From assembly GCF_011039205.1 (NCBI RefSeq), contig NZ_JAAKEL010000001.1:1-64000 (forward strand): a stretch of DNA of 64,000 bases, read 5' to 3'. Both the position numbers and the translations under genes were made by a program. The number at the start of each line of letters is the position of its first letter. Position 1 is the stretch's first letter. The DNA comes from Dysgonomonas sp. ZJ279 (lineage in GTDB: Bacteria; Bacteroidota; Bacteroidia; Bacteroidales; Dysgonomonadaceae). Below are positions 1 to 64,000 of the stretch, piece after piece. The notes below the pieces were generated by a model. The model was not told the origin of the DNA and searched no databases. It saw only the letters and a program-made list of their open reading frames with translations.

Positions 1-160
1 ATTTTACCCTCTGTGTTAGTGTTTCATACACAAAGGAATTTATAATGTTAATATTTGTTAGTAAAATGCAGGGCTTTATTAGAAGCTCTAGCGGATTTTA
101 CTTAACCGGTGGTATACTTTTCAATTATTTTAGTGGACTACTTTTCAATTATATTATACA
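1..160. mobile_element. End of an IS21-family-like insertion sequence
   Basis: Two tandem copies of a motif, (c)GGTGGTATACTTTTCAATTA (about 109-128) and AGTGGACTACTTTTCAATTA (132-151), end at a CA dinucleotide at 159-160. Multiple short terminal repeats of this form and a CA end are typical of IS21-family elements of Bacteroidetes (family knowledge). The element enters from beyond the left edge, so no transposase gene is visible. It interrupts the terminase gene that follows; the last codons of that truncated ORF are IS sequence. Confidence 0.6.
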
Positions 161-884
161 GTTTAGCCATAAATGAGTTTTTGTGTATCAGGTTATTGTT
201 GAATACAAAACGTTCATGTCCTTTGTCAAAACAACCCCAAAGTGTACCAGTAATATAGTCTATACCTTCACGAATCAGCCTGTCATTATTGCATCGTTTG
301 AGTGTATCTATATCATCACATCCAATGTAATCAGGTCTATGTTCACCATTTCTCAAACCTCGTGGATCCTGTCCAAAACCTAAAGCTGTAAATTGCACAC
401 CGCCTCTGGTTGTAAAGTTTCCTTTTGACCAATCACCGTGCTGAAATTGCTCACCATAATCATTAATGATCCTGTCATTGGTTTTTAAGCTAACTTGAAT
501 GTCAGCCAGTAGAGCTTTTGCTTTTTCTTCTGTTTCTCCGATAAGCAACATATACCAAATCTCCTTTTTGACCAGTGCCAAAAACAGAGGTATACCGAGC
601 ATAGTGTGTACAGATTTAGCAGATCCACGAAAGGCATCATTTAATAATTTGATGATGCTATTCTTAATAATCAGATCTGCTATTCGTTTATGAAATGGAG
701 CACTCTCACAAGTTGCATAAGTAGGAAAATAATAAGCAAACCAGTTTAGATAATTAGCCTCCAACCTTTGTATACGTTTGAATTTCTCTTCTTGAGTTTC
801 GTGTATATCAATGGTTGCAGCCTTTTGTATCCTTTTGGCATGCTCATCATAAGCCCTCTGTATCTTGTCGTAATTAGTTGCCAT
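138..884 (-). pseudogene. Phage terminase large subunit, truncated by IS insertion
   Basis: This encodes the N-terminal ATPase part of a phage DNA-packaging motor. It shows a YYFP-type adaptor motif (residues 51-54), a Walker A-like segment FRGSAKS (85-91) and a Walker B-like YIGCDDID (186-193). Large terminases are normally 450-550 residues with a C-terminal nuclease domain; here translation stops at residue 248, and the final 6-7 residues derive from the IS end at about position 160. The start overlaps the end of the small-subunit gene by 11 bases, a usual terminase arrangement. DNA packaging should be abolished unless the gene is restored. Confidence 0.8.
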
Positions 885-1350
885 TCTCTTGCTCTATTTT
901 GTGCATCAGGAACAATCGGTGATATTGTGTGTTTTCAGCAGCTAGTTTCGGATTCTTTTTACTAATGAAAAAATCAAGTTCCATCAATACATCACTACAT
1001 ACGGCTGGATTGGCTTTCTTACTGATATAGTCATAGGCTTTCATAATCTTACTAAGAGCATCAGCATCTACTTCTTTGATAGGATTACCTTCAGCATCTT
1101 TTCGTTCCTCACCCTTCATTACACGCATTGCAGCCTGTAGTAGTATTTTCTTTAGCTCAGAAGGTGCTGTAGTAAATAGATCCTTTGTCTCATCCCAGTT
1201 GTATTTATCACGCCAATCATAGATCGTTTTGATGTTACGTTCCAATTCATCAGCAATGGCTTGAGGCGAAATATTCTTTTCTGTATATAAATATTCAGCA
1301 TAGCTTATTTCGCTCTGAGTAGCATTTCCTTTTGATGTCTTTTTAGCCAT
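874..1350 (-). CDS. Phage terminase small subunit (gp27-like)
   Basis: A 158-residue protein with an N-terminal helix-turn-helix (about residues 26-50, ISPQAIADELERNIKTIYDW), followed by a helical region. Small terminase subunits recognise phage DNA through such an HTH and feed it to the ATPase subunit. It is immediately upstream of and overlaps the TerL gene. It is transcribed away from the late operon that begins at 1532; the 180-bp divergent spacer holds TTTAAA-like repeats and direct repeats. A candidate promoter has TTTG at 1401-1398 and TAATTTG near 1369-1363 (complement). Confidence 0.7.
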   Translation of the reverse strand: MAKKTSKGNATQSEISYAEYLYTEKNISPQAIADELERNIKTIYDWRDKYNWDETKDLFTTAPSELKKILLQAAMRVMKGEERKDAEGNPIKEVDADALSKIMKAYDYISKKANPAVCSDVLMELDFFISKKNPKLAAENTQYHRLFLMHKIEQENGN

Positions 1351-1406
1351 TTGTTGAACTTTTTACAAGCAAATTACCTGCAATAGGAGGTCTAAAACAA
1401 ACACAC

Positions 1407-1434
1407 CTTAAAGTCATTTTAAGGTTTCATAAAA
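1407..1434 (-). promoter_or_regulatory. Degenerate 11-bp-phased TTTAAA-type triad
   Basis: Read on the + strand, CTTAAAG (1407-1413), TTTAAGG (1418-1424) and CATAAAA (1428-1434) repeat with 10-11 bp spacing. This is a weaker version of the arrays at 3611, 7879, 15325 and 21637. It lies just upstream of the candidate -33 box of the terminase promoter, where an activator might bind. Confidence 0.4.
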
Positions 1435-1462
1435 TGGCTTTATGATTCTATAAAATGGCTTT
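1429..1462. repeat. Direct repeat in the divergent terminase/late promoter region
   Basis: The 13-mer ATAAAATGGCTTT occurs twice with a 21-bp period, about two helical turns, in the spacer between the divergent terminase and protease genes. It is a candidate binding site for a late-gene activator. Confidence 0.5.
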
Positions 1463-1531
1463 GAGAGTGATTTTGAGAGACTAAATAAGCACTATACTTT
1501 AGCGACATCGAATGAGTAAAAACATCAAATA

Positions 1532-2665
1532 ATGATTATAAAAGAGCTCAATAAAAAACAAGCTGAAGTAAAGCTCTATGGTAACATAGGAAGTTGGTTT
1601 GCTGATGGTAACAGTTTCACGGCTCTATTAGAGGACTGCGAGGCTAGAGGCTATAAGGATCTGACTATACGCATGCATTGTTACGGCGGTTCTGTTTTTG
1701 AGGGTAATGTGATGTATAATGCTATGCAACGCTCAAAACTCAATATTACAATCATTATTGATGGTGTGGCTGCTTCTATGGGATTATATGTATTGCCAGC
1801 TATAGCTGAAGTGCATATAGTAGAAAATGGTTTTGGTATGGCACATCGTCCAGCAGCTGTTGAAGGTGGTGATGCTGATGCACACCTGGCATGTGCTAAA
1901 CTTCTCCAGGATATGGAGAATAATTTTTTGAAAACACTTACAGAACGCACAAACTTAACTGCTGAAGATATCAAAGCGAAATGGTTTGATGGAAAGGATC
2001 ACTGGCTCAATGCTGATGAGATGATTAAGTATGGATTTGCCAAAAAGAAGATCCCAGCCACTGCAAAAAGTATTCAGGTGCTGGATAGTGAAATTACACA
2101 AGAGTTGACAGCAGAAAGCATGTACAATCGTTTTGCTGCTTGTCTAGATATAAATTCAGATAATAATAAAAACGAAATTCAAATGAAACAATTATTAATC
2201 AATGCACTAGGTCTAGTAGGTGTAACAGCTGAAAGTACAGATGCTGAAATTGTAGCTGCTGCAAAAAAACAAAAAGAAGATCAAGCAACTGCACTAACTA
2301 ATCTACAAGCTGAAGCTACTGCAAAAGCTACTGCAACTATCAAAACTATGCTTGATACTGCAAAAGTACCTGAAGGTGCATTGCGTACAAGCTACGAAGC
2401 TGTAGGTCTTGCACAAGGTGTGGATACACTTGCTACTATTCTTGGAGCAAAGTCAGGAGTTGTGACTCCTATGGCTAGCTACATCGTGCCTGAAGTGAAA
2501 ACAACACTGGATGGTGGTGCAGTGGTAACACATGGAGCTGGAGCATCTGCTGTAAAACAAGATTGGAACTGGTATCAAGCAAACGATCCTGAAGCATTGG
2601 CAAAACTACCAGCTGAACAATTCAATGCTTTGTACAAAGCTGAATATGGAGTAGATCCAGCATAA
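1532..2665 (+). CDS. ClpP-like prohead protease fused to scaffold region
   Basis: Residues 1-190 are a ClpP/S14-type serine peptidase: YGGSVFEG (51-58) for the oxyanion region, catalytic Ser82 in GVAASMG and probable His105 in GMAHRP. Phage proteins of this type process the prohead and scaffold. The C-terminal half is Ala/Thr/Lys-rich and helical, fitting a scaffold. An in-frame ATG at 2183 (residue 218, MKQLLINAL) could give a separate scaffold protein, as with the nested protease/scaffold genes of Mu and lambda. It is first in the rightward late block, upstream of the capsid gene. Confidence 0.8.
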   Translation: MIIKELNKKQAEVKLYGNIGSWFADGNSFTALLEDCEARGYKDLTIRMHCYGGSVFEGNVMYNAMQRSKLNITIIIDGVAASMGLYVLPAIAEVHIVENGFGMAHRPAAVEGGDADAHLACAKLLQDMENNFLKTLTERTNLTAEDIKAKWFDGKDHWLNADEMIKYGFAKKKIPATAKSIQVLDSEITQELTAESMYNRFAACLDINSDNNKNEIQMKQLLINALGLVGVTAESTDAEIVAAAKKQKEDQATALTNLQAEATAKATATIKTMLDTAKVPEGALRTSYEAVGLAQGVDTLATILGAKSGVVTPMASYIVPEVKTTLDGGAVVTHGAGASAVKQDWNWYQANDPEALAKLPAEQFNALYKAEYGVDPA

Positions 2666-2699
2666 TAAAACGAATTACTAACAAATAAAATAAGAAAAT

Positions 2700-3605
2700 A
2701 TGCCTACTGTTTATAGAGAAGTCTGGACTGGTGAAGTGGTAAAAGGCTTTCAAGCTGGACTGAAAGATACATTTTTGGATGGTGTAAGAGATTACAGCCA
2801 GTATGTAACAGGAGATGATGAAGCACAAGTGATTCATGCATCTTACTTTGGAGTTGAACCTGATGTGTTAATTAATAACACAACCTATCCTATTGATGTG
2901 CAAGAGTTACATGGTAAAGATATCCCTATTTCGTTGGATAAGTACCAAACCAAAGCAACGCCTGTAACAGATGATGAGTTATATGCTTTGGCATTCAAAA
3001 AAATGGAAGCTGTAAAGCAAGCCCATTCTGATGTTTTGGTAAAGAGTCGTCTAAAAATGGCAATCCATGCATTTGCTCCCAATACCAATACTGTTGAACA
3101 TCCTGTATTGAAAACTACAGGTGAAACTGTTGGTAATCGCAAACGTATGAGATGGGCTGATATTATTGCATTGCGATCTGCGTATGCTAAAGCTGGAATT
3201 GAAATAGAAGGCATACGTTTGGTTTTATGCCCTGATCATGTTAATGATTTGCTGATAGAAGAGACTTCAATGTTAGCTAAATCATACGCTAATTTTCAAG
3301 GAGGTGTCATTACTAATCAATTAGGATTGGAGTTTAGAGAATACTTTGCGAATCCATACTTCAATGTCGCAACTGGAGCAAAAGTTTCTTTTGGTGCTAT
3401 CGTAAATGATGCAACTGACATGCAAGCTTCAGTAGCATTTCCTCTTGCAAAGGTTGGTAAAGCTACAGGAAAAACGAAGATGTATTTTTCTGAGTCTAAA
3501 ACAGATCCTTTGACACAACGCAATCTTATCAACTTCCGAAACTATTTCATCGCATTACCTCTCATAGAAAAAGGGTTTGCTGCTATCGTTTCTGACATTG
3601 TATAA
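2700..3605 (+). CDS. Major capsid protein
   Basis: This 301-residue protein follows the protease/scaffold gene directly, the standard place for the major head subunit. There is no signal peptide or membrane segment. The size fits HK97-fold capsid proteins, but I recognise no diagnostic motif, so the call rests on gene order and length. The next gene begins 33 bases downstream, across a TTTAAA triad. Confidence 0.7.
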   Translation: MPTVYREVWTGEVVKGFQAGLKDTFLDGVRDYSQYVTGDDEAQVIHASYFGVEPDVLINNTTYPIDVQELHGKDIPISLDKYQTKATPVTDDELYALAFKKMEAVKQAHSDVLVKSRLKMAIHAFAPNTNTVEHPVLKTTGETVGNRKRMRWADIIALRSAYAKAGIEIEGIRLVLCPDHVNDLLIEETSMLAKSYANFQGGVITNQLGLEFREYFANPYFNVATGAKVSFGAIVNDATDMQASVAFPLAKVGKATGKTKMYFSESKTDPLTQRNLINFRNYFIALPLIEKGFAAIVSDIV

Positions 3606-3610
3606 GAAAG

Positions 3611-3639
3611 TTTAAAACCACTTTAAAGAAAGTTTAAAA
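3611..3639 (+). promoter_or_regulatory. TTTAAA triad, 11-bp period, abutting a start codon
   Basis: TTTAAAA (3611-3617), TTTAAAG (3622-3628) and TTTAAAA (3633-3639) are spaced by exactly 11 bp. The last unit overlaps the A of the ATG at 3639. The same architecture precedes 7912, 15354 and the MuB-like gene. Confidence 0.6.
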
Positions 3640-3968
3640 TGAAAATAACAGACGAACAAAGAGCAAAAGCTCAAGAATTAGCAGAAAAGCTAAAAGTGAG
3701 TAAGCTATATGTAAATGACAAAGGAGAATATTTTACAAGTGAAAACTTGGCTCAGTTGTCAGTTGATGGTAACAAAAAGAAGTATCAAAAGTTAGACTTT
3801 GCTCCAGTAGCAAACGAGGAGGCTGATGATATTTTTGCTCAAATCAAAGCACTGCAAACAGTAGAAGAGGTACAGGCTATCCTGGATGCTGAAATAGAAG
3901 GTGCTGGAGATGCTGAACTAATGGATGCTTGTGAGGCTCGTATTAACGAACTAAAAGACGCTGAATAA
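3639..3968 (+). CDS. Small phage head-tail region protein, function unknown
   Basis: A 109-residue acidic, Ala/Glu-rich soluble protein between the capsid and sheath genes. In Mu-like phages this slot holds head-completion or neck proteins. No recognised motif is visible; the C-terminal part (about 60-109) looks helical. Its last base overlaps the sheath start codon, suggesting translational coupling. The TTTAAA triad forms its leader. Confidence 0.5.
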   Translation: MKITDEQRAKAQELAEKLKVSKLYVNDKGEYFTSENLAQLSVDGNKKKYQKLDFAPVANEEADDIFAQIKALQTVEEVQAILDAEIEGAGDAELMDACEARINELKDAE

Positions 3969-5209
3969 TGAGCTTGCGAGGTGTAACATTAAAAGAAGGT
4001 AGGATTGGTGCAAACGTTGCAGGTGATAGCCGTGAATTCGGCATCATCTGTAATGGTGTGGCAATTGCTGATAAAGTTCAGCTGGATACTGCTTACAAAC
4101 TCTTACGCCCATCGGATGCTACAGCCATCGGTATAGATGCTGAATACGATGAAACAAACAAGGTAAGAGTGTTCAGGCATATCTCAGAATTTTATCGCCG
4201 TGCTGGAGAAGGTCGTGCATTGCATATAATGCTATTGTCTCAAGATATCAAGCCTGCTGATATGGGAGCCAAAGCTAAAATATTAGCCGTTGAAGCTGAA
4301 GGCAAAATATCAGATATGGTATTTGCTTACAATCCAGCTGCTGGTTATGTAGACACTTTGGTAGATGGTTTTAATGGAGATGTAAGAGCTGCTATTCCAG
4401 CATTCCAAGAATTTGCAGAATGGGCTGATGAGCATGATATGCCATTGCATACCATTTTTGAAGGTAGGGCTCTTGCTGATGATCTTGCTACTGTAATAGA
4501 TCTAAGAGATATTAAAGTAGATGATATCGTATTGATGGCTGAAAAAGTTACTGGTGTATTTGGTCAAGATTGGAACTATGCAGATAGCCTTGATGATCTC
4601 GGTAAAAAGTTTGCTGATGTAGGTAATTATCTAGGTGTAATAGCTTCTCAAGCATGGAACCGTAATCCAGGAGAAGTAGAAACGCAAAATCTTAGTGATG
4701 CAACCCGTAAACTTTGGACTTCTGCTGGCTTGAGCAATCACAAAAAGTACAGCGAGGTATTTGAAAGTTTGGAAACGCTGAACGACAAAGGATATACTTT
4801 CCCTATCAAATATCAAGGTTTATCGGGTTACTGGTGGAACGATGGACATGTGTGTGCTCCTATCATTTTGGATGGTGAGGGTAATATGAACCAACACATG
4901 ATCTATTACAGTCACACGATGGATGAATCGAAGCGTAATTTACGCCGTGTATTCCTTCCTGAAGTAAAGAAACCTGTACAGCTTGAGGACAAAAAGCTAC
5001 CTAAAGGGATGCTTGGATACTACAATGCAACAGGTGATGCTGAATTCGATCGGATGGCTGGCAATGCACTTATCTCAGAGGGCAAAACATATACAGATGC
5101 TGATAGTGATCTGCTTATCGAAAAAGTGCTAAAAATAGACTTTGCCGTTGTGCCTACTGGCATGGTAAATGAAATTTTAGGAAGTATTAATCTTAAAAAT
5201 CAAGCGTAA
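3968..5209 (+). CDS. Contractile tail sheath protein (DUF2586-like)
   Basis: A 413-residue protein just before the putative tube gene, the order seen in contractile-tail phages. The sequence has the feel of the DUF2586 sheath-like family of Bacteroidetes phages: an N-terminal GVTLKEGRIGAN segment and a C-terminal region with GYWWNDGH (about 290) and many aromatic residues. It would form the outer contractile cylinder around the tube. Start and stop overlap neighbouring genes by one base each. Confidence comes from size, position and partial family memory. Confidence 0.65.
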   Translation: MSLRGVTLKEGRIGANVAGDSREFGIICNGVAIADKVQLDTAYKLLRPSDATAIGIDAEYDETNKVRVFRHISEFYRRAGEGRALHIMLLSQDIKPADMGAKAKILAVEAEGKISDMVFAYNPAAGYVDTLVDGFNGDVRAAIPAFQEFAEWADEHDMPLHTIFEGRALADDLATVIDLRDIKVDDIVLMAEKVTGVFGQDWNYADSLDDLGKKFADVGNYLGVIASQAWNRNPGEVETQNLSDATRKLWTSAGLSNHKKYSEVFESLETLNDKGYTFPIKYQGLSGYWWNDGHVCAPIILDGEGNMNQHMIYYSHTMDESKRNLRRVFLPEVKKPVQLEDKKLPKGMLGYYNATGDAEFDRMAGNALISEGKTYTDADSDLLIEKVLKIDFAVVPTGMVNEILGSINLKNQA

Positions 5210-5622
5210 TGGCACGTATAAAACGAATGGGTGAAGTCTATTCAGCTGGTGATGCAAAAGTTACTGTAGCTGGTATATATGACTTCGATCCGAGTGCTAT
5301 ATCCTACGGATACAAATACGCTCATGAATACCAACGAGGGCTGAAAAGAAAGCCTAGAGGCTGGAGAATGGGGGCTATTGAGTATGAGTCTAGTATGACT
5401 TTACCATTGGATATAGTTGCTGAACTAGAAAAGATGTTTGGAGATATCGCATTGATCAGACCATTTCCTGTCAACGTTACGTTTGCAAACTTCGAGAATG
5501 AAATGATCCATGACATCATTTGGATGAAATTCACAGGAAACAAACGAGATGTAACCAGCGATGGTGAACTAGAGAATGAGTTTGAAATGTTTGTGTTAGA
5601 TATGAAACTAAATATAATTTAA
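5209..5622 (+). CDS. Tail tube protein
   Basis: A 137-residue protein directly after the sheath gene (1-base overlap) and before the tail-assembly chaperone pair, the canonical position of the tube subunit. The composition is consistent with a beta-barrel tube protein (alternating hydrophobic strands, e.g. about residues 75-90), without a signal peptide. No catalytic motif is expected. Confidence 0.65.
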   Translation: MARIKRMGEVYSAGDAKVTVAGIYDFDPSAISYGYKYAHEYQRGLKRKPRGWRMGAIEYESSMTLPLDIVAELEKMFGDIALIRPFPVNVTFANFENEMIHDIIWMKFTGNKRDVTSDGELENEFEMFVLDMKLNII

Positions 5623-5628
5623 AATAAA

Positions 5629-6179
5629 ATGGCAAAAGAAGAAAAACTACCTGAAGGTATTACAGAAGCAATGATTAGCGATGCTAAAACAAAGCATGGA
5701 GCTGATAAAGTAAGAATACTATCCATCCCTGTTGATGATGATGCTACAGCATACAAAGATGTACTGGCAATCATACCAACAAGACGTATCATCGGTATGT
5801 ATCAACGCTTTCAGGATAGCGATCCGCTGAAGGCTCAAGAGATACTGGTTAAAAACTGTTTGCTATCTCACAAAGATGAGATTATGGCTGATGATGGTTT
5901 GTTCTTTGGAGCATTGAACCTATTGGCTAAACTGATCCCAGTAAGAGAAGGCATCATAAAAAACTGCTAGAGCAACTTTCTGACATTCCTCCCATTGAGG
6001 ATCTAGAGAGTTGCTTACAAGAAGGCAAAGTAGATGCTTTTTATAAGCAAACAGATGCAATGATCAGATTCTTTTTCAAAGAGAACCCTGATGAACTGGA
6101 TGATTACGAATATGCTAAACGATACAAGGAGCTGATATGGCTAGGTAAAGAAGGTTTTTTAAGTGGTATAAAACTATAA
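5629..6179 (+). CDS. Tail assembly chaperone with programmed -1 frameshift (G/GT type)
   Basis: The zero-frame product is 113 residues (stop at 5968-5970). Near its end the codons ATA AAA AAC contain the canonical slippery heptamer A AAA AAC (5958-5964). After a -1 shift, reading continues from CTG at 5964 through an uninterrupted frame to TAA at 6177-6179, adding about 71 residues that start LLEQLSDIPP and end GFLSGIKL. Contractile and siphophage tails widely make a short and a frameshifted long chaperone at exactly this place between tube and tape measure. I infer that both forms are made. Confidence 0.8.
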
Positions 6180-6183
6180 CGAT

Positions 6184-6789
6184 ATGTATTTTGATTTTGC
6201 AGGGAGGTACAGTACTGCTTTTGGATTTACTCCAGGACACATAAGCAATGCTCTTATAGAAGCTGGTTTCAATCGTGCTATTAAACAGCACCACGATACC
6301 AATTTTAAAGCATCTGTTTACGTGTTCGACAATAACACACATTTCGATGAAGTGATGCTGTATAACGATTCGGAGGAGTATCTATTTGCGTATCGTGAAC
6401 TTGCTGAAGAATATAGTCAAGTGTTTGCCACGCCTCCGATACTTAGTTTACGAAGAGCTAAAAACTTAATCATTACACCGCTTGATAATAGCGATATAGA
6501 AGTAATCGAAAGATATTCTACAGAGCCTTATCAGATTACATTCAAGGGCTTGCTGATAGATATGGAAGATCACAATTTTCCACTAGACAAATTAGAAACT
6601 CTCAACAAGATATTTGAAGTAAACAGCATTTGGAAAGTATCAAGCGAGATACTGGCAGCTGTAGGTGTAGATTCAATCATCATTCAGGATATCAACATAG
6701 AATTTGTAGAAGGATATGAAGATACCATTGCATACACATTTGTAGCTAGAGCTACTAAATCAATCGAATATCAATTAATTAACGAATAA
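6184..6789 (+). CDS. Tail protein, DUF6046-like
   Basis: A 201-residue protein resembling the DUF6046 family of Bacteroidetes phages, with a C-terminal region around YQITFKGLLI (about 119-128) and VGVDSIIIQDINIEF. It lies between the tail chaperone and the baseplate hub, suggesting a role at the tail tip or in linking tape measure to hub. The start is only 4 bases after the frameshift-product stop. A tape-measure gene normally sits here but is absent. Confidence 0.55.
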   Translation: MYFDFAGRYSTAFGFTPGHISNALIEAGFNRAIKQHHDTNFKASVYVFDNNTHFDEVMLYNDSEEYLFAYRELAEEYSQVFATPPILSLRRAKNLIITPLDNSDIEVIERYSTEPYQITFKGLLIDMEDHNFPLDKLETLNKIFEVNSIWKVSSEILAAVGVDSIIIQDINIEFVEGYEDTIAYTFVARATKSIEYQLINE

Positions 6790-6791
6790 AA

Positions 6792-7820
6792 ATGAAACGA
6801 ATTTTAATAATACTGAGTGCCATGCTACTATTTATGAATATGACTGCACAAGTCCAGCTTGGTAATGTGTCGCTGAAGAATGTTAGCAGCTTTGAAATTG
6901 ATGAGAACATCCTGGAGATGAGTAACACCGCAAAAATTGTGATACCTCGCAACTATGCAAAGCTAAAAGACAAAGCTATTCTGGAACAAATTCATGCAGG
7001 CGACAAAGTAACGCTTGATGTTGGTTACGATGGTGATTACAAGCGTGAATTTACTGGCTATATCCGAGAAATAGAAAGTGATATCCCTTTAGTGATCCAT
7101 TGTGATGATGAAACATATCCACTCAGACAAACCAATTTTATAAAAAGTTATAAGGATGCAACATTAAAACAAGTATTGGCTGATATCATTCCTTCAGATA
7201 TAAAATATGATTGCCCTGATGTGAGAATAGGAAAATACCAAATAGATAATGCCAGTGCGTTTGCCGTGCTTCAGGATCTGATGAAACATTACGGATTGTA
7301 TAGCAGCTTACAGGAAGGAAAGATCAAGGTTGGTTTAGCCTATGATTTTGCCGAAAATACAGCCACCCATATTTACACCATCAATGCTCCAGCTGATAGA
7401 CCATATCAGAAAAATGTAAGAAAGAACGATCTGAAATTTAAGCGAAAAGAAGATTTTAAAGTACGATACAAGGCTATTGCTCACAATGGGAAAATAAAAG
7501 GTAAAACAAAAAATACTGTTGTGATAGTCGGTAATAAGGAGAAAGATGCATCAGAGCGAACACTCAACTTTGCTGGTCCGATGACTGAGGCTGAATTACG
7601 TGAACGTGCTAATGCTGTAATGGCTAAAACTGTGTACGATGGCTATACAGGAGATATCACAGGCTTTGGTTTACCACGCACACATGCTGGTGATTCTTTG
7701 GAGCTTCGAGATAGTTTAGAGCCTGAACGTGCTGGCAGATACCTAATTGAAAAGGTAAATATATCGTATAGCTCATCATCAGGGTTCTCCAGGAAGAATA
7801 CGTTAAGCTATAAGGTTTGA
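6792..7820 (+). CDS. Baseplate hub protein (Mu gp44 / gpD-like)
   Basis: A 342-residue protein with features of hub proteins: early beta strands, EFTGYIREIE (about 78-87) and a C-terminal region (GPMTEAELRERANAVMA, LPRTHAGDSLELRD) typical of the gpD/gp44 fold that forms the central ring above the spike. It is followed by spike and wedge genes. Oddly, the first 20 residues look like a cleavable signal peptide ending TAQ; an alternative start is the ATG at 6841 (MTAQVQLG). Phage hubs are assembled in the cytoplasm, so the later start or a recent fusion should be considered. Confidence 0.7.
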   Translation: MKRILIILSAMLLFMNMTAQVQLGNVSLKNVSSFEIDENILEMSNTAKIVIPRNYAKLKDKAILEQIHAGDKVTLDVGYDGDYKREFTGYIREIESDIPLVIHCDDETYPLRQTNFIKSYKDATLKQVLADIIPSDIKYDCPDVRIGKYQIDNASAFAVLQDLMKHYGLYSSLQEGKIKVGLAYDFAENTATHIYTINAPADRPYQKNVRKNDLKFKRKEDFKVRYKAIAHNGKIKGKTKNTVVIVGNKEKDASERTLNFAGPMTEAELRERANAVMAKTVYDGYTGDITGFGLPRTHAGDSLELRDSLEPERAGRYLIEKVNISYSSSSGFSRKNTLSYKV

Positions 7821-7878
7821 TTTTAAGCCTTGAATGTGTTTTGAGGTGTCGATGTATAGGTAAGTAAGGTAAGATTGA

Positions 7879-7907
7879 TTTAAAACGAGTTTAAAGGTAT
7901 TTTAAAG
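7879..7907 (+). promoter_or_regulatory. TTTAAA triad, 11-bp period, 4 bp before a start codon
   Basis: TTTAAAA (7879-7885), TTTAAAG (7890-7896) and TTTAAAG (7901-7907) repeat at exactly 11 bp in the 91-bp gap between hub and spike genes. The ATG follows at 7912. Confidence 0.6.
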
Positions 7908-7911
7908 TAAG

Positions 7912-8457
7912 ATGTTACAACTGGATCAAGCAATACAAGAGGCTGTAAAGTCAATAGCTGGAAAAACCCAAATAAAAACAATTTGCTGGGGGGTGGCTAA
8001 AGATGTAACAGATATGAGCTGCACTGTAGAACGTGAAGAGGCTCCTGAAATATACGATGTATTGCTCAATGCGATTGATGATGACTTACAAAGCTATGTA
8101 ACTGTATATCCTAAAGAGGGTAGCAATGTACTGGTAGCTATTATTGAAAATCTGAAAACAGAAGCTGTAATAGTTAGATGTTCAGAGGTTGAAAAAGTTA
8201 AAGTAAAGATAGGAGAACAAACATTATTGATAGATAAGAATGGCTTTGTTTTCAATGATGGAACGCATAAAGGTATGGTCAAACTTGTTGAAATGGTTGA
8301 TTGGATGACAAAGATCTATACTGATATACAAACATTGACAAAACTCTTATCAACTCACCCTGTAGCGGGTTTTGGTTCTCCTCTTGCTTTAATATTCAAT
8401 CCTACAGTACCTCCTCCCAATGTAGATATGTTTGAAAATAAAGATGTAAAGCAATGA
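7912..8457 (+). CDS. Baseplate spike protein (Mu gp45-like)
   Basis: A 181-residue protein with an N-terminal OB-like region and a short repetitive beta segment (KVKVKIGEQTLLIDKNGFVFNDG, given here as residues about 96-118) typical of Mu gp45/gpV spikes that pierce the outer membrane. The C-terminus is Pro-rich (VPPPN). It sits between hub and gp46/gpW-like genes and overlaps the next gene by 4 bases. The TTTAAA triad is its immediate leader. Confidence 0.65.
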   Translation: MLQLDQAIQEAVKSIAGKTQIKTICWGVAKDVTDMSCTVEREEAPEIYDVLLNAIDDDLQSYVTVYPKEGSNVLVAIIENLKTEAVIVRCSEVEKVKVKIGEQTLLIDKNGFVFNDGTHKGMVKLVEMVDWMTKIYTDIQTLTKLLSTHPVAGFGSPLALIFNPTVPPPNVDMFENKDVKQ

Positions 8458-8774
8458 TAGGAATACTAGTAGACGAAAATAATGAGCTCCAGGTATCAGT
8501 GCAAAGAGATAAGCAAGGCTTAATTACTCAAGGCTTGGTACTGGGTAATATTGATTATCAGCGTTGCAAATTTATCATCATAGCTCAAAAAGGAGAATTC
8601 AAACAAGTGCCTACACTCGGATTAGGTATAGATATCTACCTAAAGAAACCAATTGCAGCACACGAAAAACAACGATTTATAACAGAACTAAAGTCTGAAC
8701 TCTCATCCGATGGTGTTAAGGCACAAATCAGGATCGAAGGTAATGACATATCAAAATTTAGAATAGATGTATAG
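8454..8774 (+). CDS. Baseplate wedge protein (gp46 / gpW / T4 gp25-like)
   Basis: A 106-residue protein of the size and position of gpW/gp25-like wedge proteins, between spike and downstream baseplate genes. The segment FKQVPTLGLGIDIYLKKP (about 44-61) and the following helix (KQRFITELKSELSSDG) fit the fold, which contributes to the T4 gp25-type core of contractile baseplates. It overlaps the spike gene by 4 bases and the holin gene by 8, so the set is translationally coupled. Confidence 0.6.
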   Translation: MIGILVDENNELQVSVQRDKQGLITQGLVLGNIDYQRCKFIIIAQKGEFKQVPTLGLGIDIYLKKPIAAHEKQRFITELKSELSSDGVKAQIRIEGNDISKFRIDV

Positions 8775-9282
8775 GATTACAAAAGAAATAGGACAATACA
8801 TTGCAGATAAGATAATCCAGTATAGTATATCTATTGCAGGTGGCTTATTAGCAGCCTTTGAGGCTTCAATAGTTTATGTAGGATTATGTTATATCGCTAT
8901 TGTTATTGATGTGATATCTGCATGGTGTTTATCTCGCAGGATTCACAAAAAGGATCCAAGCCTTTCGGATGGTAAATTCAAAAGCTCATATAAGTTTAGG
9001 ATCCTAATAACTCTCATTGTTGTACAGCTGGCTATTATGGCTGGACACTACGTGGATACACTGGTAATGAATGGTGGTAATATGGCTCAAAACTTTGTGA
9101 TTGTCTTTTTCTTATTCTACGAAGGTTGGAGTATTGGCGAGAACTGGAGTTCTGAGAATAGCAATCCTATGGCTAAAGTTTTTCAAAAGATAATGGTAAA
9201 CAAAGCTGAGAGACATTTTAATGTTGATCTCAGCGAATTAAAGAAAGAGGATAAAGACAATGGCGAAAATGACACCCAGTGA
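8767..9282 (+). CDS. Phage holin
   Basis: A 171-residue membrane protein with about three hydrophobic segments (roughly residues 18-37, 38-56 and 82-120) and a charged C-terminal tail. It lies immediately upstream of an endolysin gene, overlapping it by 23 bases. Holins oligomerise in the inner membrane and set the time of lysis. The segment AIVIDVISAWCLSRRI resembles phage holin families of Bacteroidetes. Confidence 0.65.
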   Translation: MYRITKEIGQYIADKIIQYSISIAGGLLAAFEASIVYVGLCYIAIVIDVISAWCLSRRIHKKDPSLSDGKFKSSYKFRILITLIVVQLAIMAGHYVDTLVMNGGNMAQNFVIVFFLFYEGWSIGENWSSENSNPMAKVFQKIMVNKAERHFNVDLSELKKEDKDNGENDTQ

Positions 9283-9772
9283 ATTTGTGAAAGCCTACTA
9301 TTCGTATGCTAAACAAACAGAAGAAAAGACAGGTATTGATGCACGCTTTACATTGGCACAAGCTGCACTTGAGACTGGATGGGGTAAATCTGCTCCAGGT
9401 AATATGTTTTTCGGTGTTAAAGCATCAAAAGACACACCAGCTGATCAAAAACAACTAATCACTACTCGTGAGGTTTTGAAGTCACCAAACGTGCGTTTTC
9501 CTGAAGTTATATCTGTAACACCACGCTCTGATGGTAGATATGACTATAGAGTAAAAGATTGGTTTCGTAAATACGATACACCTGAAGGAAGTTTCACTGA
9601 TCATACTCAGTTCTTCTTTAAGAACAAAAGGTATGCAAAGGCTCTTGAGTTCAAAATGGATCCATACAAATTTGCTGAAGAAATTGCAAAAGCTGGCTAT
9701 GCTACAGATCCTAATTATGCAACCAGCTTGAAAGCTGTAATACGAACCATTGAAAAACATATTGAGAAATGA
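9260..9772 (+). CDS. Endolysin, glucosaminidase (GH73-like)
   Basis: A 170-residue peptidoglycan hydrolase of the mannosyl-glycoprotein endo-beta-N-acetylglucosaminidase type. FTLAQAALETGWGKSAPGN (about 31-49) carries the catalytic Glu in ALETGWG, and NMFFGVKA follows as in FlgJ/GH73 enzymes. No signal peptide is present, as expected for a holin-dependent endolysin. It would cut the glycan backbone at lysis. It is flanked by the holin and spanin genes. Confidence 0.85.
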   Translation: MAKMTPSEFVKAYYSYAKQTEEKTGIDARFTLAQAALETGWGKSAPGNMFFGVKASKDTPADQKQLITTREVLKSPNVRFPEVISVTPRSDGRYDYRVKDWFRKYDTPEGSFTDHTQFFFKNKRYAKALEFKMDPYKFAEEIAKAGYATDPNYATSLKAVIRTIEKHIEK

Positions 9773-10158
9773 GAAAGCTAATTTATATGATACTATTCTG
9801 TACTGTACTGATGTTTAGCTGCAAGTCAACTGTATATGTACCAGTTGAGAGTATAAAGACAGAGTACCAGGATAGATGGCAAAAAGATTCGGTTTATCTA
9901 CATGATTCAATCATGATCAAGATGAAAGGTGATACTGTTTGGCTGGAGAAGTACAAAACCCTCTATAAAGAAAAGCTTGTAAAAGATTCGATCTATATCA
10001 CAGATAGCATTCAAGTACCTTATCCTGTAGTCGAATACAAAGAAGTTAATAAACTCACTAGCTTTCAAACAGTGTGCGTATGGTTTGGTAAGATCCTGAT
10101 GGGCTTACTTGGTATTGGTTTAATAATATTGTTTTTGAAATGGAAACGATTGTTTTAG
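9769..10158 (+). CDS. Probable unimolecular spanin (u-spanin)
   Basis: A 129-residue protein with an N-terminal lipoprotein signal (LMFSC, Cys18), a periplasmic stretch with repeated K/HDSI-type elements (about 44-85) and a C-terminal transmembrane helix (about 103-124) followed by KWKR. An outer-membrane lipid anchor plus an inner-membrane anchor in one chain is the defining layout of u-spanins (as in phage T1), which fuse the two membranes in the last lysis step. It overlaps the endolysin gene by 4 bases and the next gene by 19. Confidence 0.65.
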   Translation: MRKLIYMILFCTVLMFSCKSTVYVPVESIKTEYQDRWQKDSVYLHDSIMIKMKGDTVWLEKYKTLYKEKLVKDSIYITDSIQVPYPVVEYKEVNKLTSFQTVCVWFGKILMGLLGIGLIILFLKWKRLF

Positions 10159-10421
10159 AAGGGCAAAGCTTATTTGATGTAGCAATACAAGAATGTGGAT
10201 CCGTTGAGGGTGCATTTGCATTGGCTGTAGCTAATAATGTAAGTATATCAAATGAGCTACCTTCTAGCGAATCGCTTACAAAAACAGCTATTACTGCAAA
10301 AAGAGTAGTGGATTACTACAACCAAAAAGAATTAAAGCCTGCTACCTGGTCAACTGCTAAAGAGGCAAAACTTACAGGTATAGGATATATGACAATAGAA
10401 GAAAATTTCACAGTAAAATGA
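10140..10421 (+). CDS. LysM-like small tail protein (gpX-like)
   Basis: A 93-residue protein with a LysM-like start, VLEGQSLFDVAIQ (5-17), and a following segment resembling LysM-containing tail or baseplate proteins of Bacteroidetes phages. Short LysM proteins such as P2 gpX help stabilise the tail tip. It overlaps the spanin gene by 19 bases and the wedge gene by 4. Confidence 0.5.
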   Translation: METIVLEGQSLFDVAIQECGSVEGAFALAVANNVSISNELPSSESLTKTAITAKRVVDYYNQKELKPATWSTAKEAKLTGIGYMTIEENFTVK

Positions 10422-11281
10422 CTATCGAAGCAATATATAACAGAATGACAGAAGCATTTATTAGTGATCCTGTAGTGATTGCTAAGTATGAGCTGGTAGA
10501 AGGTAAAACATTCAACGAGCAATTTTCGGCTGTTTCTATTGAGCGAATTATGTTTTATGATATTGCATCCAGTATGTTTTTCAACTATCAGGCATTCGAC
10601 CAGCATGCTATTGATGTGAATAATATTCTTAGTCAGAAAAGAGCACACACACCCAATTGGTATGCTGGTATGGCTGTGAAGTTTCAGTATGGATATGATT
10701 TGGTAGAAGATACAGACACATACGATAATTCAGGATTAACAGAAGAGCAAATCAATGACTCTAGGATCGTAAAATTCGCAGCAGCTGTTCCAAGTATTAA
10801 CAAAAGTATCCTATATATCAAAGTTGCAACTGGTAGCAACGAAGCTAAAAAGCCTTTAAGTGAGAATGAACTTACAGCTTTCAAAGCATACATAGAGCAT
10901 ATTCAGGATGCTGGTGTACACATTGAGATAATCAATGCTCCAGCTGATGAAATGTATATTGAGATGGATGTGTATTTCAACCCTCTCATATTAGACAAAC
11001 AAGGTAAACGCCTGGATGGATCCAGTGATACTCCAGTACAGGAAGTGGTGAAAAAATATATACATAATCTGTTATTTAATGGATTATACACTAATGCAAA
11101 GCTTATAGATATGGTACAGACAGTTCATGGAGTTGAATTTCCTGAACTTAAAATAGCTGCTTCTCGCTATGGTCTATATGTCGATTTTAAAGAGATCGAT
11201 GCCAAAGAAAAAGCCCATGCTGGATATTATACCATCAAGGATGAAAATTTACGATTAAGATTTTTGCCTTATGATCAATAG
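10418..11281 (+). CDS. Baseplate J-like protein (gp47-like)
   Basis: A 287-residue protein at the position of Mu gp47/P2 gpJ, before the gp48/gpI-like and fibre genes. The middle and C-terminal regions (NKSILYIKVATGSNE, about 128-142; ADEMYIEMDVYFNP, about 175-188; and a helical VQEVVKKYIHNLLF) match the layout of J-like wedge proteins, though I see no single diagnostic motif. It overlaps the following gene by 11 bases. Confidence 0.6.
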   Translation: MTIEAIYNRMTEAFISDPVVIAKYELVEGKTFNEQFSAVSIERIMFYDIASSMFFNYQAFDQHAIDVNNILSQKRAHTPNWYAGMAVKFQYGYDLVEDTDTYDNSGLTEEQINDSRIVKFAAAVPSINKSILYIKVATGSNEAKKPLSENELTAFKAYIEHIQDAGVHIEIINAPADEMYIEMDVYFNPLILDKQGKRLDGSSDTPVQEVVKKYIHNLLFNGLYTNAKLIDMVQTVHGVEFPELKIAASRYGLYVDFKEIDAKEKAHAGYYTIKDENLRLRFLPYDQ

Positions 11282-11774
11282 TGATTATTACAATATAGTA
11301 TATACACGCATAGGAGTACTGTTACACCCTTCTTTCTTGAGAGATGAGTTAACGATTATACTTCTTAGAGCATTCTTATCTCCACTGGATGATTTGCATG
11401 CTCAATTTACCAGCCTAAAGAATGGCATTGATTATAAAAACTATTCTCAAGTGTGCTATATGCAAGCCATGATCAATAATTATTTTGATCCACTTGAAAG
11501 ACGAATTAAGATAAAAAACTCTCATGTGGATCGGGATTCCTATTTGTTGTGGAAAGAATCAGTAAAAAAGCCTATTCGATTCTATAAGGAAGGATCGGAA
11601 AATTATAAACCCTTTGGCTGGAATATGGAAGGACAATTAGGAACTCGCAATTCTGATTTTGATATAGTATTACCTAAAGGATTTAGGCTATCTGAAGAGG
11701 AGGAAAATAAAATGAGAAATTTAGCAAATCAAAGCAAGTTAGCTTCTAAAATATATAGGATAACAAATGAATAA
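11271..11774 (+). CDS. Baseplate/tail protein (gp48/gpI-like)
   Basis: A 167-residue protein between the J-like wedge and the fibre genes, where Mu gp48 or P2 gpI lies. The sequence is mainly helical with basic and aromatic residues; I recognise no motif. In related phages this protein attaches fibres to the baseplate. It overlaps both neighbours by 11 and 8 bases. Confidence 0.45.
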   Translation: MINSDYYNIVYTRIGVLLHPSFLRDELTIILLRAFLSPLDDLHAQFTSLKNGIDYKNYSQVCYMQAMINNYFDPLERRIKIKNSHVDRDSYLLWKESVKKPIRFYKEGSENYKPFGWNMEGQLGTRNSDFDIVLPKGFRLSEEEENKMRNLANQSKLASKIYRITNE

Positions 11775-12645
11775 GATTAATTTTTTAGCAAAAGATGATT
11801 TTCCTGGATCATCAGATACATTGAATCGCTTACAAGAAGCTACAAGTATGGTTTCAATGCTTGCCTTGCTTGGAGGTTCTAATTATATACTATCAGGTTG
11901 TGATAAGAAAGATGGGAAAATTGAACCTGGTGTTATTGTTCTTGGTGGTGAGATCTTGCCCTTCTTGGGAGGTGATCAGCTTGAGTTTGTTTTTATCCAG
12001 GAAACAAAAAAGACCCTTGAGGCTTTTGATGAGCTATACCCTGAAGCGTATATAGATAGAGTAGCTGTATTTGCTGCTGATGGAAAGTTTAAGTGGGGTG
12101 ATCTGAAACAAATACTGACTAATCAGCAAATCGAAACTAAGATTGATAGCTTGAGAGGAGAAGATCCTGGATTTGTAAAGAAATGGTCGGGACTTGTTGA
12201 GCGTTTGGACACTTCTCAATATTTGTTATGTGATGGCAGAACTGTGAATACTATTGACTATCCTGATTTGGCATGGTTCTATGGCAAAGAAAAAGAAGTT
12301 AGTTTCAAATTGCCTGATCTAAGAAAACGTTTTATTGTTGGTTATGATGGTGTTGAAGGTTCTGATTATGGAGCTATTGGTAACATCGGTGGAGAAGAAT
12401 TTCATCCTTTAACTGAAGATGAAAATGGAGAACACAAACATATTATGCCCTGGGGTGAAAATGTGAATGTAGATTGGAACCCACCTTGGGGGTATGCACA
12501 AGAATACTTGACAGGACGTCGAGGTAGTAATGGAAATGATAGTGATAATGCTTGGGCATGGTCATCTCCTTCAGGTAAAGGTAAGCCTCATGAAAATAGA
12601 CCACCATTCTATACTCTCGCCTATGTTATACGTGTAAAATATTGA
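11767..12645 (+). CDS. Tail fibre protein with phage tail collar domain
   Basis: A 292-residue protein. The region LPDLRKRFIVGYDG (about 181-194) followed by GEHKHIMPWG (about 222-231) is the pattern of the phage tail collar domain, in which a distal DLR(G)RF motif and clustered His residues bind metal in short fibres. The N-terminal part would attach to the baseplate. It is followed by the larger fibre gene 5 bases downstream and could be the short fibre or an adhesin tip. Confidence 0.7.
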   Translation: MNKINFLAKDDFPGSSDTLNRLQEATSMVSMLALLGGSNYILSGCDKKDGKIEPGVIVLGGEILPFLGGDQLEFVFIQETKKTLEAFDELYPEAYIDRVAVFAADGKFKWGDLKQILTNQQIETKIDSLRGEDPGFVKKWSGLVERLDTSQYLLCDGRTVNTIDYPDLAWFYGKEKEVSFKLPDLRKRFIVGYDGVEGSDYGAIGNIGGEEFHPLTEDENGEHKHIMPWGENVNVDWNPPWGYAQEYLTGRRGSNGNDSDNAWAWSSPSGKGKPHENRPPFYTLAYVIRVKY

Positions 12646-12649
12646 CAAA

Positions 12650-15178
12650 ATGGAAAATTTAGATAAAATAGTAGGATATTTCGAGCCAGGTAAAACCCCA
12701 ACTTATGAGGAGTTCAAAAAGTCATGGACTTCTTTTTGGCACAAATCTGAAAAACAACCGATAACACAAGTTTTAGGGCTGAATGATAGTTTAAATTCGT
12801 TAGACAACAAAAAAGCCAATAAAGAAGATTTAGCGAATGTTGTCGGCGGTCTTAACCCGATGGGTAGCGTTGAGAAATACACCGACTTAGCGGCAAAGCC
12901 AAAACGTAACAACGATTCTTATTTTGTAAAAGACCGACCCGACGAAAACGGCGACCCTTATATATTCCGTTATGATGCCGAGCTCGGCGAGTGGATAAAT
13001 ACTGAGCAAGTCGTTTATAAAGACGTGGCAAAGAAAATAGATATATCCGCCTCAATCATTGACATGTCGGGCTATACTGTGACTATCAAAGGTTTTTTAA
13101 ACAATACGGGCGGCATAGGCAATTATGGTAATCTTATGTATTCGGCTAAATTGCCTTATAACAATGGGGTTATAAGAGTGTCGGGGCGGTCAAATATAAG
13201 TTGCCCGTATATCTTATTTTATGACGTTAAAGGCATTTTGCTTGGTGTGCTGAATAGTACGGCGACCAGTTTGGAAAAAGTTGAACGAATAATTGAAAAA
13301 GAAAAAATACCCGAAAATACAGTAACTTATGTTATTAACGGGTATGAGGGTGAGTCTTACGCCATTTCGACCACAACGAGCGATTTATCAGACAGACAAT
13401 ATTTAGATATTGCCGAAAATGTTTTAAATAATCTCAATATAATGCATCCAACTAGCCACCATGGTGAGGGCGTGGACGGTGGCGTAATTAGTGATGGTAA
13501 TAAGAAAGTAACTATACCGATAGGGGCGAAAGGTAATGCTTCTTATCTGCAAGCTCATTTTTATGATAATGAATTAATTAAAATTATTAAGGATGCTTAC
13601 ATGTACGATATTAAATCGGTATATGGCGTAATTAAAATCAAGGTGAGTGATAATAAAATAGGTGATTATATATCAGGACATTTTCAAGTAGATAGTGTTC
13701 ACACAAGTGTTGCTCGCCTTGTAGCCCGCTTAAAAGTTGGTAATTATATTTACTTTATAGTAAATAACTGGGGTGATTTGTCAACCTTGAAAACTCACAT
13801 TAGATTGGGGGTTCAATTCTTTCCGAGCGGCAATACTTTTGAGCAAGATTTTGTATTTGAGTATGTAGGTATGACAGTTTTCATTCGCAATAATGAAATA
13901 TATGCAAGATTGTTAGACGAAAAGGTCGCAGAGAAAAAGAATATAACCGAGAAAGTTTACGGTACGTCAAAGTATGCACAAAATGTGTTTCAAACATTTG
14001 TCGGCGGTTTGGCTTGTCTTAACACACCAACGGAAATGGCGGGTTATCTTAGAAATATATATGTAAGGTCAAATGGTGCGGGTTCGATGCGTTTCGGTAT
14101 TGGTATAATAGACCAGCGTAGCTGGGCAATAATCAGAGATACATTTTCGGTTGATGTAGTTGCAGGCAATAATACGGTTGATGTATTCAGCCGAAAAATA
14201 ACAATCAAAAAAGACGAGTTACTCTTTATTTATCTTGACAATGCTACTACAAGCCCTTGCTTTGGTGTAAATGCAGAAACCGACCCCGATTTATTGCTTT
14301 ATAACGATAAGACCGCAAGCGGTGTATTATCAAGACTGGCGACAACTTACGGCGGGTATATTACCCTTACATGGGAAGTAATAACCATAAATAGTGAATA
14401 TTTCGCTACAAAAAACGAAATAGAGATTGTAAACGGCGAAATAAAGGATATTAACGAGACAATTATACAGACAAAGGCACAAATCGGCACTGCACCCGAT
14501 TATTTTGGAAATAAATATGAGTTGCGGGTTGTCAATAATGTTGTAGTGCCTATTCCGATGAGATATAAGAAATGCGTATGTGTCGGCAACTCTATTACTT
14601 ATCACGGCAAAGCGACCGATTTGTGGTGGGGCGAATGGGGCATGGCGGCATCAAAAAAAGAGTATGATTATGTTTCGATTGTAGAAAAAGGTTTGCAAGT
14701 CGTTGACAATACAGCCACAGCAACCCGACTAAATGCAGCGGCATGGGAGCGTAATTTCAATATAGATAAAAATTCATTGTTTGGAGGTGTGGCGGCTGAT
14801 ACCGATTTAATCGTTTTTCGCTTTGCCGAAAATGTTGTTGATACAGCAAATTTTGAAAATGCTTTTGATGACTTGGTGTCTTACTTCTTTGCCAAATGCC
14901 CGAGAGCAAAGTATTTGATTACAGGTGTTTTTTGGAGAAATACAACTAAAGATACCGCTTTGATGAATGTTGCAACAAAGTACGGCATTACATTTATTCA
15001 ACTTTCGGACTTAGATACGCTGGAGAATAAATGGAAGCTGGGCGACTTGGTTTGGGGCGATGATGGTGAGCAACATGCAATAATAAATATCGGCGTGGCT
15101 AATCATCCGAACGATAATGGAATGAAACATATAGGTAACAGAATATTAACGGCGGCGGGATATGAAACGATAGAGTAA
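12650..15178 (+). CDS. Large tail fibre with C-terminal SGNH hydrolase domain
   Basis: An 842-residue fibre. The N-terminus (1-80) resembles the baseplate-attachment region of other fibres; the middle (about 100-630) is beta-rich with no recognised enzyme. Residues about 640-842 are an SGNH/GDSL esterase domain: GNSITYH (nucleophile block), WWGEWGMAASKK, AAWERNF, FAENVV and ANHPNDNGM (catalytic His block). The domain is collinear with the C-terminal half of the lipoprotein at 16252-17475. From about 12830 onward the codon choice (GGCGG, CGAC-rich) differs from the neighbouring phage genes, suggesting an imported receptor-binding module. It probably binds and deacylates a surface glycan. Confidence 0.75.
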   Translation: MENLDKIVGYFEPGKTPTYEEFKKSWTSFWHKSEKQPITQVLGLNDSLNSLDNKKANKEDLANVVGGLNPMGSVEKYTDLAAKPKRNNDSYFVKDRPDENGDPYIFRYDAELGEWINTEQVVYKDVAKKIDISASIIDMSGYTVTIKGFLNNTGGIGNYGNLMYSAKLPYNNGVIRVSGRSNISCPYILFYDVKGILLGVLNSTATSLEKVERIIEKEKIPENTVTYVINGYEGESYAISTTTSDLSDRQYLDIAENVLNNLNIMHPTSHHGEGVDGGVISDGNKKVTIPIGAKGNASYLQAHFYDNELIKIIKDAYMYDIKSVYGVIKIKVSDNKIGDYISGHFQVDSVHTSVARLVARLKVGNYIYFIVNNWGDLSTLKTHIRLGVQFFPSGNTFEQDFVFEYVGMTVFIRNNEIYARLLDEKVAEKKNITEKVYGTSKYAQNVFQTFVGGLACLNTPTEMAGYLRNIYVRSNGAGSMRFGIGIIDQRSWAIIRDTFSVDVVAGNNTVDVFSRKITIKKDELLFIYLDNATTSPCFGVNAETDPDLLLYNDKTASGVLSRLATTYGGYITLTWEVITINSEYFATKNEIEIVNGEIKDINETIIQTKAQIGTAPDYFGNKYELRVVNNVVVPIPMRYKKCVCVGNSITYHGKATDLWWGEWGMAASKKEYDYVSIVEKGLQVVDNTATATRLNAAAWERNFNIDKNSLFGGVAADTDLIVFRFAENVVDTANFENAFDDLVSYFFAKCPRAKYLITGVFWRNTTKDTALMNVATKYGITFIQLSDLDTLENKWKLGDLVWGDDGEQHAIINIGVANHPNDNGMKHIGNRILTAAGYETIE

Positions 15179-15202
15179 AAAATCTCCATCTCCACAAGGC
15201 TA

Positions 15203-15304
15203 GTTTCTCAGGCATAGCCAAATGACAAAGGTGCATACACACCACGACAGGGACTATAAATCCTTGCTCGGTGTGTATGCACCTTTTATTTATACCTGAG
15301 AAAC
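15203..15304. terminator. Nested inverted repeats after fibre gene; likely terminator
   Basis: An outer 10-bp pair, GTTTCTCAGG (15203-15212) and CCTGAGAAAC (15295-15304), encloses a perfect 17-bp stem (15227-15243 with 15270-15286) whose 26-base loop has a further small AGGGA/TCCTT pairing. A T-rich run follows the 17-bp stem (CCTTTTATTT). The inner part fits an intrinsic terminator, but the three-tier structure is unusually elaborate for one. Confidence 0.6.
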
Positions 15305-15324
15305 ACAAAAATAGTAATTATTAA

Positions 15325-15353
15325 TTTAAAGTGTGTTTAAAATGAATTTAAAG
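15325..15353 (+). promoter_or_regulatory. TTTAAA triad, 11-bp period, directly before ATG
   Basis: TTTAAAG (15325-15331), TTTAAAA (15336-15342) and TTTAAAG (15347-15353) repeat at exactly 11 bp and end at the base before ATG 15354. Earlier in-frame starts (GTG 15333, ATG 15342) lie inside the array, so ATG 15354 is the preferred start. Confidence 0.6.
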
Positions 15354-16208
15354 ATGAGAAAGAAAGTATTTAAAACAGCTCCTTTACCATTTCAGGGGCA
15401 AAAAAGAAGATTTGCAGGCGGTTATGCTTTAGCGTTATCAGAACTGAGTTCCAAACAAGAAATAAAAGTAATAGTTGACCTATTTGGTGGTTCAGGTCTG
15501 TTGGCACATATTGCAAAAAGTGTTGTACCTGAAGCAAAAGTTATTTACAATGATTATGACAATTACAGCCAGCGATTGCATAATATTGATAAAACAAATC
15601 GATTACTGGCTGATATTCGTTCCATACTGATTGATGAACCAAAAGATGTAAAGGTAGATGGCAAAGCAAAATCTAAGATATTGGATCGTGTGCAGTTGGA
15701 GGATAAACAAGGATATGTTGACTATATCACATTATCAGCATCACTTTTGTTTTCAGCAAAGTATGCTGTTGATTTTAATGGCTTCAGTAACGAGACATTC
15801 TACAATAGAATAAAAGCTTCAGATTACGATTTTAGCCCTAATGAGTACCTGGCTGGATTGGATGTGGTATGCTATCATTATCAGGAGTTGTATAATAAAT
15901 ATAAAGATGTGCCAGGTGTGTTATTTGTTGTGGATCCACCTTATCTTTCAACTGATACCAGTACCTATCATTCAGATAAATACTGGAAACTTAGAGACTA
16001 TCTAGATGTGCTGAATGTATTGATAGATACTAACTATATTTTCTTCACTTCTAATAAGAGCTCGTTAGTTGAGTTGTGTGAATGGTTGGATGATAATAAG
16101 AAATTCTGTAATCCTTTTGCCCGATCTGTTTTGAATACTCAAAATGTAACGCTCAATAAGGATGCTAAATACACAGATATGATGTTGTATAGGTTCTTGA
16201 AAGAATGA
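15354..16208 (+). CDS. DNA adenine-N6 methyltransferase (D12 class, Dam-like)
   Basis: A phage-borne orphan methylase. The N-terminal FQGQKRRFAGGYA corresponds to the substrate/SAM segment, DLFGGSGLLA is the SAM-binding motif I and VDPPYLSTD is the catalytic DPPY motif of D12-class adenine methylases. No restriction nuclease is adjacent, so it most likely protects phage DNA from host restriction or alters regulation. It is the last gene of the rightward late block. An upstream in-frame GTG at 15333 and ATG at 15342 are less likely starts. Confidence 0.85.
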   Translation: MRKKVFKTAPLPFQGQKRRFAGGYALALSELSSKQEIKVIVDLFGGSGLLAHIAKSVVPEAKVIYNDYDNYSQRLHNIDKTNRLLADIRSILIDEPKDVKVDGKAKSKILDRVQLEDKQGYVDYITLSASLLFSAKYAVDFNGFSNETFYNRIKASDYDFSPNEYLAGLDVVCYHYQELYNKYKDVPGVLFVVDPPYLSTDTSTYHSDKYWKLRDYLDVLNVLIDTNYIFFTSNKSSLVELCEWLDDNKKFCNPFARSVLNTQNVTLNKDAKYTDMMLYRFLKE

Positions 16209-16212
16209 GAAA

Positions 16213-16234
16213 AGCCTCCAACTGGAGGCTTTCT
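16213..16234. terminator. Bidirectional intrinsic terminator
   Basis: AAAGCCTCCA (16213-16222), a 2-base loop, then TGGAGGCTTT (about 16225-16234), with A-rich flanks on one side and T-rich on the other. It lies between the convergent methylase and lipoprotein genes. Confidence 0.8.
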
Positions 16235-16251
16235 TCATATAAGTTTATCCT

Positions 16252-17475
16252 TTATTGAATAGATTTTAAAATTGCATCAGCAATACCTGCCATACCTTTA
16301 TCTCCAGGATGATTAGCTACACCTGGTGCTGTTGCACCACCTTCTGATATTAAATGCCATTTTCCATCATCACCAAACACCTTAGTATCAAGTGTACTTT
16401 TATTGTCAGGAGTATCTAAGTGATCTAAAGTAACCCATATACAATTATGTTTTTCTGCAACTTCTTTTTGAATAGCATCTTTTCTCTTATTTGTCCAAAA
16501 GTTTCCTGTTATTATGTAATTGGCTTTTGGTGATTTACCTTTCAAATATTTGACCAATTCATCTAATTCATCTTTATAGCTAGCATATACAGTTTCGTTA
16601 CTAGGTACATTTTCGCCCAAACGAATAATAATTAGATCTTCATCACCTGCAAGATAGTTATCTAATGAATTTTTGTTAAACCCTTTGAAGTCTCTTTCCC
16701 ATGCTGCTACATTTATTGCATGAAATGAAATGTCATTATTATACCTAACTTCTAGTGATCTGTTTAATACATGAATATAGTCATTTTCTTTTTTGGTTGC
16801 AGCCATACCCCATTCACCCCACCAAAAGGATGTAATAGAGTGTTTAGTTATGGAATTACCTAAAGCAACCCATTTTTTCACAGAACCTATTATCACATTT
16901 ATGTTGCAACTAGCCGATAAAGTTCCATCTTTCGACTGTATTTTAATTGTTGTTTTTCCTGCTTTTTTAGCATTTATAGTGATTGAGTTGTTGTTAGACA
17001 CTATTATATCAGCCACATCAGTAGAAGAATTTAGCCATTCATATTCTTTCGTTTTCAAGAATTCGTCACTAAATATAGGAGATAACTCTAATGTCTCATT
17101 CGTATTTATTGTTTCTTCTGCATTACTGAACGAAATGGATCCTTTGCCAACATTAATTTTACATATAGCAAAGATAGTACCATCAACAGCCTCTATTCTT
17201 ACTATTGTATTTCCTTCCGCTATTGCTGTTATGTCTGCTGAGTTATCTTCATTAATGTCAACTTTAACAACATTCGGATCATTGGATAGCCACCTATACT
17301 CTTTGTCTTTAGTAGTAGTATCGAAAATAGGAGTTAATCTTGTTTTCTCTCCAATTAAAATTGAGACTTCATCTTTCTCAAATGTAATCGTTCCGCTACC
17401 AGAATGATCATCATCACTAGAGCATGCTGAAAACATAAATATTGATAGTAGTAATAGTAAATAAGTCTTTATCAT
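16252..17475 (-). CDS. Surface lipoprotein: two Big_2 domains plus SGNH hydrolase (phage moron)
   Basis: The start MIKTYLLLL at 17475 gives a lipoprotein signal with FSAC (Cys18) followed by SSDDD, an acidic surface-export signal as known for Bacteroidetes lipoproteins. Two bacterial Ig-like (Big_2) repeats follow (about 28-110 and 112-190), then an SGNH esterase (about 195-407) with GNSITKH, WWGEWGMAATKK, AAWERDF, LGENVP and ANHPGDKGM. This domain is collinear with the tail-fibre C-terminus. The gene is opposite to the fibre and has its own TAnnTTTG box, fitting expression in the lysogen. I infer modification of the phage receptor on the cell surface. Confidence 0.75.
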   Translation of the reverse strand: MIKTYLLLLLSIFMFSACSSDDDHSGSGTITFEKDEVSILIGEKTRLTPIFDTTTKDKEYRWLSNDPNVVKVDINEDNSADITAIAEGNTIVRIEAVDGTIFAICKINVGKGSISFSNAEETINTNETLELSPIFSDEFLKTKEYEWLNSSTDVADIIVSNNNSITINAKKAGKTTIKIQSKDGTLSASCNINVIIGSVKKWVALGNSITKHSITSFWWGEWGMAATKKENDYIHVLNRSLEVRYNNDISFHAINVAAWERDFKGFNKNSLDNYLAGDEDLIIIRLGENVPSNETVYASYKDELDELVKYLKGKSPKANYIITGNFWTNKRKDAIQKEVAEKHNCIWVTLDHLDTPDNKSTLDTKVFGDDGKWHLISEGGATAPGVANHPGDKGMAGIADAILKSIQ

Positions 17476-17501
17476 AATTACGATTTGTTTTGATATTGAT
17501 A

Positions 17502-17509
17502 CAAATATA
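17502..17509 (-). promoter_or_regulatory. Candidate -7 box of the lipoprotein gene
   Basis: TATATTTG (reading the complement) matches the Bacteroidetes -7 consensus TAnnTTTG and lies 27 bases upstream of the preferred start at 17475. No convincing -33 box was found. Confidence 0.4.
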
Positions 17510-17534
17510 AATAACTTTTTAACAAGAACGGCTA

Positions 17535-17909
17535 TCATTTGACAGCCGTTTTACTTTTATATTGCTCTTCCTGGTCGGTTGCATACTGATATATTTCTTT
17601 CCAAGATGGTAAGCCTCCTACCTGTTTATCATCTATATAGAGATGTGCATATACTTTCCTTGAGTTAGATTGATATTTCTTTATGTTTTCAGGCTCATGT
17701 TCATTGATTCTGTCAAATGGTATCTCTTGTTCAATCAGCCAATTTATAGCTTCAGTAAGTCTATCTCCATGCCTGCATGTCCAAATGATGAGATAGTGTC
17801 CATCTGCTTTTAGCTTATTCATGTACTTTACAGCTTCAGCTGCAATTTCTCCTATACTTGGAAAGTCTCCAGTGTGAAGAGTACCATCAAAATCTACTGC
17901 TATAATCAT
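17535..17909 (-). CDS. HAD-superfamily hydrolase (BT0820-like)
   Basis: A 124-residue single-domain HAD phosphatase. DFDGTLH (6-12) is motif I with nucleophile Asp and acid/base Asp, IIWTCRHG (about 40-47) includes the motif II Thr and HLYIDDKQVGG (about 89-99) is motif III. It lacks a cap domain. Small HAD proteins of this type are frequent in Bacteroidetes phages and genomes; the substrate is unknown. It is at the 3' end of the leftward early block, 3 bases after the ATPase gene. Confidence 0.75.
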   Translation of the reverse strand: MIIAVDFDGTLHTGDFPSIGEIAAEAVKYMNKLKADGHYLIIWTCRHGDRLTEAINWLIEQEIPFDRINEHEPENIKKYQSNSRKVYAHLYIDDKQVGGLPSWKEIYQYATDQEEQYKSKTAVK

Positions 17910-17912
17910 ATT

Positions 17913-18539
17913 TCAAAACAAGGTTAATTGACGTTTATCTGCACTTTGAGGAGTAAAAAGTTGATACTTGACAGGTTGATCAAGATATCTACTTATTGCG
18001 TGAACACTTCCTCTTTTAAAGTATAGTTTGATATCTGAAGCATGAAGTAAATCAATGCCACTAGCTGGACTTCCTAATGCTTTTCCAAAGTCTATCATGA
18101 CAATAGATAGTTGACGTTTGGCAAATAGTTCTTTCAATCGTTTAAGTTGCTCATTTGTAAAGCTCATATACTTAACCGAATCAATGATAATCAGCCTGTA
18201 ATAGTTCTTTTCGATATAGTGGCACATTTCGTCAAAGCTGAAGCTGTCAGCTATCCAAAGTCTTTTGGCATCAATATCAAAATTATTGACTCTATCCTGG
18301 ATAGTTTTGTTTGCACCCTCTTCATGCGAGTTGTAGAGGACTTTGCCAAAATTACGAGCAAAATAATCAGCAAATTGGAGCGTAAATACTGATTTGCCTG
18401 AGCCACTTTCTCCATAAAAAAGAGCTACAAATCTCTTTGCTGGTTCTCCCATCAAGTGAGCGTACTTAGGTTCAAGCTCCAAGTACTGGTACTTTTTCTC
18501 TTTGATGGCTTTGACACTAAAAATTCTTTTTTTAGCCAT
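17913..18539 (-). CDS. RecA-like P-loop ATPase of the early operon
   Basis: A 208-residue protein with Walker A GESGSGKS (about 43-50), Walker B-like YRLIIIDSVKYM (about 113-124) and a RecA/DnaB-like core fold pattern. Such phage ATPases act in recombination or replication; the exact role here is not evident. A tRNA-like element fills the gap upstream (18568-18614), 29 bases before the ATG. Confidence 0.65.
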   Translation of the reverse strand: MAKKRIFSVKAIKEKKYQYLELEPKYAHLMGEPAKRFVALFYGESGSGKSVFTLQFADYFARNFGKVLYNSHEEGANKTIQDRVNNFDIDAKRLWIADSFSFDEMCHYIEKNYYRLIIIDSVKYMSFTNEQLKRLKELFAKRQLSIVMIDFGKALGSPASGIDLLHASDIKLYFKRGSVHAISRYLDQPVKYQLFTPQSADKRQLTLF

Positions 18540-18567
18540 AAATATAAATTGTTAAAATGATTAATTG

Positions 18568-18614
18568 TTGTTCCTATGCAGGGAGTCGAACCCTGCCATG
18601 AACCATTATAGGAT
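18568..18614 (-). ncRNA. tRNA-like element 1 (acceptor helix plus T arm)
   Basis: Read on the minus strand, TCCTAT pairs with ATAGGA (6 bp), stacked on a 6-bp T stem GCAGGG/CCCTGC with the loop TTCGACT. A 12-bp acceptor/T stack of this kind is the minimal substrate recognised by RNase P (known). The D and anticodon arms are replaced by 11 bases. The 3' tail is ACAA rather than CCA. The 47-bp sequence is identical to element 3 at 23893-23939. It occupies an intercistronic gap of the early operon. Confidence 0.6.
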
Positions 18615-18625
18615 GAGTTATTGAT

Positions 18626-19219
18626 TTATATGCGTTTTAAAGACTTTGCTGTTTCTCTTATAAATTCTCTCATTTCTCGAATTGTCAATTTATTCCAATT
18701 ACAAAATGTCTTAGATCCTGCAATGTCATTAGTATGTTTTTTTCTCAAGTCAAGAGTAACAGATAAGCCATTAAAAATTGGACGAAGAGGAGCGAGTACA
18801 TAAACATCTTCCCATTTGTTTGCCTTTTTCCATTTATCCCAGAACTCAAATTGATTATCATTATATTTCCAGTGAGGAAATTTGTCGGATTCTTCTAATG
18901 GCATGTGATATAGTCCGATATTCTCCCACCAACATAAACTTCCATCTTCAACTGATTTAAGGAGGTATTTGCGATATCCTAGAGTTTCTTCTTTTATTTC
19001 CAATAACCAAGACAAGTACCATTTTGTAAATGGAGCAGCCATTAAACGAACGAGACTTCCTATCGGTGGATTATCCGCAAATGCACCTGATTCAAAACCG
19101 CATGTTTTCCCAAATGGAGGCAAACACTTACCATCATACAAGGTGTTGGTGCAAAAGGTCATTACATAGTTCAATATCTCTAGCCTTGCCCGATTGAACG
19201 TTTCTTGTTTATTGTTCAT
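18626..19219 (-). CDS. Phage early protein, function unknown
   Basis: A 197-residue soluble protein, rich in Trp and other aromatics (SLCWWENIG, FPHWKYNDNQFEFWDKW). I recognise no family. It sits in the early operon, overlapping the DUF3164 gene by 11 bases and ending 12 bases before tRNA-like element 1. It has no signal peptide or membrane segment and is probably involved in phage replication or takeover, by position only. Confidence 0.6.
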   Translation of the reverse strand: MNNKQETFNRARLEILNYVMTFCTNTLYDGKCLPPFGKTCGFESGAFADNPPIGSLVRLMAAPFTKWYLSWLLEIKEETLGYRKYLLKSVEDGSLCWWENIGLYHMPLEESDKFPHWKYNDNQFEFWDKWKKANKWEDVYVLAPLRPIFNGLSVTLDLRKKHTNDIAGSKTFCNWNKLTIREMREFIRETAKSLKRI

Positions 19220-19901
19220 GGCTTGTTTCCTTTTCCTCTAGCAACTCATCAGCCACACTCATAGACAATGGTAGACTTCTTTCTTTGCCGTTTTCGTCTC
19301 TGTACTTCACATCAATAAATTGACATGTAGGTACTGGTTTATAAGCTTCTTTGATGATATTGATTCCTTCAGTGAATGTTGGATCATTCCTTTTTACAGC
19401 TAATTGCTCAAGCTCCAGTACTCTGCTGGCTTTCAGGTTTCCTTTGCGATCCTTTGATATCAACTTCATAATAGTATCAAGCAGATCTGCACTGTTTTCG
19501 TCTTTTGCCAACGTTCTGAGGTACTCTTTTACTTTAGTGATGCCAATATCAACTGTATCAGCCCAGCCATCATTGACACGATTACCAAGCTTTATGCTAA
19601 TTTTACCATCTTCAGTAGTTAGCGTATCAGATTGTCTATCAGATTTGGTTTTGTAAAGCTCATCTTTCATGTCGATGATGTTATCAAAACCGCTAAACAC
19701 ATCTCTTTTTGTTGAGATCAACAAATTGGATATCTCCTGTAACTTTCCAAAAAATGTTACAATAGCCTCATCTTTCAGGCTCTTGTAAGTTTCTCTTTCC
19801 TGTTGGATCCGTAAAGCTTCAGCTTCTTTACGTTCTTTCATCTGAGCTTCTAGCGATGCTAGTTCTTCAGGTGAGAATTGGTTTAAATCGACTTTTGTCA
19901 T
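19209..19901 (-). CDS. DUF3164 family protein of Mu-like phages
   Basis: With the ATG at 19901 (MTKVDLNQFS) this is about 230 residues: an N-terminal coiled-coil-like region rich in Glu, Lys and Arg (about 10-60), a middle NRVNDGWADTVDI and a C-terminal FIDVKYRDENGKERSLPLSM. The pattern fits DUF3164, which marks Mu-like early regions. Its molecular role is not established. The start is 7 bases after the preceding gene's stop. Confidence 0.65.
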   Translation of the reverse strand: MTKVDLNQFSPEELASLEAQMKERKEAEALRIQQERETYKSLKDEAIVTFFGKLQEISNLLISTKRDVFSGFDNIIDMKDELYKTKSDRQSDTLTTEDGKISIKLGNRVNDGWADTVDIGITKVKEYLRTLAKDENSADLLDTIMKLISKDRKGNLKASRVLELEQLAVKRNDPTFTEGINIIKEAYKPVPTCQFIDVKYRDENGKERSLPLSMSVADELLEEKETSHEQ

Positions 19902-19908
19902 ATTGCTA

Positions 19909-20157
19909 TTATTTAGAATTAGTAATTTGTTCAATTTCAGCATCAATCTCATCTAATTCTTTTTGAGGATTGATGACATTGAGCATATTATTGTACTGCT
20001 GATAACTGCATAGCAATACAGGCTCAATATGTTCTTCAAATACACGACTACGTACAGTGGTATTGTTTTCATACTTTACCATTAGGTCTTGAGCCAATAT
20101 GCATTTACGCAAATAAGCTCTTCTTCTACCTAATTTCATTTTCATTATTTTACTCAT
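19909..20157 (-). CDS. Small phage early protein, unknown
   Basis: The preferred start, ATG 20157 (MSKIMKMKLGRRR), gives 82 residues with a basic N-terminus and an acidic helical C-terminus (ELDEIDAEIEQI). No family recognised. A longer reading from 20217 would run through tRNA-like element 2 and is rejected. It is tightly coupled to the DUF3164 gene downstream. Confidence 0.55.
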   Translation of the reverse strand: MSKIMKMKLGRRRAYLRKCILAQDLMVKYENNTTVRSRVFEEHIEPVLLCSYQQYNNMLNVINPQKELDEIDAEIEQITNSK

Positions 20158-20172
20158 AGTCTGTATTACAAT

Positions 20173-20223
20173 TTGTGAGTGTGCAGGAGTCGAACCTGAA
20201 GCGTTACCATCTAACACACACCC
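20173..20223 (-). ncRNA. tRNA-like element 2 (with D-like hairpin)
   Basis: On the minus strand GGGTGTG pairs with CACACTC (7 bp with one G.T), stacked on a 4-bp T stem CAGG/CCTG with the loop TTCGACT. Between them GTTA-GATGG-TAAC forms a D-arm-like hairpin with GG in the loop. There is no anticodon arm. The tail is ACAA, as in the other two elements, although the helix sequences differ. It lies between the stop at 20230 and the start at 20157. Confidence 0.55.
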
Positions 20224-20229
20224 TTTGTT

Positions 20230-20697
20230 TCAATTAGCATTGAAAGCTATCTTTGTCAGTTTCTTAGTAGCATCGGCTTTATCCTTTGCTAAAATCGCCT
20301 CCAGTTTAGGGATTAATAGATCCATCTCATCGGTATCCATTTCACCAAGCGTTTTACCAGCTATTTTAGGATTACGCATAAACTTGTTCACTACAGCCCA
20401 GCTTGTGGTATCTATTCCTAGCTTTTGCAGTCTCAAGAGTATGGCAGATCGGCGTTGCTTTAATTCTCGTTCGATGATCAGCCTTGTCTTATCATCAGGT
20501 TTTGCAGATTGACTAATAGTTCTTTGCATATCATTAATCATCTTTCTGTAGTCTGATGGTCGCTTCTCAAGGAACTCAGATAAAGAAGTTGTCAACTTGT
20601 AGCTATACTTCCATACAAGCTCATCTTTATCGGCTCCTGGCATACTAGCCAGTAGTACAAAAAACAGGCTATGTGGATTGTATCTTTTAGTAGACAT
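20230..20697 (-). CDS. Conserved phage early protein, unknown (GemA-slot)
   Basis: A 155-residue helical protein. The C-terminal region (KFMRNPKIAGKTLGEMDTDEMDLLIPKL, residues about 106-133) resembles a segment I associate with Bacteroidetes phage/mobile-element hypothetical proteins containing a PxIAGK motif. The position after MuB is where Mu-like phages encode modulators such as GemA/Mor-type regulators; that role is only an inference. It overlaps the MuB-like gene by 11 bases. Confidence 0.5.
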   Translation of the reverse strand: MSTKRYNPHSLFFVLLASMPGADKDELVWKYSYKLTTSLSEFLEKRPSDYRKMINDMQRTISQSAKPDDKTRLIIERELKQRRSAILLRLQKLGIDTTSWAVVNKFMRNPKIAGKTLGEMDTDEMDLLIPKLEAILAKDKADATKKLTKIAFNAN

Positions 20698-21625
20698 TGC
20701 TTTTCAATTTTAAACGTTCACGTTTTACTCCTCTTTTAATCACACGTTTATCTTTAACTACAAGAACTGTTTTACCTTTCATCTCACCCTCTTCGATGGT
20801 TACTCCTACTGGTTCAGCAGCCTTAAATATTTCTTCCTGGAGTGATTTGTCGGTGATACCATTTGCCTCGCAGATCCTGCGTGTGTCTGCCAGTGTTGCA
20901 CCAAACAAATGGATGTATCGGCGACCAAAACGGCTATCAAGTTCATCGTAACCTTTTTTATTCAGCCTCACACCTCTTTTTATCTCAACTTCAAGATTTT
21001 CAGTACCTAAAATTGCCATACCTAAAACATCTTCATTCTCATTGAATAGGTGAATGAATGTACGAAGTGCTGAAGGTCTGAGTGAGTTAGCCTGGTCAAT
21101 AATAAATAGTGGCTTCAGGTGTGCTATTTTCTTAACAGCTGAAGATATGCTATCAATCAGTAGGCTCACTGATGCATATCCTTTCGGTTCTTCAGCTCCC
21201 AGTTCCTTCATCAGTTTGAGTAAAAATGCGCGTCCAGCCCATTCTTTACAGTTGATTTTGAATACACCTTTAGTTTTGAATTGGCTCAAGAAGATATCAG
21301 CTGTAGCAGTTTTGCCACTGCCAGCATTGTCTGATATACCCAAAAACATACTTTCTTGTTTGGCATCATTCAATACTTCAGCTACGATCTTAAAGTCAGT
21401 TACATTGCTTGCAATATTCCAGTTGTTATTATCGAAGCTGTAATCTAATGCCAGTGCTATTTTCATATACATATCATCACCTTTAGCGAGATATGTACCA
21501 CTTAACATTTGAGATATGGTAGCTTCTGAGATACCACACTTTTTCGCTACTGCTTTGTAGGATCCCAATCTTACTTTTTCTGATTCTATCAATTGCAGAA
21601 TCTCATTTTTTTGTATATTTGTCAT
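20687..21625 (-). CDS. MuB-like transposition ATPase
   Basis: With ATG 21625 it is 312 residues. The N-terminus is a Cro/C1-type HTH (about 20-45, YKAVAKKCGISEATISQMLS), as in MuB, followed by an AAA+ ATPase: Walker A NAGSGKT (about 100-106) and Walker B LFIIDQAN with Asp about 177. MuB binds DNA as ATP-dependent filaments and delivers target DNA to MuA. It is located directly downstream of the transposase and a small ORF, as in Mu. A TTTAAA triad lies 12 bases upstream. Confidence 0.85.
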   Translation of the reverse strand: MTNIQKNEILQLIESEKVRLGSYKAVAKKCGISEATISQMLSGTYLAKGDDMYMKIALALDYSFDNNNWNIASNVTDFKIVAEVLNDAKQESMFLGISDNAGSGKTATADIFLSQFKTKGVFKINCKEWAGRAFLLKLMKELGAEEPKGYASVSLLIDSISSAVKKIAHLKPLFIIDQANSLRPSALRTFIHLFNENEDVLGMAILGTENLEVEIKRGVRLNKKGYDELDSRFGRRYIHLFGATLADTRRICEANGITDKSLQEEIFKAAEPVGVTIEEGEMKGKTVLVVKDKRVIKRGVKRERLKLKSNVY

Positions 21626-21636
21626 ATTCAATTGAG

Positions 21637-21665
21637 TTTAAAGGCTCTTTAAAGTCGGTTCAAAG
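21637..21665 (-). promoter_or_regulatory. TTTAAA triad, 11-bp period, upstream of MuB-like gene
   Basis: On the + strand TTTAAAG (21637-21643), TTTAAAG (21648-21654) and TTCAAAG (21659-21665) repeat at exactly 11 bp. The core TTTAAA is self-complementary, so the same motif serves this leftward gene (start 21625). A fourth partial unit (TTTATTG, 21670) continues the phase. Confidence 0.6.
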
Positions 21666-21694
21666 TGGCTTTATTGAGCCTTTTGGTTTATATT

Positions 21695-21889
21695 CTATTT
21701 TGTATATTGAGGAAAATAGTAGGACATCCAAGCTTTAAAATCTTTCAGCATAGCTTCACATCTTGCTTTTTGCTCCTCTGTTGTTTCCTTATCAATATCA
21801 TCTATCACAATATGATCTCTATTTTGGAGTTCTTGCAGGCTTTTTAGTCTACGATCCATATATCTTTCTGCACTTTTTGTTAGATCCAT
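21695..21889 (-). CDS. 64-residue protein resembling the TerL N-terminus
   Basis: This small protein between the MuA-like and MuB-like genes ends in KAWMSYYFPQYTK. It aligns along its whole length with residues 1-57 of the terminase large subunit at 138-884 (ID.. T.EE...R...L......W..YYFP.Y). In TerL this segment precedes the ATPase and may contact the portal or small subunit. Here the ATPase is absent. It may be a remnant, or a stand-alone peptide that binds packaging partners. The start ATG 21889 is 2 bases before the transposase stop. Confidence 0.6.
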   Translation of the reverse strand: MDLTKSAERYMDRRLKSLQELQNRDHIVIDDIDKETTEEQKARCEAMLKDFKAWMSYYFPQYTK

Positions 21890-21890
21890 A

Positions 21891-23876
21891 TTAATATTGA
21901 TGTTTAGCGGTTATTACTACATCTCCTTCATCCCATTCCTCAAGTAAAAAAGCAGATTCAGAATCTTCATAAGTATGCTTTGGAAGTATTCCTCCTTGCA
22001 TCATATTTACCTCACTTGCTTCATGTTGAATAGCTACATCTAGCTCTGTATCTTTGATTTTGGCACGTTTTGCTTTGCGATCGGTGTCGACTTTTGTCGC
22101 TATTGATTTTAGTCTACCAACAGCACGCATATCTCTATCGGGTCCGAATTGTTGTGCTGGTTCTATTCCAGCAAACGAACCTACATACTCATCACCATCA
22201 TAGAGGTGTACAGTATCTAAGTTTTCGTAATCAAAGCAATTGGTGAGTTTTACGCCTGTATATTTGGCTATTACATCACAATCATCAATACCATAGTAAT
22301 AATGTGCATTGTCGATTTGTGTATGTATCATATAGTTAAATATGGATACTTGCTTATTCAGTCCGAATAAGAAGCACCAATCATGATCTGTTATTGGGTA
22401 AGTATTAGGTTTGTCGCTTTCTTCATGTAGTTCCATCGGCGACTGATCAATACTTTTAAACTTAGTTGAATATTCAGAAAATGGAGTATTTAGATAGCTA
22501 TTAACTATTTTGTCGGTTTCTTTGCAAGCATCATCATAGTTGAAATGATTTTTGTTAGCCCATTGACGCATAGATTGTACATATTCTTTACTTCTATGTG
22601 CATGCCTGCGAGTAGATTTGATACCTTGACCATAATATAGATCACTATCCATCATAAACACGTCCTGTAAGGTTCCCCACCAACGCTCAATGTTTGCTTT
22701 ACCATCAGCCTTATAGGCTATAGTCATGCGAGTACCTTTTGCACGCATATAAGTCTCTATGGTTTGCCATTCAGTTGTGTTGTGTCCTGGAAAGCGGTCG
22801 TATACGAATTCATAAGGAAGGTATCCAGCTGTACGAACTGCCATAGCTAAAGCGTTAATCACAGCATCAGCCGTTTCTTCATAGCAATACTCCCAGCCTA
22901 ATGGCATACCACTCATTACATCACGAACTGCGATAATATATAAGAACTTTTGCCCTGTTACCTTTTTGCCTTGTTTGTTGATATATGTGGCTTTGTGGTC
23001 TATTATATTGACACGTGTACCATCTATTTGCCAGCAGTCACCAGCAAATACAGCCGTTTTAGTTGGTATAGATGGTATATATTTACGATTAAATCTACTG
23101 TTGGATCCGTATCTTTGTTGTGTGAGATATTGTGTTTCAGGATCAGCTAAAAAGTTGCTTATCCATCGTACTGATGGGTGATCTATGCCTGATTGCAAAC
23201 TCATACGCTTTACTTTTCGGTGTATGAATGCTGCTGAATAGTTCTTTTGGCTTTCAATAAACGTTATTAACCATGCCTTGATCGTTTCATCATTGGCAAA
23301 CTTTGTACGATGGTTATTGCCTTTGTTTTTAGCAAATACAAGGTCTGTGATCTTACTGGTGTTGTGATATTCTTGCACCTTGTCTCTTACATTTCTCCAT
23401 GTTTTTGGCAGATGCTTCAGATCCTGAAGTTTTATTTCATCAGCCAGTTCATCAAAAAATGCAGATTTTGCAAACGATACTTTATTATTGATAATGTACT
23501 TGTTAGCCTCGTGAATAATAGCAGCTGCTAAAGCTAGATCTTCATCATTCTTATATAAACCTAAAAAGTCCTTTGTCGTGTCCTCTTTAGCTGTATTAAT
23601 AAGGCTAACAATATCAGTGTCATATCTAACAGCTAGCATCTGCAAATTATCCCTTGTAGGTAAGTTACATTTGGAGCTGGCAGGGATGTTAGCATATTTG
23701 AAATATGATGTATTGTGTAACTCCACATTTTGCCACGATTCAGAAGTGCCTTTATTAGCCCTGCTTTTAGCTACTCGCAAATAGCCAGCGCTAATGCCAG
23801 CATGATCTAGTATATACTCTTGTGAGAGGTATAAACTAGATTTGTAGCTAATAATATCGCCTGTATTCACGTTCAT
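21891..23876 (-). CDS. MuA-like DDE transposase
   Basis: With ATG 23876 (MNVNTGDII) it is about 661 residues. The N-terminal part has DNA-binding HTH-like segments; the rve-type catalytic core shows GDCWQIDGT (Asp about 285), FVYDRFPGH (Asp about 358) and NIERWWGT (Glu about 396), the D-D-35-E arrangement. A Mu-transposase C-terminal domain follows. It catalyses strand transfer of phage ends during integration and replicative transposition. An upstream in-frame reading through tRNA-like element 3 is unlikely to be real. MuB follows downstream. Confidence 0.9.
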   Translation of the reverse strand: MNVNTGDIISYKSSLYLSQEYILDHAGISAGYLRVAKSRANKGTSESWQNVELHNTSYFKYANIPASSKCNLPTRDNLQMLAVRYDTDIVSLINTAKEDTTKDFLGLYKNDEDLALAAAIIHEANKYIINNKVSFAKSAFFDELADEIKLQDLKHLPKTWRNVRDKVQEYHNTSKITDLVFAKNKGNNHRTKFANDETIKAWLITFIESQKNYSAAFIHRKVKRMSLQSGIDHPSVRWISNFLADPETQYLTQQRYGSNSRFNRKYIPSIPTKTAVFAGDCWQIDGTRVNIIDHKATYINKQGKKVTGQKFLYIIAVRDVMSGMPLGWEYCYEETADAVINALAMAVRTAGYLPYEFVYDRFPGHNTTEWQTIETYMRAKGTRMTIAYKADGKANIERWWGTLQDVFMMDSDLYYGQGIKSTRRHAHRSKEYVQSMRQWANKNHFNYDDACKETDKIVNSYLNTPFSEYSTKFKSIDQSPMELHEESDKPNTYPITDHDWCFLFGLNKQVSIFNYMIHTQIDNAHYYYGIDDCDVIAKYTGVKLTNCFDYENLDTVHLYDGDEYVGSFAGIEPAQQFGPDRDMRAVGRLKSIATKVDTDRKAKRAKIKDTELDVAIQHEASEVNMMQGGILPKHTYEDSESAFLLEEWDEGDVVITAKHQY

Positions 23877-23892
23877 TGTACTTACTTTAAAA

Positions 23893-23939
23893 TTGTTCCT
23901 ATGCAGGGAGTCGAACCCTGCCATGAACCATTATAGGAT
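23893..23939 (-). ncRNA. tRNA-like element 3 (identical to element 1)
   Basis: A 47-bp sequence identical to 18568-18614, in the gap between the stop at 23942 and the transposase start at 23876. It has the same TCCTAT/ATAGGA helix, GCAGGG/CCCTGC T stem, TTCGACT loop and ACAA tail on the minus strand. Confidence 0.6.
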
Positions 23940-23941
23940 AG

Positions 23942-24154
23942 TTAAATAACCTCGCCTTGAGGTGTGTAACTGGTAGTACCTGATGGGGTTGTTATTTGGC
24001 ATAACCAAAAGCCTTCAGGTGTGGCTTCATTCGCCCAATACTCTATTTGATCAAAAGGGGTGTCATCTGCTAGTTCAGCTTCCGATACTTTCGTTAAATC
24101 CTCCAATCGAGGACAAAATGGGTTTTTGTTTCTCCAGGTTACTTTTACTTTCAT
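23942..24154 (-). CDS. Small phage early protein, unknown
   Basis: A 70-residue protein with Trp residues (VTWRNKN, EYWANEA, EGFWLC). No family recognised and no signal peptide. It is in the early operon between the Ner-like gene and the transposase, ending 2 bases before tRNA-like element 3. Confidence 0.5.
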   Translation of the reverse strand: MKVKVTWRNKNPFCPRLEDLTKVSEAELADDTPFDQIEYWANEATPEGFWLCQITTPSGTTSYTPQGEVI

Positions 24155-24155
24155 A

Positions 24156-24386
24156 TCAATTATTTTTAGAGTTGTTAGCTTCTATGTGGTGTAAATAGAG
24201 GTTGAAATGATGTAGTTTCATATATCCTACTTCTGTTTCTGTTATAAGTTCAGCATGTTTATATACGCTAGCTATGCCATGTTGTACATAAATGCTTATG
24301 TCCTTGTTCATACTGATAATCATCGAACCATCTGCTTTATGGTCTGTTGTCCAGTCGCCTGCTGTTTGGTAGATAGGTGTTTCCAT
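24156..24386 (-). CDS. Small phage early protein, unknown
   Basis: A 76-residue protein (METPIYQTAGDWTTDHKADG...) with no recognised motif. One base separates it from the next gene and 9 bases from the Ner-like gene upstream, so it is part of the early transcript. The function cannot be told from sequence. Confidence 0.5.
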   Translation of the reverse strand: METPIYQTAGDWTTDHKADGSMIISMNKDISIYVQHGIASVYKHAELITETEVGYMKLHHFNLYLHHIEANNSKNN

Positions 24387-24395
24387 GTGATATAG

Positions 24396-24626
24396 TTAAT
24401 TGGTTGCAAATACTTGGTTAAGCTCCTCTTGTGTTTCAAAGAATGTTTTGGAAACTTCAGATACCTCTTTAGTCATCTTTCTGTTACCATTCAGCATAGA
24501 TCTAACATAGGCTGGAGATATTGTTTCTTCTCCACGTTCAATACGCTGCTTGTTTACTATGGATGCTATTCGTACAGCATCACCATGTTGTCTCATGTTT
24601 TTAATACTGTCTGTTAACTTTGTCAT
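24396..24626 (-). CDS. Ner/Cro-like small DNA-binding protein
   Basis: With ATG 24626 (MTKLTDSIKNM) it is 76 residues. ISPAYVRSMLNGNRKMTKEV (about 37-56) looks like the recognition part of a helix-turn-helix. As the first gene of the leftward operon, divergent from the repressor, it is where Mu encodes Ner, which down-regulates the early and repressor promoters. Family assignment is by position and HTH-like pattern. Confidence 0.6.
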   Translation of the reverse strand: MTKLTDSIKNMRQHGDAVRIASIVNKQRIERGEETISPAYVRSMLNGNRKMTKEVSEVSKTFFETQEELNQVFATN

Positions 24627-24648
24627 AATCAGAATTTGTTTAACTTTG
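24619..24648 (+). promoter_or_regulatory. Candidate repressor promoter
   Basis: TTTG (24619-24622) and TAACTTTG (24641-24648), 18 bp apart, match the Bacteroidetes -33/-7 pattern. Transcription would begin near 24655 and pass through both operator repeats before the repressor ATG. Confidence 0.4.
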
Positions 24649-24661
24649 TTTCGATAATGAT

Positions 24662-24693
24662 ACAAAGATATAGAAATATCGCAACACAGCAAA
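24662..24693 (-). promoter_or_regulatory. Candidate early promoter
   Basis: On the minus strand TTTG (24693-24690), 20 bp, then TATCTTTG (24669-24662): a good match to the Bacteroidetes TTTG / TAnnTTTG promoter. It would drive the Ner-transposase operon. One operator copy (24668-24684) fills the spacer, so repressor binding would block it. Confidence 0.55.
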
Positions 24694-24715
24694 TTAATAT
24701 ATAGAAATATCGCAA
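24668..24715. promoter_or_regulatory. Repressor operator: two 17-bp direct repeats
   Basis: ATATAGAAATATCGCAA occurs at 24668-24684 and 24699-24715, 31 bp apart (about three helical turns). The first overlaps the early promoter spacer; the second ends one base before the repressor ATG (24717), so occupancy could also autoregulate the repressor. Confidence 0.65.
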
Positions 24716-24716
24716 T

Positions 24717-25373
24717 ATGATTGATGATTTATTCGATCGCCTTGACAAATTCATGTCCTACAAAGGATTAAATGATAATCAGATGACAATACAGGCTGAG
24801 CTCTCTGTTGGATCTTTGGGTAAACAACGCAAAGGGGCTAGAGGTTTGTCAAGTGAAAGTATTGCGAAAATACTACATTCATATAAAGAGCTTGATGCTA
24901 ATTGGCTATTGACTGGTGATGGTGAGATGCTGAAGGAAGTCGTCCATAAAGTGCCTATAATACAAAAAGAGGAAATCAAAGAAGAAACACGCCCACGCAT
25001 ACCAATGGATGCTGCTGCTGGCTCGCTAACTATTGCATCTGATGGTATCACTATCAATGATTGCGAGCAAATACCTATAATACGTGCATTTGCCAGGTAT
25101 GACTTTACTATTTTTGCACGTGGTGATAGTATGCTACCCGAATATCATTCAGGTGATGAGCTTGCATGTGTGTACATAAAAGATACTTCTTTTGTACAAT
25201 GGGGGCGTATTCATGTAGTAGACACAGCACAAGGCATACTTGTGAAACGTATATTTGATGGAGGTGATTGTATTATTTGCAAGTCAGACAACCCTGATTA
25301 TCCTGAATTTAAAGTAAGCAAGTCCGAGTTTTATAATGTTGCACTTGTCATTGGAATGTTAAGGAGATATTAA
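24717..25373 (+). CDS. Phage repressor, HTH plus S24 (LexA/CI-type) domain
   Basis: A 218-residue immunity repressor. The N-terminal Cro/CI-type HTH covers about residues 10-55. The C-terminal S24 peptidase domain has catalytic Ser138 in ARGDSMLPE and Lys177 in ILVKRIF, and a likely self-cleavage site Ala-Gly at 101-102 (DAAAGS). Such repressors cut themselves when RecA filaments form, so this prophage should be SOS-inducible in principle. It is divergent from the early operon. Confidence 0.85.
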   Translation: MIDDLFDRLDKFMSYKGLNDNQMTIQAELSVGSLGKQRKGARGLSSESIAKILHSYKELDANWLLTGDGEMLKEVVHKVPIIQKEEIKEETRPRIPMDAAAGSLTIASDGITINDCEQIPIIRAFARYDFTIFARGDSMLPEYHSGDELACVYIKDTSFVQWGRIHVVDTAQGILVKRIFDGGDCIICKSDNPDYPEFKVSKSEFYNVALVIGMLRRY

Positions 25374-25394
25374 GGTATACATATAGATATAATG

Positions 25395-25416
25395 AACGCC
25401 CAAAGTTATGGGCGTT
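25395..25416 (+). terminator. Repressor terminator
   Basis: AACGCCC (25395-25401) and GGGCGTT (25410-25416) form a 7-bp stem with an 8-base loop, followed by TTG. It lies 22 bases after the repressor stop. Confidence 0.75.
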
Positions 25417-25446
25417 TTGTTGCTCTCTATTGATAACAATAATGTT

Positions 25447-25554
25447 TATATTGAATTGCCGACAAGCTAACAAAAGTGTCTGTATTGAATTGCCGATTGA
25501 TAACGTTTTGTGTGGGTGAAAGTGCTTATTTGGTTTTGCCGATTAAGATATTCA
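25447..25554. repeat. Prophage end with repeated TTGCCGA transposase-site candidates
   Basis: TTGCCGA occurs at 25456-25462, 25490-25496 and 25536-25542, the first two within ATTGAATTGCCGA and the third within TGGTTTTGCCGATT. Mu ends carry several such transposase-binding sites. The proposed terminal CA is 25553-25554. A fourth copy (25589-25595) lies in the flanking host gene. Confidence 0.5.
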
Positions 25555-26105
25555 AACTTAAGGTCACACAGTTTGTCCATCAATGGTTTTGCCGATTTGG
25601 CACTATCCGTGTCGGAGCTTATCAGTTTGGTCATATTATCTATTATAATAATCTTTGCCCCTGTTTTGTCGATAAGCTTGATAATAGATTCGATAAAGAA
25701 GTCGTCGTAGTGTACACCCTGAGGTAGTGAAAACTGACGTTGAAAGTCTATCCTGTAAAGATTATCGTTAAACTTATAATGATTGTCGTAGTTCTGTGAG
25801 TAACGGTTCTCGAACTGTTTTTCAGATAACTCAAGATCGAGGTACAGTACCTTCTGTTTGCTGCTGATCTCGTTGGCTATCTGCACCGCAAATATAGATT
25901 TACCTACACCCGTATCGGCAAACAGGAAGGTAATCTCTTTTTCGAATATCAGTGAATGGAACAAATCGCGTGGTACTTTCTGTTTACTCGCATCTTTTAT
26001 ACATTCGTTGGCTGTCCGTATATAAAAGAAACCTGCTTCTCTGCTTCGGTCTTCCGCCTCACGTTTTTTTAGGTCATCTACTACTGAATCTAAATATTCA
26101 AACAT
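25467..26105 (-). pseudogene. RepA-like AAA ATPase (AAA_25) cut by the prophage
   Basis: The N-terminal part of a hexameric-helicase-like ATPase found on small Bacteroidetes mobile elements. Walker A is ADTGVGKS (about 63-70), and VLYLDLELSE and KIIIIDNMTKL (Walker B, about 151-161) follow. The homologous core holds to about LCDLKFEY (encoded to about 25554); after that the reading frame runs into phage end sequence and stops at 25467. The family usually continues with a conserved HTPKR segment. The missing 3' part should lie beyond the other end of the prophage, left of the window. Confidence 0.7.
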
Positions 26106-26185
26106 ATTGTCATTTATTATATTAGTTAAACTTTTCCTTGTTTAAATCATAGATAAATGAGAAGAAAAATCTTTTGAATATTTGG

Positions 26186-26250
26186 TGCGTAAATGCGTAA
26201 AAGTGCGTAAAAAATGTACATGTTTACGCATTTACGCACCTTACGCAGTC
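26186..26250. repeat. Palindromic GCGTAAA array 1
   Basis: Three TGCGTAAA units on the + strand face TTTACGC units after a short centre with ACATGT, giving a long hairpin or iteron-like cluster. It lies 80 bp upstream of the interrupted AAA ATPase gene. Related arrays are at 26543-26596 and 27355-27420. Confidence 0.7.
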
Positions 26251-26277
26251 TGAGCTAATGTTATACTATCCGCTCTG

Positions 26278-26514
26278 TCATTCCGAAACGCAGTGAGGAA
26301 TCTCTCCTTCTATTGCAATAAACTAGATGACAGATGCTTCCTGTTGTCAGCATAACAGAGAGGCAATCTTGTTATACTTCTCTACGTTCCTCCTCTTGAG
26401 GGAGTTGAGGAGGGGTTACCTATATATACTCTGTCATCCCGACTTGCAAAGAGGGATCTGCTCCCAGATAATATAAAGTATATAATAGATTCCTCACTAC
26501 ATTTCGAAATGACA
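26278..26514 (+). repeat. MITE-like repeat, copy 1
   Basis: About 237 bp flanked by imperfect inverted ends (GTCATTCCGAAA...GTGAGGAATCT and its complement). The whole unit recurs inverted at 27084-27322, and a short relative is at 41670-41759. No gene is inside. Confidence 0.7.
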
Positions 26515-26542
26515 AAGAGAGTAAGAAGTGGTGTTTGTTTAC

Positions 26543-26596
26543 TGCGTAAAGTGCGTAAACATGTATATCTTTTACGCATTTACGCACTTTACGCAT
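26543..26596. repeat. Palindromic GCGTAAA array 2
   Basis: TGCGTAAAGTGCGTAAA faces TTTACGCATTTACGCAC across a centre ATGTATAT. It overlaps the stop codon of the small exported ORF. Confidence 0.7.
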
Positions 26597-26729
26597 CAGC
26601 TAGGCTTTCGATATATGGCACTGCATATACATATTTCAGGCTATCTGCCAGCTTACGGTAATCACTTTGAGAATAAGTGGTTAATGATATAAATAAAAGT
26701 AGAATTGTGATTATTTGTGTTTTTCTCAT
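26589..26729 (-). CDS. 46-residue exported peptide ORF
   Basis: ATG at 26729 opens a 46-residue frame with a clear signal peptide (basic MRKTQ, hydrophobic ITILLLFISLTT, cleavage after YSQ). A mature part of about 25 residues (DYRKLADSLKYVYAVPYIESL) follows. It may be the start of a larger secreted protein cut short by the GCGTAAA array, which supplies the stop codon. No family recognised. Confidence 0.4.
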   Translation of the reverse strand: MRKTQIITILLLFISLTTYSQSDYRKLADSLKYVYAVPYIESLADA

Positions 26730-26826
26730 CTGGGTTTTATTCTATTTGACAGTTAAATATACAATTAAAAATTTGATTGTTTTAAATAACTATTTGTTGT
26801 AAATTTTTTTCTTGAAATTATTTGAT

Positions 26827-26834
26827 TATTTTTG
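26827..26834 (+). promoter_or_regulatory. Candidate -7 box
   Basis: TATTTTTG matches TAnnTTTG. Transcription would start near 26841, at the 5' end of the structured RNA candidate. A -33 box is not obvious. Confidence 0.35.
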
Positions 26835-26839
26835 TACCG

Positions 26840-26998
26840 CAAATTAAAAAAACCACCTGTACATTTTGCTTTTACAAGCATAATATCCGTTGATGCCTTT
26901 GTTGCATTGACCGATTACCTAGAAGAAGGATAAGCCCGATGAAAGTCGGGCTTAACTGCGCCAAATTTCTGGTTGCGTCTATTTGACTCCCTGTTTTT
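26840..26998 (+). ncRNA. Candidate structured small RNA (possibly 6S-like)
   Basis: Ends pair in nested order: CAAAT (26840) with ATTTG (26981), AACCA (26851) with TGGTT (26970), ATTT (26863) with AAAT (26963). Inside are two hairpins, GTTGATGC/GCATTGAC (26889-26911) and AAGCCCGA/TCGGGCTT (26932-26953), followed by CTTAACTGCG. A T run follows (about 26994-27000). A long interrupted rod with a 3'-side CTTAA-ACTGCG segment recalls 6S RNA, but the family is not proven. No ORF explains this conserved-looking structure. Confidence 0.4.
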
Positions 26999-27083
26999 TT
27001 CTCCCCGATATGAAGTCGATAAAGTTGTGTAACATACATAGCTTTTGCACGTTTATGCACTAGGCAAATATGACTTCTCTCTT

Positions 27084-27322
27084 TGTCATTCCGAAACACA
27101 GTGAGGAATCTATTATATACTTTATATTATCAGAGAGCAGATCCCTCTTTGCAAGTCGGGATGACAGGGTATATATAGGTAACCCCCTCCTTACCTCTCC
27201 CAAGGGGAGGAATGTAGAGAAGTATAACGTAATTGTCTCTCTGTCATGCTGACAACAGGAAGCATCTGTCACCTAGTTTATTGCAATAGAAAGAGAGATT
27301 TCTCACTGTGTTTCGGAATGAC
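27084..27322 (-). repeat. MITE-like repeat, copy 2 (inverted)
   Basis: Near-complete reverse complement of 26278-26514, about 570 bp away. Includes the same internal blocks (TATTGCAATAAACTAG-type and GGTAACCCC-type segments). The inverted pair could support inversion of the segment between them. Confidence 0.7.
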
Positions 27323-27354
27323 AGGGTATAGCCAATCCCTCCTTAGAGGGTATA

Positions 27355-27420
27355 TGCGTAAAGTGCGTAAATGCGTAAACATGCACATTTTTTTACGCAC
27401 TTTTACGCATTTACGCACCT
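27355..27420. repeat. Palindromic GCGTAAA array 3
   Basis: ATGCGTAAAGTGCGTAAATG and a third unit face TTTACGCAC and further complementary units. It lies just outside the inverted MITE copy, mirroring array 1 on the other side. From here to 27536 no gene is seen. Confidence 0.7.
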
Positions 27421-27536
27421 ACGAAGTTTACAATATGCTATTAATACCAAATATTGACAAGGGTTGTAAGTCAACTTTTTTGTGTTAATCTATGTTTACT
27501 AATTGGGCTAAAGTTTTCCGCTAAATATATTCCTGT

Positions 27537-27544
27537 TAAATTTG
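27537..27544 (+). promoter_or_regulatory. Candidate -7 box of the GH3 operon
   Basis: TAAATTTG fits TAnnTTTG, 50 bases before the preferred ATG at 27594; a T-rich patch lies 20 bp upstream. Confidence 0.4.
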
Positions 27545-27593
27545 TATATTAGCTATGCAGTATTTTAGCATAAATTATCATCAACTAGAACAC

Positions 27594-30500
27594 ATGAAGA
27601 AACTTATTTCAATTATCATATTACCCCTGTTTTGTTTCGTAACACTTACCGCCAAAGATCGCTCAAAGACCATTCCGGCATTATACCAATCTGCCGATAA
27701 GGCAAAAATGAATCAGTGGGTCGATTCGGTTTTCGATCGTTTGACGATGGACGAGCGTATCGGGCAACTATTTGTTGTGGTCGCCGACGGGAGCAGTTCG
27801 ACTTCAAACACAGCGAAGATAGAAGGACAGGTGCGCGATCTCAATCTGGGAGGTGTCCTGTTCTCGAAAGGTACACCTACCGATCAGGCAGAACTGACTA
27901 ATGCCGTTCAACGTGTGGCTAAAGTTCCTTTGATGATTTCTCTCGATGGCGAGTGGGGCTTGTCGATGCGCTTGCAGAATACAACGCAGTTTCCACGAAA
28001 TATGATGTTAGGTGCTATACAAAACGACTCCCTGTTGTATTACTACGGGATGGAAGTAGCACGCCAATGCCGCCTTATGGGTATTCAGGTAAACTTTGCA
28101 CCCGACATGGATGTGAACAGCAATCCTAATAATCCTGTAATCGGCAACCGCTCGTTTGGCGAAGACCCCGAACGTGTGGCGCAGCAAGGAATCATGTATT
28201 CCAAAGGACTCGAAGCAGGAGGCGTAATGGCTGTATCGAAACATTTCCCCGGACATGGCGATACATCGAAAGACTCGCATTATACATTACCACTTATCCC
28301 ACACAGCAGAGAACGATTGGATGAGGTGGAAATACTCCCTTTCGACAGATATATCAAAGCAGGGCTGTCGGGTATTATGACTGCCCATCTGAATATTCCG
28401 GCATTAGACAAAAAGACGCAGCCGAGTTCGCTGTCGGAAAATGTGGTGACAGATTTGTTACAAAACGAATTAGGTTTCACGGGATTGATATTTACCGACG
28501 GCTTACAGATGAAAGGTGTTTCGGGCGAAGATAACCATTGTGTCAGAGCCTTGCTTGCAGGCAACGATATCTTGCTCGGCCCGATGTATCCTGCCAAAGA
28601 ATACGAAGCCGTTAAAAAAGCGGTTGCAGATAAGACGTTGAGCGAAGAACTGATAAACGAAAAATGCAAGAAAGTGCTTGCTTACAAATATATTCTGGGC
28701 GTGAATAACGTAAAGCCTGTCGAAACAAAGGATTTAGAAAAGCAGCTGAATACCCCTTATGCCGATTGGTTGAACAGGGAACTGAACAAGAGTGCAATTA
28801 CGTTATTGAAAGACGATGTGTCGATCGTTCCATTAAAGAAACTCGACGAACGCAAAATAGCAGCGATAGCCGTAGGTGCGACATCCGACAGGACATTCCA
28901 GAATACACTGAAAAAATATGCAGATGTGACACTGTTTACAGTTGCCGACAACGAAGGTCTGCTTAAACTAAAAAAAGACTTAGAGTCATATAATACAATT
29001 ATAGTATCTGTTCATAACAATAAAGGAAATGCAGATGCAGCAATAGGAAACATCAGCGAGGGAAAGAATCTGATTCTTACCTTCTTTGTTGTACCGTACC
29101 GAATGACATCTTATTCGCAGTCTGTCAAGAGTGCCGATGCTGTTGTATTGGCTTACGAAAATACGACACTGGCTCAGGAGTTTGCAGCGCAGGCTATATT
29201 CGGTGGAAATGTGGTGAACGGTAAAATTCCGGTATCGGTAAAAGGATTGTTTAAAGTGGGTAACGGTGTCGATACGAAAAAAGTAAGACTAAGTTATAAC
29301 CTTCCCGAAGCAGTGGGTATTCAATCCAATAAGCTGGATAGCATAGAGTTTATTGTAAATGAAGGAATAAAAGGGCAGGCTTTTCCCGGTTGTCAGGTAT
29401 TGATAGCCAAAGACGGTGTAGTGATTTACGATCGCTCGTTCGGTTCGTTTCAGTACGATGGCAAGCGCTCCGTTACGAATGACGATATTTACGATATAGC
29501 TTCTATGACCAAAGCATCGGCAACCATCCCTGCTATAATGAAGCTCTACGATGAAAAAAAGATAACACTCAACGATCCTCTCAGCAACTCTGTGCCTGCA
29601 CTTAAGGGTACGGACAAGTCAGATATAACGGTAAGACAGGCACTCTTTCACGAAACAGGGCTGACATCTTTCATCCCTTACTATATGGATGCGATAGATA
29701 AGACAAGTTATGCAGGCAAGCTGTTCGACCGAAGCGAGGGTTCGCCTTTTCTGGCAGAGTTCGATGCCAATACATGGGCGCGTACCGATTATAAGTATAA
29801 ATCGAATCTTGTATCGTCTAAACCGCAAGATGGTTTCTTGCCTTTAGCCGATGGCTTGTATGTCAATCGGGCTTATAAAGACACTATTCTGTCGTCTATT
29901 GCAAGTTCCACATTGCGAAAAAGAAAGTCATATTTGTACAGTTGTTTGAACTTTATGCTACTCAAAGAGGTTATAGAAAAGGAGGCAAAGGAAGATTTGA
30001 ACGCTTTTGTTCAGGATAATTTCTTTCGTGGACTGGGAGCAACAACAACGACTTACAATCCGTTGACCAAGTTTGATAAAAGCCAGATTGTACCCACCGA
30101 GCAGGATGACTTCTTACGCAAACAACTCCTGCAAGGATATGTGCACGACGAAGGAGCGGCATTCATGGGTGGAATATCGGGCAACGCAGGTTTGTTTTCG
30201 AATGCCAACGATTTGGCGAAGCTCTATCAGATGTGGCTCAATAAAGGCGTTTATGGCGATGAACGATACTTGTCTGAAAAGACATGTAATTTATTTACAT
30301 CTACCCAAAGCCCAACGTCGCGCAGAGGTCTGGGTTTTGACAGACCCGAACCGCGAACAAGCAAATCGAGCCCGACGAGCATAAGTACTCCAATGAATAC
30401 TTATGGTCATACGGGATTTACAGGGACCTGTTTTTGGATCGATCCCGATAATAAGTTAATATATATATTCCTGTCGAACAGAGTATATCCGAAACGCACC

Positions 30501-30596
30501 CATAAAGGAATTACCGGTTTAGCGATTCGCTCTCGCATTCAGGAAGAAATTTATAAAGCAATAAAGACAAGTAATGGCGCAACTACAATTAACTGA
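27594..30596 (+). CDS. GH3 beta-N-acetylglucosaminidase fused to a beta-lactamase-type serine hydrolase
   Basis: The start MKKLISII at 27594 gives a signal peptide and about 1000 residues. The first half is a NagZ-like GH3 domain with KHFPGHGDTSKDSHYTLP, containing the His/Asp dyad of the GlcNAc-ases, and a C-terminal GH3 beta domain. The second half (about 590-980) is a class C beta-lactamase/PBP-like domain with SMTK (Ser-X-X-Lys) and HTGFTG. This fusion is common in Bacteroidales and probably acts on periplasmic or external peptidoglycan fragments. It overlaps the next gene by 23 bases. Confidence 0.85.
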   Translation: MKKLISIIILPLFCFVTLTAKDRSKTIPALYQSADKAKMNQWVDSVFDRLTMDERIGQLFVVVADGSSSTSNTAKIEGQVRDLNLGGVLFSKGTPTDQAELTNAVQRVAKVPLMISLDGEWGLSMRLQNTTQFPRNMMLGAIQNDSLLYYYGMEVARQCRLMGIQVNFAPDMDVNSNPNNPVIGNRSFGEDPERVAQQGIMYSKGLEAGGVMAVSKHFPGHGDTSKDSHYTLPLIPHSRERLDEVEILPFDRYIKAGLSGIMTAHLNIPALDKKTQPSSLSENVVTDLLQNELGFTGLIFTDGLQMKGVSGEDNHCVRALLAGNDILLGPMYPAKEYEAVKKAVADKTLSEELINEKCKKVLAYKYILGVNNVKPVETKDLEKQLNTPYADWLNRELNKSAITLLKDDVSIVPLKKLDERKIAAIAVGATSDRTFQNTLKKYADVTLFTVADNEGLLKLKKDLESYNTIIVSVHNNKGNADAAIGNISEGKNLILTFFVVPYRMTSYSQSVKSADAVVLAYENTTLAQEFAAQAIFGGNVVNGKIPVSVKGLFKVGNGVDTKKVRLSYNLPEAVGIQSNKLDSIEFIVNEGIKGQAFPGCQVLIAKDGVVIYDRSFGSFQYDGKRSVTNDDIYDIASMTKASATIPAIMKLYDEKKITLNDPLSNSVPALKGTDKSDITVRQALFHETGLTSFIPYYMDAIDKTSYAGKLFDRSEGSPFLAEFDANTWARTDYKYKSNLVSSKPQDGFLPLADGLYVNRAYKDTILSSIASSTLRKRKSYLYSCLNFMLLKEVIEKEAKEDLNAFVQDNFFRGLGATTTTYNPLTKFDKSQIVPTEQDDFLRKQLLQGYVHDEGAAFMGGISGNAGLFSNANDLAKLYQMWLNKGVYGDERYLSEKTCNLFTSTQSPTSRRGLGFDRPEPRTSKSSPTSISTPMNTYGHTGFTGTCFWIDPDNKLIYIFLSNRVYPKRTHKGITGLAIRSRIQEEIYKAIKTSNGATTIN

Positions 30597-31419
30597 TTCG
30601 CTGAAATTATTCTTTGATGATGATAATCAGTATATCTGGAATCTTATTCTTAGTAATAATACAGATGTTTTGTTGGCTCATCTCTCGGGAGAACAAGACC
30701 AGCCAAAGAGAACATTGGATATTATACTGGGAGAACTATTCTCGGTAGGTGAGAGCTTTACGTTGGAAAACCATGACTTTGTAACGATTCAGCCTGACAA
30801 TAGTTCCCTTTTCAATAATTTAGTGAAGCTGCTTTATGCTTTAGATATAAACGGTGAGTACGACGATGTCAGCCTGAAGGTTACCGACAAGCTGTTCTTG
30901 TCGCTCGAAGACATTGTAGCCAATGTACAGAAAGAAGCCAACGACTATCCCGAAAATCCGATAGGTGCTTTGGTATGGATGGAAGCAGCAGGAATACGCT
31001 CGGCTTTTACCAACTATGCGTACTATTATAAACTGAAAGAAGAAGCGCAGCGGCAACTGGACGTTACTCTTATGAAAACGAAGATTACGCTGGCTATTAT
31101 GGGGCATTACAAAAATATGGTTGGCCCCGATATGATAGAGTCTGCACAACTGATGGAGCAGGTAGGTAATACCGAAACGGCAATGGCTCTCTACGCCGCA
31201 GTGAAGTCTGATTTCGAGAATGTACTCGATTGGTTTATGGATAACCCGCAAACGGGAGCCAACCAAGAGGATATAATAACCCTCGAATCTCTGAGAGCTG
31301 CATATCAGGCACTCGACAGATTGAATAATTCGGACGAATACTCGCAAGAGTACCCATTGATAGATGAAATATTGAGGAGAGAGTATATTGAAGACGATGA
31401 ATCGGATGATAAAGAATAA
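30574..31419 (+). CDS. Conserved protein of unknown function
   Basis: A 281-residue acidic, largely helical cytoplasmic protein without signal peptide, rich in Asp/Glu at the C-terminus (EYIEDDESDD). The repeated helical pattern (for example MIESAQLMEQVGNTETAMAL, about 189-208) suggests a TPR-like part. I recognise no family. Overlaps at both ends with secreted cell-wall enzyme genes imply co-translation. Confidence 0.55.
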   Translation: MAQLQLTDSLKLFFDDDNQYIWNLILSNNTDVLLAHLSGEQDQPKRTLDIILGELFSVGESFTLENHDFVTIQPDNSSLFNNLVKLLYALDINGEYDDVSLKVTDKLFLSLEDIVANVQKEANDYPENPIGALVWMEAAGIRSAFTNYAYYYKLKEEAQRQLDVTLMKTKITLAIMGHYKNMVGPDMIESAQLMEQVGNTETAMALYAAVKSDFENVLDWFMDNPQTGANQEDIITLESLRAAYQALDRLNNSDEYSQEYPLIDEILRREYIEDDESDDKE

Positions 31420-32116
31420 TAGGGTGAATAAATATTGGGCGATAGTTCTTTTCTTGATTTTTATATCAGGAACAACTTCACCCCTGCAAGCACAGCAGGC
31501 AGGAAAAAAACTGTCTACAATCGAAGCACATTTGCAGAAAAGCGGTATGGTAAATATTCATACCCTAGATTCTACTATTCGTGTAGAATTGAAGTATGCA
31601 ACGACCGATAATTTCACTAATGTGATTCTTTACGATACACTTAGTAATGCATATCTGCATCCTTTAGCCGCTAAGAAGCTGGCAAAGGCTCAGAAATATC
31701 TGAAGGAGCTTAATCCTAAACTGACGCTTTTGGTCTACGATGCTGCCCGTCCGTTGAGTGTGCAGCGTAAGATGTATAAAGTGGTGCAGGGTACTCCGCA
31801 AGCGCCTTATGTGGCCAATCCTTCACGAACAGGGTTGCACAATTATGGTATGGCAGTCGATCTCACTATCTGCGATCTGAATGGGAAACCATTGGAGATG
31901 GGTACACCTTTCGATCATCTTGGATATGCTGCGCAGATCAATAAAGAGGCAGAACTTGTGCAGAAGGGTATTATTACACCTGCACATGTGAAGAATAGGG
32001 AACTGTTGCGCAAAGTAATGGTATCGGCCGGATACCAGACTATAAGGGGAGAGTGGTGGCATTTTAATGCCGTACCGTTAACGGAAGCAAAACAATCGTA
32101 TAAAGTAATTCAATGA
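31397..32116 (+). CDS. D-Ala-D-Ala dipeptidase, VanX/DdpX-like (M15D)
   Basis: A signal peptide (about 1-35, ending LQAQQ) and a zinc dipeptidase domain: YDAARPLSVQ holds the catalytic Arg; SRTGLHNYGMAVDLT supplies the metal ligands His and Asp; GEWWHFN supplies the base Glu and third ligand His. The enzyme cleaves D-Ala-D-Ala or related peptides in the periplasm. In E. coli DdpX recycles cell-wall D-Ala. The neighbouring GH3/beta-lactamase-like fusion supports a wall-recycling cluster. Possible starts are ATG 31397 or 31406. Confidence 0.85.
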   Translation: MNRMIKNNRVNKYWAIVLFLIFISGTTSPLQAQQAGKKLSTIEAHLQKSGMVNIHTLDSTIRVELKYATTDNFTNVILYDTLSNAYLHPLAAKKLAKAQKYLKELNPKLTLLVYDAARPLSVQRKMYKVVQGTPQAPYVANPSRTGLHNYGMAVDLTICDLNGKPLEMGTPFDHLGYAAQINKEAELVQKGIITPAHVKNRELLRKVMVSAGYQTIRGEWWHFNAVPLTEAKQSYKVIQ

Positions 32117-32127
32117 TTATTATGATT

Positions 32128-32844
32128 ATGAAAAGAGTGTATTTATTTTTATGTGTATTCTTTTCGTTGAGCCTTTACGCTCAAACTGAGTCCGCTCAAT
32201 TTGCGATAGTAAAAGATTCGATAAGAGGGTCTGCAAAGCTTTATGAAAGAATGGCCGACGAGGGTCAGGTGAAGGCGACTATGCCGAATGGTTCGGTCTT
32301 ATTTCTCTATCAGGCAGATAGGGATGTACTGCCATGGCGAAAGGCCGATTATTATACAGCGACAGGGGATATAGAGTCAGGTTATGTAAATAGTAATTTT
32401 ACGGAAGATGTTCGCGATCAGGAGTTAATAGAAGTAGAACGCTTGTCGGCTCATGGTAATATCTCATTCAGGAACGATTCTATACGTGTAGTTGTTTCTA
32501 CATCGAATGTTGCAGCGGGCGACAGAACGATTAAGGAAGGTGCTGACGGTCGCCGCATGGTAGGCACAAAACAAGCTATGGGCGTTGTCAATTCGTTCCC
32601 TACAAGACGTTATCAATCGATAGTAGTAACTGTAAAGGGAAGGAGTACAACAATACCAAGAAGTCTGTTCGATTATTTGTTCGAACCGATTCTTGAAAAT
32701 ACGTCTGTCTTTTACGATCCTATCAGCAGAATGGTATATATCAGTGCTACTAACGGATCGGGTTCTGCCGTTTATAATGTTTTATGGTCGGTAGACAATC
32801 GTGGCAAATCTCAGGTATATGTCCGATCTGGTCAGTTATTTTAA
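32128..32844 (+). CDS. Exported protein, unknown (SH3-like start)
   Basis: A signal peptide MKRVYLFLCVFF...LYAQ, then about 220 residues. The first part (KLYERMADEGQVKATMPNGSVLFLYQ) reads like a bacterial SH3-type wall-binding module; the rest is beta-rich and unrecognised. It overlaps or abuts the dipeptidase gene (ATGA at 32113 is an alternative start) and ends the cluster before a terminator. Confidence 0.5.
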   Translation: MKRVYLFLCVFFSLSLYAQTESAQFAIVKDSIRGSAKLYERMADEGQVKATMPNGSVLFLYQADRDVLPWRKADYYTATGDIESGYVNSNFTEDVRDQELIEVERLSAHGNISFRNDSIRVVVSTSNVAAGDRTIKEGADGRRMVGTKQAMGVVNSFPTRRYQSIVVTVKGRSTTIPRSLFDYLFEPILENTSVFYDPISRMVYISATNGSGSAVYNVLWSVDNRGKSQVYVRSGQLF

Positions 32845-32882
32845 ATTTGATATAAGTTTATTCTCTTGAAATAAAAAAGCGA

Positions 32883-32917
32883 AGCCTCGTAATTATCACA
32901 ATTACGGGGCTTCTTCA
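32883..32917. terminator. Bidirectional intrinsic terminator
   Basis: GAAGCCTCGTAATT pairs with AATTACGGGGCTTC around a short loop, with A-rich and T-rich flanks. It separates the convergent wall-enzyme cluster and TraB gene. Confidence 0.8.
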
Positions 32918-32951
32918 TAGTAGTGTTTATATCTAATTGTTGTTAGATTCC

Positions 32952-33860
32952 TTATTTTACAGCTTCCACTGTATATCCCAATTTCGATAATTGATAAAGA
33001 AGTCCTTCTTCGCCAGCCAGATGCAATGCACCTACGGCTATCATACTGGGTTTGTCTTTCATTATGGCAGGTAGTTCACCTATCCATTTGTTGTTTCTGT
33101 TTTTCAGTAAAGCATCTTTGTGAGATTTCGATGTCGGGCATGGATCATTCGGATCATTTAATGCTAGATTGTACATCCCGGTCAGGTTTCCTGCATAATA
33201 GTAATCGTTTAGCAGGTCTGCCGTTTCTTTTTCGAAGCTGTTATTACTTACCGTACATATCAATACTTCTATCTGTGCCTCCATTGGTTCGGAGTCTAAT
33301 AGTGCATGAACCTGATCTTCGATGCTCTCCAGTCCGAGTATTGTTTTACCATTATCATTTGCAGTACGTTGTAGATATTCGTCGATAGACTCTTGTCCCA
33401 TTTTATATTCAGGATATAGCTTTGTGTATAAAGCCAGGCTGTATAGTGTCGATAAAATGCCCGGTCTCATTCTGCCTACCTTGTCAAGACCTACACCTAA
33501 TACCTCATTCAAGCCTTTGTCGAGTATTTCATAATCTTCTTTCGATAAGAGTGTATGATAAGTTTCGCTGTCAGGCATCATTGCTACTTTTAGCAGTTTG
33601 GCTTGCATTTCTGCCTCATTACCCATAAGTATTTCTCCTACTACCTGATTGGTTGCGTTTAAGGCTTCTTTCAAGCCCGATATGCTGTCTGTAAAGCTTA
33701 CAGGAGCCAGATGATGAGTACCTACTATATACGAAGGCCGTGTAATGCCGTTACCCGATATTTTCCATAATAGCGAGCCGGAAAGCTTATTTATATCCTG
33801 AGCCGAAGCTATTGTTGCTGTAAATATCAGTAAGACTAAAGTGATGAATGCTTTTTTCAT
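32952..33860 (-). CDS. TraB/GumN family protein
   Basis: A 302-residue exported protein (signal peptide about 1-20, ending ASAQD). The segment NGITRPSYIVGTHHLAP (about 36-52) with the GTHH motif, the helical middle and the C-terminal MIAVGALHLAGEEGLL are hallmarks of the TraB/GumN family. The family fold is Tiki-like; its role in bacteria is not settled, probably metal-dependent peptidase-like. It is located 28 bases downstream of the sigma-linked membrane protein gene. Confidence 0.8.
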   Translation of the reverse strand: MKKAFITLVLLIFTATIASAQDINKLSGSLLWKISGNGITRPSYIVGTHHLAPVSFTDSISGLKEALNATNQVVGEILMGNEAEMQAKLLKVAMMPDSETYHTLLSKEDYEILDKGLNEVLGVGLDKVGRMRPGILSTLYSLALYTKLYPEYKMGQESIDEYLQRTANDNGKTILGLESIEDQVHALLDSEPMEAQIEVLICTVSNNSFEKETADLLNDYYYAGNLTGMYNLALNDPNDPCPTSKSHKDALLKNRNNKWIGELPAIMKDKPSMIAVGALHLAGEEGLLYQLSKLGYTVEAVK

Positions 33861-33888
33861 TATAACTTTTGATATTAGATGATTAATA

Positions 33889-34479
33889 TTACCCGTTGTC
33901 CTGCTCGAAGTCTTTAATTTCGGCTATTGATTTCTCTATCTGACTTATGTTTTGCATATAAATATAGCGGTAAATTACATATACAATATATGCGCAAGTT
34001 AATATTATAATAAAAGTTGCACCTATTGTTATTAAAGAATACATTATTGGGTTGTTCTCATTCGAAGCTGTTGTATAACGTTCGTATACAACGATACCGG
34101 TAAATGCGATGCACCAGATTATTCCTACTATGATTTCTCTCAGAATGTACCTCTTATATTTTGTAATAGCAATCGATGTCTCTAATATGCTCATTTCTGA
34201 TAGATTTATTTTTTTCAGAAACCTATATTTGTATATTTGCCATGTCAATCCACAAATAAAACTTATTAAACAGAAGATCATTAAATAATATGGCTTTTCG
34301 AATATGGCGATTATCGGTACGCATAAAGCAGCAATGATTAAAATCCATTTTTCGAATGTCATTAAATTCTCTAATGCATTCTTGCCTCTGTTATCAAGCA
34401 TTCTTTGAATTTTCTCTTCGCTTATTGTTGGCTTTATTTCTCTTTCCTGCCAACTCTTTTTTATATTGTCTAAATCCAT
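33889..34479 (-). CDS. Membrane protein linked to ECF sigma factor
   Basis: A 196-residue protein with a soluble N-terminus (about 1-40) and about four membrane segments (45-62, 66-86, 118-136, 148-170). It lies 11 bases after the sigma factor gene, so it is a candidate anti-sigma or partner protein. The N-terminal SWQEREIKPTISEEKIQRML segment is seen in Bacteroidetes proteins of this slot. The role is inferred from context. Confidence 0.6.
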   Translation of the reverse strand: MDLDNIKKSWQEREIKPTISEEKIQRMLDNRGKNALENLMTFEKWILIIAALCVPIIAIFEKPYYLMIFCLISFICGLTWQIYKYRFLKKINLSEMSILETSIAITKYKRYILREIIVGIIWCIAFTGIVVYERYTTASNENNPIMYSLITIGATFIIILTCAYIVYVIYRYIYMQNISQIEKSIAEIKDFEQDNG

Positions 34480-34490
34480 AATAGATAGTG

Positions 34491-34955
34491 TTACTTGTTC
34501 GACATCTGTTTCATCTTCTCTTTAGTCCTATTTAGCTTTGTGGCTACGTTGGTTACGCTTAACCCCGTAATCTCTGCTATTTCTTTATAAGACTTATCGT
34601 CAAGATAGAGTAGAACCAATGCCCGTTCTATTTTTCCCAGTCTGTTTATGAGACTATACAATTCTTTTATCTGGTCGTTGTTGTCAGTTATATCGGGTAT
34701 GTCGATCGCAATATCAACTATGTTGATATTTCTCGTGCTACGTCGATAGAACGATACGCATGTATTCAGAGCGATGCGGTATATCCATGTCGAATATTTG
34801 CTCTCACCCCTGAATGAAGGATATGATTTCCAAAGGTTGAGTACAATTTCCTGATAAAGGTCTCCTATGGGATATTCTTTATCAGTGTAAAAAGAGGCAA
34901 CCTTGTAAATGATACCTTCGTTCTGCTGTATCATCGTCATAAACTGCTTATCCAA
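34491..34955 (-). CDS. ECF-type RNA polymerase sigma factor
   Basis: A 154-residue sigma-70 family protein. Region 2 contains IGDLYQEIVLNLWKSYPSF and STWIYRIALNTC; region 4 has the HTH LDDKSYKEIAEITGLSVTNVATKLNR. This is the size and layout of ECF factors. It probably forms an autoregulated unit with the downstream membrane protein; the TraB gene may be part of the same transcript. Confidence 0.9.
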   Translation of the reverse strand: MDKQFMTMIQQNEGIIYKVASFYTDKEYPIGDLYQEIVLNLWKSYPSFRGESKYSTWIYRIALNTCVSFYRRSTRNINIVDIAIDIPDITDNNDQIKELYSLINRLGKIERALVLLYLDDKSYKEIAEITGLSVTNVATKLNRTKEKMKQMSNK

Positions 34956-35021
34956 CTTTTACCGTTTTTTTGATTTACAATTGTTGTTTTCTTATCAGTC
35001 GCATATCTGTTTATATAATCA

Positions 35022-35029
35022 CAAATTTA
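35022..35029 (-). promoter_or_regulatory. Candidate -7 box of sigma factor gene
   Basis: TAAATTTG on the minus strand matches TAnnTTTG, about 67 bases before the sigma ATG. Confidence 0.35.
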
Positions 35030-35078
35030 ACGAGAAAAATGAATTTACACTATTAATCTATTGTTTGCATAAGATAAG

Positions 35079-35112
35079 AAAAGCCGCCCACAAAGGAGCA
35101 GCTTTTTCTTTA
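35079..35112 (-). terminator. Probable terminator after the DUF4136 gene
   Basis: AAAAGC...GCTTTT with additional GC and CC/GG pairs forms an imperfect stem, followed on the minus strand by a T-rich run. Confidence 0.5.
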
Positions 35113-35131
35113 ATTTTCTGTTATAGTGATT

Positions 35132-35773
35132 TTACTTAGACTTCACTGTTGAATTTACGATTGTTGCAGGAGGGAAGCTTGCAAGCATTTGAGTAACATA
35201 TTTCATAATTCTTGCATCTGCATCGCGTCCGAAGTTCTTATCGATGTCGCGGTTACCTGCTGCATGCCAAACAAGTGTGTTTTGTTTAGCATCTATCAAG
35301 TCTATCAATAACGATCCTTTGTGATAAATATCTACATTGTGTTGAGTACGAGATACGCTAGATCCACCCATCATCATAGGGCCACCCCACATGTAAGGTC
35401 GGTGGAATCCACCCATCATCATACCACCCATACCCATGCCGCCCATGCCCATACCCATACCGGTAGTCATAGTGGAACTGGAATGAGATTCTCTCGATTC
35501 AACAAAAGCTAAGGCATTTACCAATAAATCAGGATTTTCCGATTCGGTAAGTCCTCTTTCTATCAAAGCTGCTTTTATTGATGAGTAGATACGTGTTCTA
35601 TTCAAATCTGTGATAGTTTGAGCTTCAGTGTCTAGCTTATAGATACCGAATGTTTTATATTTCGAGAAGTCTACACTACGATCATAGTCGGTAGATACGG
35701 TCAGTGACGATTTACATGAGGTAAATATCAGTACGCTAAATAGTACTAGCGAAAAAAACTTAAATGCTCTCAT
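35132..35773 (-). CDS. DUF4136 lipoprotein with Met/Gly-rich insert
   Basis: The start MRAFKFFSL at 35773 gives a lipoprotein signal (FTSC). DYDRSVDFSKYKTFGIYK is the usual start of the DUF4136 domain, and the C-terminal part (HNVDIYHKGSLLIDLIDA, LVWHAAGNRDI) completes it. A low-complexity Gly/Met-rich stretch, repeating MGMGG and ending in MMMGG, is inserted in the middle. The function of the family is unknown; it is probably periplasmic or outer-membrane anchored. The Met cluster could bind soft metals, which is speculation. Confidence 0.75.
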   Translation of the reverse strand: MRAFKFFSLVLFSVLIFTSCKSSLTVSTDYDRSVDFSKYKTFGIYKLDTEAQTITDLNRTRIYSSIKAALIERGLTESENPDLLVNALAFVESRESHSSSTMTTGMGMGMGGMGMGGMMMGGFHRPYMWGGPMMMGGSSVSRTQHNVDIYHKGSLLIDLIDAKQNTLVWHAAGNRDIDKNFGRDADARIMKYVTQMLASFPPATIVNSTVKSK

Positions 35774-36054
35774 AATTTTATAATTTTCTTTTTTATAAAT
35801 CCTAATATTAATTCTATTTGCTTCTATATTAATTAACAAAAAAAGGCGTTTATTGTTTCGCAATATTTACGAATTCATGTAAATCTTTTAACTTTTACTT
35901 TCTATAACATAACTTTAATGTATAATGTTCATCGATTGTTGGGTAATTATCTAATTTATAATAGGTAGTGTGCGTTAGAAAGAATATGCGGAAAAGCTCA
36001 TATGTAATATTGGGCTATGCATCTTTAAAAATTAACAGTACTGATAAGGCAAAA

Positions 36055-36090
36055 AAAGAGGCTGAACTCTTATTGAGCCAGCCTCTTTAT
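36055..36090. terminator. pnp terminator
   Basis: AAAGAGGCTG and CAGCCTCTTT form a 10-bp stem with a 14-base loop, just after the pnp stop on the minus strand. Confidence 0.8.
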
Positions 36091-36110
36091 ATGTGAATAG
36101 AATTAACTAT

Positions 36111-38282
36111 TTAAGCTTCGGGGTTGTTACCGTTATCTTGTTTGATAATTGGTCTTTCAGGTCTTGGAGGACGAGGAAGGAGAACTTTGCGAGATAGTTT
36201 GATTTTACCCGATTTCGCATCGATATCTACAAGTTTCACCTCGATGATATCACCTTCTTTTAGTCCTGCATTTTCCATATCTTCGATACGATCCCAAGAG
36301 ATCTCAGAGATATGAAGCAAACCATCTTTGCCCGGTAGGAATTCGCAGAATGCACCATAAGGCATTATAGAGCGAACTTTAGCCTCGTATACTTCACCTA
36401 TTTCAGGGACAGTAACGATGCCTTTTATCTTAGCCATAGCAGCATCGATAGCTACCTTGTTGTTTGCTGATATTTCAACACGTCCGTATCCGTCAATTTC
36501 TTCGATAGTAACTACAGCACCGGTTTCTTCTTGGATACCTTGAATAATCTTTCCACCAGGTCCGATTACAGCGCCAATAAATTCTTTACCGATAATTACA
36601 ACTTCGATACGCGGAGCATTTGGTTTGAAGTCGTCTCTTGGTTCAGCGATTGTTTCAAGTACTTTACCTAAGATGTGAAGGCGACCTTCACGAGCTTGGT
36701 TCAATGCTTTCTCAAGAATTTCGTAAGATAGACCATCTACTTTTATATCCATTTGAGTAGCAGTGATACCGTCTCTTGTTCCACATACCTTGAAGTCCAT
36801 ATCACCTAAATGATCTTCGTCTCCCAAGATGTCAGATAGTACAGCAAAGTTTGTACCTTTTTTCTCAGAGATAAGTCCCATTGCAATACCTGTTACCGGT
36901 TTTTTGATTTTAACACCTGCATCCATAAGGGCAAGAGTTCCCGCACATACAGTAGCCATAGACGATGATCCGTTCGATTCAAGAATCTCAGATACAATAC
37001 GTATTACGTATGCATAGTCTGTAGGGATCATTGGTTTAAGTGCTCTGTGGGCAAGATTTCCGTGTCCTACTTCGCGACGACCAACACCACGTTGTGGTCT
37101 AGCGTCACCTGTTGAGAATGGAGGAAAGTTGTAATGTAGAAGGAATCTCTCTCTACCATTGTTAAGAACATCGTCGATGATTTTCTCATCCATCTTTGTT
37201 CCTAAAGTAACAGTTGTAAGCGATTGAGTTTCTCCACGAGTGAAGATAGCCGATCCGTGAGCTCCCGGTAGATAATCTACTTCGCTCCAGATAGGACGGA
37301 TTTCGGTAGTCGAACGTCCATCAAGACGTTTACCTTCGTCAAGGATAGAACGGCGCATAGCTTCTTTCTCAACGTCATGGTAATAACGTGAGATAAGAGA
37401 ACCTTTTTCTTTTAGTTCTTCCTCCGTAAGAGTTGCTTTATATTCGTCAACGATCGCAGCAAAGTTATCGCCACGTTCGTGCTTGTTTGTGTTGCATGAT
37501 GTTGCTACAGCATATGCTTTGTCGTAACATTTAGCCCATACGTCTTTGCGTAGGTCTTCATCATTTGTTTCGTGGCAGTATTCACGTTTTTTAGTCGTAC
37601 CGCAAGCTTCCATTAGTTCTAATTGAACTTGGCATTGTACCTTAATAGCTTCGTGTGCAACTTTAATCGCCTCAAGCATTTCTGCTTCCGACACTTCTTT
37701 AAATTCACCTTCTACCATCATAATATTATCCATAGTAGCACCTACCATGATATCCATATCCGCTTTTTCAAGTTGATCGAATGTCGGATTAACCATAAAT
37801 TTGCCATCTATACGAGCCACTCTCACTTCCGAGATAGGTCCGTTGAAAGGAATATCAGATACGGCAAGAGCTGCTGAAGCAGCAAGACCTGCAAGTGCAT
37901 CAGGAATATCTATTCCGTCTGAAGAAAACAATATAATATTAACAAATACTTCAGCGTGATAGTCATCTGGGAACAATGGGCGAAGCACACGGTCAACCAA
38001 ACGACATGTCAGAATTTCGTAATCTGAAGCACGTCCTTCTCTCTTTTGAAAGCCACCGGGAAAACGGCCGAATGCCGCAAATTTTTCCTTGTATTCTACT
38101 TGTAGTGGCATAAAATCTACATCCGGTTTAGCGTCTTTTGCTGCACACACTGTTGCTAGCATCATGGTGTTACCCATGCGTACCATAACAGAGCCGTCGG
38201 CTTGTTTTGCTAATTTTCCGGTTTCAATGGTGATAGACCTTCCATCACCTAAATCGATACTTTTTGTAATCGGATTCATCAT
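36111..38282 (-). CDS. pnp: Polynucleotide phosphorylase
   Basis: With ATG 38282 ([10 protein letters not shown]) it is about 723 residues, a full-length PNPase: two RNase PH-like domains (about 1-230 and 310-545, with [13 protein letters not shown] and [17 protein letters not shown]), a linking helical domain, a KH domain ([20 protein letters not shown]) and an S1 domain ([21 protein letters not shown]). It degrades RNA 3' to 5' using phosphate. The C-terminal tail is Pro/Arg-rich. It is a monocistronic unit between terminators and spacers. Confidence 0.95.
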
Positions 38283-38449
38283 AATTTCTTTTTTTCTAAA
38301 CTTCTTAAAATCGCACAAATGTACACAAAGTTTTTCATATATAGAGGGCTGATGCTGTAAAAGATAGCTGTGTAAAAGAAAGTAATAAGCATTTCTGAGG
38401 GTCGTTGGTGATTTTTATTTCAGAAGTCAAATATTAAGTAAAATTATTT

Positions 38450-38457
38450 TATCTTTG
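38450..38457 (+). promoter_or_regulatory. Candidate -7 box
   Basis: TATCTTTG matches TAnnTTTG, about 73 bases before the ATG of the plug-domain gene. Confidence 0.4.
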
Positions 38458-38529
38458 AGATATAACCTGATACGTAACTGGTTATATCCGGTGTTTTTTA
38501 ACCTATTCTCCATTTAACCTAATCTGACT

Positions 38530-39198
38530 ATGAAAAAGCTACTATTAATCTGTTTTTACATTCTCTCGGTGTTAGTAATGAAAGGCAAGGATATTTCGGG
38601 TACAATTTCCGACAATAAAGGGAAGCCGAAGAAGAATTTAGTCGTCAAGATTAAAGGACAATTCAATCAGGTAGAAACACTCAAAGACGGTACATTCTCT
38701 TTAAGTGATGTTAACGAAAGAGATACTTTGGTTATTAAAATATCGACTTATACGGAGGCTTTAATTGCGGTAAAAAATAAAGATGTATTTAATATTGTTC
38801 TTGATAAGAAAACATTCGATGTCGATAATGGTGCTGAAAAAACAACTCATGAATATTCCTATAAGAAGCGCGCACCCAGAGGAGATAAAATGACTCGGGA
38901 AGAAATCGTAGACTCGGGACTTAATCAAGTATCAGAACTTATAAAGAGGAGATTTGCCGGGGCAAACGTTTATACAGGGGTAGATGGCGCGATTGGAATC
39001 CGTTTTAGAGGAGATAACTCTATAAATTTGAAAAGTGCGGCGCTTATTATAGTAGATAATACAGAATATTCAAGCCTTGCTGATGTCGATTCGTCACTAG
39101 ATATTCAAACTATAGAAAGTATAGAGGTAATAAGAGATGGTGCTGGCTATGGCACACGGGGAGCAAGTGGGGTTATTATAATTAAAACGAAGAAATAG
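38530..39198 (+). CDS. Stand-alone carboxypeptidase-regulatory-like plus TonB plug protein
   Basis: A 222-residue exported protein. After the signal peptide (1-20) comes a CarboxypepD_reg-like beta domain (ISGTISDNKGKPKKN...), then a TonB-receptor plug (about 120-222) ending in the SusC-type GYGTRGASGVIIIKTK signature. SusC-like receptors continue with a 600-800 residue barrel, but here the gene ends at the plug and the sequence after the stop carries no barrel frame. Such free plugs occur in Bacteroidetes; their role is not known. It could be a remnant or a partner of another receptor. Confidence 0.8.
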   Translation: MKKLLLICFYILSVLVMKGKDISGTISDNKGKPKKNLVVKIKGQFNQVETLKDGTFSLSDVNERDTLVIKISTYTEALIAVKNKDVFNIVLDKKTFDVDNGAEKTTHEYSYKKRAPRGDKMTREEIVDSGLNQVSELIKRRFAGANVYTGVDGAIGIRFRGDNSINLKSAALIIVDNTEYSSLADVDSSLDIQTIESIEVIRDGAGYGTRGASGVIIIKTKK

Positions 39199-39259
39199 TT
39201 ACCTATGTGTTAATCTCTAGTCTCTAATGCAATGTTTATAAGGTGTATACTGAAAGCTA

Positions 39260-39841
39260 TTAATTGTTCTTTCTGAAATCCCAAGGTGCTACCGGATTTT
39301 TCATGCTCCAAATATTTATTTTACGGTGGCGTGCATCCTCTTCCAGTTCAAGATAGCGTGGCGATTTATTATACTTATATCGCCATGCCAGTCCGTTTTT
39401 AAGCAGTTCTTCATTTATATTTATACCATCAGCATGTACTACCCCTAATATGCGTTGATATTGGTCTCTGCCAATTATGTCTACAGTGATGTGTTTATCT
39501 ATACACAGGTCTTTTGTGAAGTTGGTTGCTTTAGTCCCGAAGTCTTGCCCTGTCTCTGGGCAGTCGACCCCATCGAGTCTTATTTTATGATGCGCACCTA
39601 GACTATCTAATAAGACTACTGTGTCTCCGTCCGATATACGGATAATTTTACCGTTAAGCTTATCGTTGGGTTTTACAATTATTGCTTCTGTCTGCTTATT
39701 GTCAGGTGTCTCGGTCGGGAAAAGATCTAAGTCATATATTTTCGATCCGCCGAAGAGAGTAACTAATGCTATGATAATTGCAAGTATAGTGCGAATATTC
39801 TTCTCTACACCCGACTGTTTTTTTCTCTTTCTTTTTGCCAT
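39260..39841 (-). CDS. Thermonuclease (SNase) family protein, membrane-anchored
   Basis: A 193-residue protein with a basic N-terminus (MAKRKRKK) and one transmembrane helix (about 14-34), then a staphylococcal-nuclease domain: RISDGDTVVLLDSLGAHHKIRLDGVDCPETGQDFG (residues about 67-101) and RDQYQRILGVVH. Asp and Arg positions typical of the active site (RLDGVDCPE, QRILG) are present. It probably hydrolyses nucleic acid outside the cytoplasm. Confidence 0.85.
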   Translation of the reverse strand: MAKRKRKKQSGVEKNIRTILAIIIALVTLFGGSKIYDLDLFPTETPDNKQTEAIIVKPNDKLNGKIIRISDGDTVVLLDSLGAHHKIRLDGVDCPETGQDFGTKATNFTKDLCIDKHITVDIIGRDQYQRILGVVHADGININEELLKNGLAWRYKYNKSPRYLELEEDARHRKINIWSMKNPVAPWDFRKNN

Positions 39842-39904
39842 TTATATTTATTGGTTGACGCGATATCTGGTTGGATAGTTTGTGTATCTACGTTTGCTTT
39901 TTAC

Positions 39905-40696
39905 TTAAAATCCACGCTGTCTCATCGCTTCAAAAGTTAGTACGGCAGTAGACACCGATACATTTAGTGAGTCTATTTTTCCTCGCATGGGTATTTTGAT
40001 TCTCGCATCGGCATTGTTAAGCCATGTAGTTGTTAAGCCATCCGCTTCTGTCCCCATAATAATAGCTGATGGTTGGGTGAAGTCAGTATCCTGATACCAT
40101 TGCGATGCTTGCAGTTCGGCTGCATACGATTTTATGTTCTTTTCTTTAAGGAAACCAAGTGCTTCATGTGAGGTGCAAATGGCAGTTTGTACAGTGAAAG
40201 AACAGCCTACACTAGAGCGTATAGCATTCGGATTGTACAGATCTGTAGTAGGATCGCAAATGATAACGGCATCTATTTGCGCGGCATCTGCTGTGCGAAG
40301 AATAGCACCTAAGTTGCCCGGTTTCTCCACAGCTTCGAGTACGATAATGAAAGGGTTGTCCGATAGTTTCAGGTTATTGAGATCGTGCGCTTTTGGTCGT
40401 GCTAAGGTTAGAAGTCCATCCGAACCTTCACGATAAGCAACTTTGTCGAAAACGGCTTGAGACACTTCTATTACTTTGTTTTCACCTACCGAATTAAGTA
40501 CATCAGGATAGTCGGTTTTTGTAAAAAGTTCGGGGCACACATACACCGATTCTATAATATAACCTGCTGATAAGGCAAGAGATAATTCGCGTGCTCCTTC
40601 GATAATAAAAAGGTTTTGTTCGTGTCGCTCTTTGTTTTTTGCGAGCTTCACTATATTTTTTATTTTCGGATTTTGCAGGCTGGTTATCCTTTCCAT
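39905..40696 (-). CDS. TrmH/SpoU family RNA methyltransferase
   Basis: A 263-residue 2'-O-methyltransferase. The N-terminal substrate-binding domain (NPKIKNIVKLAKNKERH) precedes the SPOUT domain with EKPGNLGAILRTADAA, NPNAIRSSVGC and a C-terminal IPMRGKIDSLNVSVSTAVLTFEA, the three SpoU motifs that form the trefoil knot and bind SAM. The target RNA (23S rRNA or tRNA) is not decided by sequence. Confidence 0.9.
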   Translation of the reverse strand: MERITSLQNPKIKNIVKLAKNKERHEQNLFIIEGARELSLALSAGYIIESVYVCPELFTKTDYPDVLNSVGENKVIEVSQAVFDKVAYREGSDGLLTLARPKAHDLNNLKLSDNPFIIVLEAVEKPGNLGAILRTADAAQIDAVIICDPTTDLYNPNAIRSSVGCSFTVQTAICTSHEALGFLKEKNIKSYAAELQASQWYQDTDFTQPSAIIMGTEADGLTTTWLNNADARIKIPMRGKIDSLNVSVSTAVLTFEAMRQRGF

Positions 40697-40840
40697 ATCT
40701 ATTGATTGTTTAGCTTAATGTAAATCGTTAAAACACTATTGTTTACTTATCACAGACTTTTATGTTGTACATAGATGGTTAATAAAATGATCTGCGACCT
40801 CAAAAATACGGATTAATTACAGACTAAAGTTCAAATTTCT

Positions 40841-40934
40841 TACCTTTGTGTCCGAAATAAATATGACAAGGTTAAAAATATATATTGTCCTTTTATTTTG
40901 CATGACTATTTGCTGTATATCTTCGGTACGATAG
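40841..40934 (+). other. Promoter-like box and 23-codon hydrophobic ORF
   Basis: TACCTTTG (40841-40848) fits TAnnTTTG. An ORF at 40863-40934 encodes 23 residues, MTRLKIYIVLLFC and onward, hydrophobic and Cys-containing. It precedes the lipoprotein gene by 35 bases and could be a leader peptide or a remnant signal sequence. Weak support. Confidence 0.25.
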
Positions 40935-40969
40935 TCGTAACAAACTTATAAAAGCAAAAGATAAATTTT

Positions 40970-41629
40970 ATGAAATACTCCTATATCGCTCTATCTGCCA
41001 TTCTATTACTTATCAGCTGTGGGTCAGCAGATAGCAAATCGGGAAAAGATGAACCTGTTGAAGCTAAAAGATACTCTCGATTCAGTGGTAATTATAATAA
41101 GACATTCGGCGATTTGCACGAATTACATATTGCTGCAGCGATAGAGAATGGAGTAGGGCCTTTTGTTTCGAGAAGCGATACAGCTTTGTATATGGATGAT
41201 TTGGTAAGGATTCCTAACGAGCTGGAAATATATAAAACCGATAAGTTGAAGCATTCTATGCCTTTTCTTGTGCCTAAAGCAGCAGCGTTATTATCTGATA
41301 TCGGGCTTAATTTTCGGGATTCTCTTATCAGGAAGGATATGCCGCTTTATAAACTTATTATTACCAGCATTACCCGTACCGACGATGATGTGAAAAGCTT
41401 GTCGAGACGTAATGGTAATGCGAGTGACAATTCGGCTCATCGCTATGGCACGACATTTGATATAGCTTGGACGCGATTCGATAAAGTAAATCAGACAGAC
41501 GAACGTACGTTGGATGACGGTAGGCTTAAAGCCGTGCTTGGACAGGTGCTTAACGATTTACATCAGCGTGACAGATGTTATATTAAACATGAGCGAAAGC
41601 AATCGTGTTTTCATATAACAGTACGATGA
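40970..41629 (+). CDS. DUF5715-like lipoprotein, possible murein peptidase
   Basis: A 219-residue lipoprotein (LLISC, Cys17). The C-terminal half contains SAHRYGTTFDIAWTRF (about 155-170), whose HxxGxxxD pattern recalls LAS-type metallopeptidases (M15/M74), and CYIKHERKQSCFHITV at the end could supply a further His. The family resembles DUF5715. A peptidoglycan-related periplasmic role is plausible. Confidence 0.65.
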   Translation: MKYSYIALSAILLLISCGSADSKSGKDEPVEAKRYSRFSGNYNKTFGDLHELHIAAAIENGVGPFVSRSDTALYMDDLVRIPNELEIYKTDKLKHSMPFLVPKAAALLSDIGLNFRDSLIRKDMPLYKLIITSITRTDDDVKSLSRRNGNASDNSAHRYGTTFDIAWTRFDKVNQTDERTLDDGRLKAVLGQVLNDLHQRDRCYIKHERKQSCFHITVR

Positions 41630-41669
41630 TAATTATATGTGAGGAGTAATCTTTATTAATATTTTCTTT

Positions 41670-41759
41670 GTCATCCCGAAACGTAGTGAGGGATCTGGCA
41701 TATAATTTACATTGTATTAAGAGAGTTGTAGTAGATTTCTCCTTTTAGTTCGGAATGAC
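41670..41759. repeat. Short MITE-like hairpin related to 26278-26514
   Basis: GTCATCCCGAAACGTAGTGAGGGATCT at one end (41670-41696) and an imperfect complement ending TTCGGAATGAC (to 41759) form an about 90-bp imperfect inverted repeat with the same termini as the larger copies. It lies between the DUF5715 and truA genes. Confidence 0.7.
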
Positions 41760-41789
41760 AGTGTTTTCCGGAAACATTAACTAAATGAA

Positions 41790-42542
41790 ATGAAAAGATA
41801 CTTTCTATATCTATCCTATAATGGTGAAAACTATTGCGGTTGGCAAATCCAACCGAATGGCCTTGCTGTGCAGGAAGTGGTAGAGAAGGCCTTGGCTACC
41901 CTTTTGCGCCAACCAACGCCCATAGTTGGAGCAGGACGTACCGACGCAGGGGTTCATGCACGAATGATGGTAGCGCATTTTGATAGTGACTGCGAGGGTC
42001 TGGACTTAAAACGCTTGACGAGTAAACTCAACAGTATTTTACCCAAAGATATTGCAATCTATAAAATAGTAGAGGTAAAAGCTGATGCTCATGCACGATT
42101 CGATGCTGTATCACGACTTTATAAGTATTATATAACAACAGCTAAAGATCCTTTTCTGCATAAGCTGAAATACAGAGCGATAGGCGATTTGAATGTAGAG
42201 GCAATGAATGCCTGTGCAGATATTTTATTCGAATATGTAGATTTCACCAGTTTCAGTAAACTGCATACCGATGTAAAAACAAACGATTGTCAGATAATGT
42301 ATGCCCGCTGGGAGCAGGATGGCGATGATTATGTATTTACAATCAAGGCTAATCGCTTCCTTCGTAACATGGTTCGTTCTATTGTAGGTACTTTGCTCGA
42401 AGCGGGTCGTGGTCGGTTAGATACTGACGGTATGCGTCGCATTATTGAGGCAAAGGATAGAGGCGTTGCAGGGACTTCTGTCCTGGGGCATGCCTTGTTT
42501 TTAGAAGATGTGGAGTATCCGGATGATATATTTGAAATATAA
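41790..42542 (+). CDS. truA: tRNA pseudouridine(38-40) synthase
   Basis: A 250-residue Tru[16 protein letters not shown] is the N-terminal signature, [12 protein letters not shown] contains the catalytic Asp, and [20 protein letters not shown] is the conserved C-terminal RNA-binding segment. It modifies U38-U40 in the anticodon stem of tRNAs. Followed after 72 bases by nhaA. Confidence 0.95.
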
Positions 42543-42614
42543 AAATAATAATAACTATGTATGCTTATTTTCCTGTCTATAACTGCCTGTGAAAATTAAA
42601 ATAATGATATAACA

Positions 42615-43760
42615 ATGAGAATAAAACATACGTTGACAGATTTTATTGAAAGCGAGAAATCGGGAGGCTTAGTCCTGATTGTTTGTACGCTTATTTCAAT
42701 CCTTTTGGCCAATTCGAGCATAGGTCAAAGTTATCTTGCTGCCTGGCATTTCGATTTGGGAGGACATAGTATTGAGCATTGGATAAACGATGGGCTAATG
42801 GCTATTTTCTTTCTCTTGGTCGGACTCGAGCTGGTTGAGGAGATTTACGAAGGTCAGTTGGCGAGTCTGAGGTCTGCACTTTTGCCTATCTCGGGAGCAT
42901 TGGGTGGTATGCTTATTCCCGCAGGTATTTACATTGCATTGAATGTGGGTACGGCTACAACTTCGGGTTTTGGTATTCCTATGGCTACCGATATAGCATT
43001 TGCGCTGGGGATACTCTCACTGCTTGGCAGTCGGGTGCCTGTTTCGTTGAAGATATTCTTAACAGCATTGGCTGTGATAGACGATTTAGGAGCGATTATT
43101 GTGATTGCTATATTTTATACCTCTTCTTTGGCGTGGACAAACCTATTTCTGGCATTAGGAATATTTGCGGCATTGATGATTCTCAATAAAGTATTTAAGG
43201 TTAAAAACCTGATACCATATATTCTTGGTGGTATCGTGATGTGGTATTTTATGCTGCATTCGGGTATACATGCTACCATAGCCGGAGTGTTACTTGCCAT
43301 TGCCATTCCCTATGAGAAGAAAACAGGAAATTCACCTTGCCACCGCATGCAGCGTTGGTTGCACTATCCTGTCGCCTTCATCATACTTCCTCTGTTTGCG
43401 TTGGCCAATACAGCCATCGTGCTAGAAGGTAATTGGGATAAAGCGTTGGGTGAACCGTTTGCACTGGGTATTATACTCGGTTTGGTAATAGGTAAGCCGC
43501 TAGGGATAACGCTCTTTGCATTTCTTTCTATAAAGTTGAAGCTATGTAAATTACCAAAGGGTTTGAGATGGAGAGATATGATAGGCGTAGGTATGTTAGG
43601 TGGTATCGGTTTCACTATGTCGATATTTGTTACCTTGCTTGCCTTCGACGACATACATATTATAAATGAAGCAAAGCTGATGATTCTTTTAGCCTCACTT
43701 GCTGCCGGTATATTAGGATATACATGGCTAAATCGTGTGCTTAAAGAGAAAAAGGACTAA
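42615..43760 (+). CDS. nhaA: Na+/H+ antiporter NhaA
   Basis: A 381-residue protein with about 11-12 membrane segments. FFLLVGLELVEEIYEGQL, MATDIAFALGILSLLGSRVP and LTALAVIDDLGAIIVIAIFYT carry the conserved acidic pair (DD) used for ion exchange in NhaA. It expels sodium in exchange for protons at the inner membrane. The next gene follows after 6 bases. Confidence 0.95.
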   Translation: MRIKHTLTDFIESEKSGGLVLIVCTLISILLANSSIGQSYLAAWHFDLGGHSIEHWINDGLMAIFFLLVGLELVEEIYEGQLASLRSALLPISGALGGMLIPAGIYIALNVGTATTSGFGIPMATDIAFALGILSLLGSRVPVSLKIFLTALAVIDDLGAIIVIAIFYTSSLAWTNLFLALGIFAALMILNKVFKVKNLIPYILGGIVMWYFMLHSGIHATIAGVLLAIAIPYEKKTGNSPCHRMQRWLHYPVAFIILPLFALANTAIVLEGNWDKALGEPFALGIILGLVIGKPLGITLFAFLSIKLKLCKLPKGLRWRDMIGVGMLGGIGFTMSIFVTLLAFDDIHIINEAKLMILLASLAAGILGYTWLNRVLKEKKD

Positions 43761-43766
43761 GAAAAT

Positions 43767-44666
43767 ATGTGGTTAGCATTAGCATTTGGTTCGGCATTCT
43801 TTTTGGGATGCTACGATATTAGTAAGAAGAAATCGTTGACGGGCAATGCCGTAATTCCGGTATTGTTTTTCAATACACTTTTCTGTACGCTCTTACTGTC
43901 TCCGCTTTTTATTATATCGCAATTATCGCCCGGCACGTTGCAGGGTACAATATTCTATATTCCTCCTATTGCATTAGAGACACATGGTTATATAGTTCTC
44001 AAATCGATATTGGTACTGTCATCATGGATATTGAGCTATTTTGCGATAAAGCATTTACCATTGACAATTGTAGGGCCTATCAATGCTACCCGCCCTGTGA
44101 TGACACTTGTCGGCGCATTGCTTATATTCGGCGAGCGGCTCAACTTTTATCAGTGGATAGGGGTAATTATAACGATTGTTTCATTTTTCTTATTGTCTCT
44201 TTCAGGACGAAAAGAAGGTATTAAGTTTCACCGCAACAAATGGGTGTTTTTTATTCTTTTTGCTGCTATGCTTGCCGCAGCCAGTGGATTGTACGATAAA
44301 TTCCTGATGCAGCGATTTAGTTCTACCGCTGTGCAATTTTGGTACAATTTATATCAGTGGCTTCTGATGGTTGTTATATTGCTTGTCTTGTGGTATCCCA
44401 AACGGAAAATATCCTCGCCGTTCGAGTGGCGGTGGAGTATTATCCTTATATCGGTATTTCTCACCATTGCCGACTTCCTTTATTTCTATGCTTTGACCGA
44501 CAGTGAAGCTATGATTTCCATTGCATCGATGGTAAGGAGAAGCAGTGTGTTGATTTCTTTTGCAGGAGGTGCGCTTCTCTTCAATGAAAAAAACTTAAAA
44601 GGCAAGGCAATAGATCTTGTTTTAATAATTATAGCAATGTTTTTCCTATATTTGGGGACTAAATAA
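43767..44666 (+). CDS. EamA/DMT-family transporter
   Basis: A 299-residue protein with about ten transmembrane helices in two EamA-like halves (FFLGCYDISKKKSL at the start, FFLYLGTK at the end; GPINATRPVMTLVGALLIFGERL in the first half and ALLFNEKNLKGKA in the second). The family includes exporters and importers of small metabolites; the substrate is unknown. It is probably co-transcribed with nhaA. Confidence 0.85.
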   Translation: MWLALAFGSAFFLGCYDISKKKSLTGNAVIPVLFFNTLFCTLLLSPLFIISQLSPGTLQGTIFYIPPIALETHGYIVLKSILVLSSWILSYFAIKHLPLTIVGPINATRPVMTLVGALLIFGERLNFYQWIGVIITIVSFFLLSLSGRKEGIKFHRNKWVFFILFAAMLAAASGLYDKFLMQRFSSTAVQFWYNLYQWLLMVVILLVLWYPKRKISSPFEWRWSIILISVFLTIADFLYFYALTDSEAMISIASMVRRSSVLISFAGGALLFNEKNLKGKAIDLVLIIIAMFFLYLGTK

Positions 44667-44711
44667 GGTCTTTGGGCTAAACATATATAAACGGTTACAA
44701 TTAACAATAGG

Positions 44712-45347
44712 ATGAAGAAAATAATAATAGTTCTGGCATTTCTTTTTACAGGCATTTCTGCTATGGTGGCACAAGATATGACAACAGTTTTTTTGTCGGT
44801 TCCCGATGAAGTGCTTTTTGGCTTGGAGCCCGAACAAAAGGACAGATTGCTGTCTAATCCGGAGGATACTGCAACTGTGTCAGTAGAAAGCGCACTCTAT
44901 GCCAAAATCAAAAGAAAAGCAATATCGCCTAACTATATTTGGTTACAGACATCGGAAAAAGCAACTACCCAGATTAAGCTATTGCCGCTTATTAACGACT
45001 CTAAGATTATATGTGTAGTAAAAACTGTTTGTGGAAATATCTGTGATAGTCAGGTGAAATTTTATACATCTAAGTGGGTCGAAATAGATCAGACTGGTTT
45101 TATGCCAAAGCCAAATGTCGATTGGTTTATAAAAGCTGATGCAGATCGTAATAGCCAAGAGTTTAAAAATGCTTATGCTGCTTTAACTATGAATCCGATG
45201 AAGATAAAACTATTTGCGGACAATGATAGTTTATCAGTTAAATACGAGATCAAGAATTATTTATCAGAAGACGACTATAATAAGATACAGCCATTCCTGA
45301 TAGAAGAACCTAAAGTTCTGGTCTGGGATAAAACTTCGTATAAATAA
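44712..45347 (+). CDS. DUF3256 family exported protein
   Basis: A 211-residue protein with signal peptide (1-20, ending MVAQD). TTVFLSVPDEVLFGLEPEQKDRLLSN (residues about 23-48) and ICVVKTVCGNICDSQVKFYTSKW are typical of the Bacteroidales DUF3256 family, whose function is not known. It ends exactly where the next ATG begins. Confidence 0.7.
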   Translation: MKKIIIVLAFLFTGISAMVAQDMTTVFLSVPDEVLFGLEPEQKDRLLSNPEDTATVSVESALYAKIKRKAISPNYIWLQTSEKATTQIKLLPLINDSKIICVVKTVCGNICDSQVKFYTSKWVEIDQTGFMPKPNVDWFIKADADRNSQEFKNAYAALTMNPMKIKLFADNDSLSVKYEIKNYLSEDDYNKIQPFLIEEPKVLVWDKTSYK

Positions 45348-46472
45348 ATGAAAAATAGCCTTACACTATTTACTTTACTTCTGTTCTTTACTATTACCTC
45401 GTTTGCAAATGACGGAGCCTATTATATCAGTGGAAACCATTTGATTCCGATGATAGAGACTGATATTTCTGTCAAAAAAGAAATACTGACTATCAAACGG
45501 AGGAATGAAAAACAGGTTGATGTCACAGTTTATTATGAATTTTACAATCCAAAAGATGCTAAAAGTCTGACTGTCGGATTCGAGGCTTTCTCTCCATCGG
45601 GTGATGTTGACCCCACTCCCAAGAATGGGCAGCATCCTTATATGAATAACTTTACGGTAGAGATGAACGATGTGATTCTTCCTTATAATGTTTCTATTGT
45701 AAGCGATAGTCTATATAATAAGAATGGAGCGATCAAAGGGCTGACGGAATCGGAGATTGAAGAGCGTAGTTATGAGGGATATTCAGATTTCTATTATGTT
45801 TATCACTTTACAGCAAATTTCATACCGGGATTAAATATTGTAAAGCATACTTATACTTGCGACCTTTCGGGAGGAGTCGATTACAAATATAGTTTCGATT
45901 ATATTCTATCTGCTGCTATGAGATGGGGCAATCACCAGATAGACGATTTTACACTTATTATTGATATGGGTGAGTTTCAGGATTTTTATATTAATAACGC
46001 TCCTTTTGGCAAATCCTCTAAATGGACTCTTGCCGGTACTGGTAATATGCAGAAAGATGTTCCGAACCCATTTGGGTATGAGGAATCAGAAGGAATTTCA
46101 CTTCTGTATACTCGCTTCTTTGTTTCAAAAGGGCAAGTTGTATACCAGAAGATGAATTATAAAACGAGAGATGAGTTAACGATATTTTCTCGTCGTGTCA
46201 ATGGCTTATTGGTATTCGATTATAGAGAAGCTCAACTTCCCTTTTATATAGATAATAACGAATCGATGGAGTATATAGAGCCGGCCGATGAAATATCGAA
46301 AAAGATATTACGTAATCTGCCTTTTGCCCGTCGTGGATATATTTTCACTGCACCACAAATACAAGCCTACTATCTGACACAGGCGTGGTACACTCCCGAT
46401 CCGAACTATAAAAGCACATTCGACAGCCTTACGAATGAAGAGCAAAAGTGGGTGAATTATTGGTCTAAATAA
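45348..46472 (+). CDS. Exported protein with C-terminal YARHG-like domain
   Basis: A 374-residue protein with signal peptide (1-20). The main body (about 30-290) resembles DUF4424-type beta domains (VDVTVYYEFYNPKDAKSLTVGFEAF); the last 70 residues, ARRGYIFTAPQIQAYYLTQAWYTPD, match the YARHG pattern of extracytoplasmic proteins. The role is unknown. It is directly coupled to the DUF3256 gene. Confidence 0.6.
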   Translation: MKNSLTLFTLLLFFTITSFANDGAYYISGNHLIPMIETDISVKKEILTIKRRNEKQVDVTVYYEFYNPKDAKSLTVGFEAFSPSGDVDPTPKNGQHPYMNNFTVEMNDVILPYNVSIVSDSLYNKNGAIKGLTESEIEERSYEGYSDFYYVYHFTANFIPGLNIVKHTYTCDLSGGVDYKYSFDYILSAAMRWGNHQIDDFTLIIDMGEFQDFYINNAPFGKSSKWTLAGTGNMQKDVPNPFGYEESEGISLLYTRFFVSKGQVVYQKMNYKTRDELTIFSRRVNGLLVFDYREAQLPFYIDNNESMEYIEPADEISKKILRNLPFARRGYIFTAPQIQAYYLTQAWYTPDPNYKSTFDSLTNEEQKWVNYWSK

Positions 46473-46473
46473 A

Positions 46474-46758
46474 TTATCTGCCAGCTACAATATCTGCGTA
46501 CTCCGGATGCCGTTGTATATAGATTGCAGTGTAGGGGCATATTGGTCTTACCTTGTAATTGTTTTCACGGGCATAATCGAGAATAGTCTTTGTCAGAACG
46601 GCGGCGATGCCATTTCCTTCCAGATTTTTCGGCACTTCGGTATGTGTAATACTTAGGCAATTACTCCCGTTGTCAATATAATCTACGAGTGCTATTTGAT
46701 CGCCAATGTGCGTTTCAAATCGGCTTTCTTTTTGATTGTGTATGACTTTTATATCCAT
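46474..46758 (-). CDS. Small GNAT-like N-acetyltransferase (YjdJ type)
   Basis: A 94-residue GNAT fold protein of the COG2388 type. ITHTEVPKNLEGNGIAAVLTKTILDYARENN (about 39-69) is the acetyl-CoA-binding motif (the usual GxGxG replaced by EGNGIA), and KVRPICPYTAIYIQRHPEYADIV closes the fold. The substrate is unknown. It ends 2 bases from the convergent gene. Confidence 0.8.
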   Translation of the reverse strand: MDIKVIHNQKESRFETHIGDQIALVDYIDNGSNCLSITHTEVPKNLEGNGIAAVLTKTILDYARENNYKVRPICPYTAIYIQRHPEYADIVAGR

Positions 46759-46766
46759 AATAATTG

Positions 46767-47354
46767 TTATTTACCTCCACCAAAACTGAAATTGACAGGA
46801 AAATAGGTTGGAGAAGTTATGGGTGTATTACCAATCATAAATGTTGGTTTTAATTTCACTGAAACATTCGATTTTTGAGAGCCTATACCTACGAAGTTCT
46901 TAGCAATTTCAACGATTGTTTCTTGCGAATTGGTTCGGGCTAAAGTAGCCAGATCGACACCAATATTAAGAGGCAAAGATTGAGATTCGCCGGCAGCTAT
47001 ATTTAATGTTTCGTTGACAGCTCCTTTGGTAAATTCTATGTCGTCGATGCTGATAACATATTGTAGACCGTGAAGTATGGCTGCCGATTCGTTAGGATTT
47101 TTTATATTCAGATTGAGTGTAAAATCGAGTGGGATAGAGGATGCATTGCCCGATAGTATCGATGTTATTTTCGGTATTTGGGTGATAGATACACCATTCG
47201 ATAGATTCATACCGGAAACTTTTATTCCTGAAATCGATTTATAGCTATATTCACATTTAGTGATATTGTATGCGCTTGTTAATTCTTTTTGCACACTATT
47301 ACAACCGATTAATACGGTGGCGATCATTAGGAAACCTAAGATTCTTTTCTTCAT
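46767..47354 (-). CDS. LEA type 2 family lipoprotein
   Basis: A 195-residue lipoprotein (LIGC, Cys18). The core LNLNIKNPNESAAILHGLQYVISIDDIEFTKGAVNE (residues about 83-118) is the beta-sandwich pattern of LEA14/WHy domains. Such proteins sit in the periplasm or outer membrane; their function in Bacteroidetes is unclear. 8 bases upstream of the acetyltransferase gene. Confidence 0.75.
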   Translation of the reverse strand: MKKRILGFLMIATVLIGCNSVQKELTSAYNITKCEYSYKSISGIKVSGMNLSNGVSITQIPKITSILSGNASSIPLDFTLNLNIKNPNESAAILHGLQYVISIDDIEFTKGAVNETLNIAAGESQSLPLNIGVDLATLARTNSQETIVEIAKNFVGIGSQKSNVSVKLKPTFMIGNTPITSPTYFPVNFSFGGGK

Positions 47355-47363
47355 TATTCTGTT

Positions 47364-48401
47364 TTATTTTATTGTAACCATTGTTGCTCCGTATCCGTAT
47401 TCGCGGAATGAAGCATCCTGTGTATAGGCGGTTTTGTATTTGTTCTTTAGCTCTTTTAGAACAGCGTTCTTTAAAATACCATCGCCTTTACCATGAATAA
47501 ACACGATCTTTTGTCCTTTATTGTGCTTATTCTCGTTCATTACTTCATTGAATTTCTTCAACTGATATTCGAGTATATCTCCAGAAGATAAACCATTAGT
47601 GTTGTCTAAAAGTTCATCGATATGCAGATCGATTTCGATAATTGTATTCTTCTCATTCTTCACTATTGGCTGTACACGTGGGCGGGGAGTCTCTTTTTCG
47701 AGCATTGCCCTTTCTAAATCTTCAGTCGAAATAATCAACTCTTTTTCGGGTAAGTCGCGTTTTACAATAGGATATATTAGCGCATTTTCGTCGAAATAAT
47801 CATTGTCTTTAAAGCTGTGCAGCTTGTAGAACTTAACGGTATCTATACGTAATTCGATAGACCCCGGATTCTTCAATGCGAAAGGCTTATCTTCCTTATA
47901 AGCGAAGAACTGGAAGCAGATATGTTCCATGTCGTTTAACTCGGCTTTGTCAAAAGCTTCGAGAAACAACTTTGTGTTAGGTTCTATTACAGCTGCTTTA
48001 CGGCTTGCCCATCCTGCATCCGATCGGCTCATGTAGTTGAACGACAGGTAATAATTGCTGTCATTCACCAAGTAGCATTCGTAATCGGTTGTGCTTAGAT
48101 TCTTTATATCGTTGGGCAGATAAGCAAGGCAGATGGTTATCTGTTCTCCTTCCTTTGTTTCCTCTATTTTATATTCTTCCTTGGGTTGAGTGGTTGCAGT
48201 TCTGGTAACTTCGGCATTTGGTTTTGTCGATTGTCTTACCTGTGCGTCGTTCGCCGGTTCGATAACGATGCATTCCCGCATTAATATTGGGATCTCGAAA
48301 CCGTCTTCATCTTCTACCAAAACTATGTCTTTACCTCTGAAGCCACTAACAACGCCGCCTCCTGTAGTATTTAGAAAGCGAACTTTATCTCCTGTTTTCA
48401 T
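47364..48401 (-). CDS. DUF2027/Smr domain protein
   Basis: A 345-residue cytoplasmic protein. Residues 1-60 form an SH3-like DUF2027 start (GDKVRFLNTTGGGVVSGFRGKDIVLVEDEDGFEIP), the middle is beta-rich, and the C-terminal Smr domain (about 262-345) has IDLHIDELL, KIVFIHGKGDGILKNAVLKEL and GYGATMVTIK. The Smr domain in MutS2 is a nuclease; here the HGKGDGILK element is intact. The role is unknown. Confidence 0.85.
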   Translation of the reverse strand: MKTGDKVRFLNTTGGGVVSGFRGKDIVLVEDEDGFEIPILMRECIVIEPANDAQVRQSTKPNAEVTRTATTQPKEEYKIEETKEGEQITICLAYLPNDIKNLSTTDYECYLVNDSNYYLSFNYMSRSDAGWASRKAAVIEPNTKLFLEAFDKAELNDMEHICFQFFAYKEDKPFALKNPGSIELRIDTVKFYKLHSFKDNDYFDENALIYPIVKRDLPEKELIISTEDLERAMLEKETPRPRVQPIVKNEKNTIIEIDLHIDELLDNTNGLSSGDILEYQLKKFNEVMNENKHNKGQKIVFIHGKGDGILKNAVLKELKNKYKTAYTQDASFREYGYGATMVTIK

Positions 48402-48487
48402 AAATCTTAATTTATCTTGTTAAGCCTCGTCTAGACTTTTTTATTCACACAAAGTTGACTATTTTTGTCGGATAAAAAAAGTAAAAA

Positions 48488-49711
48488 GTGGAAATATCAA
48501 ACCCTCGGGAAATACGCATTGATGATTACAATTACAATCTGCCCGACGATCGTATTGCGAAATACCCTCTGGCTGAACGAGACAGTTCGAAGCTGCTGAT
48601 CTATAGACAAGGTGCGATGACTGATACTTGTTTCAAAACATTGCCCGATCATCTTCCAGCCGATAGCCTTATGATATTTAATAACACTAAGGTTATTCAG
48701 GCACGTATGCATTTTAGAAAGCAGACAGGGGCACTGATCGAGATATTCTGCTTAGAGCCTTATCAACCGAACGATTACTTATTGAATTTTCAACAAACTG
48801 AACGATGCTCGTGGATATGTCTTGTAGGCAATCTCAAGAAATGGAAAGAGGGCGAATTGATAAAAGCACTCACTGTACACGATTGTGAGATTCTGATAAG
48901 GGCACGCAAACTACAATCGCATGGTGATTCTCACATTATAGAGTTTGAATGGGATAACATAAATATCTCATTCTCCGATATTCTGGAATGTGGTGGCGAA
49001 CTGCCTATACCTCCCTACTTGAACAGGGATACAGAGGAAAAAGACAAGGAGACTTATCAGACCGTTTACTCAAAGATAAAGGGTTCGGTAGCGGCACCTA
49101 CGGCAGGTCTGCATTTTACCGATACTGTTTTTTCAGCATTAAAGGAAAAAGGAATAGTAACCGATGAGGTGACACTGCATGTAGGGGCGGGGACTTTCAA
49201 ACCTGTTAAATCGGAACAGATAAAAGATCATGAGATGCATTCTGAGTTCATTTCGGTTCGTAAAGATTTAATAGAGCGTCTGCTTAATCATAAAGGTAAG
49301 GTTATTGCCGTGGGAACGACATCTGTGCGTACACTCGAAAGCCTTTATTACTTAGGTGAGTTGTTAGAGAATGATCAGCCTGAAGAATTGACTGTCTCAC
49401 AATGGCAACCATACTTGCACACTAGCAATAGATTATCTAAAGAAAAAGCGTTAAAAAATATACTAGCCTACCTAGATAGCAATAAATTAAATACCTTGAT
49501 TGCAAATACACAGATTATAATAGCACCGGGATATGAGTTTAAGATAGTGGACGGTGTAGTGACAAACTTTCATCAGCCTAAAAGTACATTGTTGCTGTTG
49601 GTATCGGCGTTTGTCTCGGGTAATGATTGGAAGAAAATATATGAACATGCACTTAACAACGACTATCGCTTCCTTAGTTATGGTGACAGTTCGTTATTAT
49701 TGAAAGACTAA
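48488..49711 (+). CDS. queA: S-adenosylmethionine:tRNA ribosyltransferase-isomerase
   Basis: A 407-residue QueA with a GTG start at 48488 (MEISNPREI). DYNYNLPDDRIAKYPLAERDSSKLLIY, RMHFRKQTGALIEIFCLEP, AAPTAGLHFTD, VTLHVGAGTFKPV and NFHQPKSTLLLLVSAF are conserved QueA blocks. It makes epoxyqueuosine in tRNA. It is about 50-60 residues longer than the E. coli enzyme, as usual in Bacteroidetes. mltG follows after 8 bases. Confidence 0.95.
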   Translation: MEISNPREIRIDDYNYNLPDDRIAKYPLAERDSSKLLIYRQGAMTDTCFKTLPDHLPADSLMIFNNTKVIQARMHFRKQTGALIEIFCLEPYQPNDYLLNFQQTERCSWICLVGNLKKWKEGELIKALTVHDCEILIRARKLQSHGDSHIIEFEWDNINISFSDILECGGELPIPPYLNRDTEEKDKETYQTVYSKIKGSVAAPTAGLHFTDTVFSALKEKGIVTDEVTLHVGAGTFKPVKSEQIKDHEMHSEFISVRKDLIERLLNHKGKVIAVGTTSVRTLESLYYLGELLENDQPEELTVSQWQPYLHTSNRLSKEKALKNILAYLDSNKLNTLIANTQIIIAPGYEFKIVDGVVTNFHQPKSTLLLLVSAFVSGNDWKKIYEHALNNDYRFLSYGDSSLLLKD

Positions 49712-49719
49712 ATTTATTT

Positions 49720-50739
49720 ATGAAGAAGAAAATAGGAATTGTTATCGGCGTTCTGTTATTGATTGGTATCGCTGTCGCAGGATATGTTTATAGTATTATT
49801 TCCACGGGATTCAATATTAAGGAAACGGTGTATGTTTATGTCGATTCTCGCAAAGATTACAATGCTTTGTTGGAAGAGCTGGAATCAACAACAAAGGTTC
49901 AGAGTATAGGCAGCTTTGAGAAAGTCGCTTCTTTTTTGGATTATAAAACAGCGATGAGAACAGGTAAGTATGCCGTTACACCGGATATGACTGTTTTAGA
50001 TTTAGTGAGAAATCTCCGCAATGGTCATCAAGTACCTGTTAAAATTAAGTTTAATAATATACGGACAAAGGAAGATTTAACGGAACGTATTTCAGAGCAA
50101 CTCATGTTTACGAATGATGAGCTGTTATCGATTCTCAATGACGAGAAAATTTGTGCCGACCTCGGCTTCAATCCCCAGACTATCATTGCTATGTTTATAC
50201 CTAATACTTATGAATTTTATTGGGATGTAAAGGTTGATGCTTTTCTGGCGAAGATGAATAAAGAATATCAAAAATTTTGGACACAGGAGCGGCTTAATAA
50301 GGCTAAAGGAATTGGATTATCGCCAATTGAAGTTTCGACTTTGGCATCTATCGTAGAGGAGGAATGTACCTATTCGGACGAATATCCTATGGTTGCAGGT
50401 TTGTATTTGAACCGTTTGCACAGAGGTCAAGCATTGCAGGCCGATCCTACCGTGAAATTTGCAGTGGGAGACTTTAGTTTACGCCGCATATTGAACAAGC
50501 ATCTCGAGGTAAATTCACCTTACAATACATACTTGAATACCGGATTACCTCCGGGACCAATCCGTGTACCGTCTATTAAGGGTATAGATGGTGTCTTAAA
50601 CTACAGCAAACACAATTATCTATACATGTGTGCTAAAGATGATTTTTCGGGAAGGCATAACTTCGCAGTGACCTTTGGCGAACATCAGCAGAATGCAAAT
50701 AAGTATAGGCAAGCACTTAATGCACGTAGTATTTATTAA
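49720..50739 (+). CDS. mltG: Endolytic murein transglycosylase MltG
   Basis: A 339-residue protein with an N-terminal membrane anchor (about 4-24) and a YceG domain: IPNTYEFYWDV, VSTLASIVEEECTYSDEYPMVAGLYLNRL with the catalytic Glu in VEEE, GQALQADPTVKFAVGD and GLPPGPIRVPS. It cuts nascent glycan strands and terminates peptidoglycan polymerisation. Confidence 0.95.
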   Translation: MKKKIGIVIGVLLLIGIAVAGYVYSIISTGFNIKETVYVYVDSRKDYNALLEELESTTKVQSIGSFEKVASFLDYKTAMRTGKYAVTPDMTVLDLVRNLRNGHQVPVKIKFNNIRTKEDLTERISEQLMFTNDELLSILNDEKICADLGFNPQTIIAMFIPNTYEFYWDVKVDAFLAKMNKEYQKFWTQERLNKAKGIGLSPIEVSTLASIVEEECTYSDEYPMVAGLYLNRLHRGQALQADPTVKFAVGDFSLRRILNKHLEVNSPYNTYLNTGLPPGPIRVPSIKGIDGVLNYSKHNYLYMCAKDDFSGRHNFAVTFGEHQQNANKYRQALNARSIY

Positions 50740-50789
50740 GTTTCGAGATTTACTTATTATCAGTAGATTGTCTTTTTGTTTGAGAAGTC

Positions 50790-52205
50790 TTAGTATGCCT
50801 TTTCTTCTCCTTTAAAGACATTCATAACGGTTTTGAATATAATCTTAAGATCAAGGAAGAAAGACCAATTTTCGATGTACCACACATCTTTCTTTACACG
50901 GCCTTCCATATCAGCTAATGTTTTTGTTTCACCTCTGAATCCGGTAACTTGTGCCCATCCTGTGATGCCTGGTTTTACTAAATGGCGAACCATAAATTTC
51001 TCTATGAGCATTGAATATAAAGCAGTATGCTTAAGCATGTGAGGACGAGGTCCTACTACAGACATGTCTCCCATTAAAACATTAAAGAATTGAGGTAATT
51101 CGTCGATGCTGGTTTTTCTCATAAACAAGCCGACTTTGGTTATTCGGGGATCTTCTTTTGTCGCGCTGATACTATTTGCTGCAGCGTTAAGACGCATCGA
51201 CCGAAATTTATAACAGTAAAACTCCTTACCTTTGATTCCGGTTCTTTTTTGTTTGAAAAATATAGGACCTGGAGATGATATCTTAATTATTGATCCAAAG
51301 ATCAGATAGATCCAAGGGAATACTAATACCAGAATTAAGATCGAGAATACAAGATCAAAAGTTCTTTTTATAAATTGATTAGACTTATGTTGTAGAGGTT
51401 CGTATCTAAGGCTAAGAATTGGAATCGTTTCCAAAGAATGAAGAGCAAATCTTCTTTTAATATATTTATAAAACTCTGGAACCAAAAAGAAACGAATCAT
51501 GTTCTTTTCGCAAAAGCTGATCAGTTCTAATATTTTTGCATCTTGATTCCCTGGTAAAGTACAGTAGATTTGCTCAATTTTTTCTTTTTTTGCAAATTCT
51601 TGAATCTTAGATGTATCACCTAAATAATTGGGTAGGGCATCTATATTTGCAATATTATCATCGAAAAAGCCAAGTATTCTATATCCGAAATCACTACCGA
51701 CGAGTTCATTGTATATCGCAATCCCATTAAGACCTCCGCCAATGATAATGACTCTTCTGTAATTATACCCTTTTCTCCGATATGCTTTTAGTATGAGACG
51801 GAACAAAATATGAGAGATACAAAATAGCATGCCTAGGATAAGGAAGCTTATCAGCCAAGGTAATATAGGAATAGATAATATATCAAATAAGGAAAAACTA
51901 CCTGTTACGATAACTATATATAGAGCTATAAAATATGATGAGCTTTGAATAATCTTATCTATAGAAATAATATTTGACGATATGTTGAAGCGTACGAAGG
52001 TAGATGCTACAAAATATGATAGGTTTATTAATAATATAGCTTCAATCTTTTTTTCGTAAGAAAGAGATATTTCAGGAATAAATTCTTTGCAAAAAAGAAA
52101 ATATAGCATGAAGAAAAATGAATTGATGAGGATAAGATCTCCAAAACGGATAATCCAATCAATCAGGTATCCATAACTCTCTCTTCTTTCGGACATTTCT
52201 TTCAT
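50790..52205 (-). CDS. Undecaprenyl-phosphate sugar phosphotransferase (WcaJ-like)
   Basis: A 471-residue polyisoprenyl-phosphate hexose-1-phosphate transferase. It has four or five N-terminal membrane helices, a CoA-binding-like middle (RVIIIGGGLNGIAIYNEL) and a C-terminal catalytic bacterial sugar transferase domain (KRTGIKGKEFYCYKFRSMR, KTSIDELPQFFNVLMGDMSVVGPRPH, KPGITGWAQVTGFRGET). It starts assembly of capsule or exopolysaccharide repeat units. It overlaps the protease gene by 4 bases. Confidence 0.92.
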   Translation of the reverse strand: MKEMSERRESYGYLIDWIIRFGDLILINSFFFMLYFLFCKEFIPEISLSYEKKIEAILLINLSYFVASTFVRFNISSNIISIDKIIQSSSYFIALYIVIVTGSFSLFDILSIPILPWLISFLILGMLFCISHILFRLILKAYRRKGYNYRRVIIIGGGLNGIAIYNELVGSDFGYRILGFFDDNIANIDALPNYLGDTSKIQEFAKKEKIEQIYCTLPGNQDAKILELISFCEKNMIRFFLVPEFYKYIKRRFALHSLETIPILSLRYEPLQHKSNQFIKRTFDLVFSILILVLVFPWIYLIFGSIIKISSPGPIFFKQKRTGIKGKEFYCYKFRSMRLNAAANSISATKEDPRITKVGLFMRKTSIDELPQFFNVLMGDMSVVGPRPHMLKHTALYSMLIEKFMVRHLVKPGITGWAQVTGFRGETKTLADMEGRVKKDVWYIENWSFFLDLKIIFKTVMNVFKGEEKAY

Positions 52206-53119
52206 GATAAACTAGTATTAGTATTTTGTATTTGCCGTCCTCTATTGACAAAGATATATATTATAGTGCAACAAACAATAACGCTAACTAGAGCTAGCCA
52301 TTTATGGTCTTCAATACCCATATATTCCATATTATCGTATTGCGGTGTTCCAAAGTATATCTGCGATAAAATAAGATTAATAGCATTGTGAATAGTGTGC
52401 GCTATAATTGGAATCCACAAATTACCTGTCCAGAGGAATAGATAGCCTAATAGGGCTCCGGCAATCATTCGTGGGAAGAAACCATAGAACTGGAAATGTA
52501 TAGTACTAAAAATGATAGCTGTTATCCAAATGGCAATATGTTTATTTGAAACTATTTTTTTTATGATTTGCTGTAAGCAACCCCTGAAAAATAGTTCCTC
52601 TGCAATTCCGGCTAAAACGGCTATGATAAATAAATTTGTTAAGATTCCTGATATGGATTTATCCGCAAGAAACATTTCAATAATCTTTTTCACCGCATCT
52701 TCTTTTTCTCTCATCCAATTTTCTATAGTAGATAACGATTCGGGAAAACTAATTTGTTGATTGTAATAACTTGTTAGTTGCAATATTGGTTGAACAGCAA
52801 CAATAAGAGTAAGAGCCAAGAGCACAAATTTATAACCTGGTGCAATATTTATTCTCAAGAAAGACATTGGATCATTCTTAAAAAGATATGCAAATATAAA
52901 TGCAGGGATAATGAATATGGAGACTGTTTGTACTACCTGAGCTGTTTTTAGAAATGATATAGATTGCGACAGAGCAGCGATCCCATCTTCTTGTGCGAAA
53001 GCCAAACTGGTTATTGATATAAGTACAATGCCTATCATTAGTCCCAGAATAGTTAATAATGAAAGGAATAATAATTGTGACCATCCTCCCATTCTATAAA
53101 AGATCTCTTTATTAATCAT
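52202..53119 (-). CDS. CPBP-family intramembrane metalloprotease
   Basis: A 305-residue protein with about eight transmembrane helices. GIAEELFFRGCLQQ (about 168-181) carries the EExxxR motif I of the CPBP/Abi family, FSTIHFQFYGFFPRM motif with His, and PIIAHTIHNAINLIL the third. Such enzymes process prenylated or membrane substrates; the target is unknown. Confidence 0.85.
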   Translation of the reverse strand: MINKEIFYRMGGWSQLLFLSLLTILGLMIGIVLISITSLAFAQEDGIAALSQSISFLKTAQVVQTVSIFIIPAFIFAYLFKNDPMSFLRINIAPGYKFVLLALTLIVAVQPILQLTSYYNQQISFPESLSTIENWMREKEDAVKKIIEMFLADKSISGILTNLFIIAVLAGIAEELFFRGCLQQIIKKIVSNKHIAIWITAIIFSTIHFQFYGFFPRMIAGALLGYLFLWTGNLWIPIIAHTIHNAINLILSQIYFGTPQYDNMEYMGIEDHKWLALVSVIVCCTIIYIFVNRGRQIQNTNTSLS

Positions 53120-53129
53120 TTCAATAATG

Positions 53130-53981
53130 TTAGTTTAGTCGTAATATAGTTATGCCATTGCACGTTTTAGATTCTGCACAATATTCATCTAATGATTTGC
53201 TTTCTATAATAATTTTCTTTGCACGGCTAGATGCATGGATAAATCGAAGAATGTTGTTGCTTCTATATGCAATTCCCATGTGAGAGTAGTCTAGTCCATT
53301 TATATTTGTTCCAAATAGAACAATATCTCCATCTAAAATGTTTTCGTCACCAGATGATATAGCATCAGAAGGTATAATCTTATAATTATTTCTTTCGTTA
53401 ATTTTGTTTTCAATACCTCTCAATTCCCTTATATTGATGTTGTTATTTTTTAGTTGACTATAAAGCTGAGGATGAGTTGACATATAGTTAATTTTCTTAG
53501 AGCTAATCTTTCCACCCAAGTCAATACTTATATCTTTAAATATTTTCTTTTGTTCATTCTCATATATCCAGTCACTCGAATAATGCAAGCGAGAGGAATA
53601 GTCATCGATTACTCCGTTTCTATAACGTATAGAAGTTAGTGTCTGGCAATAATTAGAAAAAGATAAATCATCGGATTTGATCACTTTTGATAATGCAATA
53701 CAAGTTTCAACAAATGTAGTGCAATCAAATTCATGTAAATTTATTACAAGGTTTTCTTTTGTATTACCTTCCAAAGTCGATGCTACGTAAGGTCTGCCTA
53801 TAAAGAATTTGGCTGTTCTTATAACTAGCTCGTTAATTGGTTCGTTCTTATATGGGGAAACCTGTTTGATATACGATTCGTAAGTTAATGAGTCCGCTTT
53901 ACTATATACAATAGTTGCATTTGCTATATTGGGAGATAGAGCAAGAAGCAGTATTATTATGGCAATATTAGCAATTTTCAT
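53130..53981 (-). CDS. DUF1460 cell-wall peptidase-like protein
   Basis: A 283-residue exported protein (signal peptide 1-22). HEFDCTTFVETCIALSKVI (about 87-105) contains the nucleophile Cys of an NlpC/P60-like amidase fold, and SHMGIAYRSNNILRFIHASS (about 231-250) the catalytic His. DUF1460 members are N-acetylmuramyl-L-Ala amidases or similar. It lies 2 bases after fhs. Confidence 0.8.
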   Translation of the reverse strand: MKIANIAIIILLLALSPNIANATIVYSKADSLTYESYIKQVSPYKNEPINELVIRTAKFFIGRPYVASTLEGNTKENLVINLHEFDCTTFVETCIALSKVIKSDDLSFSNYCQTLTSIRYRNGVIDDYSSRLHYSSDWIYENEQKKIFKDISIDLGGKISSKKINYMSTHPQLYSQLKNNNINIRELRGIENKINERNNYKIIPSDAISSGDENILDGDIVLFGTNINGLDYSHMGIAYRSNNILRFIHASSRAKKIIIESKSLDEYCAESKTCNGITILRLN

Positions 53982-53983
53982 AT

Positions 53984-55657
53984 TTAACTCAAACCTTCAA
54001 TTTGTCCATTTACTAAATCTATATGATTTGCTTGCGGATCTTTAGGCAATCCTGGCATACGCATTATGCTGCCAGCTATTGCAACAATAAATTCGGCGCC
54101 GTTATTAATTACAATATCATTGATCGTAAAAGTGAAATCTCTGGATACCCCATATGCATGTGCGTTGTCAGAAAACGAGTATTGGGTTTTGGCAATACAT
54201 ACTGGGTAGTGTTCTAACCCCAGTCTATTTATTAGAGATAGTTTCTTTTTTGCTTTATCGCTAAATTTAACAGAATTGGCTCCATAAACACTTGTAGCTA
54301 CTTTGCTTATCTTCGTTTCGATGGAATCGTTGTTGTCGTAAGTGAATCTAACTGCTTCAGACGGAGTTTTTTCAATAGCAGCAACAACGGCTTCTGCTAA
54401 CTCAATGGCACCCTCTCCACCTTTCATGAATGCTTCATTGATAGCAAATCCAACTCCGACTTGTTTGCAGTGTTGTTTGATCAACTCAATCTCATTTTCC
54501 GTATCAAAGCCATATTTATTAAGGGCGACAACAACACTTTGTCCGAAAGATTTCATATTATCAATATGCTTATCCAGATTGGCAAAGCCCTTGGTTAACC
54601 CTTCTATATTTTCTTTTTTTATGTCTTGGATTGGGACATCACCATGCATCTTTAATGCTTGTGTTGTAGCTACTATAACAGTTAATTTAGGTGATAAACC
54701 TGACTTTCTGCATTTAATATTGAAGAATTTTTCCGCTCCCAAATCAGCTCCGAATCCAGCTTCGGTAATTGTATAATCAGCATGGCTCATAGCCATTTTC
54801 GTAGCAATGATAGAGTTGCACCCATGTGCAATATTAGCAAAAGGGCCTCCATGTATAAAGGCAGGCGTATTTTCGGTTGTTTGTACCAGATTAGGGTTGA
54901 TGGCATCTTTTAGCAGTACTGTAATAGCTCCTGCTACCTCAAGATCTTTTACTGTAAAAGTATTTCCGGCTGCTGTATATCCTAAAATAATATTCTCAAT
55001 ACGTCTTTTCAAATCATCTATATCTTTCGCCAAGCAGAGGATTGCCATAATCTCAGATGCTGGTGTTATCTCAAATCCGGATTCTGAAGGGATACCATTT
55101 TCCGAACCGTTTAGTCCGGTAACAATATGTCTCAAACTTCTGTCGTTTACATCGAGAACTCTCTTCCAAACAACTTCTTTCAGGGATTTATCTGTTCCTC
55201 TGTTACGATACAGATAGTTATCTAAAAGAGCAGTGATCATATTGTGAGCCGATGTAATAGCGTGGAAGTCTCCTGTGAAATGTAGATTTATATCTTCCAT
55301 CGGCAACACTTGTGCATATCCGCCACCTGCTGCTCCGCCTTTCATCCCGAAACATGGTCCTAAAGAGGGTTCTCTAAGAGCAACCACGGTCTTCCTCCCT
55401 ATTTTGTTTAGTCCAAGTGCAAGACCAATCGAGATTGTTGTTTTTCCTATGCCGGCTTTTGTAGGGGTAATGGCAGTAACGAGGATAAGATTATTTTTAT
55501 TAACTTTTTGTTCGTCGATTAGAGAAATCGGAACTTTTGCGATAAACTTCCCGTAATTATGTAAATTGCTCTCAGCTATGTTGAGTTGAGAGCCAATGCT
55601 AGATATGTTTTTTAATTTAATACTTCTGGCAATTTCAATGTCTGATTTTATTTCCAT
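53984..55657 (-). CDS. fhs: Formate-tetrahydrofolate ligase
   Basis: A 557-residue Fhs. [20 protein letters not shown] (about 65-84) is its P-loop, and [22 protein letters not shown] and [14 protein letters not shown] are conserved substrate segments. It makes 10-formyl-THF from formate, ATP and THF in one-carbon metabolism. Transcribed towards the DUF1460 gene. Confidence 0.95.
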
Positions 55658-55732
55658 AGTTTTGAATCAGGGTTCAATATTTTATTATGACCATAAAGAT
55701 ACATATTTTATCTTTTGGTGTTTGTAGAAAAC

Positions 55733-55765
55733 AAAAAGAGAATGGTTAATTACCATTCTCTTTTT
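55733..55765. terminator. Intrinsic terminator
   Basis: AAAAGAGAATGGT pairs with ACCATTCTCTTTT around a TAATT loop (13-bp stem). It ends the bamA-ompH unit on the minus strand before fhs. Confidence 0.85.
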
Positions 55766-55786
55766 ATATCTCATATAGGTAAAAGA

Positions 55787-56287
55787 TTATTCTTTGATAC
55801 CTAATTTTGCTTTTACTTGTTTATTTGCATCTGCAGCATGAGCTCCGATATGTAAAAACATAGCAGCATCGGCAATGTAAGTATAGTTGTTTTCGTCGCC
55901 TACTTCTTTAATTGCTGTTCTCAATTTTTGTTGAAGGGGTGCATATTCCTCTTGTTGAGCTTTTTCAAGTTCAGCCTGGCTTGTTTGCACGAAACTTTCG
56001 TATCTTTCTTTCAATTGATCTATTTGTTTTTGGCGATCAGCAGCCAAACTTACGGTTGGTTCCTCAGTTGATTCTTGGAATTTCTTGATTAGTGCAGCAT
56101 ATTCATTTTCAATAGCAGCAGCATTTTTTTCCATAAGATCGCTTTTAGCTTTCAACTTTGCTTGCGCACCTGCAAATTCTGGCATCTGAGTAAATATTTC
56201 TTGCGCGTTGATATATGCGATTTTTTCTTGAGCAAATATCGATAATGGAGCAATAACAAGTAGTAGTAAGAGTACTTTTTTCAACAT
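55787..56287 (-). CDS. OmpH/Skp family periplasmic chaperone
   Basis: A 166-residue protein with signal peptide (about 1-19, IFAQ) and a Skp-like architecture: short beta start EKIAYINAQEIFTQMPEF, long helical hairpin (about 40-125) and a C-terminal segment NYTYIADAAMFLHIG. Skp binds unfolded outer-membrane proteins in the periplasm. It is the second of two tandem OmpH genes downstream of bamA. Confidence 0.9.
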   Translation of the reverse strand: MLKKVLLLLLVIAPLSIFAQEKIAYINAQEIFTQMPEFAGAQAKLKAKSDLMEKNAAAIENEYAALIKKFQESTEEPTVSLAADRQKQIDQLKERYESFVQTSQAELEKAQQEEYAPLQQKLRTAIKEVGDENNYTYIADAAMFLHIGAHAADANKQVKAKLGIKE

Positions 56288-56341
56288 AATAAGTTAGTCT
56301 TTAATTATTGGTTTCAAATTTTATTCGACAAATATATATAA

Positions 56342-56857
56342 TTATTTTGAATATCCTAGTTTTGCAAGAACCTCATTACTTATGTCTATCCTGGGGGATG
56401 CAAATATCACACTCTCGGCTGAAGCTCTGTCAAGTATCAGTTGATAGCCTTTTGCTTCAGAGATTTCTTTTACTGCGTTATATATATCGTCTTGAATAGG
56501 TTTTATAAGAGCCTCTCTCTTTTTGAATAGTTCTCCTTCTGGTCCAAAGTAAGTTCGGTTCAATTGTTGAACATCTCTTTCTTTTTCTACGATCTCATTT
56601 TCTCTTTTTGTCTTTTGCTCTGCCGACAGAAAAACGAGATCAGACTGATACGACTTATATAAGCCTTTAATTTCCTGCTGTCCTTTTTCAACTTCAGCCT
56701 GCCATTTTTGGGATATCACCTCTATCTGTTCTTGAGCAGTTTCGTAGGTACTGATGTTGTTTAATATATATTCCATATCAATTAGTGCAAATTTTTGCGC
56801 ATAACTTCCACATGAAATACCTAAGAGTAGTGTGAATAGTAATAATATTTTCTTCAT
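56342..56857 (-). CDS. OmpH/Skp family periplasmic chaperone, paralogue
   Basis: The start MKKILLLFTLL at 56857 gives a signal peptide ending SYAQ and 171 residues. KFALIDMEYILNNISTYETAQEQ and the long coiled helix (QWAEVEKGQQEIKGLYKSYQ region) followed by GYQLILDRASAESVIFASPRIDIS are Skp/OmpH features. Together with BamA upstream it serves outer-membrane protein assembly. Confidence 0.9.
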   Translation of the reverse strand: MKKILLLFTLLLGISCGSYAQKFALIDMEYILNNISTYETAQEQIEVISQKWQAEVEKGQQEIKGLYKSYQSDLVFLSAEQKTKRENEIVEKERDVQQLNRTYFGPEGELFKKREALIKPIQDDIYNAVKEISEAKGYQLILDRASAESVIFASPRIDISNEVLAKLGYSK

Positions 56858-56947
56858 AACTATATTTTTTAGTATACTATATAAGACATCTAGTAACGAC
56901 TTTTGTTTACTCAACCTTACATAAATAATGTTAATTAGCTATATCGG

Positions 56948-59599
56948 TTAGAATTCCTGCCCGATAATAAAGTGAAATTGAGCTCCGCTTCTGTCTCTCG
57001 ATCCGTTGATAGGGTCAAATCCGTATGCCCAGTCGATACCCATAAGTCCGATCATCGGTAAATGGATTCTGGCTCCGAAACCTGCAGAACGTTTCAAATC
57101 AAAAGGACTGAACTTCGTAAGATCATACCATGCATTACCGGCTTCTACGAATGATAGTAGGTAGATAGTCGATGTCGGTTCAAGAATTAGTGGGTATCTG
57201 AATTCTAGGGCTAAGCGGGTGTATGCACTCGCTTGATTACCTAATGCACCATTTTCATATCCACGAAGACCGATGGTTTCTGTTGCGTATGTACTGGAAT
57301 ATCCTGACATACCATCACCCCCAACATAGAATGTTCCGAAAGGAGACTTTTTATGTCTATTGTAATAACCTACGAAACCATATTCGGCACGAGTCATCAA
57401 TACCGGGGTTTTCTTAGTTTCAGCAAGAGGAATGAATATTTTCGATCTGAATTTCCATTTATGGAACTCTATCCATTTAAATTTCTCTCCAGGTTCAAAA
57501 CCATTTTCATCGGGCACCATGCTTGCATAATCTACACCATTCCAAGCAGAATAAGGAGGGGTTAATTCCAAGCTTACAGAGAAGTCTGAACCTCTACGGG
57601 TATATATCGGATTATCGATAGTACGTCTGTTTAATGATAGATTTAAACTTAAACTATTAGCATTTCCATCTCTAACAATAAAGTAAGCCCAGTCTCTCAT
57701 TTTGTACAACTGATATGAAAGTTCTGCCTGTATATAGAAATAATCATCAGGCCAGCTCAATCGTTTACCATAACCTACCGATGCACCAAGCATCTGTATC
57801 GACTTGTTAGGGTCAGCGGCATATCCGATATCTGAGTAGCTATTGCCAAGACTATTTCCGTACATACCACTGTTTCCAAAGTTAAAGTTGTTATTTGCAA
57901 ATCGGCTATATACATCGGTTTGCTTCGAGTAGAATGCACTAACTGTTAGTGAATTCGGTCGTTTTCCTCCAAACCATGGGTCGAAGAATGAAGCAGAGTA
58001 CGATTGATAGAATCGACCATTTGTTTGTCCGCTAAGAGTCAGAGTCTGTCCTTCCCCTTGTGGCAGGATACCTTTATATGATTTAGGATTCAGTAAGTTT
58101 CTTATTGAGAAATTCGAGAATTTCAAACTCAATTTACCGATTATACCTGTTTGTCCCCATCCGGCAGAGAATTCCACTTGGTCATTCGCTTTAGGTGTTA
58201 GAGGAAGGCCTATATCTACTACTCCTTCTGCATCATCCGGCACGATAGATGGTTGAAGGCTTTCTGGGTCGAAATGCCCCATTTGCATGATCTCACGAAG
58301 TGAACGCATGATATCTTCGCGGCTATATAATGCTCCCGGCTTGATACGCAGTTCGCGACGCACTACATCTTCATATAGTCTGTCGTTACCCGAAATGGAT
58401 ACTTTACGGATTGTAGCTTGCGGGCCTTCGGTGATACGTATTTCCAGATCGATAGAGTCATTCGTAATATTGATTTCTACAGGATCGGCATGAGAAAAGA
58501 TATACCCGTTATTTTGGTAGAAGTAATTCATTACAGCATCTTCGTCGGCCATTAGACGTTCGGTCAGTTTTTTCTGATTGTAAACATCGCCTGGCTTCAT
58601 GTTTAGAAGCGCTTGGAGTTGAGAGGTTGGATATTCGGTGTTACCGACCCATTTAATATCGCTTAAGAAATACTGTTTACCTTCATCTATTTTTATTTCA
58701 ATATCTACTTTGTCGGTTTTTTTGCTATCAGTGAATACTGTATCCCATACAATGGTAGCATCACGATATCCAAGTTCATTATACTTGGCGATAATATTTT
58801 CTTTGTCTTCTTCGTAGCTTTCAGGTACATATTTAGTAGAGCGTAGGAAATTGGTAATCCATGATTGAAAAGTGCTTTTATGCCTTGTCTTTTTCATGGC
58901 CTTTTCTAAGGTTTTATCTTTAACCTCTTCGTTTCCTTCGAAAACGATGTAATTAACTTTAGTTTTATTTTTCTTTTGAACATCAATATTCAAAAAGACA
59001 TGATTCTCTTTCGAGAGATCAGGTGTTTGAGTTATGTTTATTTCTGCTTTATTGAATCCTTTCTCATCGAAATATTTTCTGATTACATCTTTGGCTTTGT
59101 TAAGCTGATTAGGTGTTATTTGCAAACTCTTCACCATACCTATTTTTGCTTCAATGTCTTGACGCTCTCCTTTTTTCATTCCGGTATAGATGATGTCGGA
59201 AATACGTGGACGTTCTTTCAACTTGATATCGAGCCAGATTTTATTATCTTCGATTTTTGATGCAGATATTCTTACATCGGAGAATAATCCTTGTTTCCAG
59301 AAACGTCTTACGGCATTCGTTATCTCATTTCCCGGGATTTCAATTTTGTCGCCAACAACTAATCCAGAGAATCCGATAAGAACGTAATCTTCATACATCG
59401 GATTTACAAGACCGGATATTTTGATGTCAGCAATTTCGTATTTTTTGCTGGTATTGTACGAGATCACAGGTAAATTCTCAACATTTTCTTCTAGAGCTTT
59501 GTTGACATTGCGAATCTCAGTACTATCTACAACTTGTGCATATAGATTTGTTATAGATAACAAGATGATAGATAGGATAAATAAGCCTTTTTTTAACAT
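56948..59599 (-). CDS. bamA: Outer-membrane protein assembly factor BamA
   Basis: An 883-residue Omp85 protein: signal peptide (ending LYAQ), five POTRA domains (about 45-470) and a 16-strand barrel with GLRGYENGALGN-type turn and terminal aromatic strand (SGAQFHFIIGQEF). The VRGF-type motif appears as IGLRGYE. It inserts beta-barrel proteins into the outer membrane. Genes for uppS upstream and two OmpH chaperones downstream are a typical Bacteroidetes order. Confidence 0.95.
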   Translation of the reverse strand: MLKKGLFILSIILLSITNLYAQVVDSTEIRNVNKALEENVENLPVISYNTSKKYEIADIKISGLVNPMYEDYVLIGFSGLVVGDKIEIPGNEITNAVRRFWKQGLFSDVRISASKIEDNKIWLDIKLKERPRISDIIYTGMKKGERQDIEAKIGMVKSLQITPNQLNKAKDVIRKYFDEKGFNKAEINITQTPDLSKENHVFLNIDVQKKNKTKVNYIVFEGNEEVKDKTLEKAMKKTRHKSTFQSWITNFLRSTKYVPESYEEDKENIIAKYNELGYRDATIVWDTVFTDSKKTDKVDIEIKIDEGKQYFLSDIKWVGNTEYPTSQLQALLNMKPGDVYNQKKLTERLMADEDAVMNYFYQNNGYIFSHADPVEINITNDSIDLEIRITEGPQATIRKVSISGNDRLYEDVVRRELRIKPGALYSREDIMRSLREIMQMGHFDPESLQPSIVPDDAEGVVDIGLPLTPKANDQVEFSAGWGQTGIIGKLSLKFSNFSIRNLLNPKSYKGILPQGEGQTLTLSGQTNGRFYQSYSASFFDPWFGGKRPNSLTVSAFYSKQTDVYSRFANNNFNFGNSGMYGNSLGNSYSDIGYAADPNKSIQMLGASVGYGKRLSWPDDYFYIQAELSYQLYKMRDWAYFIVRDGNANSLSLNLSLNRRTIDNPIYTRRGSDFSVSLELTPPYSAWNGVDYASMVPDENGFEPGEKFKWIEFHKWKFRSKIFIPLAETKKTPVLMTRAEYGFVGYYNRHKKSPFGTFYVGGDGMSGYSSTYATETIGLRGYENGALGNQASAYTRLALEFRYPLILEPTSTIYLLSFVEAGNAWYDLTKFSPFDLKRSAGFGARIHLPMIGLMGIDWAYGFDPINGSRDRSGAQFHFIIGQEF

Positions 59600-59650
59600 A
59601 TCAGAATTAGTCGTTACTTACTAAAATGTATTGTTTTATAATTAAATTTT

Positions 59651-60400
59651 TTATTGTTCATTCAGAACTTGCTCGCTGGTTTTACCAAATCGCCTTTCAC
59701 GGTTCTGATAATCGACAATAGACTGATACAGGGAGTCTTCGTTGAAGTCTGGCCAAAGCTGGTCTGTGAAATATAGTTCCGAATAAGCTATTTGCCATAA
59801 TAGGAAATTACTTATCCGTTTTTCGCCTCCAGTTCGAATCAGTATATCCGGGTCAGGTATGTCTTTCGTAGTCAGGTATTCGTCAATTAACTCCTCTTTT
59901 ATATCCTCTTCTTTTATCTTGCCGGCTTTTATATCTGATACAATGTTTTTCATAGCTCTTGTTATTTCCCACTTCGAGGAATAGCTTAATGCTAATACGG
60001 CAGTCAGTTTTGTACAATGAGAGGTGTCTTCCATACATTGCTCTAAAGCTTTTCTTGTATCTTCAGGCAAACGATCGAGGTCACCAATAGTCTTTATTCT
60101 GACATCATTCTTTATTAGATCGGGAGTCTCTCTTACGACAGCTTGTATCATAAGCGACATCAGTGCCTTTACTTCTTCCTCTGGTCGATGCCAGTTTTCA
60201 GTCGAAAAAGTATAAAGGGTCAGATAGGGCACACCTACCTTGGTAGCTGCCTCTATGATCCGTCTAACAGCCGATACGCCTTCTTTATGACCCATTACTC
60301 GGTCTAGACCTTGCTGTTTAGCCCAGCGTCCATTGCCATCCATTATAATGGCGATGTGTTGTGGAAGTTTATTTTTATTTATTAGATCTAAAACGGACAT
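59651..60400 (-). CDS. uppS: Undecaprenyl diphosphate synthase
   Basis: A 249-residue cis-prenyltransferase. HIAIIMDGNGRWAKQQG (about 16-32) binds the allylic diphosphate (Asp in MDGNGRW), and LLWQIAYSELYFTDQLWPDF is the C-terminal IPP-binding region. It makes the C55 lipid carrier precursor for wall and surface glycans. It lies 52 bases upstream of bamA's start. Confidence 0.95.
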   Translation of the reverse strand: MSVLDLINKNKLPQHIAIIMDGNGRWAKQQGLDRVMGHKEGVSAVRRIIEAATKVGVPYLTLYTFSTENWHRPEEEVKALMSLMIQAVVRETPDLIKNDVRIKTIGDLDRLPEDTRKALEQCMEDTSHCTKLTAVLALSYSSKWEITRAMKNIVSDIKAGKIKEEDIKEELIDEYLTTKDIPDPDILIRTGGEKRISNFLLWQIAYSELYFTDQLWPDFNEDSLYQSIVDYQNRERRFGKTSEQVLNEQ

Positions 60401-60421
60401 TCGCCTTAATTTTAGGTTTTA

Positions 60422-61132
60422 TTAATCAATATTGAGACATGGACATACTCTTGCTCCAAAATTCCAAGTTACACTTATCATAGTAAGAGAGTACCAGTCT
60501 TTATTTTTAAATACATTACTTTTAATTCCATATGGATCATCAAGATTGAACTTGTCGCTATCTTTATCTGTTACATCAAAAGAGTCACTGAATAGTTTTC
60601 GGAATGAAAACTCAAATCCAATATTCAACCGTTCTTTCCATTTATATTTTACGCCAACACCCACTGGTATATTTGCATCAAAAAAAGTTTTTTCCCCCGA
60701 TCCGTATGTAAATCCTATTCCGGTAAATACGTAGGGACTTATTCGTTTTGTTCCCAGATATTCGAACTTATCACTATAATTAAAGAAATTAAATTCGATC
60801 TGGCTTCCCAGCTCATAAAACATTCGGCTAAAACTAGCTTGCTGCCCAAAAGGAAATGCATTTCCAGAATCTCTTGTGTCACCTGAAACGCGTCCTATAA
60901 CAAAATTATTCTTGATAGACCAGCGTAAGTCTTTATTGTATCTGAATACAATGCCGGCTGCCAATCCCGGATTCTGAAACAGTCTTGTCTTGTTGGCGTC
61001 ACCCATATAAAATGAGGTACCAGCCATTCCCCCAATCTCATATTTATAATCATCTTGCGCCTTTAGAGCTGTGAATGAGAATAGAGAATAGATGACAAAT
61101 AAAAGTATGCTTATTTTTATTTCTTTTTTCAT
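60422..61132 (-). CDS. DUF6089 outer-membrane beta-barrel protein
   Basis: A 236-residue exported barrel protein (signal peptide ending LKAQ). YEIGGMAGTSFYMGDANKTRLFQNPGLAAGIVFRYN (residues about 29-64) opens the domain; GIGFTYGSG and GVKYKWKERLNIGFEFSFRKLF are barrel strands. DUF6089 proteins commonly precede uppS-bamA in Bacteroidetes, so a link to outer-membrane assembly is likely but not shown. Start spacing 21 bases before uppS. Confidence 0.8.
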   Translation of the reverse strand: MKKEIKISILLFVIYSLFSFTALKAQDDYKYEIGGMAGTSFYMGDANKTRLFQNPGLAAGIVFRYNKDLRWSIKNNFVIGRVSGDTRDSGNAFPFGQQASFSRMFYELGSQIEFNFFNYSDKFEYLGTKRISPYVFTGIGFTYGSGEKTFFDANIPVGVGVKYKWKERLNIGFEFSFRKLFSDSFDVTDKDSDKFNLDDPYGIKSNVFKNKDWYSLTMISVTWNFGARVCPCLNID

Positions 61133-61204
61133 CTATGATCTATTGTACAATATCTTCTTTAACGCAGAAAATGAGACTAAAAGTATATAGTAAGTAAACT
61201 TTAA

Positions 61205-62551
61205 TTACACTTTCGGATTAAGTCTGTTCAATCTTCCTTTGTATACCTTTATAGGACCATTTGCTACTCCACCGAATATCCAAATGTTATTTTCACTGTC
61301 AATAATAACTGACTGTCCGGATGTCTTAGGCATGCCAGGGTCTAAAGCTTGTTTAGCCGGGGCTTTAACCCATTTAAAACCTGCACTGGATGATATGTAA
61401 AACTGATTCCCGGTCAGTGCATAAAGCTTATTATCATAAATGAAACTCGCAATCCCGGAAGTTGCTTCAAATATATTATTTTGTTGGGCTTGTCCGACTT
61501 CTAATCCATCATCTCCCTGTTTAATTTGCCACGATAAATTTGTCTTGTTATTGCTGAAGTTATTTCCTCCGGTAATAATTAGCATTTTGTCATTTCCATA
61601 ATTTGTTGCTGAACTGAATCCATTTGATGGAAAACTTGCGTTGACTTTATTCGAAGAAGCACCGACTATGTTCGTTACAGTTTCAAATGACTTCATATCT
61701 GTAGTTGTCGCATAGTAATAATCAGCTCCGCTTTTTACAACTACTAAGAGTGTATTTGTAGCATCAGGGAGTATTCCTAGTACACTGTGTACATTAGTGC
61801 CACTGAGCGCATTCCATTTAGAGCCATTTGTTGATGAGAAAGTCTGTCCGGCATTATTTATTGCATAAAACTGATCGTTAAATAAAGTCAGGCTTTCAAG
61901 ATTGATTCCCGAAGGAGGTGTTGCAAGCGTTTTTGACGACCATGTTTCTGTCGTTTTATCAAATGTGTTCAGTGATAAATTTGAACCTGAAACCGAGTAG
62001 CAATAAAAGATGTTCCCTTTCAGAAGTGTCTTTTGATTATTCGTATTGATAGCCAAAGAAGGTAAAGTAGTCTTCCATGGAATAGTGTCAGGATCAATTT
62101 GATGTATTCTCAGTTCAATCTTGTAATCTCTAGGTGTTCCGTTTTCAGCAAAAATCCTGTATCCGGCGAGTATCGAATAGTCAATGGAATCAGTAGAATT
62201 CCAAGTGGCAGTCGAGTCCCCTTTAAAAAGTAAAGTGGTTCCGGCAGGTGTTGAAAAAGGAGAGAGCTTAAGGGTTGTAGCGAATTTCTTAAGCGTTGTT
62301 TGGAATGGAAGAGAATCCGGATTATATATTCTCTGTCCTGCTTGGTCTATAACAAATTTAGTTTCTGCTAATACGGCATAATTAATAGTATCGGCAGATG
62401 AACGCGCAATACAACTAAGTGATAGTCCGTATATTTGTCCATCCGAAGATGCCGTTCCATATGACGTAGAATTTCCATCTTCTCCACAAGAGTAGAAATA
62501 TATGGAAAGAACCAGAGCAAGAAGTAAATGTAAACTTTTCTTTAAATTCAT
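61205..62551 (-). CDS. DUF6242-like lipoprotein with beta-propeller repeats
   Basis: A 448-residue lipoprotein (FYSC, Cys22). The N-terminal part (about 30-155) is a beta domain of DUF6242 type, and the rest has propeller-like repeats with Kelch-type motifs (SSTNGSKWNALSG, IYDNKLYALTGNQFY, DSENNIWIFGGVANG). Surface location is likely. No enzyme motif is seen. Confidence 0.75.
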   Translation of the reverse strand: MNLKKSLHLLLALVLSIYFYSCGEDGNSTSYGTASSDGQIYGLSLSCIARSSADTINYAVLAETKFVIDQAGQRIYNPDSLPFQTTLKKFATTLKLSPFSTPAGTTLLFKGDSTATWNSTDSIDYSILAGYRIFAENGTPRDYKIELRIHQIDPDTIPWKTTLPSLAINTNNQKTLLKGNIFYCYSVSGSNLSLNTFDKTTETWSSKTLATPPSGINLESLTLFNDQFYAINNAGQTFSSTNGSKWNALSGTNVHSVLGILPDATNTLLVVVKSGADYYYATTTDMKSFETVTNIVGASSNKVNASFPSNGFSSATNYGNDKMLIITGGNNFSNNKTNLSWQIKQGDDGLEVGQAQQNNIFEATSGIASFIYDNKLYALTGNQFYISSSAGFKWVKAPAKQALDPGMPKTSGQSVIIDSENNIWIFGGVANGPIKVYKGRLNRLNPKV

Positions 62552-62644
62552 TTGTTTAAACAGGTTTGTTTAATATCAATTTGCAAAAATAGAAAGAATT
62601 TCGGCTTATGCCTCAACAAATCTAATATTTATGCAATTTTATAA

Positions 62645-63694
62645 CTAAGTAAGACTCAAATGTAATTGCTTGGATGATCCCCAATTCCATTCCTCAATCA
62701 CTTTACCTTGGATGCTTGGAGCTTTTGTTCCTTTTCCAAAATTAATAGGCGATGTTTCGATGTATGCTTCATCCCACAATTGCTGGTCGATAAGGCTTTG
62801 CAGTAGTTGGTTGCCGCCTTCTACTAACACCGAATTTATATGGTGATCTCTAAGTATTTTAAATATTTGGGCAAACAGTGTTTCATCGAAAGTAATTTCT
62901 TTATAGAGTATGTTGTTTGCCGACTTGATCGTAGGTATTTTCTCTACAAATACAATTGTTTCCACCTTTCCGTCAAAAATCTGGTAATCAAGAGGAATAC
63001 GAGTCTGTCTGTCTAGTATTATCCGAACCGGATTTTTTCCATACCAATAGCGGGTTGTCAGCGATGGATTATCATTCACTGCTGTATTTGTTCCAATCAT
63101 TATGGCCGAAACTTCTGCTCTTTTTTTGTGCACAAGCATTCGTGTGAAATCATTGGAAATTGGAGTTGGTTCAGGTTTTTCGCCTTTTATACGCTCTTTA
63201 TCAATAAATCCATCTTGGGTTTGTGCCCATTTCAGATAGATGTAAGGGCGTCTTTTAGTTTGAGCGGTAAAGAACTCTTTATTAAGCAAAAGTGCTTCTT
63301 TTTCCAATATCCCTGTGATAACATTAATGCCGGCGTCTTGCAACATTTTAATCCCCTTTCCTGCAACGGCATGGTAAGGGTCAAGGCACGCAACAACTGC
63401 ATTAGGTATCTTGCTATCAATAATTAGTTGAGAGCAGGGAGGGGTCTTTCCATGATGCGAACATGGTTCGAGAGAGACATATATTGTCGACTCTTTGAGT
63501 AAAGACTTATCTCTGACACTATTAATAGCATTCACCTCAGCATGTGCTTTGCCATACTGACGATGGTATCCTTCTCCGATAATTTTATTGCCATGAACTA
63601 TAACTGCACCAACCATTGGATTGGGGCTTACAAGACCCTTTCCGTTAGTTGCTAATTGTAAGCAGCGGTGCATATATTTTTCGTCGACAATCAT
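62645..63694 (-). CDS. ribD: Riboflavin biosynthesis deaminase/reductase RibD
   Basis: A 349-residue bifunctional RibD. The N-terminal deaminase has GKAHAEVNAI (about 44-53, zinc ligand His and acid Glu) and EPCSHHGKTPPC (about 77-88, zinc Cys pair). The C-terminal reductase has KRRPYIYLKWAQTQDGFI and INSVLVEGGNQLLQSLI. It performs two steps from the pyrimidine product of RibA to riboflavin. No FMN riboswitch is seen upstream. Confidence 0.95.
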   Translation of the reverse strand: MIVDEKYMHRCLQLATNGKGLVSPNPMVGAVIVHGNKIIGEGYHRQYGKAHAEVNAINSVRDKSLLKESTIYVSLEPCSHHGKTPPCSQLIIDSKIPNAVVACLDPYHAVAGKGIKMLQDAGINVITGILEKEALLLNKEFFTAQTKRRPYIYLKWAQTQDGFIDKERIKGEKPEPTPISNDFTRMLVHKKRAEVSAIMIGTNTAVNDNPSLTTRYWYGKNPVRIILDRQTRIPLDYQIFDGKVETIVFVEKIPTIKSANNILYKEITFDETLFAQIFKILRDHHINSVLVEGGNQLLQSLIDQQLWDEAYIETSPINFGKGTKAPSIQGKVIEEWNWGSSKQLHLSLT

Positions 63695-63768
63695 ATTTCT
63701 TTGAGTTACTAATTGGAGAAACGCAAATTTCAGATGGATATTTTATTCAAACTCTTTTTTATGAAAAA

Positions 63769-64000
63769 TTAGCGTGCCGCTATTACTTCTATTTCTACGA
63801 GTGCACCTTTTGGTAGATCTTTTACCGCAAATGCCGAACGGGCAGGGAATGTGCCCTCAAACTGGCTTGCATACACATCATTCATCTCTCCGAAGTCCAT
63901 AATGCTAGCTAGTAAAACAGTTGTTTTTACAACATTATCCATGGTTAATCCGGCTTCGGCAAGAATTGCTTTTATATTTTTAAAAGATTGAGCTGTTTGT
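63769..64000 (-). CDS. RidA family protein, partial
   Basis: The frame, stop at 63769, runs off the right edge. It shows the C-terminal half of RidA/Yjg[37 protein letters not shown], residues [26 protein letters not shown]. The Arg in PARSAF is the substrate-binding residue. RidA hydrolyses reactive enamines/imines. Upstream half lies outside the window. Confidence 0.9.

Follow-up and report, generated by a model that had tools for sequence, protein, structure and literature searches.

tRNA-like elements without an anticodon arm in the gaps of a Mu-like early operon: candidate processing marks of phage mRNA in Bacteroidota

Three elements in the early operon of a Mu-like prophage

The window, by which we mean the whole 64,000-nucleotide stretch of Dysgonomonas sp. 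ZJ279 DNA analysed here, contains a Mu-like prophage whose early operon is coded on the minus strand and holds MuA- and MuB-like transposition genes in a single unit. In the direction of transcription its genes include a 70-residue ORF (23942..24154), the MuA-like transposase (661 residues, 21891..23876; PHROG 310, E 2.2e-29; Pfam rve at 30.1 bits, slightly under the cut-off of 32.6), the MuB-like transposition ATPase (20687..21631; PHROG 296, E 1.5e-29; AAA_22), a 155-residue ORF (20230..20697; phrog_14123), an 82-residue ORF (19909..20157), a 197-residue ORF (18626..19219) and a P-loop ATPase of the KaiC/AAA type (17913..18539; PHROG 6891, E 3e-29; Pfam ATPase). The initial annotation had placed tRNA-like elements at 23893..23939, 20173..20223 and 18568..18614 (elements 1, 2 and 3), each filling the space between one stop codon and the next start, and this placement is confirmed. 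All three lie on the coding strand, 3, 7 and 12 bases past the stops of the 70-, 155- and 197-residue ORFs, respectively, with 20, 19 and 32 bases separating their stacks from the ATG of the transposase, the 82-residue ORF and the P-loop ATPase.

Element 1 (covariance model score 42.7 bits, E 1e-7) is composed of a 6 bp acceptor helix, an 11 nt loop containing GG, a 6 bp T stem and the T loop TTCGACT, its stack being paired over 23897-23938 and followed by an ACAA tail at 23893-23896. Element 3 (39.3 bits, E 8e-7), paired over 18572-18613 and ending in the same ACAA, repeats the sequence of element 1 over 47 bases when the two are compared by eye, as had been reported. Element 2 is the copy described as keeping the fold with other helix sequences, and it does differ in sequence, having a 7 bp acceptor, a 3 bp D stem, a T arm with one basal mismatch and an ACAA tail at 20173-20176. 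Its score as a single copy is weak and not significant (17.7 bits, E 0.38), and an element scanner missed it because a perfect T stem was demanded. It is accepted here because a Dysgonomonas phage (locus L009) carries a syntenic counterpart at 5323-5371; the stack of this counterpart is perfect, and the 78-residue ORF that follows resembles the 82-residue ORF of the window, by eye and by membership in a cluster of three.

Standard searches of the window yielded no tRNA by ARAGORN and no match at the curated cut-off for any of 4227 Rfam families. When up to two mismatches are allowed, the T-arm word by itself is not unusual in the window: it occurs 11 times where 6.2 are expected, a count that 11 of 100 shuffles match or exceed. 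Its exact matches are confined to the three element sites. Minimum-energy folding of single elements proved uninformative: the acceptor helix was not chosen in elements 1 and 3 (z about -2.5), and the stability of element 2 was not unusual (z -0.56).

A covarying family of mini-tRNAs and its larger relatives

Searching 82 loci, the window among them, with a covariance model returned 94 matches with E under 0.001, every one on the strand of the transposase and with several copies per phage. Both-side changes occurred in 8 to 9 of the 11 modelled pairs. The element scanner, whose scores contained bonuses for the GG and the tail, gave 47 matches in the same 82 loci, the window operon among them, versus 1, 1 and 0 in three dinucleotide shuffles. 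These loci include duplicate phages (L009/L073, L020/L088 and L027/L082), which are kept in locus counts, identical sequences being removed from counts marked as distinct.

The constants of the family are an acceptor/T stack of 11-12 bp, a short loop with GG (G18-G19 of tRNA), the T loop TTCRA and a tail of R73-C74-A, with C74 present in 79 of 79 elements. The shares of the stack assignable to ‘acceptor’ and ‘T’ vary while the total does not, and the stack length given in the initial annotation holds for the family, since 72 of 75 fitted elements have 11 or 12 bp. Two measures agree on this range and differ on the share of each length (36 and 36 of 75 by one, 28 and 58 of 92 by the other, for 11 and 12 bp respectively), and the greedy fit left 1-3 mismatches in 19 of the 75. 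The loop of the mini elements, 8-18 nt, leaves no room for an anticodon arm, whose absence from the window elements had also been claimed. Thus the acceptor stem, TTCRA T arm and elbow GG of a tRNA are present and the decoding arm is absent, and the stack of about 12 bp with a single-stranded 3' R-C is that of a bacterial RNase P substrate. Helix sequences change freely between phages while pairing is kept, the second and third pairs being nearly invariant C-G and the first usually U-A. Median identity of the elements is 0.93 in 97 within-phage copy pairs vs 0.64 between phages.

In six relatives and four phage loci no mini element matched Rfam at any curated cut-off; the elements of L020 gave sub-threshold scores of 27.7 and 26.1 bits with RF01684 (cut-off 42.5). 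The three window elements are real and belong to a large RNA family without an Rfam match at cut-off in the window. So widespread and strongly covarying a family would need explaining even if the mechanism proposed below were wrong.

A typical element lies a few bases past one stop codon and about 21 bases ahead of an ATG, a distance of 10-36 bases for 75 of 92 elements and of 3 to over 50 overall, with an intervening stretch that is AT-rich by eye. The arrangement is that of tRNA punctuation, with a tRNA-like RNA sitting against coding sequence, on the coding strand, in a polycistronic unit. Seven of 98 elements fall within an ORF extending at least 30 bases past both ends. The 93 downstream ORFs, called mechanically so that some may not be genes, fall into 35 sequence clusters, and for this reason a gene-specific riboswitch or autoregulation was rejected. 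An element precedes the transposase in only 26 of 76 testable loci. Limitation to one transposase lineage is ruled out by a second prophage of the same genome (L101), with a different MuA-like transposase, and by Elizabethkingia phage TCUEAP3 (L265), both having an element directly before that gene.

Carriage is uneven. No element was recognised in 30 of the 82 related loci, so this lifestyle can do without the marks, and none was found in Winogradskyella phage Peternella_1. With the genome of the window included in both samples, strict filters and an E limit of 1e-4 left only 3 positives among 395 genomes across the phylum, and 5 of 25 genomes within the genus were positive. Two matches in genome G048 are probable false positives, since by eye they look like fragments of unusual tRNA genes followed by a terminator-like hairpin; ARAGORN called no tRNA at either. 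In the loci listed by the pattern scan ARAGORN called 198 tRNAs, of which one (L211) overlaps a model match, a weak one (19.1 bits, E 0.097).

Larger tRNA-like RNAs occupy such sites in related phages, including hankyphage and transposable phages of P. gingivalis, and their anticodon region is mostly abnormal or swapped. Those in L055, L264 and L267 match RF00005 (48.9, 46.7 and 44.1 bits; cut-off 29), and ARAGORN called 10 of 38 larger forms tRNA, seven of these with a readable anticodon. The series thus grades from near-complete tRNA through larger tRNA-like RNAs to the mini forms.

Punctuation of the early mRNA and competing readings

The features kept by this family are those that RNase P and RNase Z read, and the features lost are those that decoding needs. 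We consider it about 60% probable that the host RNase P and RNase Z, both encoded in the genome (the former as its RNA), cut the early mRNA at the elements in the manner of mitochondrial tRNA punctuation. What is observed is a covarying RNA fold, a stack of almost constant length, a conserved elbow and tail, placement in gaps on one strand, and a gradation into larger forms; cleavage itself, the enzymes acting and any effect on expression are what we infer from it. Each element would be a cis-acting processing mark, the minimum of a tRNA that trimming enzymes read with the anticodon arm removed, recognised through the elbow (the D-loop-like GG with the T loop), the 11-12 bp stack and the discriminator with C74. 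The predicted RNase P cut falls at the 5' base of the stack, immediately past the upstream stop; that of RNase Z (or of 3' trimming) follows the discriminator, right ahead of the short AT-rich stretch leading into the next gene. The polycistronic mRNA would then become separate messages with clean 5' leaders and independent decay. Whether punctuation is operon-wide, with portable anticodon-less mini-tRNAs of about 42 nt, stripped from real tRNAs and copied into gap after gap, dividing the early transcript through host enzymes, we put at even odds.

Several observations fit this less comfortably. Of 75 fitted elements, 51 have A and 8 have T in front of the stack, whereas in tRNA genes of this host that base is T in 20 of 26; among 30 tRNA genes of two other hosts it is T in 12 and A in 9. 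The host tRNA tails come from the loci fetched, which covered 30 of the 39 matches in this genome and 30 of the 96 in the other two. Most elements thus lack the U at -1 that is common in pre-tRNAs of this host, which is a preference and not a rule. RNase P favours G-C as the first pair, and the usual U-A first pair, together with A at -1, counts against its reading the elements. The near-invariant C-G pairs 2 and 3 are not obviously needed for general recognition by either enzyme and may reflect shared ancestry. Where an element starts 0-3 bases past a stop, the cut upstream message would end at that stop, which may be costly. Also counting against punctuation are the 30 of 82 loci without an element, the minority of testable loci with one before the transposase, the acceptor helix that minimum-energy folding passes over in elements 1 and 3, the mismatches left by the greedy fit and the elements inside ORFs. 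The earlier interpretation of the elements as signals separating early cistrons is supported in part.

Alternatively, the fold might stay on the mRNA as an uncut 5' leader raising translation or stability of the downstream gene, by insulating it from the upstream gene, by protection or by binding a ribosome- or tRNA-binding factor. The prevailing ATG distance, the AT-rich stretch and the many kinds of gene downstream would suit such a leader, but the full spread of that distance means that no fixed ribosomal register exists, a plain insulating hairpin has no need of GG, TTCRA, R-C-A or a constant 11-12 bp, and the larger forms are left unexplained, so that we regard this reading as unlikely. 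The excised mini-tRNA might instead be the product itself, acting in trans, for example as an sRNA, as a minihelix with a CCA tail, or by engaging tRNA enzymes as a decoy or competitor. The features for excision and the near-identity of copies within a phage agree with this, yet free helix variation between phages leaves no conserved antisense target and a trans product need not be placed between genes, making it a distinctly doubtful proposal.

Two further readings carry very little weight. That the elements are decayed tRNA genes without present function might be suggested by the graded series and the ARAGORN calls among larger forms, but they recur in several copies per phage, and compensatory changes, constant length and conserved loops show continuing selection; we find this highly improbable. 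A DNA-level site (promoter, operator, terminator or transposase site) is slightly less probable still: the elements are imperfect inverted repeats in intergenic gaps, and 20 of 92 stretches contain the -7 word TAnnTTTG on the reverse strand, vs 10, 17 and 19 in shuffles, but all model matches fall on one strand and pairing is kept while helix sequence is free. The full Bacteroidota-type promoter pattern was seen in 0 (forward) and 1 (reverse) of 92, vs 0 and 0-1 in shuffles, and a T run after the stack in 0 of 98 elements; promoter, terminator and DNA operator were rejected on these counts.

If punctuation by host RNase P and RNase Z is correct, a virus has made the most universal RNA-processing step of its host a general operon cutter, and the elements show how little of a tRNA suffices for processing in nature. 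They would mark natural cleavage sites of both enzymes in Bacteroidota mRNA, offer a short portable part for operon splitting and place a case of tRNA punctuation beside that of mitochondria, outside organelles. Phages already under study offer a direct test of punctuation. Hankyphage is the foremost of them, since RNA-seq from its host B. thetaiotaomicron jmh43 has been published (PMC12135933).

Relation to known tRNA-like processing signals

Animal mitochondria use RNase P and RNase Z to cut out the tRNAs that lie between mRNAs, as described in PMC4394434. The phage elements are likewise tRNA-like RNAs in polycistronic gaps, often right after a stop codon; unlike the mitochondrial tRNAs they lack the anticodon arm and are unusable as tRNAs, they are near-identical copies within a phage of a bacterium, and their cleavage is inferred. 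The mascRNA and menRNA of MALAT1 and MEN beta (RF01684) are presented in PMC11693755 as tRNA mimics that RNase P and RNase Z recognise through an elbow in which two D-loop G residues meet the T loop. They differ in forming the 3' ends of eukaryotic nuclear lncRNAs, with a longer anticodon-like stem and no operon.

C4 RNA of phages P1 and P7 resembles the elements as a phage RNA in which a tRNA-like portion serves for recognition by RNase P, a role predicted for the elements. It acts as an antisense regulator in trans and not as an intercistronic mark, and its structure is another. The tRNA-like domain of tmRNA has no anticodon arm and a reduced D loop, and both traits recur in the phage elements, which are predicted to share its role as an RNase P substrate. 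In contrast to tmRNA they have no mRNA-like part and no encoded CCA, and they stand in a different context. Both C4 antisense RNA and tmRNA are named as RNase P substrates in PMC11143913, where model hairpin substrates made of acceptor stem, T stem and T loop are also described. These hairpins have nearly the same minimal architecture as the phage elements but are synthetic, whereas the phage elements are natural, repeated and also keep the D-loop-like GG.

An early operon with tRNA-like elements in its gaps

The start of the window coincides with a contig end and falls within a Mu-like prophage (G000:C12:1-64000 in the window's own genome) whose early operon lies on the minus strand and runs from small ORFs through transposition genes to further ORFs, encoding a MuA-like transposase (23876-21891), a MuB-like ATPase, a phrog_14123 protein, a DUF3164 protein and a P-loop ATPase. 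The three gaps of this operon in which the initial annotation placed tRNA-like elements do contain them, at 23893-23939 (element 1), 20173-20223 (element 2) and 18568-18614 (element 3), all on the minus strand; the reported identity of two of them over 47 bases applies to elements 1 and 3, and element 2 is indeed built of other helices. For elements 1, 2 and 3, respectively, 3, 7 and 12 bases separate the upstream stop from the helix formed by acceptor and T stem (the stack), and 20, 19 and 32 bases lie between the stack and the next ATG. Elsewhere in the window, the C-terminal part of an 842 aa late-side protein (12650-15178, plus strand) resembles a stretch of a separate 428 aa ORF (16252-17538, minus strand), as seen by eye in GNSIT..H and WWGEWGMAA.

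Such a mini element comprises an acceptor, a short loop with GG, a T arm and the tail R73-C74-A. An analysis of 77 distinct elements, with stack totals of 10–13 bp allowed, left two unfitted; among the other 75, the paired stack measures 11 or 12 bp in 72 and is free of mismatches in 56, its division between acceptor and T stem being variable (5+7 in 25, 5+6 in 24, 6+6 in 7, others in 19), while the loop from acceptor strand to T stem has 11 nt in 50 and carries GG at positions 4–5 in 52. By a second measure, the 3' strand, counted from the T loop up to the discriminator, is 12 nt long in 58 of 92 elements and 11 in 28, six being unmeasurable. Column counts, which leave out gapped rows, give the loop GG as 79/80 and 80/80, a TTC[GA]A T loop in 82/82, C74 in 79/79 and A75 in 77/80. 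An element-like match (31 bits) before the transposase of locus L040 (1118-1164) does not have the TTCRA T loop. In some phages the RCA tail is followed directly by another short hairpin, of which TGGCAATAATGCCA is an example (by eye; L011 after 8250 and 8647, L058 after 5889, L069 after 13815 and 14292).

A conserved family in related phages

Relatives gathered by transposase search (5 and 65 loci from viral contigs, 19 from genomes) yielded, after some repeats of the same contig were dropped, a comparison set of 82 loci, window included. A scanner pattern of T arm, acceptor and short loop matched 47 elements in 30 of the 82, 46 of them on the transposase strand; three dinucleotide-shuffled controls gave 1, 1 and 0. 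In the Dysgonomonas phage L009, whose transposase is 65% identical to the window's, the syntenic element before that gene, compared by eye, folds in the same way, and both partners differ in three of its pairs. A covariance model search over Mu-like relatives, proposed in the initial annotation as a check, found the helices to be conserved with covariation. Built from 19 seeds, the model gave 103 matches at E ≤1 (94 at E <0.001) in the 82 loci, all on the transposase strand and at most six per phage; across 83 distinct aligned rows, standard pairs fill 98.8% of cells, both partners change in 9 of 11 pairs, and covariation scores 0.677, as against 0.130 for shuffles and no more than 0.135 with partners slid. 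The model is not just a tRNA finder: of 198 tRNA genes that ARAGORN calls in 56 loci from the listed matches of a later pattern scan, a single one overlaps a match of the model, a weak one (E 0.097).

tRNA-like substrates of RNase P and RNase Z and tRNA punctuation are already known; we know of no dedicated, multicopy family of anticodon-less tRNA-like RNAs in phage operons. No Rfam family reaches cut-off in the window, and in six relatives and four phage loci the mini elements gave, at relaxed thresholds, only sub-threshold tRNA and mascRNA-menRNA scores. Among the titles listed, the open-access literature on tRNA-like RNAs, transposable phages, RNase P/Z and operons, and tRNA punctuation shows no report of such elements; the word tRNA is absent from the excerpted text of two hankyphage papers, and in that of the P. 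gingivalis phage paper it is mentioned only as an insertion site.

A graded series and a portable module

A second scan of 106 stretches, allowing a longer loop, returned 52 mini elements and 38 larger tRNA-like RNAs, and none in two shuffles. The larger forms have C74 in 38/38 (the tail being part of the score) and an ATG 10–36 bases on in 25/38. ARAGORN recognises ten of these larger forms, and in three of them it reads no anticodon; one of the ten, on an unrelated contig (L091), is a normal tRNA, and some others (L018, L050) look like intact tRNAs. The series is best visible in named phages. Hankyphage p00 carries, some 25 bases before a small ORF, a larger RNA in which a structured extension replaces the normal anticodon arm, called tRNA-Arg by ARAGORN and so annotated in four records; in a divergent hankyphage the acceptor and T arm are kept, the D arm nearly so, and the extension is changed. 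In P. gingivalis phages (7 loci) the RNA has ACAAA at its 3' end, the transposase ATG follows the stack by 15–17 bases (two records annotate a start upstream of it), D and T arms are kept and the acceptor nearly so, and the anticodon region, of different sequence, spans about 21 nt (five) or 70 nt (two). A mini element (E 6e-12) precedes the MuA gene of Elizabethkingia phage TCUEAP3, and an element also lies before a different MuA-like transposase in the second prophage of the window's host.

Mini elements also precede an ORF of 636 aa that by eye resembles a DNA polymerase, in a 57.8 kb viral contig (L207 3061-3108, minus strand, 30.0 bits) and a 974 aa ORF in one of 67.7 kb (L164 7963-8014, plus strand, 27.6 bits); as no Mu-like transposase was recognised in the examined stretches of either, the family may extend outside the transposable phages. 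In the window's own genome, another apparent mobile element carries, in the gap between two of its ORFs, three mini-tRNA-like units arranged in tandem, the repeat including degenerate flanks (L102 6962-7310; G000:C12 ~604961-605310); a tyrosine-recombinase-like ORF, named by eye, is nearby.

Where an upstream ORF was recognised, 39 of 90 distinct elements overlap its stop codon or start within three bases of it (median distance 7; at most 15 bases in 60), and an ATG follows the element end by 10–36 bases in 75/92 (median 21); seven of 98 are contained within a longer ORF. The 93 downstream ORFs found form 35 clusters, of which 21 have one member; the largest (22) is the transposase, which a mini or larger element precedes in 26 of 76 testable loci. 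This variety and the placing between genes mark the element as a portable module of gene gaps rather than one gene's control region. Copies within a phage are near-identical (median identity 0.93 vs 0.64 between phages). A c4-2 RNA (RF02944) lies downstream in two of the phages (L045 9362-9440, above cut-off; L043 8171-8248, below).

Putative cut marks for host enzymes

Across the series, to judge from sequence, the acceptor/T stack, the elbow and R73-C74 are kept and the anticodon arm is dispensable. Position 74 is C in all 26 distinct tRNAs read in the window's genome and all 30 from two other hosts (G419, G420), and position 75 is C in only 7 of these 56. Elements and host tRNA genes being alike in tail style, what the elements mimic is a pre-tRNA as found in this phylum rather than a tRNA ending in CCA; the partial CCA of host genes (C74 without C75) is perhaps kept for RNase P. 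The window host encodes RNase P RNA and RNase Z, and host RNase P RNA contains GGUAAGAG (read by eye in L103) in what we take to be the P15 loop. In the excerpted text of two studies, RNase P and RNase Z recognise the elbow, which two D-loop guanosines form with the T loop, and measure the distance to their cut sites (PMC11693755), and R73-C74-C75 is paired by the P15-loop GGU of bacterial RNase P RNA (PMC11143913).

Since the kept parts are those that these enzymes read, and the host has both, we infer, with a probability of roughly 60%, that the elements are cut marks in the early operon mRNA: RNase P would cut after the upstream gene, and RNase Z before the leader of the next. Counting against such processing, base −1 of the stack is mostly A rather than U, C-G pairs near the stack base are near-invariant, and relatives without elements exist. 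The division proposed here for phage operons is like that described, in the excerpted text, for animal mitochondria, whose own messages are divided by RNase P and RNase Z (PMC4394434).
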